From: Vibrio sp. ED004 | GTDB lineage: Bacteria; Pseudomonadota; Gammaproteobacteria; Enterobacterales; Vibrionaceae | NCBI RefSeq assembly: GCF_023206395.1 | Contig: NZ_CP066149.1 | Location: forward strand, 3,286,001 to 3,350,000 | Length of the DNA stretch: 64,000 bases | Direction of reading: 5' to 3' | Shown here: positions 1-64,000 of the stretch, piece after piece | How the letters are laid out: the number at the start of each line of letters is the position of its first letter | Position numbering within the stretch: the stretch's first letter is position 1 | Notes under the pieces: model-generated | What the model saw: only the letters and a program-made list of their open reading frames with translations | What the model was told of the DNA's origin: nothing | Database searches by the model: none | Program-made: the position numbers and the translations under genes

Positions 1-2
1 CG

Positions 3-1724
3 CTGGTTCCGTTAATGCTGTTGGTGGTGTTGGTGTTCCTGACCTTTATGTTGCGCTCATTCTTTAGTGTGGTGGCTACCTTAGTTGTGATTATCTCGTC
101 GATTGTCGCGACCATGGGTTTGTCTGGCTGGGCTGGGATGTTCCTCAGCACCGCGACGGTTAACGTTCCAACCTTAGTATTAACCCTTGCTGTTGCCGAT
201 TGTGTTCACGTGATTGTGACCATGAGACAAGCAATGCAACGCGGGATGGAGAAAGCACAAGCCATTCAATACAGCATCAAGCTTAATGCGATGCCGATCT
301 TAATTACTTCTGTCACCACCGCGATTGGTTTCTTGATGATGAACATGTCGGATTCTCCCGTATTGCGAGACTTCGGTAACTTGTCGGCATTGGGCGTGAT
401 CATCGCGTGTTTTCTCTCTGTGACTATGCTTCCTGCGCTGTTAAAACTCTTGCCAGTTAAGAGCTTGCCAGCAAATCCATTAGCGGCATATAAAGTGACC
501 TTCATGGATAAGCTCGGTGACTTTGTCGTGACCAATCGTAAAGCATTGCTGCCTATTTCTACTCTTGTGATTGTGGGTGCTGCCGCGTTAATTCCACTCA
601 ACAAAGTGAATGATGAATCGGTGAAGTATTTCGATACATCAAGTGAGTTCAGACAAGCAGCCGATTTCATGGAAGAGACCGTAAGCGGCATGACCACCAT
701 CAGCATCGCAGTCAAAACCAACGAATCTCAAGCGATTGCTGATCCTGTGTTCTTACAAGCGATTGGCGACTTTACTGAGTGGCTACGCGTTCAACCAGAA
801 ACCGACCATGTGGCCACGCTTTCCGATGTTTACATGCGTTTGAATAAGAACATGCATGGCGATGATGACAGTTACTACCAACTGCCACTTAACCGTGAAC
901 TTGCCGCGCAATACCTACTGCTATATGAGATGTCTCTGCCTTATGGGTTGGACCTAAACAACCAGATCAACGTCGATAAGTCATCGATCAAAATGGTACT
1001 TACGGTAGACAACCTAGGCAGTATGGAATTGGTGGAACTCGAAGAGCGCATCTACTCATGGTTTGCCGCTAATGCACCTCAGTATGAAGTGGTCGCGTCG
1101 AGCCCATCACTGATGTTTGCTCACATCGGCGAAACCAACATGGCGAGCATGCTCTCGACTCTACCTATCACCTTAGTGCTTATCTCTGGCTTGATGATCT
1201 TTGCATTGCGCTCGGTTCGCTTAGGGGTGATCAGCCTAGTGCCAAACATTGCTCCGGCAATTATCGGCTTCGGCTTGTGGGCGCTTATCTCGGGTGAAAT
1301 CAACTTGGGTTTGTCGGTCGTTGTCACCCTTACATTGGGTATCGTGGTCGATGATGCAGTGCATTTCTTGAGTAAATACCAACGCGCCAGAATGGAAGGA
1401 AAATCAGCAGAAGAAGCGGTTCGTTACGCCTTCCACACCGTTGGTCGCGCATTGTGGATCACCACCGTTGTACTTGTGGCGGGTTTCTCGGTATTGGCGA
1501 TGTCGAGCTTCAGACTCAACTCCGACATGGGCTTACTCAGTGCGATTGTGATTTTCATTGCGTTGGTGGTCGACTTCATCTTGCTACCGAGCTTACTGAT
1601 GATCTTCGACAAACAGACTCACTACTCAGATAAACCTCAGCACGAATCAAAGCCACTTAAAGCCGAGTTAACTACAGCAGAGCAATCTAGCCCAGCTGGC
1701 GAACTGTCTACTTCGACTAAATAA
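3..1724 (+). CDS. RND/MMPL-superfamily transporter permease (5' end outside window)
   Basis: Inner-membrane exporter of the RND superfamily (MMPL type), probably moving a lipid or hydrophobic substrate. The reading frame is open from base 3, so roughly the first 200 residues lie outside the window. Two copies of the RND motif are visible, one near the start (LAVADCVHVIVTMRQ) and one in the second half (GIVVDDAVHFLSKYQRAR), each followed by clusters of hydrophobic helices with a periplasmic domain between them. The C-terminus is a short polar tail. A LolA-like protein and an outer-membrane barrel follow directly, which fits a three-component envelope export route. The substrate cannot be read from sequence. 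Confidence 0.88.
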   Translation: MVPLMLLVVLVFLTFMLRSFFSVVATLVVIISSIVATMGLSGWAGMFLSTATVNVPTLVLTLAVADCVHVIVTMRQAMQRGMEKAQAIQYSIKLNAMPILITSVTTAIGFLMMNMSDSPVLRDFGNLSALGVIIACFLSVTMLPALLKLLPVKSLPANPLAAYKVTFMDKLGDFVVTNRKALLPISTLVIVGAAALIPLNKVNDESVKYFDTSSEFRQAADFMEETVSGMTTISIAVKTNESQAIADPVFLQAIGDFTEWLRVQPETDHVATLSDVYMRLNKNMHGDDDSYYQLPLNRELAAQYLLLYEMSLPYGLDLNNQINVDKSSIKMVLTVDNLGSMELVELEERIYSWFAANAPQYEVVASSPSLMFAHIGETNMASMLSTLPITLVLISGLMIFALRSVRLGVISLVPNIAPAIIGFGLWALISGEINLGLSVVVTLTLGIVVDDAVHFLSKYQRARMEGKSAEEAVRYAFHTVGRALWITTVVLVAGFSVLAMSSFRLNSDMGLLSAIVIFIALVVDFILLPSLLMIFDKQTHYSDKPQHESKPLKAELTTAEQSSPAGELSTSTK

Positions 1725-1768
1725 GGAATCGTCAGCCTGCTGCGGTGGGCTGGCTCAAGGAGAAATTT

Positions 1769-2575
1769 ATGAAAATCGTTAAACAAACTCTCGTTAAGAC
1801 ACTATTTGCTTTCAGTTCATTAACCGTGGGTGCTGTATTAGCTTTCCCTGCGTTAGCCGACCCTGCGAAAGGCTTAGAAATTGCCGAACAACGTAAAGCC
1901 GTTGATATGGGGTGGGGCGATTCTGTCGCGACCATGGAAATGCTGCTTCGTAATAAACAAGGTGAAAGCAGCACACGCCTAATGCGATTGAAGTCGTTAG
2001 AAGTGGATGACGATGGAGACAAAGGACTGACTATTTTTGATGAGCCACGCGACGTAAAAGGCACGGCTTTCTTAAACCATTCACACATCACTAAGTCTGA
2101 TGATCAATGGTTGTATCTGCCTGCATTGAAACGTGTAAAACGCATCTCTTCACGTAACAAATCTGGCCCGTTTATGGGCAGTGAATTTGCTTATGAAGAC
2201 TTAAGCTCGTTTGAGCTGAAAAAGTACACTTTCAACTACATTGAAGACGCCAAAATTGAAGGCGTGGATACCTTTGTTTTGGAGCAAGTACCGACCGATA
2301 AAAACTCCGGCTACACCATGCAAAAAGTATGGCTAGACCAACAATATTACCGCCCAGTTCAAGTGGAATTTTACGATCGCAAAGGCGCACTGCTAAAAAC
2401 CCTGTCGTTCCAAGACTACAAACAGTACCTAAACCAATACTGGCGCGCACACACCATGTCGATGCAAAACCACCAAACAGGCAAAAGTACGGTATTAACC
2501 ACGACAGATTTAGCCTTCCAGACCGGTCTTAAGGACAAGGACTTTCAAAAAAACACACTTAAACGTGCAAAGTAA
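1769..2575 (+). CDS. Outer membrane lipoprotein-sorting (LolA-like) periplasmic protein
   Basis: 268-residue secreted protein with an N-terminal signal peptide (hydrophobic stretch ending near ALADPAKG). The body resembles the LolA-like fold proteins annotated as outer membrane lipoprotein-sorting proteins, a family that often sits next to MMPL/RND permeases. Start chosen at 1769 because AAGGAG lies 6 bases upstream; an in-frame GTG at 1745 would spoil the signal peptide. It lies 44 bases after the permease stop and 9 bases before the barrel gene, so the three are likely one operon. It probably binds a hydrophobic ligand in the periplasm; the ligand is unknown. Confidence 0.82.
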   Translation: MKIVKQTLVKTLFAFSSLTVGAVLAFPALADPAKGLEIAEQRKAVDMGWGDSVATMEMLLRNKQGESSTRLMRLKSLEVDDDGDKGLTIFDEPRDVKGTAFLNHSHITKSDDQWLYLPALKRVKRISSRNKSGPFMGSEFAYEDLSSFELKKYTFNYIEDAKIEGVDTFVLEQVPTDKNSGYTMQKVWLDQQYYRPVQVEFYDRKGALLKTLSFQDYKQYLNQYWRAHTMSMQNHQTGKSTVLTTTDLAFQTGLKDKDFQKNTLKRAK

Positions 2576-2584
2576 GGCAAGAAT

Positions 2585-3817
2585 ATGAAAAGGATTGTGT
2601 TAACAGGAACGCAGTTATCTTTAACTTTGGCAGCGACAGTTGGGCTTATGCAGGTGTCGTTGCCATGTGTGGCAGCAGGTTTTAGCTCTGAGTTCGTAGA
2701 ACAGGTCACCCCACAGCTAGCAGGGCAGGTAAACCTTGAACACAGGCAGTTCTTTAGTGACGGCTTACAAGGGCAGGATAAAGGGCAAAGCTCACTGGTG
2801 TTGCAACCGGAGTTTTACTGGGAGCAACAAGAGGGCAATGGCAGCTTTACCTTCACCCCGTTTTATCGCCTAGACAGCGAAGACGATGAGCGTACCCATG
2901 GCGATGTTCGTGAAGCTCTGTATCTCAATTATTGGGACGATTATGAACTGCGAGTAGGTGTTGGCAAAGTGTTCTGGGGTGTAACCGAATCGGCGCATTT
3001 GGTGGATGTGGTAAACCAAACCGATGCCATTGAATCGGTCGATGGTGAATCCAAGTTAGGTCAGCCAATGGTGCACTTCACCTCGATAAAAGACTGGGGA
3101 ACCATAGACGCCATGTTGTTGCCGTATTTTCGTGAGCGCACCTTTGCAGGGGAAGACGGACGCTTAAGGCCAACGGTGCCCGTTTCGGACGATGCGCTTT
3201 ACGAATCTTCGCGAGAAGAAAAGCACGTTGATGTGGCACTGCGCTATAGCCAAATGTACGGCGATTGGGATGTCGGTTTAAGCTATTTAGGCGGGACAAA
3301 CCGCGACCCTTACTACCGTGTGGAAGGCAATCAGCTCAAGCCATACTACGCCCAAATGCAGCACTTTGGATTGGATGTGCAAGGCATTATTGGTGATTGG
3401 TTATGGAAGCTGGAAAGCATTTATCGCGACAGTTACGACAACCACACAGGCGTAGCAACAGGCTTTGAATACACATGGGTTGGGGCGCTTGAATCCTACT
3501 GGGACGTCGGCTTCATCGCTGAATACCTGTATGACAGCCGAGGTAATAACGCCCAAACCATCGGTCAAAACGATGTGTTCCTTGGTGCGCGTTTCGCCTT
3601 GAACGATGAAGACGGCACCGAAGTGCTTACAGGTATCACTCAAGACTTGGACAACAGCGATGTCTACAGTGCAAAGCTCGAAGCCTCAAGCCGTATCAAT
3701 AACAACCTCAAGTGGCGATTGAATGCTTGGTTGTTTGAGAACGAAACCCCAGAAGACTTATTGTTCTTTGCTCGTAAGGATGACTTTGTTGAAGTCGCAT
3801 TGGAGTACTATTTCTAA
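2585..3817 (+). CDS. Predicted outer-membrane beta-barrel protein
   Basis: 410 residues with a signal peptide (hydrophobic core ending at about CVAAG). The mature part is rich in alternating aromatic and polar residues and ends with VALEYYF, a terminal Phe typical of outer-membrane barrels. Repeated short strands (for example FTFTPFYRL, LESIYRDSYD, GALESYWDVGF) support a porin-like or DUF1302-like barrel. It is the last gene of the permease/LolA-like operon and probably provides the outer-membrane part of that system. No specific family was recognised with certainty. Confidence 0.75.
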   Translation: MKRIVLTGTQLSLTLAATVGLMQVSLPCVAAGFSSEFVEQVTPQLAGQVNLEHRQFFSDGLQGQDKGQSSLVLQPEFYWEQQEGNGSFTFTPFYRLDSEDDERTHGDVREALYLNYWDDYELRVGVGKVFWGVTESAHLVDVVNQTDAIESVDGESKLGQPMVHFTSIKDWGTIDAMLLPYFRERTFAGEDGRLRPTVPVSDDALYESSREEKHVDVALRYSQMYGDWDVGLSYLGGTNRDPYYRVEGNQLKPYYAQMQHFGLDVQGIIGDWLWKLESIYRDSYDNHTGVATGFEYTWVGALESYWDVGFIAEYLYDSRGNNAQTIGQNDVFLGARFALNDEDGTEVLTGITQDLDNSDVYSAKLEASSRINNNLKWRLNAWLFENETPEDLLFFARKDDFVEVALEYYF

Positions 3818-3900
3818 CCGTTAACTTCAAAAAGATAAGTTTTTCACGGGTCATCTCTTTAACAAACCAAGTTTCCTACAAACAATCTCACGTAAAAACA

Positions 3901-3930
3901 AAGAGCGACGGCTTCAAACCTCGCTCTTTG
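3901..3930. terminator. Hairpin after barrel gene, likely terminator
   Basis: Inverted repeat AAAGAGCGA / TCGCTCTTT with a 12-base loop, 83 bases downstream of the barrel gene stop. There is no clean T-run after it on the + strand, so termination is inferred from position and stem strength. Confidence 0.5.
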
Positions 3931-4033
3931 GCTTCCTTCCATAGTCCCACTCGCTATATCCACCTCTTGTGAACATCACGGCCTTAGCTAAGGTTCACCG
4001 AATGTAATCAAACTGTCTCACTTGGTGACGTTT

Positions 4034-4129
4034 ATGTATCCGTTTCTCTTTGATTTTGCTGATTTGAATGAATTTCTGATTCCTAACGTTAAATTTGCCG
4101 TGTTTTTAGTCAATAACTTGTTCTTTTAG
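4034..4129 (+). CDS. Candidate Phe-rich leader peptide upstream of pheST
   Basis: 31-codon ORF starting ATG at 4034 with GGTGA at 4024-4028 as possible ribosome binding site. The peptide contains 8 Phe out of 31, including a terminal Leu-Phe-Phe (MYPFLFDF at the start). In enteric bacteria pheST is controlled by attenuation through the Phe-rich PheM leader, so position and composition suggest the same role. No classical GC-rich hairpin with T-run lies between its stop and pheS, and the region is AT-rich, which by itself favours Phe codons. Treat as tentative. Confidence 0.35.
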   Translation: MYPFLFDFADLNEFLIPNVKFAVFLVNNLFF

Positions 4130-5215
<1,086 letters not shown>

Positions 5216-5233
5216 TCCGGGGCAGTCAAAACT

Positions 5234-7639
5234 ATGAAATTCAGTGAATCTTGGCTACGCGAGTGGGTTAAACCTGCAATTAACAGCGAAGAGCTAGCTC
5301 ACCAAATCACTATGGCTGGTTTGGAAGTTGACGATGTAGAACCTGTTGCTGGTGAATTCACCGGCGTTAAAGTAGGTAAAGTGGTTGAGTGCGGTCAGCA
5401 CCCAGACGCAGACAAGCTACAAGTTACAAAAATTGATATCGGCGAAGCCGATCTTGATGGAAATAAACAGCTTTTAGACATCGTATGTGGTGCATCTAAC
5501 TGTCGTCTTGGCCTAACTGTAGCAGTAGCAACAGTTGGCGCAGTACTTCCTGGTGACTTCAAAATCAAGAAAGCAAAACTACGTGGCGTTCCATCGCACG
5601 GCATGCTTTGTTCTTTCTCTGAGCTAGGTATCGACGTAGAGTCTGACGGCATCCTTGAGCTGCCAGAAGGCACAACGCTAGGTATGGACGTACGTGAGCT
5701 TCTTGAGCTTAACGACGTAACTATCGACGTAGACCTAACAGCAAACCGCGCAGACTGCTTCAGCATCCGTGGCCTTGCTCGTGAAGTTGGCGTACTAAAC
5801 CGCGCAGACGTTACAGAGCCAACAGTTGAAGCTGTTGCAACAAGCATTGAAGACACAGTATCTGTTGAAATTAAAGCAACTGATGCTTGTCCACGTTACC
5901 TTGGCCGTGTGGTTAAGAACGTAAACGTGAAAGCGGAATCTCCAATCTGGATGCAAGAAAAACTGCGCCGTTGTGGTATCCGTTCAATCGACCCAGTTGT
6001 AGACATCACAAACTACGTGATGCTAGAGCAAGGCCAACCAATGCACGCATTTGATCTAGCTAAGATCGAAGGCGGTATCGTGGTTCGTCTAGCAGAGCAG
6101 GGCGAAAAGCTAACACTTCTAGATGGTAACGAAGCTGAACTAAACAGCAACACACTTGTTATCGCTGACCACAACAAAGCACTAGCAATCGCTGGTATCT
6201 TTGGCGGTCAAGATTCAGGTGTGACTACTGAAACAACAGACGTGCTTCTTGAAGCGGCATTCTTCGCACCGGATCACATCCGTGGTCGCGCACGTGCTTA
6301 CGGTCTTCACACAGATTCTTCTCTACGTTTCGAACGTGGTGTTGATTCAACACTTCAAGCAGCAGCAATGGAGCGTGCAACACAGCTTCTAGTTGAAATC
6401 TGTGGTGGTGAAGTTGCGCCAGTAAACGGCAGCGAATCTGAAGCTGATCTTCCTAAAGCAAACGTAGTTGCTCTACGTCGCGCTAAGCTAGACAGCCTAC
6501 TAGGTCACGAAATTCCATCTACAGACGTAGTGGAAATTCTTACTCGCCTAGGTTGTGAAGTTGAGACTACGGACGCAGGTTGGACGGCAACGTCTCCATC
6601 TTGGCGTTTCGATATCGCAATCGAGCAAGACCTAATTGAAGAAGTAGGTCGTATCTACGGTTACGATAACATTCCAAACCAAGCGCCTAAAGCGGCACTT
6701 AAAATGAATGACCACAAAGAAGCTAACCAACCGCTTAAGCGCGTTCGTGACCTTCTTGTAGACCGTGGTTACCACGAAGCAATCACATACAGCTTCGTCG
6801 AACCAGAACAGCAAAAGCTTGTTGTACCTGGTGTTGAGCCGCTAATCCTGCCATTCCCAATCTCTGCGGACATGTCAGCAATGCGTCTTGGCCTAATCCA
6901 AGGTCTACTAAACACAGTTGTTCACAACCAGAAGCGTCAACAGTCTCGCGTTCGTCTATTCGAATCAGGTCTACGTTTCATCCCTGAAGAAACAGCTGAA
7001 AACGGCATGCGCCAAGAAATGATGCTTGCGGGTGTTATCTCTGGTACTCGCGGTGAAGAGCACTGGGACGTTGCAACTAACACTGTTGACTTCTTCGACC
7101 TGAAAGGCGACCTAGAAGCAGTTCTAGAGCTAACAGCGAACGAAAAAGCTTACAGCTTCAAAGCAGCTAAGCACCCAGCACTTCACCCAGGTCAAACTGC
7201 GGCTATCGTAGTAGACGGCAAAGAAGTGGGTATCATTGGTACTGTTCACCCAGAACTAGAGCGTAAGTTTGGTCTAAACGGCCGTACTATCGTATTCGAA
7301 ATCGAATGGGCAGCTATCAACACTCGCGTGCTTCCAGAAGCAGTAGCGGTATCTAAGTTCCCTGCAAACCGTCGTGATATCGCGGTTGTTGTTGACGAAG
7401 CAGTCGCTTCTGGCGACATCGTAGAAGCGTGTATCGCAGCTGGTGGCGAATTCCTAACAGACGCTAAACTATTCGACGTATACGTTGGTCAAGGCGTTGA
7501 AGAAGGTAAGAAGAGCCTAGCAATCGCACTTAGCCTACAGTCTGTAGAGCGCACACTAGAAGATGCAGACATCGCTGGTTCAGTAGATGCTATCGTAGCT
7601 TCAATCTCAGAGAAATTCGGCGCAGCACTTCGCGACTAA
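5234..7639 (+). CDS. pheT: Phenylalanine--tRNA ligase beta subunit
   Basis: 801 residues, close to the usual ~795. Begins [12 protein letters not shown], the conserved PheT N-terminus. Domains in order: tRNA-binding OB-fold (about 40-150), B3/B4 domain with the editing site (about 210-380), B5 domain, catalytic-like core (about 490-680), and C-terminal ferredoxin-like anticodon-binding domain with the [17 protein letters not shown] segment. Forms the heterotetramer with PheS. Here pheT is followed by its own terminator and then by an accessory module rather than ihfA, which follows pheT in many gammaproteobacteria. Confidence 0.97.
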
Positions 7640-7659
7640 TCTCTTCTGATAGAAAAATC

Positions 7660-7688
7660 AAAGGCCTCGCATTGCGAGGCCTTTTTTT
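7660..7688 (+). terminator. Rho-independent terminator of pheST
   Basis: Stem AAGGCCTCGC / GCGAGGCCTT with a short loop and seven T residues, 20 bases after the pheT stop. It belongs to the GGCCTCGC hairpin family that recurs through the window (13530, 14764, 17059, 24565, 26422, 49197). Confidence 0.93.
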
Positions 7689-7914
7689 GATGTTTCTTTT
7701 TTATAGAGACTCGCTACGAATATCGTTATTTGCTGAGCTGAATCAATCGGAAGAAAAGCCAAACCTGAAAAACTCCGATCTATGAATTAGACTAAAAGAA
7801 TGAGGTGAGAGTCATTCTAGTGTAATAGCTTAGATGACCGTATTGTTAAATTTGGTGTAGAATAGGATATTGAAAAACTAGTTGTTTAAAAATTACTCGA
7901 TTGAGATTGAAAAG

Positions 7915-8505
7915 ATGTTTGCGACCAATGATTCTGAAATTAGAGAAGCATTTCATAAAAAAAAGTTAAAGAGCCAGCATGAAGATAACCAAACTCTTGT
8001 AATTGATGAGCTAGGGCTTATGCATGGTTCGAATCGGATTGATATTGCTGTTGTTAATGGCTGTATACATGGGTATGAAATTAAAAGCTCTAAAGACACA
8101 TTAACGCGCTTTAAAGATCAACTTGATACTTATATGAAAACTTTACAGAAGTTGACTGTAATTGTTGCGCCAAACCATACAAGCGGTATTTTAGATGTAG
8201 CTCCTGATTGGGTCGGTATCATCATTGCAACTAAAGGAAGTAAAGGAGCTATACATTTTCGAACGCTTCGAAAAGCGAAAAGAAATCCTAAGGTTGAAGC
8301 TATAAAAGTTGCGCACCTTTTGTGGAAAGATGAAACTCAAGCTTTGCTTGAGGAGCTAGGAGTCTCATCTAATAACCGTCGAGCTACCAGGCTAGACCTA
8401 TACAAAACTCTCGTTGAACATATCAGTACAGATCAGCTTGTAAAAAATATTAAGGTAACGTTTGAAAACCGTTCAAACTGGCGTTCTGGTGTACAACTAG
8501 TGTGA
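7915..8505 (+). CDS. sce7726-family protein, nuclease-like
   Basis: 196 residues. The core (HKKKLKSQHEDNQTLVIDEL, then RIDIAVVNGCIHGYEIKSS) matches the conserved block of sce7726-family proteins. It carries the D...ExK arrangement of PD-(D/E)XK nucleases: Asp of RIDIAV and Glu-x-Lys of GYEIKSS. Activity on DNA is an inference from that motif. ATG 7915 was chosen; an in-frame TTG at 7882 would add 11 residues and cannot be excluded. The gene faces a minus-strand Beta-family gene and overlaps its 3' end by 56 bases. AT-rich composition unlike pheT suggests horizontal acquisition with its neighbours. Confidence 0.8.
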   Translation: MFATNDSEIREAFHKKKLKSQHEDNQTLVIDELGLMHGSNRIDIAVVNGCIHGYEIKSSKDTLTRFKDQLDTYMKTLQKLTVIVAPNHTSGILDVAPDWVGIIIATKGSKGAIHFRTLRKAKRNPKVEAIKVAHLLWKDETQALLEELGVSSNNRRATRLDLYKTLVEHISTDQLVKNIKVTFENRSNWRSGVQLV

Positions 8506-9556
8506 GGTGATGACTGATTGCTGCTTCTTTCCATGTACTCAGGTTACCCGTACCACACTTGCCCTGAGCGCAGTCATAGATCTTCTTATCTCCTGGAGAA
8601 AATGGTTCCCCATAAAAGTAATTTTGAGGTGAATTGACTAACTTGGAACACAAATCTTTCATTTGAGAAGTGTCATCTCTAAAAGAGCCTCCTTTATAGA
8701 TAATCCACTCATCTTTGTATGAGTAAACAAGTTTCGCTGCAGGTTTCATCATTCGCATATCCAATGAGCTAAACTCTGGAGTCTCAATTGTATAATCACC
8801 AAAACCTAATCTTGGGAAATCTCTCGTGATTTTTGCATGTAACGATTTGTAAAATATCCAATCTTGTCGTTTCTGGACAGAACCTGGCTTTTTAACAAGA
8901 TCTAGTTGTAGTGATGTGCCAGCCACGTATATCGACCTAAACTCATTGATCTTGGGTAGTAACCCTAAAAGGGCAGATAACATTAAAATAACATCTTCGT
9001 TTGGTTCGTAGTTTGCTCCTTTTCTGAAGTCGATAATCAAATCAGTGGAAGACGTCGGACATGTCAAAGTTGACAATAGAGTCAAAATTTTGGTGTGATT
9101 GGAAGGGTCTGCTAATTCATCTAATGAAATTCTAATACCCACACCGATACCACCAGCGAGCCAGTTTTTTTTGACTGCGTTAATATAGCTTGCGTCATAG
9201 TCCATTTGAATCACTGGAGAGAATACTCCTTTGACTGATCTAAGCTCATCGAATACAAATTCAGGGATTGTTCTACCGTCTTTAACGTGATCTAAGTGTA
9301 AGCTAGAGTCTATATCTATGAGAGATGAAGCGGTTCCCCATTTAGTTTTATATCTGTTGGCTAGCTTTTCTACATGTTCTTCCGCAGACTTCTTAAGCTT
9401 TTGTTCTTCGAAATCAAATTCAATAGGAGGGATTACAAATAGAGGATATAGGTTTTGTTTTATGCCTTGCTTAAGGCGGAGCAGGGCTTGGTACTCACCT
9501 TGTCTCCACTTTATGATGGGAAGATACTTTTTATAGGAACTTAACTCAACGCTCAT
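8450..9556 (-). CDS. Beta-family protein
   Basis: 368 residues. The N-terminus (YLPIIKWRQGEYQALLRL, then LYPLFVIPP) is the signature of the Beta-protein family named after a phage T4 protein (PF14350-like). Members often sit in accessory islands beside ImmA/IrrE and sce7726-type genes; biochemical function is unknown to me. Start ATG overlaps the stop of the upstream XRE-ImmA gene by 4 bases, so the two are probably translationally coupled. The last 56 bases overlap the convergent sce7726 gene. Probably the effector or recognition part of the module, but nothing in the sequence proves this. Confidence 0.78.
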   Translation of the reverse strand: MSVELSSYKKYLPIIKWRQGEYQALLRLKQGIKQNLYPLFVIPPIEFDFEEQKLKKSAEEHVEKLANRYKTKWGTASSLIDIDSSLHLDHVKDGRTIPEFVFDELRSVKGVFSPVIQMDYDASYINAVKKNWLAGGIGVGIRISLDELADPSNHTKILTLLSTLTCPTSSTDLIIDFRKGANYEPNEDVILMLSALLGLLPKINEFRSIYVAGTSLQLDLVKKPGSVQKRQDWIFYKSLHAKITRDFPRLGFGDYTIETPEFSSLDMRMMKPAAKLVYSYKDEWIIYKGGSFRDDTSQMKDLCSKLVNSPQNYFYGEPFSPGDKKIYDCAQGKCGTGNLSTWKEAAISHHLTLVVHQNASLNGFQTLP

Positions 9557-10782
9557 TCGAATTGACCTCTTACTTTTCCGTAACCAATTAGATTATTAAA
9601 TTTACTGTAGTCATTTTTTTCTTTTCTTAATCTACCTGCAATTATTGCAGGATTTACCCCTAACCTTTTTGCATCTCCCACAATCGCAGCTTCGGTCGCG
9701 ATGACCCTCGATACAGACAACTTCCATGCTTCAGGAGCTATCAAGTTATTCAATGCAAATGCATCGGCTTGGTCTTCAAGAGAATTACTACTTTCGCCTA
9801 CATTTTCATCAATAAATTCGGTACCTAGTTGAGAAAGGTGTAAAAAAACGTGCCCAAGTTCATGTAGAAGTACGAACCAAAAATTATCAACCCTGTCATG
9901 TCGTATTGTCATTCCGATGATAGGATTACCGCTTTCAGAGAGCATTGCAGCTCCGTCTAAATATGTGCCTTCTAAGTGAGGTTCATAAATTAGAATAACT
10001 CCTTTAGACTCAAGGAAGTCTCGAGCCAAAATTGGACCATCCTCCTGTGTGCTTAGAGAAACTAATTCGGGTATCCAAGAATCATTAAATTCAAACTGAG
10101 AGACTTGGTGTGACTTTATTAACTTCTCTGCATTAGATAAGATATTTGCTTGCCACGCTATTAAAGATATCGCGTGTGCTGATTTTCCTTTGAAACTCGT
10201 TTTACGATGTAAAGCAGGTTGTAAGCCAAAGCCAAAAGCTCCTTGAATGAACTGCTTAGCTGATTCAATAGAGTTTTCCCCTTTCTTAATCCAGCCTCGT
10301 TTTTGCATTTCTTTTACAGGTAAGGAGCTCCATTGGAAGTCGGATTCTTCACATGAATCGAAAATGATATCACCTGAATCATCTAGGACACTAAACCGGT
10401 TTAGGCCAAGGAACTGTGAGATTTTTAATATCCTAGAGAGACTAGTGCCTTTATATTGCTCAGACTCTAGGGCTTGGAGTTGTTTAGTCGGGATATTTAG
10501 GTGCTCCGCTAACTTATCTTGACTAATTCCTTTAGTAATTCTTGAACTCACAAGGTATTTGGGAAGCTTGTCGATTGTTAACTCATCAATCTCTTGGAAA
10601 TGTCCATTAGTTAAGCTTCTATAATAATCTATAGCTTCATTTAGCTCAGAAATCTGATGAACGATAGAGTCTCTTTGAATATCAGCTAACCATGAAGAAT
10701 CACTTTTGAGTGTTTTTAATGCTTCGATAAGTTTTTCGCGAGCTTCTTGAGATAGGCCTAGCTCTACGTCGTTAAGTATCAT
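9553..10782 (-). CDS. XRE-type HTH protein with ImmA/IrrE metallopeptidase domain
   Basis: 409 residues. A HigA/XRE helix-turn-helix lies at about residues 78-125 (RITKGISQDKLAEHLNIPT). A C-terminal ImmA/IrrE peptidase carries HELGH at about 307-311, with a likely third zinc ligand Glu in SLEDQADAF about 25 residues on. In the family such proteins combine DNA binding with proteolysis of a repressor or themselves, switching on neighbouring genes under stress; that role here is inferred. It lies 10 bases after the nucleotidyltransferase-like gene and overlaps the Beta gene by 4, forming a tight three-gene operon. Confidence 0.87.
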   Translation of the reverse strand: MILNDVELGLSQEAREKLIEALKTLKSDSSWLADIQRDSIVHQISELNEAIDYYRSLTNGHFQEIDELTIDKLPKYLVSSRITKGISQDKLAEHLNIPTKQLQALESEQYKGTSLSRILKISQFLGLNRFSVLDDSGDIIFDSCEESDFQWSSLPVKEMQKRGWIKKGENSIESAKQFIQGAFGFGLQPALHRKTSFKGKSAHAISLIAWQANILSNAEKLIKSHQVSQFEFNDSWIPELVSLSTQEDGPILARDFLESKGVILIYEPHLEGTYLDGAAMLSESGNPIIGMTIRHDRVDNFWFVLLHELGHVFLHLSQLGTEFIDENVGESSNSLEDQADAFALNNLIAPEAWKLSVSRVIATEAAIVGDAKRLGVNPAIIAGRLRKEKNDYSKFNNLIGYGKVRGQFE

Positions 10783-10792
10783 CGTATACCCC

Positions 10793-11254
10793 TTAACTTC
10801 CTAAATTTCCGTCAAGTTCTAATAAAACAATCCCCTTTTTTTCACCAGAATGCTTTTCTCTTTGAAAGAATTCGGTATAGGGTGTCTGTTGAGAGTCTGC
10901 AAAGCACTGAGCTGGGAAAAACTCTCCTTCGTACTTAGTCTTTTGAGATTGTCGGCCGTTACTGAAGTCCAAGAAAACTGTGTCTAGTTTTGCTTGGTCA
11001 ACTCCGATAGCATCCCAACATGCATCGTAGTCGCCGGGGAGAGGCTTTCTCGTGACATAACTCCCGTCAATATAAACTTTAGTGCATCCAGCTTGTTTTA
11101 GAGCTTTCATAGCATCCAAAAGCCCTTCATATTGCTTTCGTCTATGGGGGTTGAATACAAAAATCTTACGAAACTCTTCAAGACCTAGTTTATGTATACC
11201 TTCCTCAAGCACAGGCCATGGTGCTAAAGGATAGTCAACAAAGCGAATAGACAT
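10793..11254 (-). CDS. Nucleotidyltransferase-like protein (DUF6932-type)
   Basis: 153 residues. The segment KVYIDGSYVTRKPLPGDYD contains Gly-Ser followed nine residues later by Asp-x-Asp, the signature of MNT-type nucleotidyltransferases. Length and the DYDACWD context resemble the DUF6932 family. Related enzymes AMP-ylate partner proteins or tRNA in toxin-antitoxin and defence systems, but no HEPN partner is visible here. First gene of the minus-strand operon; the XRE-ImmA gene follows after 10 bases. The promoter must lie in the AT-rich gap 11255-11420. Confidence 0.75.
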   Translation of the reverse strand: MSIRFVDYPLAPWPVLEEGIHKLGLEEFRKIFVFNPHRRKQYEGLLDAMKALKQAGCTKVYIDGSYVTRKPLPGDYDACWDAIGVDQAKLDTVFLDFSNGRQSQKTKYEGEFFPAQCFADSQQTPYTEFFQREKHSGEKKGIVLLELDGNLGS

Positions 11255-11490
11255 TATTTGAAATGAAATTAGTTAAATATAAGCAAGGCTTATATCATAG
11301 GTTGATAGTAAAATTAAAAACATCTATTTCAATAATGAGACATGTCCACATTAAAATAATGGATATGAGTCTGCTCGTCGCTTTCGTTACTACTCATATA
11401 ATCTAGTAAAAGCATTTGCATTAGTGATATTGCAGCAGCTAGTAAAGTTAACTGAAAACCAAAGTTGGTTAAAAGAGGATCAATGGACTC

Positions 11491-11521
11491 TTGACCTGTC
11501 TAAAGCTTCACACTTTATAGT
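11491..11521 (+). promoter_or_regulatory. Possible MerR-type promoter with 19-base spacer
   Basis: TTGACC at 11491 and TATAGT at 11516 are separated by 19 bases, the over-long spacing used by MerR-activated promoters. It lies 60 bases before the alpha/beta hydrolase start. No MerR gene is in the window. The rest of 11255-11581 is AT-rich. A GTG-started 53-codon frame at 11424-11585 overlaps the hydrolase ATG but has no supporting family, so it is not called. Confidence 0.3.
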
Positions 11522-11581
11522 GACTATATTGATTGAGAGGGGCGCTTTCTGTGTTCCCTCTAAAGTAAGTAGAGAGACACT

Positions 11582-12454
11582 ATGAAACGTTTAATTCTAA
11601 ACATCACACTCTTGGTATTCATGGCACTTGGTAGCATGAGTGCCATAGCTCATGATTCTATGGTTAAGTACGGTATTGCGATATCTCACGATGGTGAGCA
11701 AATTGCGTATGGCAAAAGTGGAAGTGAGGATACAGCGCTGATCTTCATTCACGGTTGGAGCTTAGACAGCAGATTGTGGCAAAACCAAGTGAGTGAGTTT
11801 TCAAAGCAGTACCAAGTGATCACCATGGACTTAGCAGGGCACGGTAACTCATCGTTCAACAGAGAAGAGTACACCATGCTTGCGTTCGCTGAAGACATCA
11901 AGGCAATCATCGACAAAGAACAACTCGAATCTGTCATCTTAGTCGGCCATTCGATGGCGGGTGGCGTTATTGCAGAAGCCGCAAAACTGATGCCGAAAAG
12001 AGTGAAGGGCATTATTGGTGTCGATACATCGCAAAACGTCGCACTAGCATTTTCACAAAGCGACTTAGATGCGATGACCAAACCGTTTGAAGCAGACTTC
12101 CAAGCGGGCATTACTATGTTCGTGAAAGGCTCGCTACCAAAAGACGTAGACGCAGATTTACTTTACTGGGTAACGCAAGACATGGCATCAGCACCGCCAA
12201 CTATCGCGATAAACCAGTTCCGCCATTATCTAGGTCAATATGTAACAGGCGAAGCACATCGCGTGTATGAGAACGTGAACGTGCCAGTAATATTGGTTAA
12301 CGCTCGCCTATGGCCAACCGATTCAGAAGCGAACAAGAAACACATCAAGGATTACAGCATTTACTACATTGAAGACTCAGGCCACTTCCCAATGCTAGAG
12401 CAACCAGAGCAGTTCAACGCAACGTTGATGGAAGCGGTGAAGTCAGTGAAGTAG
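11582..12454 (+). CDS. Secreted alpha/beta hydrolase
   Basis: 290 residues with a signal peptide ending near SAIAHD, so it acts outside the cytoplasm. Alpha/beta-hydrolase hallmarks: HGWSLDSRLW oxyanion-hole loop, nucleophile elbow GHSMAGG (Ser about 124), probable acid in LWPTDSE, and catalytic His in SGHFPMLEQPE. Substrate unknown. Its last ~120 bases (12331-12454) are the parent of four downstream copies at 12690, 13358, 14788 and 16956, which makes this gene's 3' end the apparent anchor of a repeated insertion site. Confidence 0.88.
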   Translation: MKRLILNITLLVFMALGSMSAIAHDSMVKYGIAISHDGEQIAYGKSGSEDTALIFIHGWSLDSRLWQNQVSEFSKQYQVITMDLAGHGNSSFNREEYTMLAFAEDIKAIIDKEQLESVILVGHSMAGGVIAEAAKLMPKRVKGIIGVDTSQNVALAFSQSDLDAMTKPFEADFQAGITMFVKGSLPKDVDADLLYWVTQDMASAPPTIAINQFRHYLGQYVTGEAHRVYENVNVPVILVNARLWPTDSEANKKHIKDYSIYYIEDSGHFPMLEQPEQFNATLMEAVKSVK

Positions 12455-12499
12455 GTGGTTGTGCATGAGAATAGACTGATAATCCCCTCCTAACCTCCC

Positions 12500-12788
12500 C
12501 TTGGTTTACATCTCCAATCTCTTGTTGGTAATGGGAAAGGGGAGGAACTGAATACCGATCGCTACTTGTGCTGCTATATGTTCAGCGCCAAAGAATATTC
12601 TCCCCCCTCATTCTTATATCTCAAGAGATCGGTTCACTCCATTCGAGGGGGAGCTAGAGGGGGAGGTTTTGGTCTACTCGAACCATTCACACAATATTGA
12701 TGAAAGCGGCTAAGTCAGTGAGGTAGGGCGCTGTATTCATTAAACTGTTAGATAGATAAAACAAAAGCCTCGTGTGTACTAGGCCTTA
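12500..12788 (+). repeat. Hydrolase-tail repeat block R1
   Basis: Non-coding block. 12500-12610 resembles 16800-16925, sharing for example TTTACATCTC and GCTATATGTTCA. Then 12690-12734 resembles the 3' end of the hydrolase gene through its stop. A degraded terminator (GATAGATAAAACAAAAGCCT, then AGGCCTTA) closes it at 12751-12788. Short C-rich and G-rich stretches around 12601-12670 form imperfect inverted repeats. Confidence 0.7.
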
Positions 12789-12834
12789 GTTTTCTGAGTC
12801 AAATCGATGGAATCTGTCACTCTGATAGAGTCCA

Positions 12835-12957
12835 TTATTTTTTGTCTTGAGATTCTTTATATTTTTTTGCAATCCACTCATGCAAATGAAGCCCCGTTTG
12901 ACGCTTTAGGAATACGCTGATACCAGCCAAAATTAACAGTCCAATTATTGTGCCCAT
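12835..12957 (-). CDS. Small single-span membrane peptide
   Basis: 40-residue ORF. Residues 2-17 (GTIIGLLILAGISVFL) form one membrane helix, followed by a basic and polar tail (KRQTGLHLHEW...). GGAG lies 6 bases upstream of ATG 12957; an ATG two codons earlier is too close to it. It sits 60 bases downstream of the ribbon-helix-helix-like gene on the same strand, so the pair may be co-transcribed. Possible roles include a small toxin or an envelope peptide; nothing proves either. Confidence 0.5.
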   Translation of the reverse strand: MGTIIGLLILAGISVFLKRQTGLHLHEWIAKKYKESQDKK

Positions 12958-13017
12958 AATCATCTCCACGCTTTGTTATTTTTTAAATTCAGTTTAATCA
13001 ATACGTTAGTGTTTTGA

Positions 13018-13275
13018 TTAATCCATTGATTTCATCATTTTATCTATATTAAGCCCACCAAGATCCTCGAGGTTATTCTTAATCTCTTCATCGATTGATA
13101 GCTGGCGTTCCACTTTCTTTATTTCCTTCTCAAGAAACTTTTCAACTTCTTGAGATACGTTGAACATTAAGCCCTGTTCACGCGCTGCTTTTCTTGCTCG
13201 TTTAAGACGAACATCTAAGTCTGATGAGATTTTGATGTTCAGTGATACTTTGGATTGTTTTTTCTGTAATGACAT
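13018..13275 (-). CDS. Small ribbon-helix-helix-like protein
   Basis: 85 residues. The N-terminus (KVSLNIKISSDLDVRLKRAR) has the alternating strand plus helix pattern of ribbon-helix-helix DNA-binding proteins. Then comes a charged helix (VSQEVEKFLEKEIKKVERQL) and an acidic tail. Such proteins are usually repressors, antitoxins or partition factors; no family name was recognised. It lies between two hydrolase-tail repeat blocks, and the 40-residue membrane peptide follows it. No toxin of the usual RelE/HigB type adjoins. Confidence 0.6.
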   Translation of the reverse strand: MSLQKKQSKVSLNIKISSDLDVRLKRARKAAREQGLMFNVSQEVEKFLEKEIKKVERQLSIDEEIKNNLEDLGGLNIDKMMKSMD

Positions 13276-13357
13276 ATCGATTCTCTACTTCATCTAAAAA
13301 TACTATAAACTTTTCTACCTTTTTAGAAAGAATTTTTAGGTTGGAGGATTTAGGGTC

Positions 13358-13481
13358 GAACAAGAAACACATCAAGGATTACCGCATTTACTACATTGAG
13401 GGTTCAGGTTACTTCCCAATGCTAGAGCAACCACAGCAGTTCAATACAACGTTGATGAAAGCGGTGCAGTCAGTGAAGTAG
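13358..13481 (+). pseudogene. Duplicate 3' end of alpha/beta hydrolase gene (block R2)
   Basis: 124 bases nearly identical to 12331-12454, encoding the same C-terminus (NKKHIKDYRIYYIEGSG..., ending SVK) and the stop. Homology begins abruptly at the GAACAAGAAAC of 13358, preceded by unrelated AT-rich sequence antisense to the small ribbon-helix-helix-like gene. It has no start codon of its own and is a fragment, not a gene. Confidence 0.85.
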
Positions 13482-13529
13482 GGCGCTGTAGTTGTTAAAA
13501 GATGAATGTCATCGTTGATAGATAAAACT

Positions 13530-13556
13530 AAGGCCTCGCGATTGCGAGGCCTTTTT
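13530..13556 (+). terminator. Terminator of repeat block R2
   Basis: AAGGCCTCGC / GCGAGGCCTT stem followed by T residues, preceded by GATAGATAAAACT. The same preceding motif occurs before the hairpins at 12766, 14764 and 17059. Confidence 0.88.
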
Positions 13557-13779
13557 GTGAGTTGGAGGTTTTGCTAGATACATTCATTTTAATTTGCGAG
13601 TAATGATCGCATCGTTCACTCGTTTATGGTCCTTAAACGACGGCCTCATAGTTATATAAATGCTCTATCAACCACTCCTAGATACGTAATTAGCACCACT
13701 GTGATTAGTAAGGGCTGACCGAACCTAGGGGTGCTTTCTACTGATAATCACTTCAACTATGTGTTTAGGACGTTCTGCT

Positions 13780-14706
13780 ATGGCTAAGAAAATAATATTC
13801 ATTCATGGTCGCGCTCAAAAGCCCGATAAAGCTCCCCTTCAAGCACTCTGGTACGAGGCTATAGAACATGGCTTGCAGCGAGATTGTGGATACTCAAGTT
13901 CATTACAAGCTTTTAAAGATGTCGATAAACGGTTTGTCTATTACGGTGAACTATCGAACACATTGTTAGAGAAACCAACGGAAGACCCTGCAAGTCGACA
14001 ACAAGCGCTGTCTGAACTCAAAAAGTACAAGACAAGCCAGTTCAATAAAACAACGTATAACAAGGTATCTAAAATTGGTTTTCTAAAAGAGGCGTTAGCA
14101 GATACCTTTTCATCGCTATTTGGAAAGCTGGGTGTGGCTGAGACACTTATAACGAAGGTCGCGCCGGATATGGCGCATTATTGGTATGAAGATACCTATT
14201 TTGGCAGCGATGTTAGGCATCGGCTAATGGTTGAACTGAAGGAAGCGCTTGATAATCAGGATGACGTGATGATTGTATCGCATAGCCTTGGGTCGATGAT
14301 CAGTTATGACGTGTTGTGGAAGTTGTTTCATTACGGAGAGTATAGACACGACTATGGTGCGGACAAGAAGGTTAACTTATGGCTGACGCTCGGGTCACCG
14401 TTAGGAGATGAAAACGTAAAAGACAGGCTTAAAGGGAGCCGCTTGAAAGATGAGAAGAAGTACCCGTTAAACATTCAGCAATGGATAAACATATCGGCAG
14501 AAGATGACTTTATCTCTCATGACAGCAAAATTAGAAATGACTTTAAAGGTATGCTTAAACTGGATCTGATACCCGGCGGAATGAAAGACATCCACCCGAT
14601 CTACAACCTCAATATTCGCAACGGAGAAAGCAATCCACATGCTTCCATCGGCTATCTCATTAACCCTAAATTCATCACAGTACTGGATGAATGGCTCTCT
14701 AGTTGA
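13780..14706 (+). CDS. Cytoplasmic alpha/beta-hydrolase-fold protein
   Basis: 308 residues without a signal peptide. The N-terminus KKIIFIHGRAQK is the first strand and oxyanion loop of an alpha/beta hydrolase. VSHSLGSMISYDVLW gives the nucleophile Ser elbow (SHSLGS), and DDFISHD and NPHASIGY are candidate acid and His positions. Start at 13780 is supported by AGGA 9 bases upstream; ATG 13759 has no binding site. The gene sits between repeat blocks R2 and R3, as if inserted. Lipase/esterase-like; substrate unknown. Confidence 0.78.
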   Translation: MAKKIIFIHGRAQKPDKAPLQALWYEAIEHGLQRDCGYSSSLQAFKDVDKRFVYYGELSNTLLEKPTEDPASRQQALSELKKYKTSQFNKTTYNKVSKIGFLKEALADTFSSLFGKLGVAETLITKVAPDMAHYWYEDTYFGSDVRHRLMVELKEALDNQDDVMIVSHSLGSMISYDVLWKLFHYGEYRHDYGADKKVNLWLTLGSPLGDENVKDRLKGSRLKDEKKYPLNIQQWINISAEDDFISHDSKIRNDFKGMLKLDLIPGGMKDIHPIYNLNIRNGESNPHASIGYLINPKFITVLDEWLSS

Positions 14707-14763
14707 TTTGGTTTACCATTGCCGATTGCTTCGCTGTTCGTTCGTTGAAACATAGATAAAACT

Positions 14764-14822
14764 AAGGCCTCGCGTGTGCGAGGCCTTGCTAGACTCATTC
14801 AACACAACACTGATCAAAGTGA
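14764..14822 (+). repeat. Hydrolase-tail repeat block R3 (terminator plus tail fragment)
   Basis: Hairpin AAGGCCTCGC / GCGAGGCCTT at 14764-14786, preceded by ATAGATAAAACT. It is followed directly by a diverged ~35-base piece of the hydrolase tail (GCTAGA, then TTCAACACAACACTGATCAA). The T-run of the terminator has been lost where the tail fragment joins. The order is terminator then tail, the reverse of R2, as expected for repeated insertion between copies. Confidence 0.6.
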
Positions 14823-15455
14823 TTAAGAATTTTTGTATTCGCAATAGCTAAGTTTTTTTGAAAGCGACTCTAGGCTAAGTTTTGCCAATGTGTCTTTAAA
14901 AGGCGAATTATGTAAGGCAGTAGTGAGGATGTCGCGCTCTTCTGCTGAAAGCAAATTAGCATGCCTGAATAATACGTAATCTAATGCTATGTGCAGGTAC
15001 AATGTTGAGAAGTCAGCTTGAAGCAAATCATGATTGTTATTCAACTGCCCGATAAGTGCCTTAACGCTTCTTTGAATACCTTCCTTTCCTCTAATCGTTA
15101 GCACGTTTTGCTCAGCTTCGAAGCGGCTCAGTGCTGCGCAGCGAAATGCCACTTCCATTAGCGTTTTACTCAGTCCCAATAACGACATGCGTTGAGTGTC
15201 GCTAGCCTTGGTCGCTGTCAGTTTTTCAGTTGGGTAAGCTTGCATGAGAAACTCGCAGATCGTTAAGCTCTCGGTGAGTGCAACCTCATCACTGGTTTCT
15301 AGAACCGGAATGGTACTGAATGGATTGATTGTGACCAATGTGTTGGGCGTTTGCCATGGGTCGATCCATTCAAGAACTATTGGAGCATCACACAGATAGG
15401 CCGTGGCTAACACTGCTCTGGAGAATGGGGAGGTGTCGTTTAAATACAGTTTCAT
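14823..15455 (-). CDS. Glutathione S-transferase family protein
   Basis: 210 residues. The N-terminal thioredoxin-like domain begins MKLYLNDTSPFSRAV, where Ser of SPFSR is the likely glutathione-activating residue. The cis-Pro and ESLTICEFL (Glu-Ser glutathione contact) follow near residues 50-70. The C-terminal part is all-helical. Presumed to conjugate or reduce small electrophiles in the cytosol. It is 14 bases downstream of the MFS gene, so the two are probably co-transcribed. Confidence 0.82.
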   Translation of the reverse strand: MKLYLNDTSPFSRAVLATAYLCDAPIVLEWIDPWQTPNTLVTINPFSTIPVLETSDEVALTESLTICEFLMQAYPTEKLTATKASDTQRMSLLGLSKTLMEVAFRCAALSRFEAEQNVLTIRGKEGIQRSVKALIGQLNNNHDLLQADFSTLYLHIALDYVLFRHANLLSAEERDILTTALHNSPFKDTLAKLSLESLSKKLSYCEYKNS

Positions 15456-15469
15456 GAGCGATTCCTTTG

Positions 15470-16672
15470 CTAAGAATTTATTTGAGCAGTGTTTAAAGTC
15501 TGTTGTTTGGTTGATGTAAACGTAATGCAGAGTACCGACAAAATGAGTGCACTCGCGCTGATCATAAATAAGAGGTTATAACTGGTGAGTTGCGGGGCGT
15601 AATGAGCCATAACAAAGCCGACTATTCCTTGCGATATCGCAAAAGCCATTGTCATTGCTCCCCAAGATTTCGTATGGAGCTGTGTCCCAACGATCTCTAA
15701 GGTATAAGTTGAGACCAGTGTTACGGTGCCAGGAGTAAACATACCGACCAACAGAGATGAAGCAAAAAGTGCTATTTCGCTGGTGCTTAATAGCGGAAGA
15801 GCAACCCCCACAGCTTTACAAATAAACGCCGCTAATAGTGCTTTTTTAAGTCCAAATTTATCACCTAGTATCCCGGTTACTATTGGCCCAATCGCTGCTC
15901 CTATGCCAAAGACAGCCCAATAAAAACCACCACTCGCAAAACTCATTTTCAGCTCTCGAACAATATAGTCGACCCAGAAAAGAGTATGAGGTAAATAGCC
16001 AATAGCGTTGAAGGTATAGGCTAAAAGTACACAGCTAACACTGATACGCTCATTCTTAGATAAGGCATTAAACGTCGATGGACTTTTATCGCAATGGTTT
16101 GGCTTAACCTCAAGAGACCATGTGTTCCACGTCAGGACGGTTGCGAGGAAAGCGATCGCTCCCATACCTAACCATGCACTTTCAACACTTTGGTAGATTA
16201 GCAAAGGTATGATGGTTCCTGAAATCATGGCGCCGAGGCCAATGCCTGAAAACACGACGCCACTGATCCTTGCTTTCATCTCTTGAGGGTGAAGGCTGGT
16301 GATCACGGGTGGTGCGAGTACCATAAGTACGGCTCCCGCTACGCCCGCAATGGTTCTAAGCGTTAAAAACCATTCAAAGGGGGCAGACTTTAAAGCACAA
16401 CCAAGATAACTAAAGCTACTTAACAACAGAGAGGCGCGTATGAGTGTGCCTGTTGAATAATACCTCTGTAAAAAGCTCGAAGCAGGAGCCCCGAAGATAT
16501 AGCCAATCAGCGTCGCAGCGCCAAGTATGGAAGCATCTTCGCTTGAGAACCACCCACTTTGAATGAGCACTGGCATTAAAGCTATATAAGCAAATCGCCC
16601 AATGCCGTTCCCAACTAATGTTGCTGCGAGCCCTGCGAAGGTGTTGCGGTTCAATAGTTTTACGTGCTGCAT
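15470..16672 (-). CDS. MFS transporter, YbfB/YjiJ type
   Basis: 400 residues with about 12 hydrophobic helices. The start (AGLAATLVGNGIGRFAYIALMPVLIQ) matches the GxGRFAY signature of YbfB/YjiJ-family major facilitator proteins. Inner-membrane exporter of unknown substrate. First gene of a two-gene operon with the glutathione S-transferase, which hints at detoxification. No regulator gene adjoins it. Confidence 0.85.
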   Translation of the reverse strand: MQHVKLLNRNTFAGLAATLVGNGIGRFAYIALMPVLIQSGWFSSEDASILGAATLIGYIFGAPASSFLQRYYSTGTLIRASLLLSSFSYLGCALKSAPFEWFLTLRTIAGVAGAVLMVLAPPVITSLHPQEMKARISGVVFSGIGLGAMISGTIIPLLIYQSVESAWLGMGAIAFLATVLTWNTWSLEVKPNHCDKSPSTFNALSKNERISVSCVLLAYTFNAIGYLPHTLFWVDYIVRELKMSFASGGFYWAVFGIGAAIGPIVTGILGDKFGLKKALLAAFICKAVGVALPLLSTSEIALFASSLLVGMFTPGTVTLVSTYTLEIVGTQLHTKSWGAMTMAFAISQGIVGFVMAHYAPQLTSYNLLFMISASALILSVLCITFTSTKQQTLNTAQINS

Positions 16673-16799
16673 GTCACGTACCCTTAATATGTATCTGTAA
16701 CATTACGCTAACATTTAAACTTGAACTATCTAAGCTGAGTTTCTGCTCTAATGTTTAAGGTTTGATGACAACTTACATTTTTTGTAAGTGTCAGATTGG

Positions 16800-17085
16800 T
16801 CATTTACATCTCTAATTTCTAGCTGGTATAGGTAAAAGCTAATGGGAGAAGGGGGGAGTGACTGAATATCGATCGTTACAACTATAGCTATATGTTCAAT
16901 GGCAAAGAATGCGCTCCCCCTCGAACGTTGATCTAAAGAGATCTTGAGAGACTTTGATGCTAGATCCGTTCAACGCAATGTTGATGAAAGCTTTGAAGTC
17001 AGTGCAGTAAGGCGTTGCCGTTGATAAAGATTAGCTGTAACCGTTCGATAGATAAAACAAGGCCTCGCGATTGCGAGGCCTTTTT
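16800..17085 (+). repeat. Hydrolase-tail repeat block R4 with terminator
   Basis: 16800-16925 resembles R1 12500-12610. 16956-17014 resembles the hydrolase 3' end (CAATGTTGATGAAAGC, then AAGTCAGTGCAGTAAGGCG). A full GGCCTCGC hairpin with T-run lies at 17059-17085, preceded by GATAGATAAAACA. The block separates the MFS operon promoter from the DUF3360 gene end. Confidence 0.7.
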
Positions 17086-17116
17086 GTGTTCCACTAAAAC
17101 TAAATATTAATTGAGG

Positions 17117-18625
17117 TTAACGAAAGCTTGGGATAATCGCTGGAATCCCCGGTAGAAGGCCAACCAACGCCATTACGCCACTTAGTACAATAAACATGAT
17201 GCCAGGTAACACCCAACGGCTCATTTTACTCAGTTCACCGCTGCGTTCTTTACAACCGACTAAGCCTAAGTTGTCTAACAGCATAGTGAGAGCCCAACCA
17301 AATGCAGGGTTAACGAGCGCTGAAGAAAACACAACAATTGCTGCTGATTGGGTGGTTTTTCCTTCACGTGTCATTTCCATTCCAGCTTCTAGCAATGGCA
17401 CAAATACCCCAACAATCAGCGCGACACAAAGTACAGGTTGCCAAATAGCTAAATCCATCGGGTAACCCCAAACTGCGGCGATGATACAGAACAGAGCCGT
17501 GAGCAAAGCACCAGCAGGAATAGGGCGTTTAGCAATCGCCGCCGGTACGATATAAGTACCCCATGAAGACGTAAAGTTAGTACCGCCAAGCAGAGAACCG
17601 AACGTTTGACGAATTGATGCCGTGGTCATGGTGTCGTCGATGTTCATGTGTACTTTTTCGGTACGCTCTGGGTAGCTGATCTTTTGGAATACTTGATGTC
17701 CTAAGAAATCTGGTGACCACATAGCCACAGCTAAAATAGCAAACGGCAATACCACCATGAAGTGTTCAATCGTCGGTAGGCCTAGCATCCAACCTGTATT
17801 TTCTCCCCACCAATACATAGGGTTCATGTTAGGCAAACCTGGCTCTGTGTGGAAAGCAAATGGCGCTCCCATGGCAAATGCAATCGTACCACCCAGTAAG
17901 CAACTAAGAGGCACAGCTAACCAGCGCTTACGGAAGTGTTCCAATAGCGCGTACAAGATAATGGTGCAAAAGATCACGACAAACGCGATGTGGCTCATGC
18001 CGATTCCCTCAGCCCAAGCGAATAGTTTTTTCACTTGAGAAGCGGTGCCAACAAAGCCAAGGTAAAGCAATAAGCCGCCACACACGCCTTTACTGGTGAG
18101 GTTGGCCAACATGCTGCCCCCTTTACTGATGGCTAAGATGAGGCCAAAAGCGCCAATCAACAAGCCAAAGGCCATAGGGTGTCCGCCTGCTGCAACCACA
18201 ATTGGAATTAAAGGGATGAGTGGGCCGTGTGTACCTGCGAGGTTCGCGGTCGGCAATAGGAAGCCAGAGAAAATAATAATGAAAACTGAGGCGATGAGGA
18301 GTTCATAACGAACGTTTTCTAGAATGAAGTCTTCATTTAATCCGAGAGCTCCCGCAAAGGTAGCAGCAATCGCGCCCACCATCACAACTTTACCAATGGT
18401 CGCTGCCATCGCTGGGATGGTGTCTTCTATCTCGAATCGATAATCTTTAAACGGTAAATTTGGACGCCAGCGTTTAGGCGCCATGATTTGTAATTCATGC
18501 TCTAAATATTGTTCGCGGGAATCAAATTCCGATCTTGGTTTGTGTTGTTGTTCATAACTGAGTTCATCCTCATTGGCTTGAGGCTTATCTGCTTGTATAT
18601 GTACGGACTCTAAAGTACTGCTCAT
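17117..18625 (-). CDS. DUF3360 family membrane transporter
   Basis: 502 residues. A ~60-residue polar N-terminus (EYLEHELQIMAPKRWRPNLP) precedes 12 or so membrane helices, with motifs such as GTHGPLIPLIPIVVAAGGHP and QTFGSLLGGTNFTSSWGTY. This resembles the Vibrio DUF3360 proteins, distant relatives of nucleobase/sulfate-type permeases. Substrate unknown. RBS GGAA lies upstream of the ATG, and repeat block R4 lies just beyond its 3' end. Confidence 0.75.
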   Translation of the reverse strand: MSSTLESVHIQADKPQANEDELSYEQQHKPRSEFDSREQYLEHELQIMAPKRWRPNLPFKDYRFEIEDTIPAMAATIGKVVMVGAIAATFAGALGLNEDFILENVRYELLIASVFIIIFSGFLLPTANLAGTHGPLIPLIPIVVAAGGHPMAFGLLIGAFGLILAISKGGSMLANLTSKGVCGGLLLYLGFVGTASQVKKLFAWAEGIGMSHIAFVVIFCTIILYALLEHFRKRWLAVPLSCLLGGTIAFAMGAPFAFHTEPGLPNMNPMYWWGENTGWMLGLPTIEHFMVVLPFAILAVAMWSPDFLGHQVFQKISYPERTEKVHMNIDDTMTTASIRQTFGSLLGGTNFTSSWGTYIVPAAIAKRPIPAGALLTALFCIIAAVWGYPMDLAIWQPVLCVALIVGVFVPLLEAGMEMTREGKTTQSAAIVVFSSALVNPAFGWALTMLLDNLGLVGCKERSGELSKMSRWVLPGIMFIVLSGVMALVGLLPGIPAIIPSFR

Positions 18626-19080
18626 GTTGATTCCTTTCGTTCACACTCTGAGGTGTGTTATTCCAACAAACGTTGTTGACTCATGCAGATATGCAAACAA
18701 TGCGTCAACTTATTATTAAAAACTCATTAACACTTACTTGTTAGTACCTTATACCAAACCAAAAAAAACAAATAGACTCAGTCGGTTAGACATTAGTCGT
18801 AGAGCCAGCCGACGAGCTTTATTGGTAATAAACGAATATCTAACAAGAAATGCTTGGTGCTAAAGCGCCGGATAACGTCAATCGACGAGTGCTTTCTGGC
18901 GTTTTGAAGGGTATTTTGATGGTGAAACTACCTTCAACGTTGTTCAGTCGTCTGAGATCAAGGTATACGCTCGAAGACAATTTTTACTCCCCCAAAATGA
19001 AGATGTTCACCAACTGCTTTAAGCCGTTTCAAGCTTAACTTTAAATCCTTCTGGAAGTAACGTTTCCGATTTAAACTTAT
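18626..19080. other. Intergenic region, no clear gene
   Basis: 455 bases between the divergent DUF3360 gene and the Fur-box gene. A 62-codon frame at 18850-19038 has no recognisable family and no ribosome binding site. The opposite strand carries short open stretches that could be a decayed coding remnant, but nothing was identified. Confidence 0.4.
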
Positions 19081-19095
19081 TGATAATAATTCTCA
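19081..19095. promoter_or_regulatory. Candidate Fur box
   Basis: TGATAAT-A-ATTCTCA matches the 7-1-7 Fur inverted repeat (TGATAAT N ATTATCA) with one mismatch. It lies 49 bases before the start of the 19144 gene, suggesting repression by Fur when iron is plentiful. Confidence 0.65.
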
Positions 19096-19102
19096 TTACG
19101 TT

Positions 19103-19144
19103 ATGTTGTGGTCTCAAACATACTCATTGTTTTGGAGACCAACA
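19103..19144 (+). promoter_or_regulatory. Hairpin covering the ribosome binding site of the Fur-box gene
   Basis: TGTT-GT-GGTCTC pairs with GAGACC-AACA (10 pairs, 2-base bulge). The GGAG binding site at 19134-19137 and the A of the start codon are inside the 3' arm. Predicted only from complementarity. Confidence 0.4.
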
Positions 19145-19698
19145 TGGAACACTCGGATATTACTCAACTGCTTATTCCAAAGAGTGATTGGGCATCGCCT
19201 GATCTCTTTCTCTATGAAGGCGAAGACAAACTTCGACTCAGCTTAGAGGGAGCAATTCAATACAGTGGGTTGAACAGCATTGGCGGCGTGGTGCTCGGCT
19301 TTAGGATTATCCAGTACGCGGTTAAATTGGCGGCGGGTGATCAGTCTTTGCAACGTGATGGCATTAGTATTTATACCGCTTTCCCTGGGCGTGGCGCTCA
19401 AGATGTCTTTGAATACACATGCCGTGCATTACGTGATAAACGCTATTGCTGTGATAGCACATTACACCATCCAGCCGCGCAAACTGGGCAGCGTGGTCAG
19501 TTCCTATTTACGATTCGCTTGAACGAACAATCTATGGTGATGACGCCAGCAAACGGACTACCAAGACAAAGCTATTTTGAAGCCGACCGACATTCGCAAG
19601 ACAGCAGAGAAGCGGCATTGAAATGGCGAGATGAGAAGATCAACTTCGCCAACACACTCTTGAGTTTGTCGCCAGAAGAGTGCTTACGTGTGCTCTAA
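19144..19698 (+). CDS. Conserved hypothetical protein, candidate Fur target
   Basis: 184 residues from MEHSDITQLL; GGAG lies 6 bases upstream. The middle (GGVVLGFRIIQYAVKLAAGD, then FPGRGAQDVFEYTCRA) faintly recalls FmdE-type domains, with Cys residues in the following RYCCDSTLHH, but this is speculative. No signal peptide or membrane helix. It stands alone under a candidate Fur box and ends at a strong terminator, so an iron-related role is likely by context only. Confidence 0.6.
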   Translation: MEHSDITQLLIPKSDWASPDLFLYEGEDKLRLSLEGAIQYSGLNSIGGVVLGFRIIQYAVKLAAGDQSLQRDGISIYTAFPGRGAQDVFEYTCRALRDKRYCCDSTLHHPAAQTGQRGQFLFTIRLNEQSMVMTPANGLPRQSYFEADRHSQDSREAALKWRDEKINFANTLLSLSPEECLRVL

Positions 19699-19748
19699 TT
19701 CCCTGTTCTCATGAACAGAATGAGCACAGAAACAGAATTAACAACAGG

Positions 19749-19781
19749 AGGTCGCTCGCTTTTAAGTGAGCGACCTTTTTT
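19749..19781 (+). terminator. Rho-independent terminator
   Basis: AGGTCGCTCGCT / AGTGAGCGACCT stem with a short T/A loop and six T residues, 50 bases after the 19144 gene. Confidence 0.92.
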
Positions 19782-19855
19782 GTATCAAGCGTTCGTGGAA
19801 ACCAGATTCCTAGTCGCGCTTAGGCTTGCTGGAATGACGCGCTTTTGTTTTTTGG

Positions 19856-19894
19856 GATTAGAGATTAGAGATTAGAGCTTAGAGCTTAGAGCTT
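19856..19894. repeat. 7-base tandem repeat (AGAGATT/AGAGCTT)
   Basis: Five contiguous heptamers (two AGAGATT, three AGAGCTT), preceded by a partial unit, in a gene-free stretch (19782-20093). A Vibrio-type intergenic remnant (GGAATGACGCGC) lies just before. No gene is seen here. Confidence 0.85.
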
Positions 19895-20093
19895 CGGGTT
19901 TTTGGTGTTGGGGGAGCTAGCCTAGGGTATTTATATCTTTCACCCATGATCTTAGACCGTCTCAATTTCATTCGCTGAAACACTCAGATGTACATATGGG
20001 ACAGTTTTCAAAGCATTACGCTGCTTACGGTGACACGAAGTGATATGATTTTGCTGAAGAACTAAAGAACTAACGATTTAAAGGATGAGTACG

Positions 20094-20966
20094 ATGGCAA
20101 AAACGATCTCATTGGTACTGGGTAGTGGTGGCGCAAGAGGCTTGGTTCATGTTGGAATCATCCGTTGGCTGATTGAGCATGGTTATGAGATAAAATCCAT
20201 CTCTGGTTGTTCAATTGGTGCACTTATTGGCGGTGTCTACGCTGCGGGTAAGTTGGATGAATTTGAAGAGTGGGTTACCAGTATCGACCAATCGGATATG
20301 GCGATGATGTTGGACTTTTCATGGCAATCGAGTGGGATCTTCAAAGGCGATAAAATCATCGACACACTGCGTGGGTTGATCGGCGAGACTTCAATTGAGG
20401 ATTTGCCTATCCCATATACCGCAGTTGCCGCCAACGTCGCCGATGAAAAAGAGGTTTGGCTACAAACAGGCTCTCTGTTTGATGCCATTCGCGCTTCTAT
20501 CTCTTTGCCATTGTTCTTTACACCTCATGTCATTAATGGCGAAGAACTGATTGATGGCGGGGTACTCAACCCTGTGCCGATTGCGCCTACCTTTGGTGAC
20601 AAGACAGACTTTACTCTGGCTGTGAACTTAGGGGGTGAACCTGAAATACTTCAACAGGAAGTGATACCGGTTTCTCTACCAACGAAAGAGAGTAACCTGC
20701 ATGAGAAGGTGGTTCATTTTATCGATAATCTCGGTAGCAGTGTAAAAAGCAAAATGAGCTTCAATTTTGCTGCCTACGACATTGCCAACCAAGCGTTTGA
20801 TGCAATGCAATCGACCATTGCTCGTCAAAAACTGGCCGCATATCCTGCCGATATTACGCTTGAGCTTCCACGCAATGCCTGTGGCACCTTAGAGTTTGAT
20901 CGTTCTCAAGAGATGATAGACAGAGGCTACCATTTGGCACAGGCTAAACTGGGCAACCGCCTTTAA
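20094..20966 (+). CDS. Patatin-like phospholipase (RssA-type)
   Basis: 290 residues. Carries the patatin hallmarks: glycine-rich oxyanion loop LGSGGARGLVHVG, nucleophile elbow SGCSIGALIGG (Ser about 41) and the DGG of ELIDGGVLNPVP for the catalytic Asp. Cytosolic lipid acyl hydrolase with a Ser-Asp dyad, similar in size to RssA. Start at 20094 is preceded by AGGA at a good distance; the ATG at 20085 is directly against it. A small gene follows 27 bases later, probably in the same transcript. Confidence 0.9.
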   Translation: MAKTISLVLGSGGARGLVHVGIIRWLIEHGYEIKSISGCSIGALIGGVYAAGKLDEFEEWVTSIDQSDMAMMLDFSWQSSGIFKGDKIIDTLRGLIGETSIEDLPIPYTAVAANVADEKEVWLQTGSLFDAIRASISLPLFFTPHVINGEELIDGGVLNPVPIAPTFGDKTDFTLAVNLGGEPEILQQEVIPVSLPTKESNLHEKVVHFIDNLGSSVKSKMSFNFAAYDIANQAFDAMQSTIARQKLAAYPADITLELPRNACGTLEFDRSQEMIDRGYHLAQAKLGNRL

Positions 20967-20993
20967 TGTATTTGCTGCTGAATGAGAGTATGT

Positions 20994-21350
20994 ATGGAAA
21001 CTGAACTAAAACTACTTGAACTCAAAGAATTGGTCACAAACAAAGATGTTATCGTGCTCACCAGCTCAGAAGTGGCTACCGTGTCTTGGCTGATAAATGG
21101 TTATCAAGAGAACGCCGATATCCAGATTATCGAGAACGCACACAAGTTAGATACAGAAGCTATTTTGGCGCAATGCCGAAGTAGCCTAAGTGAAAGTAAA
21201 AAGGTCATACTTACTGCGCAGTTTCGCAGCCAGCTACCTATCATCAATATCGCTTCACTGTGTAATGAGAAGCGCAAATCATTGATCAATATTGAGTTGC
21301 TAGGATGGGATGAAGAAAATCGCCTTCCTTACTCTTTTAGTAGTTTCTAG
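20994..21350 (+). CDS. Hypothetical protein
   Basis: 118 residues from METELKLLELKELV. Mixed alpha/beta character (VIVLTSSEVATVSWL, KKVILTAQFRSQLPII) with no signal or membrane helix; not recognised. An ATG at 20982 would add four residues. It follows the patatin gene closely. Its stop codon lies inside the first unit of a 17-base tandem repeat, so the C-terminus could vary between strains. Confidence 0.6.
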   Translation: METELKLLELKELVTNKDVIVLTSSEVATVSWLINGYQENADIQIIENAHKLDTEAILAQCRSSLSESKKVILTAQFRSQLPIINIASLCNEKRKSLINIELLGWDEENRLPYSFSSF

Positions 21351-21444
21351 GTTATAGCAGTTTCTAGGTTATAGCAGTTTCTAGGTCATAAGAGTTTCTA
21401 GCTTATAGCGGTTTCTTGGTAACAGCAGTCTCTAGTCTTTTGTG
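21343..21444. repeat. 17-base tandem repeat, six units
   Basis: Units of GTTTCTAGGTTATAGCA start at 21343, 21360, 21377, 21394, 21411 and 21428. The first two are identical and the later ones diverge progressively. A seventh partial unit follows. The array spans the stop codon of the 20994 gene. Confidence 0.93.
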
Positions 21445-21458
21445 TTTCTATGTTGAGT

Positions 21459-21480
21459 AAGCCCACAATACATGGGCTTT
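21459..21480. terminator. Hairpin between convergent genes
   Basis: AAGCCCA / TGGGCTT stem with a 7-base loop between the 20994 gene and the minus-strand folM, overlapping the folM stop. Probably acts in both directions; the T-run is poor. Confidence 0.55.
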
Positions 21481-22195
21481 ACTTCAAATGCCTGCCGCCA
21501 TCAAGGTGTAAAGTTCTTCCTGTCATGTAGTAACTGGCCAACACAAACTTGATGCCATCTATTATTTCCTCAAAGCCAGCTTCTGTGGGGATCAGAGCTT
21601 TTTGCAATGCTTTGGTTTTATATGCCTCATCGTCATGATCATTGAACTTAATCATGGCTGGGGAGATGGTATTTACTTTCACTTTGGGAGCCAACATTGC
21701 TGAGAACGACAGAGTCAGGTTGTTTAGCGCAGCTTTACTGGCGGCGTAAGCGATGTGTTTTTTACTGCCTTTTTCCGCAACGTAATCACTGATGTGGATG
21801 ATGTCTGAAGTTTGATCGCCAGACATCAGTTGATCTTTGAGTGTTAAGTTGACTAGATAAGGCACAGTAGCGTGGATCGTCATCATCTGGTGCATGATGT
21901 GTGAGGCATTTTCGCTTGGATTATTCTTGTTCTCAGGCTTCCAGTCCGAAGCGTTGTGTATTATGGCTCGGAGTGTCTTATATTCTTGGCCGACATAATG
22001 AAGAAATTCTTCTAGGCTGCTTTGTTGATAAAAGTCGATCTGTTGCAAGTCGGCGCCACTGTCGCGCAACAGTTGCAGTTGAGGATAGTCGCTGCGGTAG
22101 GTGCCAACCACGTTGTATCCATCCGCTAAAAGTTGCTGCGCCAGTGCAAAGCCGAGTCGCTTTCCAACGCCAGTTATCAGTATCGTTCCACTCAT
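21479..22195 (-). CDS. folM: Dihydromonapterin reductase, SDR family
   Basis: 238 residues. A short-chain dehydrogenase with the nucleotide-binding [13 protein letters not shown] motif, NAS (IIHNASDW) and the YAASKAA active-site Tyr and Lys. TYRSDYPQ after strand 2 is typical of FolM, which reduces dihydromonapterin to tetrahydromonapterin with NADPH. Position confirms the role: its ATG overlaps the folE stop by 4 bases in a folX-folE-folM operon. Tetrahydromonapterin serves as cofactor for phenylalanine hydroxylase in related bacteria. Confidence 0.88.
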
Positions 22196-22830
22196 CGTAA
22201 AAACTCAGCTCTAGTTTGAGGGTTAGTTTTGAAAATACCACCGAGTGCGGTTGTTGAGGTTTCAGAGTTTGCATCCATGACGCCTCTGGATTTAACGCAG
22301 TAGTGGGTTGCTTTAATCGTCACGGCTACGTTTTCGGTTTCAACAAGAGTTTGAATCGCAACTAAGATTTGCTGAGTAAGGCGTTCTTGTACTTGAGGGC
22401 GCTGAGCAAAGAATCGAACAATGCGGTTTATTTTAGACAGCCCAAGAATCTTGTTTTCAGGGATGTAGGCTACTTCCGCTAAACCATCGATGGTGATGAA
22501 GTGATGTTCGCACGTCGATGTTAAGTCGATATCCGATACCTTAACCATTTCATCAACGGACATTTTGTTGTCGATAACGCTGATCTTTGGGAAGTTGTTG
22601 TAATCGAGCCCTGAAAAGATCTCGTGTACGTACATCTTCGCAATGCGGTGAGGGGTTTCAGCAAGACTGTCATCAGTTAAATCCAATCCAAGCGTACTGA
22701 CCACTTCGGTTAAGAGTCCTTTGATGCGGTTGTACTTTTGGTCGGGGGTCATTTCGCTCGCTGTCATTGGGGTTTCAAGTCCTTTTGCGAGCAAAGCTTC
22801 TCTTACTTTTTCGGCTTCTGTATTCAGCAT
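22192..22830 (-). CDS. folE: GTP cyclohydrolase I
   Basis: 212 residues. Converts GTP to dihydroneopterin triphosphate. Zinc and active-site signatures are present: [12 protein letters not shown] (Cys and His ligands), [23 protein letters not shown], and [11 protein letters not shown] near the C-terminus. Start at 22830 has AAGGAG 7 bases upstream; an upstream in-frame start at 22869 would run into folX. Middle gene of the folX-folE-folM operon. Confidence 0.96.
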
Positions 22831-22840
22831 GACTCTCTCC

Positions 22841-23218
22841 TTATGAATTCTTGTCGTTGTCTGCTTCATAGCTTAGGGTGAGCGAAACAGAGTCGGCAAA
22901 ACGTAGCGCATGAGGCTTGTCGATTCTAACTTGAGCGTATTTCACCCATGGATGATCGATACAGATACCGAGTACATCGCTGGTCAATTTTTCCAAAAGC
23001 AGAAATCTTCCTGATTCAACGTGTTGAATGATCTTCTTGCAGATGTTTTTGTAGTTGAGCGCGTTGTCTACATCATCAGAGAGACAAAGGTTGTTGGCGG
23101 GATAGTGGATTTCTGCATTGATAACGATGTCTTGTTGCTTAGACTTTTCTTCTTCGTTGAAACCGATGAAGGTTCTTAGTCTCAGGTTTGTGATGGTGAT
23201 AATGGCGTTGTGATTCAT
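22841..23218 (-). CDS. folX: Dihydroneopterin triphosphate 2'-epimerase
   Basis: 125 residues. Closely matches the FolX pattern: [41 protein letters not shown], and [12 protein letters not shown]. Converts dihydroneopterin triphosphate to the monapterin epimer, feeding FolM. Start at 23218 (MNHNAIIT) matches the family N-terminus; an ATG at 23230 is the alternative. First gene of the operon; folE starts 10 bases after it. Confidence 0.93.
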
Positions 23219-23343
23219 AACAGTGTCCATTCCTTAGAAAGTGAAGTCAGTTACGTGCTTGTTTTAAGAAAAGATCAGTAAAGTTCAGGTGATTAAGAGT
23301 TCAGTCGTTCTTGTTGCTGCCGTTTTTTTCAGTCATGTACGGG

Positions 23344-23841
23344 CTAAGTGAGGCTAAGCTCGAAAGGGATGGGTTCGGTTTTCTGGCTCAACTGATCGAA
23401 GTTTTCCCAGAGCTGATGAAACGAAATGTCTAGAGTGGGGTGGCGTTCTTGCGCGGCGATATCAACTAATGGCCTAAGCACAAATGCGTATTCGGTGATT
23501 TCGTCTCTCGGCAGCTCTACACCATCGATAATGCCCACTTGATTGCCATAAAGAAGGATGTCGATGTCCATCGTACGTGAAGCGTAGGCTTTGGTTTGGC
23601 GCTTGCGATCGTTCTCTGCTTCGATTTGATGCAGAACTTCAACCAGTTCGGCGATAGGGAGGTCACATTCGAACCCAACGACTAGGTTGAGGAAGTTATC
23701 TCCTTCAAACCCAACAGGCTCGCAATCGTAGAAATTAGAAATGTGCAGGGGTGCAAAGCGTTCATTCAATGCTTTGAGAGATTCTGTGACGTGATGTTCG
23801 CGGTTAATGTTGCTTCCGATGCTGACATAGACGTTAGCCAT
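23344..23841 (-). CDS. folK: 2-amino-4-hydroxy-6-hydroxymethyldihydropteridine pyrophosphokinase
   Basis: 165 residues. HPPK signature features: VYVSIGSNINREHH at the N-terminus and RTMDIDILLYG with the two catalytic Asp residues. Transfers pyrophosphate from ATP to the pterin, committing it to folate. It lies upstream of folX on the same strand with a 125-base gap, so it may have its own promoter. As an isolated folK beside folX rather than beside pcnB it may be a second copy; this cannot be settled here. Confidence 0.93.
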   Translation of the reverse strand: MANVYVSIGSNINREHHVTESLKALNERFAPLHISNFYDCEPVGFEGDNFLNLVVGFECDLPIAELVEVLHQIEAENDRKRQTKAYASRTMDIDILLYGNQVGIIDGVELPRDEITEYAFVLRPLVDIAAQERHPTLDISFHQLWENFDQLSQKTEPIPFELSLT

Positions 23842-24130
23842 AGTATTTCCTTTTTGTTTAAGGAACCTATACGTCCAACTCGCGATGAAGATCAGCTATG
23901 CATCCTCTTAAAGGCAGGAAGATAAAAGAAAATACAGTTCGGTCGTAAATCTTGTCTGTCTTTGAGCCTTCAAAGTGATACTTGCCAGCTAGAAAGTACC
24001 ACGAGTAAAAATTCAGCCTGTGAAGGTTCTGGATTACCGTCTTTAGAAACTCAATTTCTACAACGTTCCATCTTTGATAGTGATAGAATCCCCGCATCAG
24101 AATTATCGAGAATCTAGGTATTTATAAACA

Positions 24131-24469
24131 ATGTTTATCCATCACGTTAACGGCATCGACTGGCTGGTGATTACTGCTTTTGAAGAACTAAAACCGATGT
24201 TTATCGAAGATGCTGGTCCAATTCCATCTTACTTCTCGACCGCCAGTGAATTGAGCCTGATCGATCAAGCCAAGCGCAGCTATGGTTTTTTGCCGACACT
24301 CCGCGGTGTGGTCACAGACACCGGCACGTATCAAAGTAAAGATCTTGAAGAAGATTTGAACCCACAGCTTGCGTGTATCGTTGAAGGGCGAGGTCGGGTG
24401 TTTATCTATCATGGCGACTACGTGGCTTTCGTGGATGACGAGCAAACCTTCATTACTCGAATGGACTGA
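24131..24469 (+). CDS. Conserved hypothetical protein
   Basis: 112 residues, cytoplasmic, not recognised. Segments FIHHVNGIDWLVITAFEELK and VFIYHGDYVAFVDDEQ suggest a small alpha/beta protein. Single-gene unit between the divergent folK and a terminator at 24565. The 289-base gap before it (23842-24130) holds no supported gene. Confidence 0.6.
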   Translation: MFIHHVNGIDWLVITAFEELKPMFIEDAGPIPSYFSTASELSLIDQAKRSYGFLPTLRGVVTDTGTYQSKDLEEDLNPQLACIVEGRGRVFIYHGDYVAFVDDEQTFITRMD

Positions 24470-24564
24470 ACATAATTCAGTATTTTTAGATCGGTGAATT
24501 GGTAGCTTAGTTAATTGGCTAATAGGTTAATTAGCTATGGATAAACCGCTCTGTTGATCAAACG

Positions 24565-24593
24565 AAGGCCTCGCATGTGCGAGGCCTTTTTTT
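24565..24593 (+). terminator. Rho-independent terminator (GGCCTCGC family)
   Basis: AAGGCCTCGC / GCGAGGCCTT stem and seven T residues between the convergent 24131 gene and the HAD gene. Confidence 0.92.
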
Positions 24594-24624
24594 GTATCGA
24601 ATCAGGAGAAAGCCTCTTGAGGTA

Positions 24625-25305
24625 TTACTTTTCCAAATTGCGCTTAATGATTTGTTCCACCACACCATTCATCGTTGTGGAGCTAATTTCAGGCTTCAAA
24701 TACAGGGAATGATACTCAACTCCTGTGCGGTCTATGTAGGCTGCTTGTAAGCCAGCAGATAACGCACCATGAGTGTCCCAATCGTGAGTTGCCACAAGAC
24801 GAAGGTTTTCGACAGGCTCTTTTAACGTTTCTGCTGCAAATCTATACACATCTGGATTAGGTTTGAAACTGCCTGTTTCTTCAACGGAAATGACAGTGTC
24901 GAAATAGTCTTCTAAGCCCGAGTTCTTGATTTGAGAAGTGATTAGGTCGAGGGATGAGTTGGAAAAAGCGACGGTTTTAAAGCCGTTGTTACGCAATTCA
25001 AGTAAAGATGCTTTGATATCAGTGTGCGGTGGTAGATTGGCAAAGGAAGTTAACAAGGCATCTTTGCTTTCCACCGTTAAATCACACTTGTATCTCTGTG
25101 CAATAGCGTCGAGCGCTGCATTCGCTAGTTCAGAAAAAGTAGACTTTACGTTTGTTGCGATGCAAACCGTTGAAGAGTGCAAAAGCTTTGAGAACCACAG
25201 CGATAGTGCATCCTCACTGCCAAATACCGCTTTAAATTTAGGCTGTAATGACTCCAAATTTAAAACCGTTTCGTTTATATCAAACAGTATCACTTCTTTA
25301 TTCAT
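24625..25305 (-). CDS. HAD-superfamily hydrolase, haloacid dehalogenase type II-like
   Basis: 226 residues. HAD motif I FDINETVLN with nucleophile Asp, motif II Ser in VAFSNSS, Lys in SFKPNPDVY (motif III) and HDWDTHGALSAG (motif IV region). FD-x-NET is typical of type II haloacid dehalogenases, although real substrates are often small phosphates. Cytosolic, single gene. Its 3' end abuts the 24565 terminator. Confidence 0.85.
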   Translation of the reverse strand: MNKEVILFDINETVLNLESLQPKFKAVFGSEDALSLWFSKLLHSSTVCIATNVKSTFSELANAALDAIAQRYKCDLTVESKDALLTSFANLPPHTDIKASLLELRNNGFKTVAFSNSSLDLITSQIKNSGLEDYFDTVISVEETGSFKPNPDVYRFAAETLKEPVENLRLVATHDWDTHGALSAGLQAAYIDRTGVEYHSLYLKPEISSTTMNGVVEQIIKRNLEK

Positions 25306-25506
25306 GCGAAGAACCCAGATTTAATTGAATTTCGTACTTAAATAATCCGCTCTGATGACCCGGTTTTCAACCTCGATTTAAGTAACTTAAGCTTTGCTCT
25401 CTAATTAGAAAGAGGGCTGGAATGAGTCAGCGATGAACATGCCACTCAAATCTGGCGTTGCTTACTGAGTTGCAGACAACGCCAAATCTGAAATGATTTA
25501 TTTAGC

Positions 25507-26310
25507 TTAATTTGCAGCTTCGATAGTGCCTTTGAAAGTGGTGTCTAAAAAGTCATTGATCTCTTGAGAGTGGTAAATTGAAATGATCTTTTTATACGTT
25601 TCATTGTTTTTGTCTTCTTCTCGCGCTGCCACAACCATCACAGCTAAAGGTGCGTCTTTTTTCTCTAAGTAAATGCCTTGTTTCTTAGGATCGAGTCCAG
25701 CCGACATTACGTAATTCATGGTGATTGCTGCTGCATCTACATCGTCAAGAGAGCGGGGTAGTTGAGCGGCATCCACTTCAACAAATCGAATGTTCTTCGG
25801 GTTATCAACAATATCGTTTAATGAAGCGTTGAAACCAACGTTGTCTTTTAAAGAAATCAGCCCAGCATCTTCAAGCAACAATAGTCCGCGCCCGCCATTC
25901 GTAGGGTCGTTTGGAATCGCGATTCGTGCGTTATCTGGGATAGAGTCAAGCGAAGTGTACTTGTTCGAGTAAACGCCCATACGCATCAAAATTGAACGTC
26001 CGATAGAAACTAACTTGCTATCATGATTGGCATTAAAGTTATCGAGAAATGGCTGATGCTGGTAACTATTCAGTTGGATACTTCCATCATCCAATGCTGC
26101 GTTAGGGGTGATGTAGTCTGAGAATTCGACGAGTTCAATGTTAATCCCTTGCTTTGCTGCTTCTTTAGCGACTGCCTGTACAACTTGTGCATGTGGGCCA
26201 ACTGTCGCGCCAATCTTGATGACAGCTTCGTCTTTTTCTCCACATCCTGTCACGCCGAATACGAATGCTAATGCCAACAGGGATGCTGTGATTTTTTTGT
26301 AGCGGTTCAT
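25507..26310 (-). CDS. metQ: MetQ/NlpA-family methionine-binding lipoprotein
   Basis: 267 residues. Lipoprotein signal peptide with lipobox VTGC. The mature part (IKIGATVGPHAQVVQAVAKE, NSYQHQPFLDNF, AIPNDPTNGGRGLLLLEDAG) matches MetQ/NlpA substrate-binding proteins. Normally it feeds the MetNI ABC importer of methionine, but no metN or metI lies nearby, so this is an orphan copy that must rely on a distant transporter. Tandem Met boxes upstream suggest MetJ repression. Confidence 0.9.
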   Translation of the reverse strand: MNRYKKITASLLALAFVFGVTGCGEKDEAVIKIGATVGPHAQVVQAVAKEAAKQGINIELVEFSDYITPNAALDDGSIQLNSYQHQPFLDNFNANHDSKLVSIGRSILMRMGVYSNKYTSLDSIPDNARIAIPNDPTNGGRGLLLLEDAGLISLKDNVGFNASLNDIVDNPKNIRFVEVDAAQLPRSLDDVDAAAITMNYVMSAGLDPKKQGIYLEKKDAPLAVMVVAAREEDKNNETYKKIISIYHSQEINDFLDTTFKGTIEAAN

Positions 26311-26334
26311 GATAACTCCATTTAATTAACCAAA

Positions 26335-26358
26335 AGACGTTTGGGTGTCTAGATGTCT
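26335..26358 (-). promoter_or_regulatory. Tandem Met boxes (MetJ operator)
   Basis: Three consecutive octamers AGACGTTT, GGGTGTCT and AGATGTCT match the Met box AGACGTCT at 6, 5 and 7 positions of 8. They lie 25-48 bases upstream of the metQ start. Confidence 0.75.
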
Positions 26359-26421
26359 ATATTATCTATTTATAAAGTTGGGTCAATAGGTTTGTTAGAA
26401 GCAAAGTTAGATCGAGAAAAC

Positions 26422-26447
26422 AAAGGCCTCGCACGTATGAGGCCTTT
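26422..26447. terminator. Hairpin of the GGCCTCGC family
   Basis: AAAGGCCTC / GAGGCCTTT stem between the metQ promoter and the end of the dienelactone hydrolase gene. On the minus strand it would terminate that gene. Confidence 0.7.
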
Positions 26448-26517
26448 GGGTTTCGTTGAGTAAGGTATAGGGCAGTCACTTGAAATTTAAAGAAAACAGA
26501 TTCGGTAATCTCGCCTA

Positions 26518-27426
26518 TCAAGAAAGCTTTTGGTTAAAGAACTCAAGCGTGCGTGCCCATGCTAACTCAGCTTCTTCTTCAGCATATCGACCAGTTGAAT
26601 CGTTATGGAAGCCATGATTCACACCGTCATAGATGTAAGCGGTATAGTCTGCTCCATTCTCTTTGAGTTCGGCTTCATAGTCTGGCCAAGTTGCATTCAC
26701 ACGTTTATCGATTCCAGCGAATTGGATCAGTAATGGCCCTTTAACGTTCTTTCTTAAATCAGGAGCGGCAGGAGTGCCGTAAAATGGAACGCCCGCATCC
26801 AGTTGCTCTGGCATTACCGCCGCCAACATATTCACGATATAGCCACCGAAGCAAAATCCTACAGCGCCTAGTTTTCCGTTACTTTTGTCATGAGACTTCA
26901 AGAAGTTCGCAGCGGCGATAAAGTCTTCTTCGATTTTCTCTCTGGATAATGATTTTTGCATTGCTCGACCTTCATCATCATTGCCTGGGTAACCGCCAAG
27001 CGAATAGAGTGCATCAGGTGCAAACGCAATAAACCCAGCGGCCGCGAGTCGTCTCGCCACATCCTTTACGTATGGATTTAAGCCTCTATTTTCATGAATG
27101 ACCAATACAACAGGCGCATTACCCTCTAGCTCTTTGGGTACCACCAAGTAGCCATAGCCTTCTCCGTGTCCTTTAGGCGAAGGAAACTTCTCGTAGGTTG
27201 CTTTGATGGAAGGATCATTGAAAGAGACTTGCTCTGCCTTCGCATAATTAGGAATCAATGCAGACGTTAATGTTGTCATGGTTAATCCAAGTACAGCCAA
27301 CCCGGATAGGCGAGCCATAAACTCTCGGCGATCAATCAGACCGTGTGCATATTCGTCGTACCAATCAAATGCTTCTTGGGGGATAGATCGAGTTGGATCT
27401 GATTGAGATTCTGTACTTTTATTCAT
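26518..27426 (-). CDS. Dienelactone hydrolase family protein with Tat-like signal
   Basis: 302 residues. The N-terminus has a twin-arginine motif (IDRREFMARLSGLAVLGL) about 35 residues in, followed by a hydrophobic stretch and AKA, suggesting Tat export. The catalytic domain has HENRGLN, the Cys nucleophile elbow GFCFGGY, acid Asp in GIDKRVN and His in VNHGFHN, as in dienelactone hydrolases. Substrate unknown. Upstream, TTGAACGATCGCTCAA at 27487-27502 is a near-palindrome that could be a TetR-type operator. Confidence 0.88.
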   Translation of the reverse strand: MNKSTESQSDPTRSIPQEAFDWYDEYAHGLIDRREFMARLSGLAVLGLTMTTLTSALIPNYAKAEQVSFNDPSIKATYEKFPSPKGHGEGYGYLVVPKELEGNAPVVLVIHENRGLNPYVKDVARRLAAAGFIAFAPDALYSLGGYPGNDDEGRAMQKSLSREKIEEDFIAAANFLKSHDKSNGKLGAVGFCFGGYIVNMLAAVMPEQLDAGVPFYGTPAAPDLRKNVKGPLLIQFAGIDKRVNATWPDYEAELKENGADYTAYIYDGVNHGFHNDSTGRYAEEEAELAWARTLEFFNQKLS

Positions 27427-27771
27427 AACTTTTCCTTGTTGTGAGTTGTTTGATCAATCAACTATAGTGGAAATCTTAATATATTTGAACGATCGCTCAA
27501 TATCTTTTTGGCTATTTGTTATATCAAAGTACAAAAATTAGATGACAGTCAGATAAAACGACCACTTCGGAATCGATCCCCATGTCTCAGGTTTGTTTTT
27601 TTATTTGGGGGAGGGTCTAGCTCTAAATTGGCCTTTAAGAGCTAGGCATATTTACGGTCAATAAGGCAGTATGTTTCAATACAAAACGCTTGATTTTACT
27701 CTGGTATAATCTTTCCCCATAAGAGAAGCCTTAGCGTTATTAGAACTGTTTTGATGAGAGATAAAGATTAG

Positions 27772-28398
27772 ATGTTGAAACTTTTGTGCCAGATAAAAAA
27801 ATGGAAACTTGCAGCGTTTAGTTTGCTCATACTCATTGCCGCATTTTTTATCTACAACCAGTTTGGCAACCGTATGTCCCGTGTCGACGAGGCAAACTTT
27901 TTGATCGGGCAAATGAATACTGTGTTGGATGCCGCTGAGCAATATTCTCGTGATAATGGTTCTTTGCCTCCAATTACTTCCGATACCGACACCAAATACG
28001 GATACTTAAACATCAATCACTTAATTGAAAATCCGGGCCTATCAACATGGAAAGGACCATATCTACCTTTTGACGATACTTGGATAGGTGGCGATCAGTA
28101 CATCGATCATCCCGATTACATAGCAACGCAATTACTGCTTAAAGAAAAGGGCAGCCAATGGGCTCGAGGAAGCTCAGAGACAGGTTGTGAATCGTCGTCA
28201 GCAACCTGTTCTCTTGCGGCTTGTATCTGGTTGGTACCAACAAAAGTGGCACAAGAAATTAATCAAATTATCGATGGCACCACGAGTATCGAAAGTCCTA
28301 ATACGACCGGAAAAGTACGTTACGACAAAGCTTTTGGTGGCGCACTTGTATGTATGATTGGAGATGACTATCCAATTCCTTCTACACAGCCTAACTAA
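27772..28398 (+). CDS. Pseudopilin-like single-span membrane protein
   Basis: 208 residues. A basic N-terminus and one membrane helix (about 11-28, AAFSLLILIAAFFIYNQF) are followed by ANFLIGQMNTVLDAAEQYSRDNGSLP and WKGPYLPFDD, which resemble GspG/type II pseudopilins. The GFTLIE prepilin cleavage site is absent. Two Cys pairs (CESSSATC and others) may form disulfides outside the membrane. No secretion genes adjoin, so it looks like an orphan pilin-fold protein. Confidence 0.6.
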   Translation: MLKLLCQIKKWKLAAFSLLILIAAFFIYNQFGNRMSRVDEANFLIGQMNTVLDAAEQYSRDNGSLPPITSDTDTKYGYLNINHLIENPGLSTWKGPYLPFDDTWIGGDQYIDHPDYIATQLLLKEKGSQWARGSSETGCESSSATCSLAACIWLVPTKVAQEINQIIDGTTSIESPNTTGKVRYDKAFGGALVCMIGDDYPIPSTQPN

Positions 28399-28409
28399 GT
28401 CGTTTCTAA

Positions 28410-28865
28410 TTACCTTACTGGCAGCTTAGTCTTTGTTTTTACCTGACCAAAGGCGAAGCTGGATTCAATAGAAGCAATATTGGGCAGGCGAGTTAGTTGT
28501 TTACGGATAAATTGCTCGTAGCTTTTGAGTGACTCGCTCACTACATGTAATAGGTAGTCGTGATTGCCTGTCATTAGAAAGCACTCCAACACTTCATCAA
28601 TTACTTCAATGTGTTGCTCAAAATCTCGCATGTTCTCTTCTGTCGGCTTTTCAAGCTTCACCAATACAAACACATTCACAGGTAAGCCACACGCTTCTTG
28701 ATCTACGCTGGCGTGATAGCCGCGAATAATCCCTTGTTTCTCCAGTGCTCGAACTCGGCGTAAGCAAGGTGAGGGGGATAGCGCTACGCGATCGGCCAAC
28801 TCTTGATTAGTCAGGCGAGCGTTGCTTTGCAGTTCAGCCAGTATTTTCTTATCGATCTCGTCCAT
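28410..28865 (-). CDS. Lrp/AsnC-family transcriptional regulator
   Basis: 151 residues. N-terminal winged helix (MDEIDKKILAELQSNARLTNQELADRVALSPSPCLRRV) and C-terminal RAM/ACT-like ligand domain (FVLVKLEKPTEENM, MTGNHDYLLHV). Start at 28865 has GGA upstream; ATG 28871 is the alternative. Divergent from the 29008 PLP enzyme with 142 bases between, so it probably senses an amino acid and controls that gene. Confidence 0.93.
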   Translation of the reverse strand: MDEIDKKILAELQSNARLTNQELADRVALSPSPCLRRVRALEKQGIIRGYHASVDQEACGLPVNVFVLVKLEKPTEENMRDFEQHIEVIDEVLECFLMTGNHDYLLHVVSESLKSYEQFIRKQLTRLPNIASIESSFAFGQVKTKTKLPVR

Positions 28866-28971
28866 TAGCATATTCCATTAATATTGAAGTTTATTTGGCA
28901 ATATTATTGCTCAAAGTGTATGTCTTACTTCGCAAATAGCAATTTTTAGCATCTGCCCAAAACTAAAATTA

Positions 28972-28997
28972 AAGGAGGAACAACAAGCATGGAATGA
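28972..28997 (+). promoter_or_regulatory. Strong ribosome binding site before a two-codon ORF
   Basis: AAGGAGG is followed 10 bases later by ATG GAA TGA (28989-28997), 10 bases before the real start of the PLP gene, which has its own AGGA. A minimal upstream ORF or a chance arrangement. Confidence 0.35.
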
Positions 28998-29007
28998 CTT
29001 AGGAATT

Positions 29008-30819
29008 ATGAATACTTCAACTCAACTTAGCCCGCTGCGTAAAACCACTAAACATGAACAAGCGGAAGCCCTTGCCATTGAGCAAGCAAAACACTTTGGT
29101 ATCGACCCAAATAGTGATTATGGCGTCACGCTGATTGAACTGGCGACGACCCTGTACAAAGCTAATACCAAGACACACGATCTTTGGGCATTGACGGTTG
29201 ATGGACTTTCAGAACTCGATAAGAGTGACCGGATCGCTTGGTTTAACGCAAAACGTTTTTTGTCATTCCAGATCGCGAAGATCCTAGACAACCTGCAAAA
29301 CCCAATGCGTGCCACTTACCAATCCATTGCCACCAATAATGGCAATTTTGCTTCAAAAGGTGCATATCCTATCTTCGATAATGTTGCTGCTATCTTCTCT
29401 GCAAGCCCTGTGATTACTCGCACTGCGACCTATTTGTTTGCGTGTACAGAATGGATTGAGGATGCGTTCAACGGTAAAGAACCGCTGCACGATATTTATT
29501 CTCGACTGCTTAACCCAACATCGATCTCACTGGCTAACCACATGGTTGACCTAGAGGCTGGTTCTAGAGCCAACGAGTATCTCGCATGGAACTTTAACTC
29601 CGGTATGGCGGCCATTGATGGGTTGTTGAGTCACTTACTTGGACATGAAGACATTGTTTTGGCCTCACGCAATATCTACGGCGGTTCCTACCAACTGCTG
29701 GAAGATTGGTTTGGCAAGCCTTCTAACTTAAATGTCGCGGTAGAGTGGGTCGATGGTTATTCCGGTGATGAGTTTGCGACTCGCCTTGATGAGGTTGCTG
29801 AAAAATATACTGACCGCCTCGCCGCGGGTAAGAAAATCTATGTTTACCTTGAATCACCGTGTAACCCGCATGGCTTCGTGTTAGACGTTGCTAGCATCAG
29901 TAAAGCTGGTCACTCTCGGGGGTGGGATGTGATTGTCGACTCAACAGTAGGTACACCATTGCTTCATCCTGTACTCAAACGTGACGATGTGGCGGAAAGG
30001 CCCGATTATGTGATTCACTCCTACACCAAAGAGCTTGCAGGTTTTGGCACCACAACGGCTGGCGTAGTCATTGGTCGTAATGAAACTATGTTTGTGCCAA
30101 AAGGAGAGGAGGTGACTTTCACCAAACCCAATGGCGATGAGGCAATCATTTCATGGAACGAAACGCTGTTTTGGAATGTGTACTACATCAAAGGCGCGTT
30201 CTTAGATGCAGACAAAGCGTTCGAAGTGCTCAATGGTATGAAAACCTATGAGATGCGTGTAGTGCAAAAAACAATTAATACACTGACTCTCGCGAAGATC
30301 TTTGATGCTCACCCAGACATCAATGTGTCGTGTCCTGCTTTGCCAGACAGTGATAACTATGAACATTGCCAAAACCACATGTATTTGGGGCTACCAGCAG
30401 CGCTGTTTACTATCGATATGGAAGGTAACGGCAATCGTGCACCAATCAATCGTGATGGGTTTAAACAGTTCTTCGATATGCTCGAGCCCGCTATCGGCAT
30501 GCAAGTGAGCTTAGGGCAAACTAATACGGTCGCCTTGTGTCCAGCATTGACCACGCATTCAGAACTCAGCGACGATGCACTCAATGAAGCGGGCATTAAG
30601 CCAACAACAATGCGTATTTCGATTGGGTTGGAAGATCCTCGAATGTTCATTGCTCATATTATCGAGGCAGCCAAGTTATCGATTGACCGCAATCATGCAG
30701 ACTTCTCATCCAGTTTCCCGAGTAACGAGCGTATCGACGAAATCTATATGCAAACCTATATGGATGTCCATCAAAGGTTCGTGAAGAGCTTGCCGAAGTT
30801 CGGTCAGCTTAGTCAGTAA
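29008..30819 (+). CDS. PLP-dependent Cys/Met-metabolism-type enzyme, long form
   Basis: 603 residues, much longer than the ~400 of cystathionine or methionine lyases, with ~100 extra residues at the N-terminus. Fold-type I signatures: NSGMAAIDGLL, YLESPCNPHG, Asp in VIVDSTVGTP (about 311) and the PLP lysine in HSYTKELAGFG (about 341). Likely a lyase or transferase acting on a sulfur amino acid or related substrate. Divergent Lrp-type regulator supports amino-acid control. Exact reaction unknown. Confidence 0.82.
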   Translation: MNTSTQLSPLRKTTKHEQAEALAIEQAKHFGIDPNSDYGVTLIELATTLYKANTKTHDLWALTVDGLSELDKSDRIAWFNAKRFLSFQIAKILDNLQNPMRATYQSIATNNGNFASKGAYPIFDNVAAIFSASPVITRTATYLFACTEWIEDAFNGKEPLHDIYSRLLNPTSISLANHMVDLEAGSRANEYLAWNFNSGMAAIDGLLSHLLGHEDIVLASRNIYGGSYQLLEDWFGKPSNLNVAVEWVDGYSGDEFATRLDEVAEKYTDRLAAGKKIYVYLESPCNPHGFVLDVASISKAGHSRGWDVIVDSTVGTPLLHPVLKRDDVAERPDYVIHSYTKELAGFGTTTAGVVIGRNETMFVPKGEEVTFTKPNGDEAIISWNETLFWNVYYIKGAFLDADKAFEVLNGMKTYEMRVVQKTINTLTLAKIFDAHPDINVSCPALPDSDNYEHCQNHMYLGLPAALFTIDMEGNGNRAPINRDGFKQFFDMLEPAIGMQVSLGQTNTVALCPALTTHSELSDDALNEAGIKPTTMRISIGLEDPRMFIAHIIEAAKLSIDRNHADFSSSFPSNERIDEIYMQTYMDVHQRFVKSLPKFGQLSQ

Positions 30820-30825
30820 ATAAAA

Positions 30826-30858
30826 AACATCCTGCTGACCGAATAGTCGGCAGGGTGC
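30826..30858 (-). terminator. Terminator of the 30877 gene
   Basis: On the minus strand CCTGCCGAC / GTCAGCAGG forms the stem (one wobble), followed by GATGTTTTTTA. It may also serve the convergent PLP gene. Confidence 0.7.
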
Positions 30859-30876
30859 ATCTTTCTAACCAATTTC

Positions 30877-31122
30877 TTAGTCTTTGGTTTGATGACCTGT
30901 CTTCTTGGCAAACTTTTGCATCGCTTCGGCAAACGTCGTTGTTCCGCCTTTCGCTTTAACCTGAACCACCTCAAATCCTTGGCTTTCCAGCGCTTGGCGC
31001 TCTTCTAAAACGGCCTTGTCATCTGGTTGACTGCCTTGCACAGGCTGATGAATGTAACACCCCTCAAGTTGACCATCTTCGACCAGTTGGTGGTGTTTCA
31101 GTGCATTGATATCAAAATTCAT
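30877..31122 (-). CDS. Small hypothetical protein
   Basis: 81 residues, soluble, charged. Begins MNFDINALKHHQLVEDGQ. The central EERQALESQGFEVVQVKAKGG could be a short alpha/beta unit. Not recognised. Single gene convergent with the PLP enzyme; downstream terminator at 30826. Confidence 0.6.
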   Translation of the reverse strand: MNFDINALKHHQLVEDGQLEGCYIHQPVQGSQPDDKAVLEERQALESQGFEVVQVKAKGGTTTFAEAMQKFAKKTGHQTKD

Positions 31123-31266
31123 AGTCAGTCTTTTCGTTTAAATGGAAAGTCTCTTTGGCAAAGGCCGTGAGTCTTTATAATTGATTGTTTGTACCATACG
31201 GCATCTTAACCATAAGAAGCTAGTGTAAATGCAGGAAGCAGAACCAAGAAGCCAATCTCAATACAA

Positions 31267-31412
31267 TTACTTAACCAAATTACGACGGCGTTGGGTCGGA
31301 GTCATTCCGAATCTTTATCGGAAAATTTTACACAAGTAACTGGTGTCTTTTACGCCGATCTCATCCGCCAGTTGTATCAAGCTATGGTGGGGATGGATTG
31401 ATCGCTACTGCA
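31267..31412 (-). pseudogene. Remnant of an AraC-family regulator
   Basis: Minus-strand translation gives the second half of an AraC helix-turn-helix domain (HSLIQLADEIGVKDTSYL, then KIFR, stop, RFGMTPTQRRRN), interrupted by an in-frame TAA. A further TAG lies upstream and no N-terminal domain is seen. FGMTPTQ is the family's C-terminal signature. Dead gene fragment. Confidence 0.75.
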
Positions 31413-31462
31413 CGTGTTGTAGGCGCTAGTTGCTTGCGAGGATATAATCATAATGCTGTTAT

Positions 31463-33151
31463 CTAGCTTTCCAGATTGCGCCTAACTAAATCGTGCATCT
31501 GTTTTATTGTCATCAAAGCTAACCAGATGATTTCTTCTACCGAGCGTTGACCCGCTGTGGAAGTGGGTTGGTCGGCATCGGTTTTATTGGTTAGTGCAGG
31601 TAGTTCATGGACGCGGTTATCACGGATGGTATTGATCAACGCGTCCATCGCATCATGAATTAAGCGTTCGACTTGTTGCGTCCCTTGGTATTGCGTGCCT
31701 GTTCTGATGAGTGGAATCAGCAAGCAGAGATAATGGCTCAACAATCGATAGTGACTCAGCATGTCCTCGTAATAATGGGGATCGGCTCGAGTGTGTCTTG
31801 GCTCTTGCTGCATCTCATTGTAAATCAGCTCAAGGTCGCTTTCTGCGGTGAGCATCGCAGCACGTTGCTTAGTTAAGTCCATGTGGTCGCGTTGTTCAGG
31901 GTCGACTTGCAGTTGTTCATAGCAATACACAAACAAGCTTTTTGAACTGTTCAGAGCCGTTAGCGCTTGATTGTGGATCTCTTTTCCTCGCCATTGTGGC
32001 CACAACAAACCATAACCGAGCAGCACAATAGCACTACCAATGATGTTGTCGATCAAACGTGGCGCTGCGAAATCGAGCCCTTGGTGCGCCATGGTTTGAT
32101 AAATTAAAATCAATAGCGCGGTAATACAACCAATGGCGAGCGAGTAATTTCGCATGATGTTAAGCATCGCGACGGGCAAGAGGACGACAATTAACGTATA
32201 CATCGCGGTCGTTGATACGCCAATATGAATCAAGGAAGTCGCAAAGAGTACGCCAAGCGCAGTACCCAAACAGCGTTGCCAAGTTTTACTGCGTGTCGCC
32301 AAGAAGCTTGGCTGAATCACCATGAGCATCGAAATCAATACCCAGTCAGGTCGGATCAATTCAAAGTATTCGGCAACCCCAGCACCAAGCGCGAACATTA
32401 AACCGACACGGGTAACATGACGCCAGATTGGGTTGCCTCGGCCTGGTAGACGGAAAGACAATTCGAACGGCTGCACTTCAAAAGAGCGTTCATAAGCGGG
32501 TTCATTAAGCTCGATACGGCGAGAAATGTGCTTCACAGCGTAGGCCCAATAACGAAAACGGGGTTGGTCTTCAAGCTTCACTGTTTCAATCAAGTCATTG
32601 GCCTCTTGCTCTAATGAGCTTAAATGCTTCATCTCTTCGTTCGTGTTGTGCAATAGCTGTTTGGCTTTGTGTCTTAATCGTTGCTGACAATGTTGGCTCC
32701 AAACCAATAACAAATCTCGCTTTTGTTTACTGGATTGAAATTGGCTTAATAGGTCGGGATTCGTGGTGTGACTGCTCAGTATCACTTCAAAGGTATCAAG
32801 AGCAAGGAACAAGGCTTGTCGGAGCGAGTTTGCATCTTCATGTTTAGAGCGAAAAGATTCGGATTGAAGCGCCTGTTGGAACAACTCGATGAGCTGGTAT
32901 TTGATGCGTCTTTTTGGCGCTTCATTTTCGCCTCCTAACAAGAAGGCTTGGCGATATTGGATGTAGTCTGCCAACGTCTCGTAAATTGCAGACAAACATA
33001 CGCGCAGCGCATAGTGTTTCCACAGGGCAAACCAAAGCCAGCTAAATAGCGCGAAAGTAAGAGGGCCCAGTACCAGCATTGGGTACAAGCTTAGCGCTGT
33101 GTTGGAATTATGAAGTGATAGGGTAACGACAGCAATCAGGAGGCTAGACAT
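31463..33151 (-). pseudogene. FUSC-family membrane protein, C-terminal part after frameshift
   Basis: 562 codons from MSSLLIAV. Contains the first-half helices, a long cytosolic helical region, a second membrane block (WVLISMLMVIQPSFLATRSK, the FUSC signature) and a C-terminal helical domain. In this YccS-like family the protein is normally one chain of ~680-720 residues. Its missing N-terminus is the overlapping frame 33136-33504. Presumed aromatic-acid or small-molecule exporter. It could still be translated from an internal start, but would lack the first helices. Confidence 0.75.
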
Positions 33152-33504
33152 GCCGAGTCGTGCTCAAAATGGACCATTACCGCCGCACTGGCAAGTAAGG
33201 CACCCAGTGCGCCATAGGTTAACCATAAGGGCAGCCCGCTGATCAGCAGGATATAACTGACGGCTAAAGTGATTCCCCAAGCGGTTGCGGTAATCGCAAA
33301 ACGTGTCCACCGCCTTGGGCCTGCAGCATCAAGGCCACTAATCAAAGCGGCAGGCATGGTCATGAGTGCGGTCATGGCAATATTGATATGACTCGACAGC
33401 AACCCTAAGCCGAAAAATAGCACAATGGCACTGGTGGCGCGAAGCCCTAGGTTAATCGAAGGGGAGTACCAGATTTTACGCAGAATGGCAGGAGAAAACG
33501 TCAT
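33136..33504 (-). pseudogene. FUSC-family membrane protein, N-terminal part before frameshift
   Basis: 122 codons with a good binding site (AGAGGG, 5 bases before ATG). Starts KIWYSPSINLGLRATSAIVLFF and covers the first four or so membrane helices, then ends in a foreign tail (HDSACLAS). The downstream frame continues the family sequence after a 1-base loss near 33165, so the two frames are one broken gene or carry a sequencing error. Confidence 0.75.
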
Positions 33505-33629
33505 AGACCCTCTTTACTTGCTATGTCTCATTCAGTGTAACGCCAAACCTATGTATTGTGCTGGTTTCAATCACAGATTGATGAATTGAAGCTACAAGGG
33601 TTAAGACAGCAAGATTAAAGATAGAGGGC

Positions 33630-34355
33630 TCAAAAATAGACAGCTTGATAATCGATTGAGTTAGTAGAACAACGAATTCGACTCAATCCTACCTTTTCGC
33701 TGCGATTGTATTCATTGATAGAGTGGTCAAACCCATAGGCGGTTGAAGGTGCCATATATTGGGTTATTCCTTGTTGTGTGGCAGTTATTCCATCATGGCC
33801 GTGACCACAAATAACGTCTCGCACGCGATACTTGCGAAGCACCTTCATTACCTCGGTATCGTTTTCCAAACGGATTGCTTTCATCCATTCAGAACCGACG
33901 GGAATGATAGGGTGGTGAATTACAACGACGGGATCATTGGCCTTTCTTAGTTGCTGTTTTAGAAGAGCTATTCCACGGTTATTAATACGCCCTGAACCTA
34001 ATGGATGACGGCTATCAAGCGGCTTAGCGCTAGAGTCCAGAAATACAAACTCTCGTCCATTGATAATCGCTTTATCGGTGACGAAAATCGTCGAGCTTTT
34101 TAGCTCAGTACGCATTAAGCAAGAGTCGTCATGATTGCCCGCAATCGCGTAAATAGACTTGGTGTTAATGTGTTGCCTTATGAACGATTCCAATCGAATG
34201 TAGTCACCCGGTTTGGGATTACAACAAATATCACCGGTCAGGAAAATGGTCTTACAGGTTGGATCGTTAGCGACGTGTTCCAAGGCTTTACGCAAGTTCT
34301 CGTAGCTGGATTCATTTGAAAGGTGGCAATCACTGATTTGGTATACGGTAGTCAT
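33630..34355 (-). CDS. CpdA-like metallophosphoesterase
   Basis: 241 residues. Calcineurin-like phosphoesterase motifs in order: ISDCHL (normally SDxH), TGDICC, AGNHDD, VIHHPIIP and CGHGHDG. Resembles 3',5'-cyclic-AMP phosphodiesterases of the CpdA group, with two-metal catalysis in the cytosol. Substrate not provable. Single gene upstream of the broken FUSC gene on the same strand. Confidence 0.87.
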   Translation of the reverse strand: MTTVYQISDCHLSNESSYENLRKALEHVANDPTCKTIFLTGDICCNPKPGDYIRLESFIRQHINTKSIYAIAGNHDDSCLMRTELKSSTIFVTDKAIINGREFVFLDSSAKPLDSRHPLGSGRINNRGIALLKQQLRKANDPVVVIHHPIIPVGSEWMKAIRLENDTEVMKVLRKYRVRDVICGHGHDGITATQQGITQYMAPSTAYGFDHSINEYNRSEKVGLSRIRCSTNSIDYQAVYF

Positions 34356-34400
34356 TGATGTTGTCCGGTTATTTCATTCACTTTTTGATAGGTGATAGAA

Positions 34401-34428
34401 AAATGCCTGCTAAGTCAGCAGGCATTTA
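34401..34428 (-). terminator. Terminator of the YcxB-like gene
   Basis: AATGCCTGCT / AGCAGGCATT stem followed on the minus strand by TTTTTC, 16 bases after the 34444 gene. Confidence 0.88.
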
Positions 34429-34443
34429 TTGGTGTTAGTTTGC

Positions 34444-34947
34444 TTAGGGCGTTTTAGGAGCGTTGGAAGCTTCGTGTTGTTCAATCATGAAGGCAATGGC
34501 TTCATCAGTTAAACAAGATTTACTCACATATTGGCGCTGTTTACCGATATGAAGGATAAAGCCGAGATCGGTCTGCTCAAGTTGGTCGATGTCAGTCCAC
34601 GCCATAGTGTTGGTCGCTTTGTGGTTTTTGTAACTCACTCCGTTAACATCACCTTGAAAGACTATTTTACTGCCAGCGCCTGAGCTGATTTTTTGTCTCC
34701 ACAACCACCAGGTTCTTTTGCAGTACACACTGAACGCTTCAATCACACTCAAAACAATAAAGAACCAACCAACGTAGCCATTAGGTAATAGTTCAAACTC
34801 TAGTAGAACCACACCAAAAATAAGAAACAATATTCCCTTTAAATAGGCTTTTGGAAACTGAGTCGGAAGGCTAGTTTGATCATAACACTCTGCAAAAAAC
34901 GTCTTGTCGAGGGTGTATTCTGTGGTGAAACCGGGTTCTTTAGACAT
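34444..34947 (-). CDS. YcxB-like membrane protein
   Basis: 167 residues. N-terminal polar part, two membrane helices (about 38-73, with LLPNGYVGWFFIVLSVIEAF) and a C-terminal domain (GVSYKNHKATNTMAWTDIDQ, then FILHIGKQRQYVSKSCL). That layout is typical of YcxB-like proteins of unknown function. Confidence 0.65.
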   Translation of the reverse strand: MSKEPGFTTEYTLDKTFFAECYDQTSLPTQFPKAYLKGILFLIFGVVLLEFELLPNGYVGWFFIVLSVIEAFSVYCKRTWWLWRQKISSGAGSKIVFQGDVNGVSYKNHKATNTMAWTDIDQLEQTDLGFILHIGKQRQYVSKSCLTDEAIAFMIEQHEASNAPKTP

Positions 34948-35415
34948 GTGTGACTACTTTAAGGTTCTCTATAAATGGGCTTTCTATAGATGGCATCCAT
35001 GCTGCATTCTTGCAACTTGAGCATTATATCGCTTCTCGGTGCTTTTCTTTAGCGGTTTTAACCCTCTTTTGTAAATCGATGATACTTATCGGGTCCATTC
35101 TAACCATCGTCACATGGCTATCTTAGGGGGCATCTCTAAGATCAACTAAAAAATTGGTGATGGAACGGATAGACCGGTGGCGTCGCTTTGTTGTTTGGGC
35201 CATTGCCCTTTTTGGATAAAAATTCGATCTTATGTTGGTGATTGATGGGCCTAAAGTGGGTAGCGTTGCTTTAGCACTACTGTTGAAGATGCTGGCGTAG
35301 TCAAGCTCTAAGAGAATAAAAATACAAAGCTTATTAAGTTCATCACCGTTCACTCTGAGAGGTCATGCCCGAAGCGAGACATCGGGCATGACCTTGTTCT
35401 ATTTCAGTCAAGGGG
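34948..35415. other. Intergenic region with possible decayed sequence
   Basis: 468 bases. A short plus-strand stretch (35158-35217, MERIDRWRRFVVWAIALFG then stop) and the frame after it look like a decayed coding remnant, but no family was recognised. A 12-pair hairpin GGTCATGCCCGA / TCGGGCATGACC lies at 35361-35393, just beyond the secreted-protein gene that ends at 35416. Confidence 0.45.
35361..35393 (-). terminator. Hairpin downstream of secreted protein operon
   Basis: Perfect 12-base inverted repeat with a 9-base loop, 22 bases beyond the stop of the 35416 gene. There is no T-run, so it may act as an mRNA 3' stabiliser rather than a terminator. Confidence 0.6.
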
Positions 35416-37410
35416 TCAGTATTCGATGAATAATGACACCTGCTTAACGTTAATGAAATAACTTATTTCATAAGGAGCTGAGGTAAGAGCTATATCTAGT
35501 TTGTTCAGCCCAGATACTCTCTTCTCATTTAACGCTTCTAATAGTTTAGAGTTGGTAAACTTAAGCGTTTGACCTGCTTCTACGTTGTTGAATGTATTTA
35601 GCGGATTGCTCCACGCAGGGCACACAGCAAAAGATTGACAGAATGTATCGTAATCCAATGTACTCGGAGACCACGCTTTATCAACTACATATACTCCCAC
35701 ATTGTTGAATGGGAATTGAAGAGTTGAATCTCCGAAATCAACAATAAGCGTTGCCTGTTTAATTTTCCCTCGAACCTCGCTTAAGTCAAAACTCGCTAGT
35801 GTTTCGTAGTCGTATGGGATTGAAGCCCCCGCCCTTAAGTAACCGCCGACACGATGTTGCGTGACTTGTGTTGCCGGGGTTGCTTGCCAGTTTTCTCTTT
35901 CTAACCCGAATAGGTTAGAGGGGAGGGTCACGTTGACTGGCGGACTGAAATCAGAGGCTTGGTATGGTGGAGTTTGACCGAGGACTCCTTGTCGATAGGA
36001 GTCAGCGCCACTATAGATTAACAGTGCGTTCAGCTCATAAGGACCATCGGCTTGTTTAAACGTGTCACCAGGAACGGTAAATTTGATAGTGTTTTCGCCA
36101 GCCTCAAGCGGCTCTTGGAAACTCACTAGCTCTAAATACTCTCCGGCTGCCCCCACGATATTTACCGAACCTGTGTAAGTTCCACTGCGCGTAACATGGA
36201 CAGGAAACTCAAAATTCAGCGAATCAATGTAGGTTCCATCTTGCGACATAGTCGGTGTGGTGACTAAATCCCCCGTGACTTCAATCGGTTCGCGGCAACG
36301 CTCAAAAGATGCTAAATAAATCAATTCTTCAAACTGAATTCGAGGAGCTGAAACTCGTATGTCATCTTGAGTGATTGCGTAGATGATCGTCGGATTGGAG
36401 ATCAAAGTAGACGTCGAATCAAACGCGCCAAAAATATCTTCAGTTGAGTACTGTAGACTGACGATTTGCTTCGCAGGTTTTAGTTGCAGACGTTTGCTTG
36501 TGTTCAGCTCGTCAATTCCATCGGTGAGGTAACCATGAATGGCAAAGTCACCCGCGGATTTAACATCAAGTTCCAAGCGCTGCTCTAAGGCAATAACACA
36601 GCCTTCAGAGGAAAACAATGGAGCGAGTGAGTGGCTGACAAATTCAATGTCAGCGGGTAGTACGTGGATTTTTTTACTTGTCTGGCGATTGATAGTTTTT
36701 CCATATTCTTCAAAAGACGTTGTGCCTTCAATTAGGTACTCGCCTTCAGTGGGTGGAACAAAAATATTGCTATAGACACCATCTTCAGCAACAGCATCGA
36801 AATTGACACCTTCATCTTTAAGCTTTAGACGTGTTTGTACTCCAGTTTCATCAGTGATCACTGCGTTGGTTTGGGCACCTGTAATCGGTAACCCTTTGTT
36901 TGTCAGTAATGCAGAAACAGGAACTGGTTCACCGACCACAAATTGGTTAGCGGCTATCGCCATGCCAAACGCAATAGGGGACTGGATCGCAACTTGAGCA
37001 ATGATTACTGTGTTGTAACTTGGGTTTGGAAAATCAACGACGATCTTCCATTCGCCAGATTCAGGGTTAGTGATTTCAGGTAAAAATACATAGCTTCCCG
37101 GTAGCGGCGGACTTTGTGTGTCACCTGAAAGGATGTTCGCTTGCACATCATTGGATGATGTTGCGACTTGCCCGTTAGGCTTGACTAAATATACGGTTGC
37201 ATCATCCAACGGCACGACGATTTCTGCTTTTAGGGCTTCCGCTTTGTCGATGGTAAATAACATTGTGACTTCGTTATCGCTATTAGTCACTGGCTGAGAT
37301 AGTGTCGTACTTGTACTCATCCCAACGGGTATTGCATTACTGGCGATAGCCGGTGTGATGAAGGTACAGAAAAGACTGAACACCATCACTAATTGCTTGA
37401 TGAATTTCAT
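35416..37410 (-). CDS. Secreted multi-domain protein, choice-of-anchor-X-like
   Basis: 664 residues with a signal peptide (MKFIKQLVMVFSLFCTF, ending PAIAS). Mostly beta: Ig-like repeats (for example SALLTNKGLPITGAQTNAVI with DEGVNFDAVAEDGVYSNIF, as in choice-of-anchor X domains) and a C-terminal galactose-binding or DNRLRE-like beta domain (ASFDLSEVRGKIKQATLIV). No catalytic motif seen. Start 37410 has AGGAG 8 bases upstream; the GTG at 37419 lies too close to it. Immediately downstream of the secreted lipase in one operon, so possibly a binding or chaperone partner. Confidence 0.7.
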   Translation of the reverse strand: MKFIKQLVMVFSLFCTFITPAIASNAIPVGMSTSTTLSQPVTNSDNEVTMLFTIDKAEALKAEIVVPLDDATVYLVKPNGQVATSSNDVQANILSGDTQSPPLPGSYVFLPEITNPESGEWKIVVDFPNPSYNTVIIAQVAIQSPIAFGMAIAANQFVVGEPVPVSALLTNKGLPITGAQTNAVITDETGVQTRLKLKDEGVNFDAVAEDGVYSNIFVPPTEGEYLIEGTTSFEEYGKTINRQTSKKIHVLPADIEFVSHSLAPLFSSEGCVIALEQRLELDVKSAGDFAIHGYLTDGIDELNTSKRLQLKPAKQIVSLQYSTEDIFGAFDSTSTLISNPTIIYAITQDDIRVSAPRIQFEELIYLASFERCREPIEVTGDLVTTPTMSQDGTYIDSLNFEFPVHVTRSGTYTGSVNIVGAAGEYLELVSFQEPLEAGENTIKFTVPGDTFKQADGPYELNALLIYSGADSYRQGVLGQTPPYQASDFSPPVNVTLPSNLFGLERENWQATPATQVTQHRVGGYLRAGASIPYDYETLASFDLSEVRGKIKQATLIVDFGDSTLQFPFNNVGVYVVDKAWSPSTLDYDTFCQSFAVCPAWSNPLNTFNNVEAGQTLKFTNSKLLEALNEKRVSGLNKLDIALTSAPYEISYFINVKQVSLFIEY

Positions 37411-37422
37411 TGTGGCCACTCC

Positions 37423-38940
37423 TTAGCGCATTGAAATAATTTGTTGTAGAAAACGTTCAACGTTTTGTCCCGTTTTCATTGTTGAATGGTTAGCCAATAC
37501 GTTACCCAATGCATTGGCATAACTTGGGTTAGCGCTTGCCAAGGTCACAACAACATCATTTTCTTGCGGTACTGTTTGAATGGCTTGGTAACTGACTATG
37601 GTGATTGGATGAGCTTGTGGTCCATACACGCTTGGCGTTGTGACCGACTGAGTTTGAGTATCGAGGTAGGCCGCAGAACTAAAGCTTCTTAGTGCCTGCC
37701 AAGCGGTAACGCCCGCCCAACGCGAACCCCATGGGAATAGACCAACGATGTCAGGATCTTTCTCAATAACACCGTCTTGGTTGAGATCGGCATTTGCCCC
37801 AATAGAAAATGTATTTGCAATATTGCCGCGAGTACGCATTTGGAGCGCGTTCGATGCGGTATCTGTTGTTAGATCACGGATACCAGGCATTTTAGGGCCT
37901 GCAAACGGTATATTTGGGAGCTGCATGTATTTGCCTGCGTAATTATTTGGATCGGCACTGACGTTACTGTAGATATCGGCGTAGTGGTCCATTTTTATCA
38001 CCGACAAATCTGCTGCGACGCTACCAAGGTGAGGTGTCGAGAAAGTAGAAAGGGAGGTTATCTCAAAGGAAGGGCTAAGTGCTTTGAGGTTTTGGGTATC
38101 TAGCCCGCCTTTACTGTGCGCAATGACGTGAACTTTATCGGATTTCAACTCATCGAGAAAACCCTGAATTTTGTTGTTCAAGATATTAGCGTTAGTCGCT
38201 GTGGTCCCATTTTTGTCAGCAGAGAAACGAGTATAACGAATGCCATAGTCATCAAGTGTAGAAAGCACGCCTGGAGCCGTATCATCATCCCAAGTGTCTG
38301 ATTGTGCAGCAATGCCATGGGCAAGAACTACAGGAATGGCAACATCAAACTCGATTGAGACCCAATCGACAGACATACACCAGTTGTCTCCCGTATTGCC
38401 AGTATCAATATCGACGCGAATCTCATTGTTTTGGCCGAACTTGATATCACTGATATCGACTTGAAGGTTAGTATCCGTCCAACGGTTATCAGCGCCTTGC
38501 AGCGTACTTAAAGATTTTCCGTTAAAAGATACGACATCTATTTCTGGAGCAATATTACTGACGTTGGCATTGGAGTCTATGTCGAAGACCGGCATGCTGA
38601 TCCTTGCGTTAGAACCGATAACGCCTTTTTGCTGCATATCGCCCAGTTTACTTGGGGCTATTCTCCCGTCATTTTGTAAAACGTTGGGGCTTACGACCAT
38701 AGGAACAGGTAAAGAGATAAGTAGAGGTCCGCCAGAAGCATAGGTACAACCGGTATCCAGACCAGGACCAGAATTGACAACATAAACGCCGAGTTCTTCT
38801 TGCGGTGGGGCTATCCCAGAGCTTTGTGAACGTATCGAAAAATTACGCAATTCGTGTGAATCAGGTATATCTTCGGCATTCGCGAAACTCGGAGAAAGTA
38901 ACAAAACACTGAGCGTGGCGCTCGGAATGTATAGTTTCAT
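37423..38940 (-). CDS. Secreted lipase/esterase, alpha/beta hydrolase
   Basis: 505 residues with a signal peptide (ending SFANAED). An N-terminal beta domain (about 30-200) precedes an alpha/beta-hydrolase domain: IPVVLAHGIAAQSDTW (oxyanion loop), VHVIAHSKGGLDT (nucleophile Ser in HSKGG), a likely Asp in the DADLNQDG region and a late His in PQAHPIT or NHSTM. Two Cys pairs suggest periplasmic or extracellular folding. Co-transcribed with the 35416 gene, 12 bases apart. Confidence 0.85.
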   Translation of the reverse strand: MKLYIPSATLSVLLLSPSFANAEDIPDSHELRNFSIRSQSSGIAPPQEELGVYVVNSGPGLDTGCTYASGGPLLISLPVPMVVSPNVLQNDGRIAPSKLGDMQQKGVIGSNARISMPVFDIDSNANVSNIAPEIDVVSFNGKSLSTLQGADNRWTDTNLQVDISDIKFGQNNEIRVDIDTGNTGDNWCMSVDWVSIEFDVAIPVVLAHGIAAQSDTWDDDTAPGVLSTLDDYGIRYTRFSADKNGTTATNANILNNKIQGFLDELKSDKVHVIAHSKGGLDTQNLKALSPSFEITSLSTFSTPHLGSVAADLSVIKMDHYADIYSNVSADPNNYAGKYMQLPNIPFAGPKMPGIRDLTTDTASNALQMRTRGNIANTFSIGANADLNQDGVIEKDPDIVGLFPWGSRWAGVTAWQALRSFSSAAYLDTQTQSVTTPSVYGPQAHPITIVSYQAIQTVPQENDVVVTLASANPSYANALGNVLANHSTMKTGQNVERFLQQIISMR

Positions 38941-39292
38941 TTGTTTACCTTTGAGTATGGTTTATCCAAGAATTTGGGTGAAGAAAACTTTATTTGCAGA
39001 AGTAAGGTAGAGGTTTGAATTGTTATGTGAAACTTGCTGCATTTAATTTCGACTGGTTACTCAATTGATAAAACCGTTGCTCTATTTTTTTGCAAAATAG
39101 GAAGAGCACGATCGCAGTTTCTGGATTGCGGGAAGCTGTGCCCATATTTTTAAAAGGTGGGGATAGTTATTTGGGATTGTTAGAATAATCTAAGTTAGTT
39201 TATGGAAACGTAGCTAAGAATAGGAAAGTAACAGTTTGATGTGGCTTCGTTACAGATTATACATTTAGTGTGGTGTTCTGAATGGTTGATGA

Positions 39293-39324
39293 CTAACCTA
39301 ACGGACTGTGTAAAGTTAGGTTAG
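39293..39324. repeat. Isolated inverted repeat
   Basis: CTAACCTAAC / GTTAGGTTAG, perfect 10 pairs with a 12-base loop, in the 490-base gene-free gap 38941-39430. The rest of that gap is AT-rich and shows nothing else. Confidence 0.6.
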
Positions 39325-39430
39325 TAGAAATTATGTAGTTGTTAATTCAGGTTGAGAGATAAGGACTAGTGTCCGTTAGCATAAACAGCAAAGGTTGTAA
39401 CAAACTGAGGTTTGTTATTATATCGTGCGC

Positions 39431-40546
39431 TTACATAGTAAACACTGGCGACATACCACTGTCTTGTCCACTCATTAGCAACAAGCCAATTAAGACAAGT
39501 AAAACACCACCAAATAGCTGTAAATAATGACCTGCGGCTTTTAGTGACGCACTGTTATTCTTGTTACCTGCTGCCAAATAGCGTTTTACCAAGTTCTTAC
39601 CTGTTAGTGTCATGATTGCAATCGTCGAGGTCGTGAACGCGGTACCTACTGCCATGGCGAAGGCACTCAGAACGCCCATCCAATACAAGCTGACCATATT
39701 CGCGAACAGCAGAACCATAATGGCACCTGTACATGGTCTTACTCCAATAGTAACGATGATTCCGGCGTATTCACGGAGCGTTGAAGCTTTGTTTATTGCG
39801 TCTGCATCGGCAACATGCTGGTGGCCGCATCCACAGTCGGCATGAGAATGATCTGCGTGAGAGTGCTCTGCAGATTGTAATGCGCTAGATGGATTCAACA
39901 TCATTGAACCTGGAGATACTGATGAGCGAAGCGCCATTGGTGATTGGACTGAAATCGACGAGCGAGCAGACATTGGCGAAGACGTATCAGCCGCTAATGT
40001 GGTGATGGCTTTCACTTTCAACTTTGGCTTACGCATCGTTGTATAGATGTTTTTCAGAGCTTTCCAACAGATCAAAGCACCCACGACCGCGACTAACGCA
40101 AAGCTCAACGAGACAAACATATTAGCCTTGTCATTCACCACTCGCATTGATGCGCTAAAGCCCCACAGCAATACACTCACCAGTAAGATAGCAACCAGCG
40201 CTTGTAAAAACGCAGAGACAACCGTGAGCACGAGACTCGCTTTCGCCTTAGTTGGGTGAGTTGCTAAGTAAGTGGACACGATAACCTTACCGTGACCTGG
40301 GCCTAAAGAGTGAAGCATGCCGTAGACGAAGCTGAATCCGATGAGGTAGCTGCCTGCGCCCCAAGGGTTATACTTAGCTTCATAGAGTAGGTCAGCAAGC
40401 TCTGAGTTAACTTCTCTTTGCCATTGGATACTAGAGATAACCAATGATGGCCACATAGACCACAATTGGTATGCGCCGACAGCAACCAGTAATAAAGCGC
40501 CAATACCAATGAGGTAGTAATTTGTTTTGATTTGATTTTTCTGCAT
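39431..40546 (-). CDS. NicO/RcnA-type metal permease
   Basis: 371 residues. An N-terminal helix, then membrane blocks with LHSLGPGHGKVIVSTYLA (GPGHGK signature of the NicO family) and GIIVTIGVRPCTGAIMVLLF. A His-rich cytosolic loop (EHSHADHSHADCGCGHQH, about residues 228-245) binds metal. Family members move nickel or cobalt, in either direction. Upstream DUF1007 partner and the candidate Zur box suggest zinc import instead; the adjacent rcnR suggests nickel/cobalt efflux. Direction and metal are open. Confidence 0.83.
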   Translation of the reverse strand: MQKNQIKTNYYLIGIGALLLVAVGAYQLWSMWPSLVISSIQWQREVNSELADLLYEAKYNPWGAGSYLIGFSFVYGMLHSLGPGHGKVIVSTYLATHPTKAKASLVLTVVSAFLQALVAILLVSVLLWGFSASMRVVNDKANMFVSLSFALVAVVGALICWKALKNIYTTMRKPKLKVKAITTLAADTSSPMSARSSISVQSPMALRSSVSPGSMMLNPSSALQSAEHSHADHSHADCGCGHQHVADADAINKASTLREYAGIIVTIGVRPCTGAIMVLLFANMVSLYWMGVLSAFAMAVGTAFTTSTIAIMTLTGKNLVKRYLAAGNKNNSASLKAAGHYLQLFGGVLLVLIGLLLMSGQDSGMSPVFTM

Positions 40547-40640
40547 TTAACAAGAACCTGTATCAGAGACCTTTCTCATTGAGTGAGAGGTTTAATGAGT
40601 TTGAGTTAAGACGTTTTATAACTGAAACGACCCATTATGA

Positions 40641-41363
40641 TTAAGAAGCTGGAACTGCAGCACAGTGAAGCTCAACCGATTGAGTAAACAGTTGGCCTAA
40701 CGTGTTGTCTGGATCGGCATCGGCAGGTAAAGACATCGCATAGCTCATTTGTTCAGGTGTCGGGTTTGGTTCAATGATCTCCAACTGGCACTGTCTTGCG
40801 AGTGAAGACGATAAAGTCACATCGTTATTTGAGATCCACGACATATCGACGAAGTAACTTGGATCAAAAATCAGCACGCGAAGCGAGTCTCGGGTAACGT
40901 GTTTTGGTTTTGAAAGTGGCAGGTCAAAAGTCAGCACCATCTTGGCTTTGTCACGCTCAAATTTGGCATGTTCAGCCACTTGATATTTGATTGGCTCTTC
41001 ACCGTCATAGAAGTAGGTGAAGTAGTGCTCGTACATCATGTTTTCGATGACGGATGCTGCAAGGTTTTTGTATGTCTCGACTTCTTTTTCTGGAGAGACA
41101 TCTTCCCCGTCTAACATGTACATAGATGTCATGGCGTCAAAAGACCATTCCATTGAAAGGCCAGTGATCATGCCGTTTTCGCCTTCTATGTGGGTTTTCA
41201 TTTCAATCCAAGAATGCGGGTGAGCAGATAGGCTCGGAGCAAAAGAGAATAATGCCAACCAAAGAGGCAAGCGCTTAATAGAACGTAAGCCCGCTGAAAA
41301 ACGGCTTACATAGCGCGAAGGTAGGTGATTGAATGCGTTGGTTAGAATAAATAGCTGTTTCAT
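40641..41363 (-). CDS. DUF1007 family periplasmic protein
   Basis: 240 residues with a signal peptide ending PSLSAHPHSW; the mature N-terminus His-Pro-His resembles a metal ligand. DUF1007 proteins typically sit next to NicO permeases and are thought to deliver or sense the metal in the periplasm; mechanism unknown. First gene of the operon, 94 bases before the permease. Confidence 0.82.
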   Translation of the reverse strand: MKQLFILTNAFNHLPSRYVSRFSAGLRSIKRLPLWLALFSFAPSLSAHPHSWIEMKTHIEGENGMITGLSMEWSFDAMTSMYMLDGEDVSPEKEVETYKNLAASVIENMMYEHYFTYFYDGEEPIKYQVAEHAKFERDKAKMVLTFDLPLSKPKHVTRDSLRVLIFDPSYFVDMSWISNNDVTLSSSLARQCQLEIIEPNPTPEQMSYAMSLPADADPDNTLGQLFTQSVELHCAAVPAS

Positions 41364-41388
41364 GAGAACGAATGGTTATTTAGTTTAA

Positions 41389-41403
41389 TGTTATATTATA
41401 ACA
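41389..41403 (-). promoter_or_regulatory. Candidate Zur box
   Basis: TGTTATATTATAACA, a perfect 7-1-7 palindrome matching the gammaproteobacterial Zur core (GTTATANTATAAC). It lies 26 bases upstream of the DUF1007 start, in a position to block the promoter. Confidence 0.7.
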
Positions 41404-41605
41404 ATCCGTGCCATTGTTCACTTCAAAATGTAAGTTTGTTTACTTCTAAATTGTCTCAATCCATGACTGCCTGTCTAATTCTCTTATCGCTATTAATTCG
41501 TTGAATAACGCTCATCGCAGCATTAATTAAGTCAATGTTTGAGTGGCGCGCAGCTTGGTTTGGATCTTAACGCGTCGATAGGATTACACACCCTATTGGC
41601 TTAGC

Positions 41606-41620
41606 AACTACCCCCCAGTA
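41606..41620. promoter_or_regulatory. Candidate RcnR operator
   Basis: On the minus strand TACTGGGGGGTAGTT fits the RcnR/CsoR-type site TACT-G6-N-AGTA with one mismatch. It lies 60 bases upstream of the rcnR start and inside the divergent intergenic region. Confidence 0.7.
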
Positions 41621-41679
41621 TAGGTAAGGTGCTATATTACTTGTTAAATCTTTCTTCCAACCACATTGAGTAACAACGT

Positions 41680-41955
41680 ATGTCACACACAGCCAAAGAT
41701 CAGAAAAAACTCAAGGCAAGAGTGAGCAAGATACAAGGTCAGGTTAATGGTCTTAAAAAGATGTTGGATGATGAAGAACAGCAATGCCAGGATGTATTAC
41801 AACAGATTGCAGCCATTCGTGGCGCTGTGAATGGCTTGATGCGAGAAGTGATCAAAGGTCACCTGCTAGAACATGTGGTACTAGAAGATGACAAAGTTCA
41901 GCGTGAAGAAGATATGGAAGTTGTGCTTAAAGTCTTAGACTCTTACATCAAGTAA
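41680..41955 (+). CDS. rcnR: Nickel/cobalt-responsive repressor RcnR-like
   Basis: 91 residues of the CsoR/RcnR/FrmR family, nearly collinear with E. coli RcnR ([44 protein letters not shown]). Metal ligands are in place: His3, Cys36 (shifted by one), His61 and His65. FrmR-type formaldehyde sensors lack His at position 3 followed by this pattern. Probably represses its own gene and possibly the divergent permease operon until nickel or cobalt binds. Confidence 0.88.
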
Positions 41956-41964
41956 TCGGCTTGG

Positions 41965-42114
41965 TTAATCTGCCTTCATTTGAGACTTTCTTTTCTGCAG
42001 CTCTTTCTTAAGAGTATTGATGGCGTAAGGCTTCATCGATTTCCAAGCCTTACACTCTTCTCGGGTTCTCCCACACCCCAAGCACCATCCTTTACTGTTT
42101 GAAAAGTCGCACAT
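41965..42114 (-). pseudogene. DUF1289 protein, 5' end disrupted
   Basis: 49 codons from an internal ATG (MCDFSNSKGWCLGCGRTREE...). Upstream in frame lies SPCID, part of the DUF1289 Cys motif, then a run of six A residues and a stop. Restoring five A residues would continue into LKTK. The original start appears lost where the IS200-type element begins. Small Cys-rich protein of unknown role; probably inactive here. Confidence 0.6.
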
Positions 42115-42254
42115 ATCAATACATGGGCTTTTTTGTTTTCAGCCCTAAACCACCTACTTCAGTAGGTGGTTATCATTCAGTTTGGCTTTGCCTGTAGTTC
42201 TACCCATGTTAAATGCTCCCTTGATTTTTAGCGAAGTCAAAGAGGACAAATAAC

Positions 42255-42688
42255 ATGAGCAGATATAATCAAGCTTCCCACGTATTTTGGAGATGTCAAT
42301 ATCACATAGTGTGGACACCAAAGTATCGATTTAGGATTTTGAAAAACAATGTAGGTAAAGAAGTTTATCGATGTATAAACGTTTACTGTAATCAACTTGG
42401 ATGTGAAGTCGTTGAATTAAACGTTCAAGTTGACCACGTGCACTTGGTAGTAAAAGTTCCGCCTAAGTTATCGATATCCAAGTTGATGGGCGTATTGAAA
42501 GGCAAAATAGCTTTAAAACTCTTTAGTAAATTTCCATATTTAAGGAGAAACAAACTCTGGGGTAACCACTTTTGGCAAGGGGCTATTTTGTCGATAGCGT
42601 AGGGGTTAATGAAGAAATCATTCGACGCTATGTAAGACATCAAGAGAAAAAAGAGCGCGTGGAGCAGCAGCAATTGGCGTTGGACTAA
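42255..42688 (+). pseudogene. tnpA: IS200-type transposase TnpA, frameshifted
   Basis: Starts SRYNQASHVFWRCQYHIVW and carries the HUH motif VDHVHLV. After HFWQ near 42581 the frame is lost and a stop follows at 42602. The +1 frame continues the family sequence (GYFVDSVGVNEEIIRRYVRH), including the catalytic Tyr. One base is missing, so active-site Tyr and HUH are in different frames and the enzyme should be dead. Confidence 0.82.
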
Positions 42689-42693
42689 ACAAA

Positions 42694-42712
42694 GGCCCCC
42701 TTTTAGGGGGCT
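42694..42712 (+). terminator. Hairpin after tnpA
   Basis: GCCCCC / GGGGGC with a TTTTA loop just beyond the transposase stop. Confidence 0.55.
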
Positions 42713-42885
42713 CACATAAAGCCACCTTCTTTAGAAGGTGGTAATTTACTCAACAGGTTCATACTAACGAACGCAGGATTACGAGGAGCTTTCTCGAACA
42801 TTACAAAGTTGCAATGTTGGTTATATTCGAGAAAGGATATTGATAGAGTGTGTTTAGACCACGGCTAACAGATAAACGGACGTTA

Positions 42886-43560
42886 ATGAAAATACTATTG
42901 ATTGAGGATGACATTCATATCGCAAAATTTTTGGTGAACGGTTTTCAGCAAGAAGGGATAACGGTGACCCACTCAGCGGATGGTGTTGATGGATTACACG
43001 AGGCCGTAACTGCAGAATGCGACGTGATCATTCTCGATATCATGTTACCGAAGAAAGATGGATTTGAAGTGCTTGCCGAGCTGCGAGGGCAGGGCTACGC
43101 GACACCCGTCATCATATTAAGTGCCAAGCACTCGGTGGAAGAGCGTGTGCAAGGGCTGCAGTCGGGGGCAGATGATTATTTGGTGAAGCCTTTTGCATTT
43201 CCTGAGTTACTCGCTCGTTGCCAAACCTTGGTGCGCCGAGGAAAGCAACCGACATCTCAACCATTAGAACTGCATTATGGTCCCCTAAGTCTAGACCTTC
43301 TAAAGCACACGCTACAAAGAGATCAACAAACGATCACCATCAATCAACGTGAGTTTATGTTGATGAAGCTACTGCTGGAAAATCCAGAGTCAGTGATGTC
43401 GAAAACGGCGATTCTTGAGCATGTTTGGGGACATCAGTTTGATCCGCAAACCAACGTTGTGGATGTGCTCGTGTGCCGACTTCGCAGCAAAGTCGATAAA
43501 GGTTTCTCTAAGCCACTGATTCACACACTTCGAGGTGTTGGCTATGTCCTCAAGTCGTAG
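42886..43560 (+). CDS. OmpR-family response regulator
   Basis: 224 residues. Receiver domain with acidic pocket EDD (7-9), phospho-acceptor Asp51 in ILDIMLPKKDG and Lys in VKPF. C-terminal winged-helix DNA-binding domain ending HTLRGVGYVLKS. Paired with the overlapping histidine kinase gene. No obvious target gene adjoins; the IS remnant upstream may have separated it from an original neighbour. Confidence 0.92.
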   Translation: MKILLIEDDIHIAKFLVNGFQQEGITVTHSADGVDGLHEAVTAECDVIILDIMLPKKDGFEVLAELRGQGYATPVIILSAKHSVEERVQGLQSGADDYLVKPFAFPELLARCQTLVRRGKQPTSQPLELHYGPLSLDLLKHTLQRDQQTITINQREFMLMKLLLENPESVMSKTAILEHVWGHQFDPQTNVVDVLVCRLRSKVDKGFSKPLIHTLRGVGYVLKS

Positions 43561-44950
43561 TATTGAACAGGCGCTTGCCAAAACGCAGAGACATTTATTG
43601 GTTCGTTTTATGTCGACCTTGCTACTCTGCTTGCTGCTGGTGGAAATGATCGTGGGGGCCATTTTCTTTTTCGATCTTTATCAAACGGAGAAGAAGATTC
43701 TTACGTCAATGTCGACTGAGTATCAACGTATTCTAACTTACGACTCTAGCGAACGTTTGATTCACGTTTTAGAGGCTAACCCACATCGGTTACTTGAGAA
43801 CAACATAGCCGCTTATAAGGTTGAAAAGGGCGTTTCATCTGAGGGAACGTTCATTGCGGGAACTCAACACCAACCAGCAACAGAGCCTTTTTCCAGCTAC
43901 CAAATTGAAGACAACCGCTCGTGGCTAGAGAGCTTCATACTTAGCCCTTATATGTCTTTGGCAATTGAAGGGGAGCAATATGACTTCTGGTTGGTCTTGG
44001 ACAACCGTTCGAGAGATTATGTCGCTTACAATCAATGGTTAATGACCTTGTACGCATTGCTTGCACTTGTGGCGGTTACTGCGGTGTTTACTCGTAAAAT
44101 TATTCACAGCGCGATGTCGCCACTGATTACCTTTGGCGATCTGCTCGATAAGTTGAAAAAAGGGCAGTTAGAACTTTCCAGCATTAGCGATCAGAAAGAA
44201 ACCGAATCTGAAACACAGCAACAAGGCCTCAACATCATCAGTTCCAGTGTTCACACGGCGGTTGCGAAACTGCAGCACGTGACGACTACCTTGAATACGA
44301 CCGTCGATGCTATCGCACATGATATTCGAACCCCTTTATCTCGCATCACTTTAGCGTCTCAAACCGCATTGCTGAATAACGCCGATGAGCGAGCAATGAA
44401 AGATGCGTTGGCAGACTGTTCTGAACATGCGATGCAGGCAAGTAATATGCTAACCGCCTTGATGAAGCTAAACGATGAACTTACTGGCAAGCGCACACCA
44501 CAGAAAGTGCCGACACAGGTATCGGATGTGATTACCAATGTGGTGAGTTGGTATGAAGATGTCGCTGAAGATAAACAAATCGAGCTGCTGGTGGAAGGTG
44601 AGCTTAAGGTTGTTGTTCAGTCAGACCCTGAAAAATTGTCTCAGGTGTTGGTCAACCTTGTAGACAATGCCATTAAGTACACGGAACCAAAGGGGAAAGT
44701 GACGGTTCATGTAGATAGAAATGCTCTGGATAAGGTAGAGATTAGCGTTCGAGATACTGGTATAGGTATAGAGCAGAAATATCAGGATCTGATTTTTGAA
44801 AGGCTTTACCGAGCCGACAGCAGCCGAAGTAACGTTGAGGGATATGGTCTTGGGTTATCTTTGGCGCTTGCTATGGTCGAGAACCTCGAAGGCACTTTGA
44901 AAGTGAAATCTGAGCTAGGTGTGGGGAGCACCTTCACACTTACGCTTTGA
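43544..44950 (+). CDS. Membrane sensor histidine kinase
   Basis: 468 residues, overlapping the regulator gene by 17 bases. First membrane helix about residues 25-45, a ~115-residue periplasmic sensor, a second helix about 165-183, then a linker. Dimerisation helix with the phospho-His in IAHDIRTPLSRI, and the ATPase domain with N-box NLVDNAIKYTE, DTGIGIE and GYGLGLSL. Signal unknown. Forms a two-component system with the preceding regulator. Confidence 0.92.
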   Translation: MSSSRSIEQALAKTQRHLLVRFMSTLLLCLLLVEMIVGAIFFFDLYQTEKKILTSMSTEYQRILTYDSSERLIHVLEANPHRLLENNIAAYKVEKGVSSEGTFIAGTQHQPATEPFSSYQIEDNRSWLESFILSPYMSLAIEGEQYDFWLVLDNRSRDYVAYNQWLMTLYALLALVAVTAVFTRKIIHSAMSPLITFGDLLDKLKKGQLELSSISDQKETESETQQQGLNIISSSVHTAVAKLQHVTTTLNTTVDAIAHDIRTPLSRITLASQTALLNNADERAMKDALADCSEHAMQASNMLTALMKLNDELTGKRTPQKVPTQVSDVITNVVSWYEDVAEDKQIELLVEGELKVVVQSDPEKLSQVLVNLVDNAIKYTEPKGKVTVHVDRNALDKVEISVRDTGIGIEQKYQDLIFERLYRADSSRSNVEGYGLGLSLALAMVENLEGTLKVKSELGVGSTFTLTL

Positions 44951-44982
44951 TAAGCGGGATTGCAGGTTGTCGTTTTTATTGG

Positions 44983-45792
44983 CTACGAAGGACGGCGACC
45001 TTTGTAAGTAACGAGTAGGTTACCGAGCAGCATCACCACACCACCGATGATTAGCGAGAACGTCAATGGCTCGTCATAAAGCACAATTCCGACTACCGCG
45101 ATAACAGGAAGCCTGAAGAAGTCGAGTATCATCACCAGAGTTACTTCAGCGTTCTTCATGGCTTTGGTCAAACAATAATGAGCGGAGAGTGCCGAAAGGG
45201 CGACGAGGAGCAACCAAGCCGATTCAAGAGTTGTAGGTGTTTTCCATACTTGCCAAGACAGAATCAAGCCGATAGGCAGTTGGATTAAACACATGTAAAA
45301 CAGGATGCTCAGCGGAGCCTCGGTGCTGGCTAATGATTTGGTCGACGTATGCGCGACTGCGTAACAAAAAGCTGCACACAACACGACAATAGCTCCGGCA
45401 TTCATGACATCTTGAGTCGGCTGAACAATGATGACAACGCCGAATAGCCCTAATGCGATAGCCAACATTTTCTTAAGCGTCAGACTTTCGCCCAGGAAAA
45501 GGCTCGCCAATAGAGCTGTCCAAAGTGGGACGGTGAATTCAAGCGCGAACACTTCCGACAGGGGAAGTAATCCAATTCCAACAAACCAGCCAAACTGCCC
45601 TCCAAAGTGAAAGACATTACGCAGGCTATGTAAGCGGAGTCGCTGTGTTGAAAACAGTCCCTTTTGCTTGGCCGCGATGATCAGAAATGACACGACACAC
45701 AACCCAATGATGCTTCGTACTAACAACACTTGATAAGTACTGATGTTACCGCTAAGCTCTCGCGCTCCGATGGCCATCAAACTGAATGACAT
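44983..45792 (-). CDS. EamA/DMT-family transporter
   Basis: 269 residues from the first ATG with about nine membrane helices and two EamA repeats (EFTVPLWTALLASLFLGESL is typical). Inner-membrane metabolite exporter of unknown substrate. The family's first helix would extend upstream; the in-frame sequence before this ATG (STILWIIGTL) continues it back to an AAGGA binding site, but without an ATG, GTG or TTG there. The start may be non-standard or mutated. Confidence 0.8.
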   Translation of the reverse strand: MSFSLMAIGARELSGNISTYQVLLVRSIIGLCVVSFLIIAAKQKGLFSTQRLRLHSLRNVFHFGGQFGWFVGIGLLPLSEVFALEFTVPLWTALLASLFLGESLTLKKMLAIALGLFGVVIIVQPTQDVMNAGAIVVLCAAFCYAVAHTSTKSLASTEAPLSILFYMCLIQLPIGLILSWQVWKTPTTLESAWLLLVALSALSAHYCLTKAMKNAEVTLVMILDFFRLPVIAVVGIVLYDEPLTFSLIIGGVVMLLGNLLVTYKGRRPS

Positions 45793-45979
45793 CAGTGTGC
45801 CTATTATCCAAAGAATCGTTGATGAGATAGTGATTTCCTTATCGTGCGTATCAGGTTTCCATACTGAGTGATTGTGCAGAATTTAACCGCTTCATTCAAT
45901 TGAAACCTATTGTTTAATCAGATTTTGCATACTTGCCATTTAGATCTCTACAAACGGTAAATCTAATTTTCCACACGAT

Positions 45980-46003
45980 AGTTATTGGCATATGCAAATA
46001 ACT
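45980..46003 (+). promoter_or_regulatory. Near-perfect inverted repeat upstream of the NifX-like gene
   Basis: AGTTATT..CATATG..AATAACT, with 11 of 12 positions symmetric, 43 bases before the 46047 start. A likely repressor or activator site; DUF134 encoded nearby is a candidate binder. Confidence 0.45.
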
Positions 46004-46046
46004 AGGCGTATTCTGAGCTCCTGATCATCAATAACAGGAAGTTACC

Positions 46047-46493
46047 ATGTTATACGCAGTACCTTGCCGCGACCTTCATATCGGCAACCACTTTGCTCGT
46101 TCTCCTCAGATAGCTATTGTCGATGAGCGACAACAAATCAAGCATCTTATCCCTTTGATTGAGTCAGATAGCCCGTGCAATAAGAAGAAACAATGGATGT
46201 CTGTCGTTAAATCTTACGATGTGCAGGCTGTGGTGGTTCGACACATCGGGAAGAAGATGTTGGCGCACTTGTTCAACAACGATATTCGTGTTTTTGCGTC
46301 TAAAGAAAAGGCGGAAGTGGCGACTTTGGACTTCAACAATCTGCAAGAAGTCACCGATCTTGATTACGGCCGAGAGTCACGAAATAGCGGATGCAGCAAG
46401 AAAACGTGTGGCGAGAAAGGATACAAGAAAGAAACGTTGATTCTCACGCCCCAGTTAAATAGGTTCAATGTTATTCGAGGTGTCCGAAAATGA
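46047..46493 (+). CDS. NifX/NafY-type (dinitrogenase FeMo-cofactor-binding-like) protein
   Basis: 148 residues. The N-terminal RNase-H-like fold (YAVPCRDLHIGNHFARSPQ, VVRHIGKKMLAHLFNNDIRVF) matches the family that binds FeMo cofactor in nitrogen fixers but occurs widely without nitrogenase. Its Cys cluster (SGCSKKTCGEKG) may hold an iron-sulfur or metal centre. AGGAAG lies upstream. Its stop overlaps the nqrM start by 4 bases. Probably carries a metal cofactor for a partner protein. Confidence 0.75.
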   Translation: MLYAVPCRDLHIGNHFARSPQIAIVDERQQIKHLIPLIESDSPCNKKKQWMSVVKSYDVQAVVVRHIGKKMLAHLFNNDIRVFASKEKAEVATLDFNNLQEVTDLDYGRESRNSGCSKKTCGEKGYKKETLILTPQLNRFNVIRGVRK

Positions 46494-46687
46494 CATTCTT
46501 ACTCACACTCATGGCTTTTGTTGGAGTGATTGCGTTAATGGCGATAGGCGTGATTTTTTCACGTAAGCCAATAAAAGGCAGTTGTGGAGGACTCGCGCAG
46601 GTAGACATTGAGCGCGAATGCAATTGCAAGGATGTGTGCGAAGGGCAAAGCCGAAAGCTGTATCAGATTACTGAGCCATCATATTAG
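46490..46687 (+). CDS. nqrM: Na+-NQR maturation protein NqrM
   Basis: 65 residues. One membrane helix (FLLTLMAFVGVIALMAIGVIF) followed by RKPIKGSCGGL and a Cys-rich tail (ECNCKDVC), the NqrM pattern. Needed to insert iron between NqrD and NqrE of the sodium-pumping quinone reductase. Usually found after the nqr operon and apbE; here it follows a NifX-like gene with a 4-base overlap, linking the two in iron or Fe-S delivery. Confidence 0.9.
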   Translation: MTFLLTLMAFVGVIALMAIGVIFSRKPIKGSCGGLAQVDIERECNCKDVCEGQSRKLYQITEPSY

Positions 46688-46730
46688 TGCTCTTTGAGAT
46701 CCTTTCGACAAGCAAAGTTAAAGCTTCGAA

Positions 46731-47009
46731 CTATGAGCCTTGAATCACTAATGCATGACCGTTGACGATGCACTCAGCGACTTTGGTTCGTGCTCGTTTA
46801 ATGATGTTTCCGAATGTTTGGCGCGACACCTGCATTTGCTCGGCGGCTTCAAGTTGGCTCAGACCTTCTTGATCCGCTAAGCGCAAGGCTTCCAATTCTT
46901 CTAACAGCAGTTCTTCCTTATGAAGTTCATCCATAGGAACACCATTGGGCTTGAAACAAGAGTAAGCCGCACGGGTACATAACTGGCGATGTTTTTTTGG
47001 TCGAGCCAT
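46731..47009 (-). CDS. DUF134 family DNA-binding protein
   Basis: 92 residues. N-terminal metal-like motif (LCTRAAYSCFKPNGVPM), then a sigma-type helix-turn-helix (EALRLADQEGLSQLEAAEQM, QVSRQTFGNIIKRAR). DUF134 genes are often next to NifX-like genes, as here, and probably regulate them. Convergent with nqrM. Confidence 0.85.
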   Translation of the reverse strand: MARPKKHRQLCTRAAYSCFKPNGVPMDELHKEELLLEELEALRLADQEGLSQLEAAEQMQVSRQTFGNIIKRARTKVAECIVNGHALVIQGS

Positions 47010-47053
47010 ATCAATCTCTAAGAATCTAAGGGTAAAAAGGAATAAGGGAAAGT

Positions 47054-47467
47054 ATGAAGGTTTTCATTCCTCACAACCATCGCCGTTGCCAAGTGTGCAG
47101 CCAAGGTTTTTTCGCAGACAACCCCATTTGTTTTGAAACCGTTGGCACGCATGAAGTTAAACCTAAGTATGATGTTATAGCCAAGATTGTACCAACAGAT
47201 AAAGTCGAGGGCTACGATGGCATCATGCAGGGCGGTATTGTTACCACATTACACGACAGCGCGATGCTGCATTGTTTGTTCCAAAACAGTATCAATGCGA
47301 TGACGGTGAGTTTAACGTCTCGCTTTCATCATCCAATAGCAATTGGTCAAGAGTTGGAAGTTCGCGCTCAATGGGTCAAAAGCAGACGCAAGATTCACTT
47401 CTTAGAGAGCAAAATTATTCAGAATGGGAAGTTGTGTTCATCGGCACAAAGTCAGTTTATGTCTTAG
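47054..47467 (+). CDS. PaaI-type hotdog thioesterase
   Basis: 137 residues of hotdog fold (GYDGIMQGGIVTTLHDSAMLH is the catalytic helix region; TSRFHHPIAIGQELEV the following strands). Probably hydrolyses acyl-CoA. A CxxC at the N-terminus (RRCQVCSQGFF) is unusual and may bind metal. Divergent from DUF134 with only 44 bases between. Confidence 0.8.
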   Translation: MKVFIPHNHRRCQVCSQGFFADNPICFETVGTHEVKPKYDVIAKIVPTDKVEGYDGIMQGGIVTTLHDSAMLHCLFQNSINAMTVSLTSRFHHPIAIGQELEVRAQWVKSRRKIHFLESKIIQNGKLCSSAQSQFMS

Positions 47468-47652
47468 GTTTAGAGCTCAATATTTTGCAGAATAAATAGG
47501 GTTCTCTATAGTTAAAGTAACAACTATTAAAGCTATGGCAGCATTGAATTTATCATAAACTCTTTTCATTTTTGAGGACGCTAAGGTGTGTTCGCTAGAC
47601 GAACCTTTGCACTCGATTCAATTCATCGCTGCCCTGTTCTGGAGGGCTGCTG

Positions 47653-48744
47653 ATGCAAAAATTCTTCAAATCGATATCTCGATACTGTGCTCTTTCAATC
47701 GTTTTACTATTTCCATTCTTCAGCACTTTTTCTTCGGCTGCACCGCTTAAAGTTGGCGTTTACCCTTGTCCTCCTTTTATTATTGGTTCTATGGATAATG
47801 AGTGGGATGGACTCAGCATTGAACTGTGGGAAAAGATCGCCCAAGACATGGGCGTTGAGTTCACGGTAGAAAATCACCCTCTCGATGATTTACTCAGCTC
47901 CATTGAAGCTGGGCAAATCGATATTGGTGTCTCTTGCATTTCAATCACGCCAGAACGTGAACTGTTCGCTGATTTCTCACATTCATTCTACGAAACTCAC
48001 CTTGCTATCGCAGTGAAGAAGAAAGGCTACTTAGAGACGTTACATTCGATATTCTTGAACCCTGCGTTGTGGCTCATTATTGGAGTGATCGTCTTTGTCG
48101 CTGGAGCTATTGGCGCATTCTTCTATGCATTGGAACATGGAGAAAACGAAAAGCTATACACCATGAAAAGCCGCACGGGGCGTTGGCTAGAGAGCTTTAT
48201 CTTGGGTTTGCTTTTTATTACCCGAGGTCCCTTCAATTACTTTGAATTTAAGAGCTTAACAGGGCGAATTGCGACGGTGTTCATCGGTGTATTCAGTATG
48301 CTTTTTATCGCCAGTATTACCGCTGTGTTGGCGAGTAAACTCACGCTTAGCCAAGGCTCTTCACAGATCAAAGGTATTAATGATCTTGCGAATGTCAAAG
48401 TAGGTGCCAAGGTCGCGACTACGTCCTCTCTGTTATTGACGAGCTTCGGTATCAGACACGAAAACTATATCGATATGCCAAGGCTTTTGGTTGCTCTAGA
48501 GGAAGGGGAGGTAGATGCCATTGTAGCCGATGATGTGGTGCTCAAATATATGATCGGTAACGGTAGAATGAGCGGCCAATTTGAAGATTTAGAGGTGTTG
48601 CCGTATCAGCTAGAGAAACAAAACTATGGTTTCATCATCACGGAAAATAACCCGTATGAAGAAGAGATAAACCGCGCACTGCTGCAAATTCGGGAGTCTA
48701 GGAAGTGGCGTAAAATCTTAGTCGAATACTTCGTGGATAAGTAA
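47653..48744 (+). CDS. Prokaryotic ionotropic glutamate receptor-like channel
   Basis: 363 residues. Signal peptide, then ligand-binding lobe S1 (LKVGVYPCPPFI..., DIGVSCISITPERE), a pore block of two membrane helices flanking a re-entrant loop (about 130-235, with the M3-like SITAVLASKL), then lobe S2 (VGAKVATTSSLLL, EVDAIVADDVVLKYM). The layout equals GluR0-type channels rather than a free binding protein. The pore loop FITRGPFNYFEF lacks the potassium-selective GYG. Ligand likely an amino acid. Confidence 0.82.
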   Translation: MQKFFKSISRYCALSIVLLFPFFSTFSSAAPLKVGVYPCPPFIIGSMDNEWDGLSIELWEKIAQDMGVEFTVENHPLDDLLSSIEAGQIDIGVSCISITPERELFADFSHSFYETHLAIAVKKKGYLETLHSIFLNPALWLIIGVIVFVAGAIGAFFYALEHGENEKLYTMKSRTGRWLESFILGLLFITRGPFNYFEFKSLTGRIATVFIGVFSMLFIASITAVLASKLTLSQGSSQIKGINDLANVKVGAKVATTSSLLLTSFGIRHENYIDMPRLLVALEEGEVDAIVADDVVLKYMIGNGRMSGQFEDLEVLPYQLEKQNYGFIITENNPYEEEINRALLQIRESRKWRKILVEYFVDK

Positions 48745-48786
48745 CCGACACCAGTGACGAGCCTTGAGCTTTCTGGGTATTTATCG

Positions 48787-48990
48787 TTACAACTGGTCAG
48801 AACTTGAAGCTTTGTTTTTCTTGAAGTATTTAAACGCTGTCCAAACGGCATAAGCCGCAACACCAACGATAAGTGCAGAGCGTAGGAGGATAGGCGCGTC
48901 ATGCTCAAGTTGGTTAACGTGCGGCACAATACTGGCAAACAATCGACTGGTAAACAGCAGCCCCATAACTAACATAATAACTTTATTCAT
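48787..48990 (-). CDS. Small membrane protein
   Basis: 67 residues. A signal-like N-terminus (MNKVIMLVMGLLFTSRLFAS), a second hydrophobic stretch (LLRSALIVGVAAYAVWTAF) and a basic tail. AAGG lies 9 bases upstream. Not recognised. Convergent with the channel gene. Confidence 0.6.
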   Translation of the reverse strand: MNKVIMLVMGLLFTSRLFASIVPHVNQLEHDAPILLRSALIVGVAAYAVWTAFKYFKKNKASSSDQL

Positions 48991-49196
48991 GTGACCAGCC
49001 TTTCAATGAAATGCGTTATACAGAACAAGTTATCGGCGGCTTAAGCTATTAACGCGACCAAGAACGGTTCTGCTTGGAAATAAAAGCATGCGCTTCTCAA
49101 GCCTAACCGTCAACGCGATATCGGTCTAAAGCCAGTAAGCTAAAATTTCGTTTTTGGAAGTGGATTGTTCTGTAGAGGTAAATCGAATCTGGGATC

Positions 49197-49220
49197 AAAG
49201 GCCCCGCGATTGCGAGGCCT
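49197..49220 (-). terminator. Terminator, GGCCTCGC family
   Basis: On the minus strand AGGCCTCGC / GCGGGGCCT, then TTTG, 19 bases after the DUF535 gene. Confidence 0.75.
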
Positions 49221-49238
49221 CGGCCCTGTTCTATTAAA

Positions 49239-50153
49239 TTAGCTCGCTTTTGCTAATTGAATTGGTTGCATGTCAGCACCATTAGTGTGCTGACTGATTA
49301 CGTTATGTAGGTCTTGTTCATATAGGTCTAACCAAGCGTAGCGCTCACGATATAGCTTTCGTTTCTGACGTTTAAGTGCTTCAAGATCTTTCCTTGTTGA
49401 GTGGATAGGCAGGGCGTAAAAACATTTGTCATGTTGTTGCCCGTCGTGCTCTTCCCACAAACAATTGTATTTAAGGCTTATCTCTTTTCCTTTCTTCCCA
49501 TAGCGTAATGAATTCGAAACATGTCCAGTTTCGTTGACCGCATAGATGTGATTAATACCTAAACTGATCGCCATTAATCGAAGGGTTTCGACCATAAAGG
49601 ATTTGGGTCTTAAACCATAAAATGCCTTTGTGAATGCACGGCTGAAACCATTGTCATTTGCTCCGCCTTGAACGCCACCAATGTAGATATCATTGTTAAA
49701 AACAGAGAATGATATGGTGTACATTTTGTTCAACATGTAATCAGTAAGAGAGAGAGTGAGCTCGCCTTCTTTTCTCGAATTTCTTTCAAAGCTCAGGTTT
49801 AGCAAGTAGGTTTGCTCGCTGATTTCTAGCTCTAGAAGGTTAAGCCTTTCGTTATATATTTGATGGCGAGCTTCTGTTGTGAACTTGTTTTCGAACCAAT
49901 CATAATGCTTTGATAGTATTTCGATTTTTTCTTTTTTACTAAAGTCAGTACACAAGTAAGGGGTGACAAACTTAGATAGGAAATTTGGCTGCTTTTTGAA
50001 TAGGAGTTTTCTTTCGACAGAGCTAAAATTCTCATTCATTTTTTTAGTATCTGAATAATAAAACAGTGCACGAGCAGCGAACTTAATTATCGCTTTGTAC
50101 TTTCCCTTATTCTTATGGACATTAGCGTCAATTCCCATGCGAACTACATTCAT
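49239..50153 (-). CDS. VirK/YbjX (DUF535) family protein
   Basis: 304 residues from MNVVRMGID; GAGG lies upstream at a proper distance, while an upstream in-frame start lacks one. The central segment LSFERNSRKEGELTLSLTDY and IGGVQGGANDNGFSRAFTKAF are typical DUF535. Related VirK/YbjX proteins are linked to envelope and peptide stress; enzymatic role unknown. Single gene. Confidence 0.83.
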   Translation of the reverse strand: MNVVRMGIDANVHKNKGKYKAIIKFAARALFYYSDTKKMNENFSSVERKLLFKKQPNFLSKFVTPYLCTDFSKKEKIEILSKHYDWFENKFTTEARHQIYNERLNLLELEISEQTYLLNLSFERNSRKEGELTLSLTDYMLNKMYTISFSVFNNDIYIGGVQGGANDNGFSRAFTKAFYGLRPKSFMVETLRLMAISLGINHIYAVNETGHVSNSLRYGKKGKEISLKYNCLWEEHDGQQHDKCFYALPIHSTRKDLEALKRQKRKLYRERYAWLDLYEQDLHNVISQHTNGADMQPIQLAKAS

Positions 50154-50394
50154 AATCACCTCAACAAAGAAGCACAACACAAACACATCAGTGCCGCGAA
50201 CAGCTTCCTTTCTTCTCACAAATAACAAGGGAGATGATGATAATGAAAAGTGTCTTTTGGGTATGTATGGGTATGTATAGCAATGTAATTGAGTCAGTTA
50301 CTTAGTGTTCAGAAATTATTCAATCCTCTATTAATAATCACATTGGATTGATAGGGATAACGGGGGGAGTAGGAGCTTAATTCTAAATAAACAA

Positions 50395-50422
50395 TGCCAC
50401 TGCAGGGCTGCAGTGGCATTTA
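50395..50422 (-). terminator. Terminator of the HU operon
   Basis: Perfect 13-base inverted repeat AATGCCACTGCAG / CTGCAGTGGCATT with a 2-base loop, followed on the minus strand by GTTTATTTAG. Confidence 0.82.
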
Positions 50423-50474
50423 AACACTAACAATCTATGCTTTGCTCAAGCCTAAACTTGAGTTCTTATATAAA

Positions 50475-50621
50475 TTATAGTTCTAACAGTTTCGCCAGTT
50501 CGCGTTCTTCGAGAAGCTCTTCAATGCGTTGACGAGCCTTCGGCCCTTCGGCTTGTGCTTTCGTTGACTTGCCTGCTTTCTTACTGCGACTGGTTTTCGC
50601 TTTTTCCTTTGGCGTAGTCAT
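50475..50621 (-). CDS. Small basic protein downstream of HU
   Basis: 48 residues: Lys/Arg/Ser-rich N-half (KEKAKTSRSKKAGKSTK) then a charged helix (RQRIEELLEERELAKLLEL). AAGGA lies 7 bases before the ATG. It is 27 bases after the HU stop on the same strand, so co-transcribed. Not recognised. Composition suggests nucleic-acid or nucleoid binding. Confidence 0.65.
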   Translation of the reverse strand: MTTPKEKAKTSRSKKAGKSTKAQAEGPKARQRIEELLEERELAKLLEL

Positions 50622-50648
50622 TGTAACTTTCCTTGTTGTATTGCTGTG

Positions 50649-50924
50649 TTAAAGGTTGCATGCCTCTTTTAAAGCTTTACCTGCTTTAAATGCTGGCGTC
50701 TTTGATGCTGAAATTTGAATCTCTTCTCCAGTTCGTGGGTTACGACCTGTGCGTGCAGCACGAGTGTTCACTTTAAAACTGCCAAATCCAAGGATGGACA
50801 CATCATCACCGTTCGCAAGCGTTGTAGAAATACCTTCAACGAGAGCATTTAATGCTGAGCCTGCTTGGTCTTTTGAGATGTCTGCAGAAGTCGCGATGTG
50901 TTCAACTAATTGAGATTTGTTCAT
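50649..50924 (-). CDS. HU-family DNA-binding protein
   Basis: 91 residues: [20 protein letters not shown], then [20 protein letters not shown] (HU DNA-intercalating arm) and [10 protein letters not shown]. Bends and compacts DNA. Sequence fits HU-beta-like proteins, but this is not the lon-linked hupB context, so it is probably an additional HU paralogue. Confidence 0.92.
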
Positions 50925-51215
50925 AATCTATATTCCTTATTGAGTACGGTTGGCGTCTACCTTTAGCACCTAGCTGATGTGATCTTATCAATCGCAACTG
51001 AAATAATGTCAGTGATTGGGTAGGGCTTTGTAAAGTAACCAACAAAATCGACTATAAAAGCATCTGTCGGTTCAATCAATGGAATTCATTGATTATTATG
51101 GATTTAAAGTCAGTTACTCAAGCAAACTTGAGAAAAGTGACCTCGAATTTTAGATGTGATTCATTTGATCAATCAAAGGTAATGCCTAACAGGCGCCTTG
51201 GTGCGAGTACAAAAA

Positions 51216-51244
51216 CAAAAAGCCCAGCGTATGTGCTGGGCTTT
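51216..51244. terminator. Bidirectional terminator
   Basis: AAAAGCCCAGC / GCTGGGCTTTT with T-runs on both strands, next to the 51277 gene end. Confidence 0.9.
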
Positions 51245-51276
51245 TGATATGCGTTTCTGTGCGAAATCAGTGACAG

Positions 51277-51972
51277 TTACTTAGTGATAAATATCTGCTC
51301 TGTTTCTAGCGATGTCATGTCACGAACCTGACGCCAGATATAGTAGAAAATACCGAGCATCATAAGCAGGCTAGGGATCGCGATCGCTGGGTAGCTGTAA
51401 AGTGTCAGTTTACCAAGCTCTTCGTTGAAAGCTGCAGTGCCAGCAGGGCTGGTTACAATCCAAGTCGCTAGGAAGTAGTTCATCGCAGATGAGAAAGCGA
51501 ATGTGCTAGCGAACATGTAGTTTGATGTCATCAGGCAACGGTCAAACTTAGCTTGATTACCAAACTGTCTTAAACGCTCTTCAATCAGAGAGATGTTTAA
51601 CAGTGCAGGCGTGAAGATCACTTTTTGGATAAATGGGTAGCGAGTAAAGGTAGAACCAAGTACCGCCAAGCCGATTAAGCCAGGGATTAGTGCTTCTTTT
51701 AGTGCTAACCAACGCGTGTCTAATTCGAAGAAACCAATGCCGCCCGTTAAAAGCACGCTGACAAAGCCAAGCGCGGCGATGAAGTTAAATTTCTTGTTGC
51801 GGATGAGCTCCATACCACCGTAAGCGATAGGGAAGGCGAGTGCGACAAGCAGAGCTAAGCCAGTTCCGAGATGCTCTTCTCCACTGAACTTCATTAGGAT
51901 GAATGAAGGAAGAAAGACGTTAAAAACGACTTCGAAAAGAGGGCTCGATTTTTTGTTTTCTGTATTACTCAT
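51277..51972 (-). CDS. VC0807-like membrane protein
   Basis: 231 residues with about six membrane helices (VVFNVFLPSFILM, ALLVALAFPIAYGGMELI, LIPGLIGLAVLGSTF). Resembles the VC0807-type integral membrane family; function unknown. Start at 51972 (MSNTENKK) chosen over ATG 51987, which starts in an unsupported extension. Single gene. Confidence 0.7.
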   Translation of the reverse strand: MSNTENKKSSPLFEVVFNVFLPSFILMKFSGEEHLGTGLALLVALAFPIAYGGMELIRNKKFNFIAALGFVSVLLTGGIGFFELDTRWLALKEALIPGLIGLAVLGSTFTRYPFIQKVIFTPALLNISLIEERLRQFGNQAKFDRCLMTSNYMFASTFAFSSAMNYFLATWIVTSPAGTAAFNEELGKLTLYSYPAIAIPSLLMMLGIFYYIWRQVRDMTSLETEQIFITK

Positions 51973-52126
51973 AATTTCTAAATACATTATGTTATGGATT
52001 TATTCTCAGGGATTGTTGTTTACCTCGCCCAAGATGTAAAGCCTTAAGGGGCCATGCTATGTAACGACATGTGACACCAACGGCATATTTTGGAATGTCA
52101 GGTTCCCTATTTTCCTGAATAAAGTG

Positions 52127-53371
52127 TTATGCCCTACGTTTTTTGAAGGCATGCCAACCTGCACTCAAAATCGTTTTAATCACTACGCCATGAGCGCTCA
52201 GTTTCGGATCTGCATGTTTACCTGCGGCAATTCGCCACATTTGATGTTCGTACCAAACTAAGCCCACCATGGCTATTTTATCTAGTACCGGTTTGCCTGT
52301 GGTTGGCACATCTAACGGCATTCCATGGCTTGGGTTTTCAATGAGTTTGTTTGGAAAGTCTGGATCAACCGCCATGGTACGAGCAATACCAATAAAGTCG
52401 GTAGCGGATGTTTGCAACGCTTCGTTCATTGCCGGTGCGGTTCTAAAGCCACCAGTCACCACCAAAGGAGTGCTAACTAGTTTTCTTACTTTGACCATGT
52501 AATCCAAGAAATACGCTTCACGTTTCGCTGTGCTGGCTTTAACGGGGTCGTTTTTGTTCTTAGAACCCATCATCGACGGGCTCTCGTAAGTGCCACCTGA
52601 GATTTCAATTAGGTCGATACCTTCACGGCTAAGCGCTTGAACAACGTGCATTGACTCTTCTTCGGTAAAGCCGCCTTTCATGAAGTCAGCGCTGTTGAGT
52701 TTTATCCCGATAGGAAAATCTTCACCAACTTCTGCACGAATGGCGCGATACAGTTCGAGTACAAAGCGAAGTCGGTTATCTAACGAACCGCCCCATTTAT
52801 CATCTCGTTGGTTGTGTCTCGAAGATAAAAATTGGCTGACAAGGTAGCCATGAGCACCGTGAATTTGTACGCCAGTAAAGCCAGCTTGTTTTGCTAGCTT
52901 AGCGCTTAAGGCAAACTTACCAATCACTTCATGGATTTCTGAATCAGTCAGTGCTCGCGGGATATTGAAGCCTTTCTCTAATCCGCGTTCTAATGAGATA
53001 GCAGAAGGAGCGACAGGTTTATCACACAGGAACTTGGGGATCTGTTTTCCTGGGTGGTTTAACTGCATCCAAATCTGTGAGCCATTTTGCTTTCCAGCAC
53101 TTGCCCAAGCTTGAAACTGAGTGAGGTCACTGCGTTCATCTAAAACTACGTTCTTTGGTTCACCCAGTGCGTTCCTATCAACCATCACGTTTCCCGTCAT
53201 AGACAAACCAATCCCACCTTTTGCCCAACGTTGGTACAAGGTCGCTAGCCCAGTTTTAGGATTGTGTTGCTTGTCGCCAAGTTGTTCGCTCATTGCTGAT
53301 TTAAACAGGCGGTTTTTGATGACGTGACCATTAGGAAGAGTAAACGGTTCGCTGAGGCTAATAGGTTGCAT
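52127..53371 (-). CDS. Old-yellow-enzyme-type NADH:flavin oxidoreductase
   Basis: 414 residues. FMN-binding TIM barrel: LPNGHVIKNRLFKSAMSE, QLNHPGKQIPK, GVQIHGAHGYLVSQFLSSRHNQRDDKWGG (substrate His and the conserved tail), GIKLNSADF and VTGGF. Reduces activated alkenes with NAD(P)H in the cytosol. Substrate unknown. Alone on its strand. Confidence 0.92.
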   Translation of the reverse strand: MQPISLSEPFTLPNGHVIKNRLFKSAMSEQLGDKQHNPKTGLATLYQRWAKGGIGLSMTGNVMVDRNALGEPKNVVLDERSDLTQFQAWASAGKQNGSQIWMQLNHPGKQIPKFLCDKPVAPSAISLERGLEKGFNIPRALTDSEIHEVIGKFALSAKLAKQAGFTGVQIHGAHGYLVSQFLSSRHNQRDDKWGGSLDNRLRFVLELYRAIRAEVGEDFPIGIKLNSADFMKGGFTEEESMHVVQALSREGIDLIEISGGTYESPSMMGSKNKNDPVKASTAKREAYFLDYMVKVRKLVSTPLVVTGGFRTAPAMNEALQTSATDFIGIARTMAVDPDFPNKLIENPSHGMPLDVPTTGKPVLDKIAMVGLVWYEHQMWRIAAGKHADPKLSAHGVVIKTILSAGWHAFKKRRA

Positions 53372-53582
53372 AGATAAGAGTTCGGATGTGCATTATAGAT
53401 GGTTCTAGTATGTCTTATTTTGTCGAACGTTCCGAATTATTTGAGTTTGATTGTATGGTCGAGCTGATTTCGCATAACAAGTGCACACCCTCTCAAATAC
53501 AATGTTCAATCAAACACGCTTCTCTCAGGCACTATGCTAAATGGTTCAGTGTCAGAGAGAAGAGTGGGGCGGGAGGTGTTGA

Positions 53583-54155
53583 TTATTGGTCGAACATGAG
53601 ATTGAAACTTAGTGGAACCTTGTCGGAAATCGCTAGCCCGCCAACGGTTGCAGAAAGCTTGTTGAGGTTTTCTGTCGAAATCCCAAAATCAGCGCCATTG
53701 ACGATGATCGTTGATGTTGAATTGACCATCACAAAACCTTCAGAAGGAACAACCATAACAGGGAAGTCGATGGTTTTGGTAACGCCATGCAAGGTAACTT
53801 CGGCAGCGATGGTGGTGTTTTTCGGGTCGCCAGATAGCATTGAAGGATCAACCTTTCCGGAGATCTTCACTTCAGGAAAACTCATTGATTCGAAGTAGAG
53901 CTCATTGAGTCGTTGGTCGCGAATGGATACCCCGGTACTCAGGCTTTTCAAATCTAACAAAATAGAAAACTGGCCATCTTCTGTCAGCCCACCAGATAAA
54001 GGCTTTATGGATGCGGGTTCTACAACAAACTGCTTCTTAATGGTTGCGAACGTCACGTTCGATAGCTTTGGATCCAACGTGTAGCCCGTTTCTGAAAAAG
54101 AGGGTGCAGAAATGAGGCTACAAAACAGACCGAGTGCAGGTATTAGCTTTTTCAT
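53583..54155 (-). CDS. YceI-family periplasmic protein
   Basis: 190 residues with a signal peptide (ending SAPSFSETG). Lipocalin-like YceI fold: YTLDPKLSNVTFATIKKQF, FDLKSLSTGVSIRDQRLNEL-type segment, VTLHGVTKTIDFPVMV. Binds isoprenoid or similar lipids in relatives. Role here unknown. Confidence 0.88.
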   Translation of the reverse strand: MKKLIPALGLFCSLISAPSFSETGYTLDPKLSNVTFATIKKQFVVEPASIKPLSGGLTEDGQFSILLDLKSLSTGVSIRDQRLNELYFESMSFPEVKISGKVDPSMLSGDPKNTTIAAEVTLHGVTKTIDFPVMVVPSEGFVMVNSTSTIIVNGADFGISTENLNKLSATVGGLAISDKVPLSFNLMFDQ

Positions 54156-54290
54156 AAGTGGTCACCATATCGATGAGTTTCTTTGGTAAGTGTAGATAGA
54201 AGCTTAGGTCAGTATCTTAAGAATTACCCAAAGCTAGAAAGGCAGCTCTACATAATTGGAAGCATGATCGGTTAACTGACTTGTGTATTT

Positions 54291-54314
54291 TTAGTTATGT
54301 TATAACATAACTAA
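54291..54314 (+). promoter_or_regulatory. Perfect 24-base palindrome, Zur-like
   Basis: Half-site TTAGTTATGTTA repeated in exact inverted form, 73 bases upstream of the DUF1826 gene. The core TGTTATAACA resembles the Zur box, but its symmetry centre differs from the classical 7-1-7 box at 41389. Confidence 0.55.
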
Positions 54315-54387
54315 ATTCGTTCTTGCTGCGAATAACGATTGTAGCAGTACGAGTGAAGCGATAAGTATGTATCAAGGAGAAGACGTA

Positions 54388-55104
54388 ATGAATGCCGTGT
54401 TAACGAAGCCTTTGGCAACCAATAATAACCAGCCACTTAATATTAGTTCGGCTGTGAGTATCAAAGATCAGGCGAGTCACACGCCATGCGTTAGTGCTTC
54501 GGAGCAGCCCACGGTATTAGCCGATATCTATCAAAGTGATATCAACATCGCGATTTGGCAGCGTAAGTTTGATGCTGATTTAATCGGCGACATTGGTGAG
54601 TTTATCGCGTCGAATCCAAATTTTAGTAAATCTGTGAGTGTGTCACCCGATAATGCCTACGAGAAATTAGAATTTTCGACAGATGGAACGGCTTCTAAAG
54701 CGCTATTAGAAAACATGGCACAGTTGGTGGATATGTTCTGTTGTTTGTTTGAACTTGAAGAAGTAGGGTTGCGTTTAGCGGTTTTAAATAAGGCAATGTG
54801 TCCTCGTTTTCATTTCGACCAAGTTCCTTGTCGCTTGGTGACCACTTACCACGGTGTTGCAACACAATGGCTACAGAATGACTCAGTCGATCGTTCAAAG
54901 TTAGGTCGTGGAAGTAACGGACAACCCGATTCTGCATCAGGCTTGTACGCACGAGAATCTGATATTCAACAAATGGCGAGTGGTGACGTGGCGCTATTGA
55001 AAGGTGAGCGTTGGAGTGGCAATGAAAACGCAGGTCTTGTTCACCGCTCTCCAGTCACTTCATCTGACGAAACACGACTGTTGCTGACACTAGATTTCGG
55101 TTAG
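54388..55104 (+). CDS. DUF1826 family protein
   Basis: 238 residues. AAGGAG 8 bases before ATG 54388. The central and C-terminal parts (CPRFHFDQVPCRLVTTYHGV, GDVALLKGE, GLVHRSP) match DUF1826, with His/Asp/Cys residues fit to bind metal (HFD and HRSP resemble an iron/oxygenase-like facial triad). In other bacteria DUF1826 genes associate with Zur and COG0523 metallochaperones, supporting a zinc-starvation role. Single gene. Confidence 0.8.
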   Translation: MNAVLTKPLATNNNQPLNISSAVSIKDQASHTPCVSASEQPTVLADIYQSDINIAIWQRKFDADLIGDIGEFIASNPNFSKSVSVSPDNAYEKLEFSTDGTASKALLENMAQLVDMFCCLFELEEVGLRLAVLNKAMCPRFHFDQVPCRLVTTYHGVATQWLQNDSVDRSKLGRGSNGQPDSASGLYARESDIQQMASGDVALLKGERWSGNENAGLVHRSPVTSSDETRLLLTLDFG

Positions 55105-55114
55105 TTAGCTTCTT

Positions 55115-55149
55115 ATGAGATGAGATGAGATGAGATGAGATGAGATGAG
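55115..55149. repeat. Pentanucleotide repeat (ATGAG)x7
   Basis: Seven perfect tandem copies, 10 bases after the DUF1826 stop and before the convergent VOC gene. A slippage-prone simple repeat outside coding sequence. Confidence 0.95.
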
Positions 55150-55181
55150 CAAGCGGCCAAGTGCAGCTTGCTCTTGTCCGC

Positions 55182-55541
55182 TTAAGCGAAGACGCGGATA
55201 CGGTGTCCGTCCGGATCAACAGCAAGGAAGTTGATGCCGTAAACCGATTCTTCTGGCTCTTGTTCAAATTGAATGCCTTCCTCTTTCCAAGCTTGGTAAA
55301 GACTTTCTAATGTCTCTTTGTCTGCAACAGGCATAGAGAGCTCAGTGCCACCACCCTTGATGTTGCTTGCTGGGGTTAGAACATCCGCTTGCTTAAGTGT
55401 GATTTTTACGTTGTCTGCAAAGTCTAAGGCAGCGAAGGTTGGTGATAGAAGCTTTGGCTCGCAATCAAATGCCTTGGCGTAAAAGTCCATGCTGCGATGA
55501 ATGTCTGCGACATAAAGAACAAATGAATCAATGGTAAACAT
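55182..55541 (-). CDS. VOC-family (glyoxalase-like) protein
   Basis: 119 residues from MFTIDSFVLYVADI; AGGAG lies 5 bases upstream. Two betaalphabetabetabeta units (SMDFYAKAFDCEPK; NFLAVDPDGHRIRVF). Metal ligands are not the full glyoxalase I set, so the reaction is undefined. Single gene. Confidence 0.88.
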   Translation of the reverse strand: MFTIDSFVLYVADIHRSMDFYAKAFDCEPKLLSPTFAALDFADNVKITLKQADVLTPASNIKGGGTELSMPVADKETLESLYQAWKEEGIQFEQEPEESVYGINFLAVDPDGHRIRVFA

Positions 55542-55674
55542 AGTAGCTCCTAGGCTGGTCAATTTGATTTGCGATGTTGTTTCTAAATAAACCCGTTGCG
55601 ATTTAAGTTAACTCGAATTGTATCGAGTTCGCTTGGGTTGAGAGAAATATAGCGCGAGTCAGTGACAGTTTTTG

Positions 55675-56376
55675 TCAGTAGCGAATCACTTTATCTGCAA
55701 TGCCTTCCATGTTCTGCCAGTCTTTGATTAAGTCATGACGCGGACGTTGATATATTTCTTCAAGCATTTTCCAATCGGCAATCCTATCGAGCCTGAAATT
55801 ACGATACGCACTTCGCGTTTCACACCAAGCGACTAACACATAGTGCTGTTCGAATAAGCCAATCAACATCGGCCAAACGATTCTTTCGCTAACATGATCT
55901 TTTGCGTCTGTGTAATGGATTTCAGCTTTGTTCTGTTGCTTAATTGCCAACTTGATGTCTGAAAGCTCAATGGTTAACTCTGCGACTTCAATAATAGAAG
56001 CGACACGAATAATGTCTTCACTGCGTTTGGCTTGATGATCAGCAGGTAGTACGGCTGAAATCTTGGCAATCGCATTTCTAGCCGATTCGCTGAACTCGCC
56101 ATTGGCTTGCTTAGCGACCCATTCAGCACCGAGCCTTAATGCTTCCAACTCTTCCATTGAAAACATCATCGGCGGTAGCGTGAAAGTCGGTTTCAACTGA
56201 TAACCAACTCCGGCTTCACCATCAATTTCAGCGCCTTGTGCTTGCAGTGTCACGATGTCTCGATAAATGGTGCGAGTACTCACGTTTAGCTCTTTAGCGA
56301 GATGATCGGCCGACACGGGGTATTTATGACAGCGCAATAATTGGAGCAGATCGAAGAGACGTTGGCTTCGGGACAT
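55675..56376 (-). CDS. YafY-type regulator (HTH plus WYL domain)
   Basis: 233 residues. DeoR-like HTH (ADHLAKELNVSTRTIYRDI) and a C-terminal WYL-type ligand domain (PMLIGLFEQHYVLVAWCETR, then FRLDRIADW). Probably represses or activates the convergently oriented neighbours or genes elsewhere; ligand unknown. Confidence 0.88.
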   Translation of the reverse strand: MSRSQRLFDLLQLLRCHKYPVSADHLAKELNVSTRTIYRDIVTLQAQGAEIDGEAGVGYQLKPTFTLPPMMFSMEELEALRLGAEWVAKQANGEFSESARNAIAKISAVLPADHQAKRSEDIIRVASIIEVAELTIELSDIKLAIKQQNKAEIHYTDAKDHVSERIVWPMLIGLFEQHYVLVAWCETRSAYRNFRLDRIADWKMLEEIYQRPRHDLIKDWQNMEGIADKVIRY

Positions 56377-56680
56377 AGGAAAACTCTGTGTACTTAACAG
56401 CTTATTAGATTAATGCATTGAGAATGTGAACGCTAATTACATCGAGATAAATGAAGCAAAAGGCTCGGCATTTTAGGCGTAGCTTTGACGGCGCAACTTA
56501 ACGTATATCATTCTTTCGATTGTGAATTGATCTGGATCTGTTATTGGTTCACATATAACGATAATACAATGAGTTAGTCCGTTTTATTATTTATTTTAAT
56601 GTGTAAAATATATTCGCTTGCTACCCGATGGGAACGGTTCTGTTACCCACGGTTATTTATATAAAAATTATAGGTTTCCT

Positions 56681-58567
56681 ATGTTAAAGAAACTCTCGCT
56701 TAAAAATAAGCTGGCGATCTCTGCCAGTATGGCCATCATCCTAGGGGGGATTTTGGTCGAGGCACTTTCATTTCGTGCATCGTTGCAACGATTGGATACT
56801 GAAGTTGAACAGCGCCTGGAAGGGGCATCGGCTTCTTACAACCAATACGTATCAGATTGGATATTATCCAAAGAGCGTGCGCTCACTTCTCTGTCAAAAG
56901 AGTCTAAACAAGAAAGTTTGGTGACTCACCTGAAACAGGTTCGTGATTCTGCCTCTTTTGATAATGTCTTCTTGGCATTTCCTGATGGTTCGCAAAAGAA
57001 CGCGAACGGTGTTGTGTTGCCACCGGGTAATGATGACCCACGTCTATGGGGTTGGTACACCAATGCGGTAGCAAACCCAAGTAAAGTATTCATGGACAAC
57101 CCAACGGTGGCGGCGGCAACGGGCGCTAATGTTGTGTCGCTGGGTACCGCAATGCAATTGCATGGTCAGCAGGTTGTATTGGGTGCGGATGTAGAAATCA
57201 CCGACATCCTTAACAGCCTTGAGCAAGTGATTCTTCCAGGTGAAGGTTACATGTTCATCGCGACCAACAAAGGCACGGTTTACACGCACGCTGACACCAA
57301 GCTATTGAACAAGAATATCAGCTCACTTGGGCTTGATTTCGCGGATGTACAAAAGGCGTTGGCGAGCGGTAAAGATACCTCGATCGACTTAAACGGCAGC
57401 GACTATGTTCTTTACGCACGTGCGATTGATGGAACAAACCTGATTACCATCAGTGTGGTTAACCATGACTCTTTGGTGGCACCGTTATTTGATGCTGTGA
57501 TTGGCCAAGTGTTGGTGACATTGCTGGTTGTCATCGTATGTACTGTTTTGTTCAACCTGCTGTGTACGATTCTATTCCGTCCACTTAATCATGTATCTCA
57601 AGCGCTGGCGCAAATCGCGAATGGTAGTGGTGATTTAACTCAACGTATTCATGTTGATAATCAAGATGAAGTGGGCGAGCTTGCTCAGAACTTCAATACC
57701 TTTGTTGGCAGTCTACAGCAGTTGATTGGTCATATCCGTGGACAATCGGAGCAGTTAAACAGCCAGTCGGAGCAAAGTGCCCAGCGTGCAAATCGTTCTG
57801 TGGATGAACTTAACCACCAGCAACAAGAAATCACCATGGTGGCGACAGCAGTCACCGAGATGGCTTGTGCAACTCAAGAGATTGCATCGCATGCCGAGCA
57901 AACCGCAAAAGCTGCACAAGACTCAGCGGCAAGTACTAACAGTGGTCATGCTCTGGTTGTCGACACTAAAGGCTCAATTAATAACTTGGCCAATGAAGTG
58001 AACGAAGCAGGCAATGTGATTAGCGAACTTAACAAGCACGCTCAAGAGATCTCAACGGTATTAGCGACAATCCAAGGCATTGCAGAGCAAACTAATTTAC
58101 TTGCGTTAAATGCGGCGATTGAAGCGGCTCGTGCGGGTGAACAAGGCCGCGGGTTTGCCGTGGTCGCTGATGAAGTTCGTGTGCTTTCACAGCGCACTCA
58201 CTCTTCAACAGAAGAGATCAAATCGACGATCGACATACTGCAGCGTACAACGACCCAAGCCGTTGAGTTGATGGAAAGCAGTTCTAAACTGGCAATACAT
58301 TCAGTAGAAGATGCCGACAGAGCTTCGCACGCGCTTGAAGAGATCAATACGGCCGTTGCTTTGATCAGCGATATGGCGACTCAAATTGCGACAGCAGCTG
58401 AAGAGCAAACACATGTGACGGGTGAAATTACCCAGAACGTGACGACCATTAAAGATGTTACCGACCACCTAGTTGTGGGCGCACAGGACAGATTAACTGA
58501 GTCGAACGAACTTAAGAGCCAAGCCGCTGGTTTAAGTGACAAAGTGGCGACTTTTAAGCTTGCTTAA
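56681..58567 (+). CDS. Methyl-accepting chemotaxis protein
   Basis: 628 residues. N-terminal membrane helix ([21 protein letters not shown]), a periplasmic dCache-like sensor (about 40-280), a second helix ([16 protein letters not shown]), HAMP ([16 protein letters not shown]) and a cytoplasmic MCP signalling hairpin with tip [32 protein letters not shown]. Signals to CheA. Start 56681; an upstream start at 56618 would add 21 residues without a better binding site. Ligand unknown. Confidence 0.93.
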
Positions 58568-58618
58568 CTGTCTTATTCTCTGATGCCTGATCAGCGAATG
58601 AACATTAAGCAATAAGCC

Positions 58619-58648
58619 AAAGCGACGTAGATTACGTCGCTTTTTTTG
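58619..58648 (+). terminator. Terminator of the chemoreceptor gene
   Basis: AAAGCGACGTA / TACGTCGCTTT with GAT loop and seven T residues. Confidence 0.92.
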
Positions 58649-58666
58649 TGTCTGGTGAACGCTTTG

Positions 58667-59068
58667 TTAGCTCGCTTCTGAAAACTCTCTAAGTGCGCCC
58701 ATTGCAGCTTCAGCTTTGTCTTTCTGAACGAAGATGTGGTCATGGTAATAGCCTGCAATTACGTTGGCGCTGATGCCGTAGGAGCCAAGCTTTGTGGCGA
58801 AAGCAGCCGTTAACCCAACCGCTTCAAGGCTTGAGTGTACCGACAAAGTAATCAAGCTAAACACACCATCGAAATCGAGTTGAGCTTGGCGTGCGGCATC
58901 CTCAGCGAGCACCAAGGTTAAGCCTTCTTTTTCACGAAAGGTCGCGATTGGGTCGAGTTGAATATAGTCTGCCAACGCTCCGTCGACAGTACAGAAAACA
59001 TAATTACCTTCGATGAGCTCAGGCGACATCGATTTGAGAAGAACATCTAAATCGGTAATGGCAGCCAT
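58667..59068 (-). CDS. ACT-domain protein
   Basis: 133 residues, two ACT-like folds (CTVDGALADYIQ, LITLSVHSSLEAVGLTAAFATKL, then GISANVIAGYYHDHIFV). Ligand-binding ACT_3/PF10000-like protein of unknown function, perhaps an amino-acid sensor. Single gene. Confidence 0.82.
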   Translation of the reverse strand: MAAITDLDVLLKSMSPELIEGNYVFCTVDGALADYIQLDPIATFREKEGLTLVLAEDAARQAQLDFDGVFSLITLSVHSSLEAVGLTAAFATKLGSYGISANVIAGYYHDHIFVQKDKAEAAMGALREFSEAS

Positions 59069-59200
59069 AAATATTTCCCTAATAGTATTAACGCACTCGT
59101 TGATGCGGATTGGATAATCTAACCACGATAGAGTCGAGTGGAAGATAAGTAAAATGAATAATCCTTATTCCGCATCAGCTTTGTTAATGACAAGGCTAAC

Positions 59201-60094
59201 CTACCAACTTGTCGATTGCTCCATCTCGCTAGATAGGTGATCGATAAAGGCCCTTAACAGCGGTGTGACTTGTTTACGCGTTCCATAAATTGCGTGCACA
59301 CCCAGCGTTTTCGGTTTCCATTCAGAGAGCAGAGGAACCAATCGTCCGTTTTCTATTAAGCCTTCTACAGAAGGAAAGGGCAGTAAGCAGATACCGTTGC
59401 CTTTGAGTGTGGCAGAAAGCAGAACCTCAGACGTATTCGCACTGATGTTCCCTTTAATCGGCACTGATTCCAATCCATTTGGGCCATTAAACGTCCATGC
59501 GGTTTTACCAAAATAACTGAATGACAAACAGTTGTGGTGCGCTAGATCTTGCGCGTCTTTGGGTGTGCCTTTCTGTTTTAGATATTGAGGCGACGCGCAA
59601 ATCACTGAACGACATTCACCAAGCTGCTTCGCGACAATATTGGGCGTTAGCTCGTTGGTTATGCGAATAGCCAAATCGATGCGTGATTCAACAAGGTTGA
59701 CTGTTTGATCGGTAGAGACGATATCAATCGAAACCTCGGGCCATTTGTCGATGAAGCGGCTGATCACGTCCATTAAGAAACTGTCGACAATGGAATAACT
59801 CGCGGTAATACGAAGTTGGCCCTTCAAGTGTTCTCGGCTTTGGTTTCTGATACCTGCTAACGATGCTTCAAGGGCAAGCAGCTCTCTCGCGACTTCAAGC
59901 GTCTCTTTCCCCGCACTGGTTAAGCTCAAGCTTCGAGTGGTTCTATGAAGCAGGCGAGTATCCATCCAGTTTTCGAGCTCACCCAAATAGCGTGTGACTT
60001 TGGTTCGAGAAAGCTCTAGGTGTTCGGCTGCTGCACTCAAACTGCCACGCTCAACGATGGTGACAAAGACATTCATTGCCTCGAGTTTATCCAT
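59201..60094 (-). CDS. LysR-family transcriptional regulator
   Basis: 297 residues. N-terminal winged HTH (ERGSLSAAAEHLELSRTKVTRYLGELE) and type-2 periplasmic-binding effector domain (LKGQLRITASYSIVDSFLMD). Divergent from the MBL gene at 60272 with 177 bases between, so it probably regulates that gene and itself. Confidence 0.93.
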   Translation of the reverse strand: MDKLEAMNVFVTIVERGSLSAAAEHLELSRTKVTRYLGELENWMDTRLLHRTTRSLSLTSAGKETLEVARELLALEASLAGIRNQSREHLKGQLRITASYSIVDSFLMDVISRFIDKWPEVSIDIVSTDQTVNLVESRIDLAIRITNELTPNIVAKQLGECRSVICASPQYLKQKGTPKDAQDLAHHNCLSFSYFGKTAWTFNGPNGLESVPIKGNISANTSEVLLSATLKGNGICLLPFPSVEGLIENGRLVPLLSEWKPKTLGVHAIYGTRKQVTPLLRAFIDHLSSEMEQSTSW

Positions 60095-60271
60095 TGTTCT
60101 TATTACCCAAATGATTTTTGAATCTAATCGCTACCAGAAAATGAGTATATGTCCGAAAACCGCAACAGTGAAATTTAATTTGATGTCTATTTCATCTAAA
60201 TCCAATCAAATAAGATGTTTGCACACTTAATGAGTTGGCAGGCGTTCAGCTCCGAATAATGGAATAAAACT

Positions 60272-61174
60272 ATGAAGAAGTTATCTAAAAACCTTTTATC
60301 AAGAACCGCGCTTTTAGGAACAATGAGTTTAGGCGCTATGCTAGCTGCATCGGGTGTTGTCTCTGCAGCGGATTTAAGCATCACTCATTACAATCCGGGC
60401 GAAAATGCAATATTCCCAGCAACCTCTGTACTGGTTTCGGGAGAGAAAGAAGTGATTCTGTTTGATGCACAATTTAGTGTCGCAGACGGGCAAAAGCTGG
60501 TGGAGCAAATCAAAGCGACTGGCAAAGAGCTATCGATGGTTTATATCAGCAGCGGTGACCCAGATTTTTACTTTGGCTTAGAACCGATTGTAGCGGCATT
60601 TCCAAACGTCGAGGTTGTTGCCAGTGAAGCAGTTGTTGCACATATCAAGCGCACTAAAGATGCCAAGCTCGAATATTGGGGGCCAATTTTAGAAGACAAC
60701 GCACCGTCTAAAGTTATTGTGCCAACCGTTCTTAACGACACCACGCTAAGTATTGAAGGTGAAACCATCGAGGTGAGAGAAATCAATACACACCAAGCTT
60801 ACTTATGGATTCCGTCTGAGAAAACTGTGTTTGGTGGTGTGTCGGTTTATAGTGGCGTGCATGTATGGATGGCAGATACCGCATCGAAAGAGATTCGTAG
60901 CCAGTGGTCACAATCTTTAGAACGCATGAAAGCACTTGAGCCTGAGGTGGTGATTCCAGGTCACTACTTAGGTGAGATGCCAACGGGTACAAATGGCGTT
61001 CAATTTACATTGGATTACGTTGCTGACATCGAAGATGCGCTGGCAAGTACAAGTAAGCCAACGTCTGTTGATATCAGTGATTACATGAAGAAAGCATACC
61101 CACAATTTAAGGCGACGGAAGGCGATCTAGAACTGGGTGCCAAAGTGCTAAGCGGTGAGATGGAATGGCACTAA
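60272..61174 (+). CDS. Exported metallo-beta-lactamase-fold protein lacking the usual HxHxDH
   Basis: 300 residues with a signal peptide (MSLGAMLAASGVVSAAD). MBL fold (NPGENAIFPATSVLVSGEKE, EVILFDAQFSVADGQKL). The canonical Zn motif HxHxDH is replaced by SGDPDF in VYISSGDPDFYFGLE; the distal GHYLG remains. Either a single-metal or non-catalytic variant. A target for the divergent LysR regulator. Confidence 0.8.
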   Translation: MKKLSKNLLSRTALLGTMSLGAMLAASGVVSAADLSITHYNPGENAIFPATSVLVSGEKEVILFDAQFSVADGQKLVEQIKATGKELSMVYISSGDPDFYFGLEPIVAAFPNVEVVASEAVVAHIKRTKDAKLEYWGPILEDNAPSKVIVPTVLNDTTLSIEGETIEVREINTHQAYLWIPSEKTVFGGVSVYSGVHVWMADTASKEIRSQWSQSLERMKALEPEVVIPGHYLGEMPTGTNGVQFTLDYVADIEDALASTSKPTSVDISDYMKKAYPQFKATEGDLELGAKVLSGEMEWH

Positions 61175-61322
61175 GTTGATTATCTCGGTTGTGTCTCAGA
61201 AAAGCCTGAAGATTGTGTGCTAGATTTATTGGTGATACACAACTGGAGATATCGATGATCTGGCTTTCGGTGAAAGTACTACAGATTGGACTTGTCTACG
61301 GATACAGGAAGTATCAAAAAAC

Positions 61323-61355
61323 AAAAAGAGCGCCTATTTAGGGGCTCTTTTTTTT
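61323..61355 (+). terminator. Rho-independent terminator
   Basis: AAAAAGAGC-GCC / GGG-GCTCTTTTT with eight T residues. Region 61175-61322 shows no gene. Confidence 0.85.
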
Positions 61356-61458
61356 GATGTATTAGCAGCGTGTGGAAAGAAAACTCGCCATTATCCGGTT
61401 TAATAGTCAGTATCTAAATTGACTCTGAAATGTCACATCATCAATAAGCGAGTTTATC

Positions 61459-62271
61459 TTGAAAATCGAACCTATTACCCCTCACATCGGTGCTCGTATT
61501 CATGGAGTCGATCTCGCTACATGCAGCGTGACTGAACTTGATGAGGTTTATCAGGCGCTTCTAACTCATCAAGTGATTTTTCTCGATGATCAAACCCTTT
61601 CGCCACAACAGCATTTGATGATTGCAGAGCGGTTTGGACAACTTGAACCAGCACATCCGTTTTTTCCTCGCGTCGAACATGTGCCTCAGGTCAGTGTGAT
61701 AGAAACAACGCGTGGCAATGCTCCGATGGAAAGCTATTGGCATACGGATTTAACATGGCGTGAATTGCCATCGAAAGCTTCTCTGTTGCATGCTCAGCAT
61801 GTACCCAGCGTGGGAGGGGACACGATTTGGTGTTCGATGACAGCTGTGTTTGAATCGTTAGATGAAGATATGAAAGCAAAACTGAGAGGCTTATCGGCGA
61901 CCCATTCGCTGGTCGCGTTTGAGGGTATAGAGTCGGATCAGATTGAGCTTGATTGGCATAAGTCGTTAATAAAAACGGCTCAGGAAAATCCGCCAGTGAT
62001 TCACTCTGTTGTTCAAATTCATCCAGAAACCGGTAAAGAAACACTCTATATCAATGAACAGTTTACGCGCTATATCAATGAGCTCGACCGTCAAGAGAGT
62101 GATGCTTTACTCTGCCAATTATTTGAAGTTGCACGACGCCCTGAGTTTCAAGTTCGTTTCAAATGGGACAAAGGCTCAATGGCGATCTGGGATAACAGGG
62201 TAACGCAGCATTACGCGGTGATAGATTACGGCGATACGCCAAGGAAAATGCACAGAGTGACGGTGACCTAG
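61459..62271 (+). CDS. TauD/TfdA-family alpha-ketoglutarate dioxygenase
   Basis: 270 residues. Fe(II) ligands HTD in ESYWHTDLTWRE (95-97) and the distal His in VTQHYAVIDYG; the Arg of PRKMHR binds 2-oxoglutarate. N-terminus KIEPITPHIGARIHGVDL is typical. The only plausible start is TTG 61459 with a weak binding site. Substrate unknown (taurine-like or herbicide-like in relatives). Single gene before the ABC-F leader. Confidence 0.9.
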   Translation: MKIEPITPHIGARIHGVDLATCSVTELDEVYQALLTHQVIFLDDQTLSPQQHLMIAERFGQLEPAHPFFPRVEHVPQVSVIETTRGNAPMESYWHTDLTWRELPSKASLLHAQHVPSVGGDTIWCSMTAVFESLDEDMKAKLRGLSATHSLVAFEGIESDQIELDWHKSLIKTAQENPPVIHSVVQIHPETGKETLYINEQFTRYINELDRQESDALLCQLFEVARRPEFQVRFKWDKGSMAIWDNRVTQHYAVIDYGDTPRKMHRVTVT

Positions 62272-62394
62272 CTTACGTAAGTTTAGGGTAAATTCAGGCT
62301 AAGCCGAATGCGGCTAAATACTTTGACTCATCGATTAATGTGATTTATTTTTAGCGCTAATGTTCAACTCAATACAAATATAAGGAGGATTTTT

Positions 62395-62475
62395 ATGAAA
62401 GTGTGTGAATTTAACTTTGCGCATATTTTTTGGTACGACCAAAACTCAAGTTTTAACACTATCGTGCTGCGATAA
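62395..62475 (+). CDS. Leader peptide upstream of ABC-F gene
   Basis: 26-codon ORF (MKVCEFNFAHIFWYDQ, then SSF and LR near the end) with a near-ideal binding site AAGGAGGA 6 bases upstream. It ends inside the loop of a 10-pair hairpin and lies 119 bases before the ABC-F start. ABC-F resistance genes are commonly induced by ribosome stalling on such leader peptides. FWY aromatic run and W are plausible stall determinants. Proposed, not shown. Confidence 0.6.
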   Translation: MKVCEFNFAHIFWYDQNSSFNTIVLR

Positions 62476-62594
62476 CCAAAACTTGAGCGAAGCATTAAAC
62501 ATAACCCTCAATAGAGTTTCTTCACTCTAGTTTACTTGGTTGTTGTCAGCGAATGACGACAGCGCTTTCTTGCGCTTGAAACTTGAGTAAACAA
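62445..62594 (+). promoter_or_regulatory. Alternative hairpins forming a possible ABC-F attenuator
   Basis: CTCAAGTTTT (62445-62454, leader codons 17-20) pairs perfectly with AAAACTTGAG at 62478-62487 and equally, over nine bases, with AAACTTGAG at 62579-62587, which includes the likely binding site of the ABC-F gene. Further hairpins: TATCG/CGATA in the first loop, TAGAGT/ACTCTA (62512-62529), GTTGTCA/TGACGAC (62542-62560) and AGCGC/GCGCT (62561-62576). Confidence 0.55.
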
Positions 62595-64000
62595 ATGACT
62601 ACATTAATATCTACATCATCTATTTCTTACGATCTAACATCATGCCGCTTATTTGATGGGCTTTCTTTCACCATTAAAAAGGGTGACCGCATTGGCCTAA
62701 TTGGCAGCAATGGGTGTGGAAAAAGCACCTTACTGCGTCTATTAAACAAAGACTTACCAGACTATGTTAGCAGTGTCTCATTCGCCTCTTATGCTGAAGT
62801 CGCGCTTATTGAGCAACATCTCCCTAAACGGCTGTTGACTATGTCGATGCTCGATTCCGTTGTCGATAACCTGCCAGCAGAGATACAACTCACTGAGCAA
62901 TGGCGTGCTCAAATCATCTTGTCTAATTTAGGCTTTGACGAAAGCTATTGGGAGCAGCCGATTGGCACCTTAAGTGGCGGTCAATACGCACGAGTACTGG
63001 TGGCAAGAGCCCTGATTGTCGAACCTGACGTTCTACTACTGGATGAACCGAGCAACCACTTAGATTTGCCAACCTTGCTTTGGTTAGAGCAATTTCTGAT
63101 GGATTGGAAGGGCACTTTTGTGATGGTGTCACATGACCAAAGGTTACTCGATCATGTAACCAACTGTACTTGGGTACTGCGTGATAAAAAACTGCAAACC
63201 TTTAGTCAAACCTGCACACAAGCAAGGAAGGCTTTAGAGGAGAAAGACCGAGCTGACGCTGAAAGGCAAGAGGCGGAACAAAAGGAGATTAACCGCATTG
63301 AAAAGAGTGCGCAGCGATTAGCTATTTGGGGCAGGGATTTCGACAACGAAGGCCTAGCACGCAAAGCCAAAAGCATGGAGAAACGTGCCGCAGGTTTACG
63401 AACGACCATGACGCGTTTGGATACGATTGAGCCATGGACACTAAGCCTATCCGGTGAGTCGATGAAAGCTAACCGCTTACTTGAACTAGCTTCGGTGCCA
63501 ATCTCAGCTACGCAAGATCAAGCGCCACTGTTTGAAGTTCTGTTCCAGCAGGTTAAGAGTGGTGACCGAGTCGCTATCTTAGGTAAGAACGGCGCAGGTA
63601 AGTCTTCATTGTTGAAAGTGCTGTGGGCAAGCTATCAAGCCTCTCAACTTGAAGATAATGGTTACTTCCATCCTCAAGCTGAAGTGGGTTATTACGACCA
63701 AAGCTTGAACCAACTGTGCGATGAACATTCTTTGATAGATTCGTTGTACCCGTTTTATCCGGTTTCACAGGAAGCCAGAAAAATGGCTTTGATCAGCGCT
63801 GGCTTTTCTTATGAAAGACACGATCAAAAGATCGCTGAACTGAGTGGTGGCGAGCGTTCCCGGCTATTGTTCGTCGGGCTATCTTTGGCTAAGTATCACT
63901 TCCTGTTGCTTGACGAACCAACGAACCACCTAGATATTGAAGGTAAGGAAGAGCTGGCTGATTGTTTAACTCGTTTTGAAGGCGGCCTGTTGCTGGTTAG
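62595..64000 (+). CDS. ABC-F family ribosome-associated ATPase (3' end outside window)
   Basis: 469 codons open to the edge of the window. Two ABC cassettes: Walker A GSNGCGKST, signature LSGGQ, Walker B LLLDEPSNHLDL, and second Walker A GKNGAGKSS, LSGGE, LLLDEPTNHLDI. The linker between (about 195-265) is a charged coiled coil with a WGRDFDNEGLARKAK tip. No membrane domain, so it is an ABC-F translation factor or ribosome-protection protein that rescues drug-stalled ribosomes. Not obviously EttA, Uup, YheS or YbiT. Confidence 0.88.
   Translation, partial: MTTLISTSSISYDLTSCRLFDGLSFTIKKGDRIGLIGSNGCGKSTLLRLLNKDLPDYVSSVSFASYAEVALIEQHLPKRLLTMSMLDSVVDNLPAEIQLTEQWRAQIILSNLGFDESYWEQPIGTLSGGQYARVLVARALIVEPDVLLLDEPSNHLDLPTLLWLEQFLMDWKGTFVMVSHDQRLLDHVTNCTWVLRDKKLQTFSQTCTQARKALEEKDRADAERQEAEQKEINRIEKSAQRLAIWGRDFDNEGLARKAKSMEKRAAGLRTTMTRLDTIEPWTLSLSGESMKANRLLELASVPISATQDQAPLFEVLFQQVKSGDRVAILGKNGAGKSSLLKVLWASYQASQLEDNGYFHPQAEVGYYDQSLNQLCDEHSLIDSLYPFYPVSQEARKMALISAGFSYERHDQKIAELSGGERSRLLFVGLSLAKYHFLLLDEPTNHLDIEGKEELADCLTRFEGGLLLV

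Follow-up and report, generated by a model that had tools for sequence, protein, structure and literature searches.

The ABC-F gene of Vibrio sp. ED004 that closes the window (the whole 64,000-nucleotide stretch of DNA analysed here) is preceded by a short leader ORF and by four complementary RNA segments which, as judged from their sequences, stand in the order of the ermC regulatory region, with pairings 1:2 and 3:4 corresponding to the off state and pairing 2:3 to the on state. We consider it likely that this region is a translational attenuator of ermC logic, switched by a stalled ribosome and placed in front of an ABC-F gene. The original prediction, made from the letters of the window, had proposed attenuator logic, which is upheld by the mutually exclusive segments and by a folding model, both of which fit an ermC-type switch. 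Every element that it described was found at its place, and its interpretation is partly supported: the kind of mechanism was recognized correctly, but not all of its details.

The promoter, leader, segments, hairpins and ABC-F gene described here lie on the forward (+) strand. The leader ORF (MKVCEFNFAHIFWYDQNSSFNTIVLR) comprises 26 codons and a TAA stop (62395..62475) and is preceded by the Shine-Dalgarno sequence AAGGAGG (62382..62388); both the 26-codon ORF and the near-ideal binding site claimed for it are in place. The ABC-F gene, recognized by protein family searches, begins with the ATG at 62595 and has 588 codons in the genome, the window cutting it off at its end (62595..64000). A possible sigma-70 promoter for the leader transcript (TTGACT-17-TATTTT, 62323..62351) comes from a consensus scan, which returned 2 such sites in a 501-base stretch against 1.4 expected. 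Further upstream, the window encodes a Vmh-family metallo-beta-lactamase-fold hydrolase (60272-61174; 467 bits, above the curated cut-off of 430), followed by a taurine-dioxygenase-like gene (61459-62271; 290 bits, below the cut-off of 313). Beyond the window, the first ORF of at least 130 codons to follow the ABC-F gene (L204 2355-3218) has as its product a regulator of the AraC type that carries a GyrI-like small-molecule domain.

Segment 1 (CTCAAGTTTT, 62445..62454) lies within codons 17-20 of the leader and is the exact complement of AAAACTTGAG (62478-62487), the core of segment 2 (62465..62492), which runs across the last leader codons and the stop. Nine bases of this core (AAACTTGAG, 62479-62487) recur exactly 100 bases downstream at 62579-62587, in segment 4 (62579..62592), which covers the ABC-F ribosome binding site (RBS) and was recognized by sequence and duplex formation. 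The claimed pairing of segment 1 with 62478-62487, and the nine-base copy, could thus both be located exactly. Segment 3 (62520..62550), which the original prediction did not contain, emerged from the minimum-energy fold and from duplex calculations as complementary both to 62465-62492, over about 25 bp, and to 62579-62592. It is overlapped by a local hairpin (GTTGTTGTCA/TGACGACAGC, 62539..62563) that was flagged as terminator-like, with 5 T in the next 8 bases, and a small hairpin seen in the fold, GCGC-TTTCTT-GCGC (62562..62575), directly precedes segment 4; hairpins resembling the latter are visible by eye in the alignment of relatives. The fold energy of RNA 62382-62620 is -63.1 kcal/mol, compared with -44.9 kcal/mol (sd 4.2) in 200 dinucleotide shuffles, none of which folded as well (z -4.32). 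The 10-bp perfect stem with the nine-base third copy, a pattern defined after seeing the sequence, arose in none of 20000 dinucleotide shuffles, while the stem alone arose in 321. The leader observation is correct and exceeds chance. In Rfam, no fitting family was found for the leader region, the sole match being a sub-threshold snoRNA at E = 1.

An orthologue of the ABC-F gene is present in 70 of 227 Vibrio genomes (protein query, E 1e-80), in 47 of 394 genomes sampled from the order (18 of 114 genera, with f6, f8, f10 and f25 as the families besides f19) and in 47 of 198 genomes of family f19 (32 of 154 genera). Family f19 is by inference Enterobacteriaceae-type, because named homologues include Buttiauxella and because the leader peptide in front of a Klebsiella pneumoniae ABC-F gene is identical to that of the f19 genome G1091. 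Among 369 genomes drawn from the class, no orthologue was found beyond the window's own genome, and 5,426 E. coli genomes gave no blastn match for the leader or the gene of an f19 orthologue. Homologues, all less than 60% identical, also occur in 51 plasmid records, 43 of them typed non-mobilizable. One record titled as a Klebsiella plasmid (L201, CP125156.1) measures 5.37 Mb and carries malic enzyme, and is probably a chromosome labelled as plasmid.

By sequence comparison, the leader is conserved far beyond the ED004 genome. It precedes the ABC-F gene in 141 of the 143 orthologues that could be examined, i.e. 108 upstream regions of the main listing plus those of 20 and 15 further genomes, the gene without a start in G148 being set aside. 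The 141 comprise 103 of the 108 that were parsed, G484, G146, G508, G541, 20 of the 20, 13 of the 15, and L188. AGGAGG-like sites stand upstream of the leaders in the main listing (108 upstream regions); this listing and those of the 20 and 15 further genomes demanded an SD-like motif, whereas the parse that yielded 103 of 108 did not. Parsed leaders span 22-28 codons, 26-28 in most and 22 in one clade; in 8 of the 103 the parse appears to have begun at a second in-frame ATG, giving 24 or 25 codons where the listing shows a longer leader. Two leaders with a shifted end exceed this range. In G242 and L188 the leader end lies in another frame, and the first half and segment 1 are retained. Conservation of the ORF and of the pairings in related Vibrio, the lack of which the original prediction had named as evidence against itself, was accordingly observed. 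Its remark that such an attenuator would be unusual here fared less well, with a leader before nearly every orthologue and an antibiotic-sensing leader, toiL, described in E. coli (PMC12121999).

A leader-end pattern occurs in 55 of 223 Vibrio genomes, and 54 of its 57 listed places are at the start of an ABC-F gene, one of them a disrupted copy in G146. That genome has two copies of the region, of which one combines an intact leader with a broken ABC-F frame and the other shows the reverse; the two copies (L160, L161) are on different contigs and may reflect a duplication, a strain mixture or an assembly error. Leaders without the gene, considered at G084:C1, G133 and G181, were discarded as chance-like, since the three places do not agree in their letters and a control with the pattern reversed likewise produced 2 matches. 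The two exceptions among the orthologues, G493 and G991 (ABC-F identity 42-43%), have no such leader upstream. In G991 an MFS transporter gene ends directly at the start of the ABC-F gene or slightly within it. This locus (L203 16-3506), with its leaderless ABC-F gene (43%) directly after the MFS exporter gene and a Cupin_8/JmjC-like protein before the exporter, calls to mind mefA-msrD or a natural-product cluster. Upstream of the leaderless gene of G493 (L162, 42%) an inverted repeat is followed by T-rich sequence, terminator-like by eye.

Evidence that the segments pair was sought in two ways. First, in 48 representatives sharing less than 90% identity, the energy of each segment pair within a genome was compared with that obtained when segments were exchanged between genomes, with 5000 permutations. 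Pairing 2:3 stood out, at -28.7 kcal/mol for own versus -24.6 kcal/mol for swapped segments (z -9.6, 0/5000), followed by 1:4 (z -6.3), 3:4 (z -4.1) and 1:2 (z -4.0), each likewise with 0/5000. Seven comparisons of segments with no expected interaction gave z values from -3.3 to +1.8, the lowest being that of the leader start with segment 4 (4/5000). Clade composition can therefore leak into this test; by itself it makes a strong case for 2:3 and 1:4 only, and for 1:2 and 3:4, each taken alone, a z near -4 is modest.

Second, in a plain MAFFT alignment, pairings 1:4 and 2:3 (with a 2-bp local helix) had 95.4% of cells paired, against 27-47% when the structure was slid along the alignment. The search for compensatory changes in orthologous 5' regions, proposed earlier as a check, returned 45 two-sided changes for this structure, against 12.9 in shuffles and 3-27 in slid versions, a count in which the structure is favoured over its slid versions because RNAalifold derived it from the same alignment. 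The corresponding paired fractions were 94.0% for 1:2 (16-42% slid) and 88.5% for 3:4 (16-65% slid). For 3:4 the pairs altered on both sides (2) were not in excess of shuffles (239/500), and one slid version had more two-sided changes, 23 versus 7; 3:4 is thus the weakest of the pairings by sequence covariation. RNAalifold found no 3:4 helix in the first MAFFT alignment because segment 3 was misaligned in several rows, and a block-wise test was therefore made. Its first percentages were inflated, since the places of segments 4 and 3 had been chosen for the best pairing with segments 1 and 2, respectively, and duplex and alignment counts are used here instead.

The clade of G508 and G541, with an ABC-F identity of 39-40% and a leader of 22 codons (MKLSQLAFARYLSNLR(P/I)QSAVN), is at the sequence level the clearest case of pairings being kept while segments are respelled. 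In G508 they are written in new letters, CAGTCCG/CGGACTG and GATGAAT/ATTCATC/GATGAAT, and the predicted duplexes in the two genomes amount to -20 and -26 kcal/mol for 1:2, -19 and -20 for 2:3, and -16 and -15 for 3:4, but to only about -5.5 kcal/mol for 1:4. The claimed choice of segment 1 between segments 2 and 4 thus stands as an alternative pairing, while the scheme built on it was incomplete: it left out 62520-62550, and 1:4 is lost in this most divergent clade, where 1:2, 2:3 and 3:4 are kept. The same clade speaks against the idea that the leader merely couples translation or stabilizes the mRNA, the alternative pairings being of no regulatory use. Mutually exclusive pairings are each maintained and have been rebuilt with new letters in the divergent clade, and we hold this explanation to be extremely unlikely.

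The leader ORF appears to be constrained in two ways. Of the 79 distinct leader DNAs all but that of G242 were counted (78), with positions numbered from the end. Codons 9-13 (AHIFW in the window, 62419..62433) carry a conserved motif, [A/P/S]-[R/H]-x-F-[G/A/W/S], whose amino acids are kept while synonymous codons vary and which we regard as a putative stall motif. A, P or S stands at position 9 in 76 leaders, with all four alanine codons in use, and R or H at position 10 in 61; at position 12, 65 leaders have F, using both F codons, and 10 have Y; and 74 carry G, A, W or S at position 13. Among closely related pairs, which are not independent of each other, 283 of 461 substitutions in codons 2-16 fall at third positions, 236 being synonymous and 225 not. 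Codons 17-26, on the other hand, look conserved as nucleotides, and the last leader codon is CGA in 77 of 78. Because of this difference, the first half of the leader seems to be kept for the peptide and the second half for the pairings. The G508/G541 clade retains A9-R10-x-L12-S13 despite its respelled segments. Counted from the first base of codon 13, segment 1 begins 14 bases further downstream, and the leading edge of a ribosome with codon 13 in its P site would, going by the footprint, stand approximately at the start of segment 1. A 30S toeprint has been placed 16 bases past the A with which the start codon begins (PMC9226507).

The effect of ribosome position was modelled by folding the 48 representatives with the bases covered by a ribosome barred from pairing, as far as 12 before and 15 after the first P-site base. 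The readout was the energy needed to open the start region of the ABC-F gene in equilibrium folds without kinetics or protein. With no ribosome, opening costs 8.1 kcal/mol on average. With the P site at codons 8-12 the mean is 7.7-8.4 kcal/mol, and the cost falls by more than 1 kcal/mol in 6-14 of the 48; at codon 13 the mean is 6.4, and at codons 15-19 about 4.5-4.8 kcal/mol. Over P-site codons 14-22 the cost is lower by 2.6-3.6 kcal/mol on average, the mean change being -3.3 kcal/mol at codon 15 and +1.7 at codon 26, and at codon 26 and the stop it reaches 9.7-9.8 kcal/mol, above the ribosome-free value. A drop of more than 1 kcal/mol occurs in 39 of the 48 at codon 16 and in 40 at codon 17, with 8 showing none even there. 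Mean unpaired probability, as an alternative measure, gave the same shape with a smaller amplitude, and by this measure codons before 8 change little. In the model, opening and closing of the ABC-F start would hence follow ribosome position, and the claim that a stalled ribosome frees this start agrees with the drop in cost when segment 1 is covered; the stall window given for it, codons 10-16, has to be moved, as the model opens from P-site codon 13 or 14 to codon 22.

Random scrambling of the segments in the model produced the behavior that an ermC-type switch predicts. With segment 1 or 3 scrambled, the start was more open (5.2 and 5.4 versus 8.1 kcal/mol), and with segment 2 scrambled and the ribosome at codon 15, opening cost 6.6 versus 4.8 kcal/mol and was higher in 42 of 48. 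These results bear on the two-state scheme in which segment 1 chooses between segments 2 and 4 and its melting frees the start. Such a scheme would account for the pairing and covariation of 1:4 in most clades, but in the divergent clade 1:4 is worth only about -5.5 kcal/mol against -15 to -16 kcal/mol for 3:4. Moreover, in the model a scrambled segment 3 derepresses about as strongly as a scrambled segment 1, and a scrambled segment 2 impairs opening under the stalled ribosome, all of which makes the two-state scheme very improbable.

Intrinsic termination was considered as the mode of control and rejected, there being no conserved terminator among the 48 spacers: at least 6 T in the 8 bases after a stem were found in 1 spacer and exactly 5 in 9, the window's own included. 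Like the leader ORF, the segments with their conservation and covariation, and the motif, this lack of a conserved terminator can be read directly from the DNA. It follows that control of the ABC-F gene by the leader is probably translational. An amino-acid attenuator responding to charged tRNA, as in biosynthetic operons, might be suspected from the Ser found at codon 18 in 77 of 78 distinct leaders, a position at which a halt opens the start. This was nevertheless rejected, the leader having neither a run of one amino acid nor a conserved terminator and the gene not being biosynthetic. In addition, the CTCAAG sequence is in another frame in G571, where it reads Ala-Gln-Asp, and the divergent clade has neither CTCAAG in segment 1 nor Ser at codon 18; the constraint at codon 18 therefore looks to be on the RNA, and we judge amino-acid sensing highly improbable.

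We thus return to the stall-switched attenuator, for which the following course of events can be envisaged. As long as the leader is translated freely, or is not translated, segments 1:2 and 3:4 would be paired (or 1:4 around 2:3) and the RBS in segment 4 would be closed. Should a ribosome halt with its P site at about codons 13-15, just past the [A/P/S]-[R/H]-x-F-[G/A/W/S] motif, segment 1 would be covered, segment 2 would pair with segment 3 over about 25 bp, and segment 4 would be released so that ABC-F could be made. A ribosome that proceeded to the leader stop would close the gate again. The halt would most likely come from a ribosome-targeting agent that acts on elongation in a nascent-chain-dependent manner, and the ABC-F protein, probably PAF1, would most likely relieve the inducing inhibition. 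Translation of the leader and stalling on it, the inducer and the function of the ABC-F protein are the parts of this course that we infer.

In ermC, pairings 1:2 and 3:4 alternate with 2:3, and the motif of the ermCL peptide is IFVI. The properties expected of a system of this type can be compared one by one with those of the present leader. A leader ORF with its own Shine-Dalgarno sequence stands before the regulated gene (141 of 143) and shows coding-type substitutions; alternation of 1:2 and 3:4 with 2:3, the RBS lying in segment 4, is indicated by energies, covariation and the divergent clade; and in the folding model, and there only, the RBS is opened by a ribosome on segment 1 and not by one at the stop. 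The likeness to ermC/ermCL thus includes a leader ORF and stall-dependent refolding that exposes the Shine-Dalgarno sequence of the next gene at the level of translation, as described in PMC10219788 and PMC12121999; the differences are the ABC-F product, another peptide, Gram-negative hosts and the extra 1:4 pairing in most clades. With vmlR, cplR and lsaA it shares a uORF before an ABC-F gene and, for vmlR and cplR, alternative RNA structures; their uORFs are described as 3-4 codons long, with a proposed stall just after initiation, and vmlR and cplR have an intrinsic terminator (PMC9226507, PMC10201436), whereas the leader here has 26-28 codons in most genomes, a mid-ORF motif and no conserved terminator. 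The msrD gene likewise encodes a resistance ABC-F protein behind a leader peptide, MsrDL, with a nascent-chain-dependent halt, but is described as controlled by transcription attenuation through a hexapeptide, MYLIFM, halted at its stop codon (PMC10314930); the leader here is longer and probably translational in its action, and the modelled ribosome at the stop closes the start instead of opening it. Finally, toiL of the E. coli topAI operon is an antibiotic-sensing uORF of a Gram-negative bacterium that keeps a downstream RBS blocked through its pairing, but it is reported to form a single hairpin over its entire length, which halts at various positions can open, in a toxin-antitoxin operon (PMC12121999), unlike the position-specific four-segment switch before an ABC-F gene proposed here.

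These comparisons also bear on the inducer. In PMC10201436, leaders of ABC-F genes for lincosamide- and pleuromutilin-type drugs are ORFs of 3-4 codons, thought to be halted right after initiation, and macrolides, phenicols and oxazolidinones are named as the nascent-chain-dependent class. Sensing of lincosamides, pleuromutilins or streptogramins, as first proposed, is thus not favoured, the known leaders having 3-4 codons and an early ribosome leaving the start closed on average in the model. With its length and its mid-ORF motif, the leader fits an elongation stall that depends on context better than it fits lincosamides or pleuromutilins, which suggests that the trigger would be a nascent-chain-dependent agent (macrolide, phenicol, oxazolidinone class), another agent, or intrinsic stalling.

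What the ABC-F protein does was approached through its relatives. The best NCBIfam model is that of ribosomal-protection-like ABC-F proteins, at 333.8 bits for the full protein and 314.3 bits for the part in the window, short of the cut-off of 380. Since a Vibrio protein of the PRK10636 family (L024 1042-3042), presumably the YheS family and housekeeping, passes this cut-off with 429 bits, the model is not specific and the score settles nothing. Among solved structures the nearest are YheS and VmlR, with 265 and 206 bits by single sequence and 272 and 261 bits by profile. In a comparison of 3 homologues with five PRK10636-like loci, for one of which the family was checked, the first domain has 27 residues fewer between Walker A and the signature, which suggests a reduced Arm, and the linker has 151 residues against 142-146, being only 5-9 longer. 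Among resistance ABC-F proteins a reduced Arm and an extended linker are frequent but not universal. The Gram-positive loci taken for linker-length comparison had no recognizable ABC-F frame. The AlphaFold model (mean pLDDT 86.5) places linker helices at 207-248 and 252-271 with a short tip between them. Murina et al. described PAF1 as confined to Proteobacteria, present in Vibrio, Klebsiella and relatives and not in Escherichia, and predicted it, on the grounds of its phylogeny and its patchy distribution, to be a resistance factor (PMC6723617). The ABC-F protein here is probably of the PAF1 subfamily, because it has the same distribution (Vibrio and Klebsiella-type genera, with no match in the E. 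coli genomes); the word 'leader' is absent from the main text of PMC6723617. Neither a described PAF1 leader nor a tested PAF1 function was seen among the matches listed in open-licence PubMed Central, and in PMC2659441, on Shewanella cis-RNAs, the accessible text contains neither 'ABC transporter' nor 'ATP-binding'. A resistance role of the protein is predicted, and homology does not show resistance.

The same RNA switch could conceivably serve a signal other than an antibiotic, namely intrinsic or stress stalling which a housekeeping-like ABC-F protein relieves and by which it sets its own level. YheS being the top match among solved structures, and the linker being close in length to that of PRK10636-like loci, are in keeping with this, as are ABC-F proteins described to rescue ribosomes on difficult templates (PMC12421871) and the finding that ectopic MsrD suppresses induction via its own leader (PMC10314930). 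On the other hand, the gene is patchy in the genus (70/227), which Murina et al. took as a sign of a resistance factor (PMC6723617); its homologues occur in plasmid records, though 43 of the 51 are typed non-mobilizable; and the Arm region appears shortened, a loss that is most drastic in ARE1 and ARE2 (PMC6723617). We consider such a housekeeping role unlikely, if by no means negligible. The reading that we put forward, tentatively, is that of an order-wide Gram-negative family of arrest peptides with a motif at codons 9-13 which would sense a ribosome-directed agent or a nascent-chain event that the known leaders do not match and, through an ermC-type switch that is doubly locked in most clades, would control PAF1, and so provide intrinsic inducible ribosome protection in Vibrio, Klebsiella-type and related bacteria.

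Taken together, the leader would bring to the Gammaproteobacteria a case of ermC logic that is widely conserved, along with a candidate for a new arrest motif. It would also document, unusually, how an RNA switch came to be spelled in new letters while its peptide motif was retained. A conserved stall-dependent leader would be independent evidence that the PAF1 gene answers to ribosome inhibition, and a compound that halts the ribosome on this leader would tell what the PAF1 protein is for.
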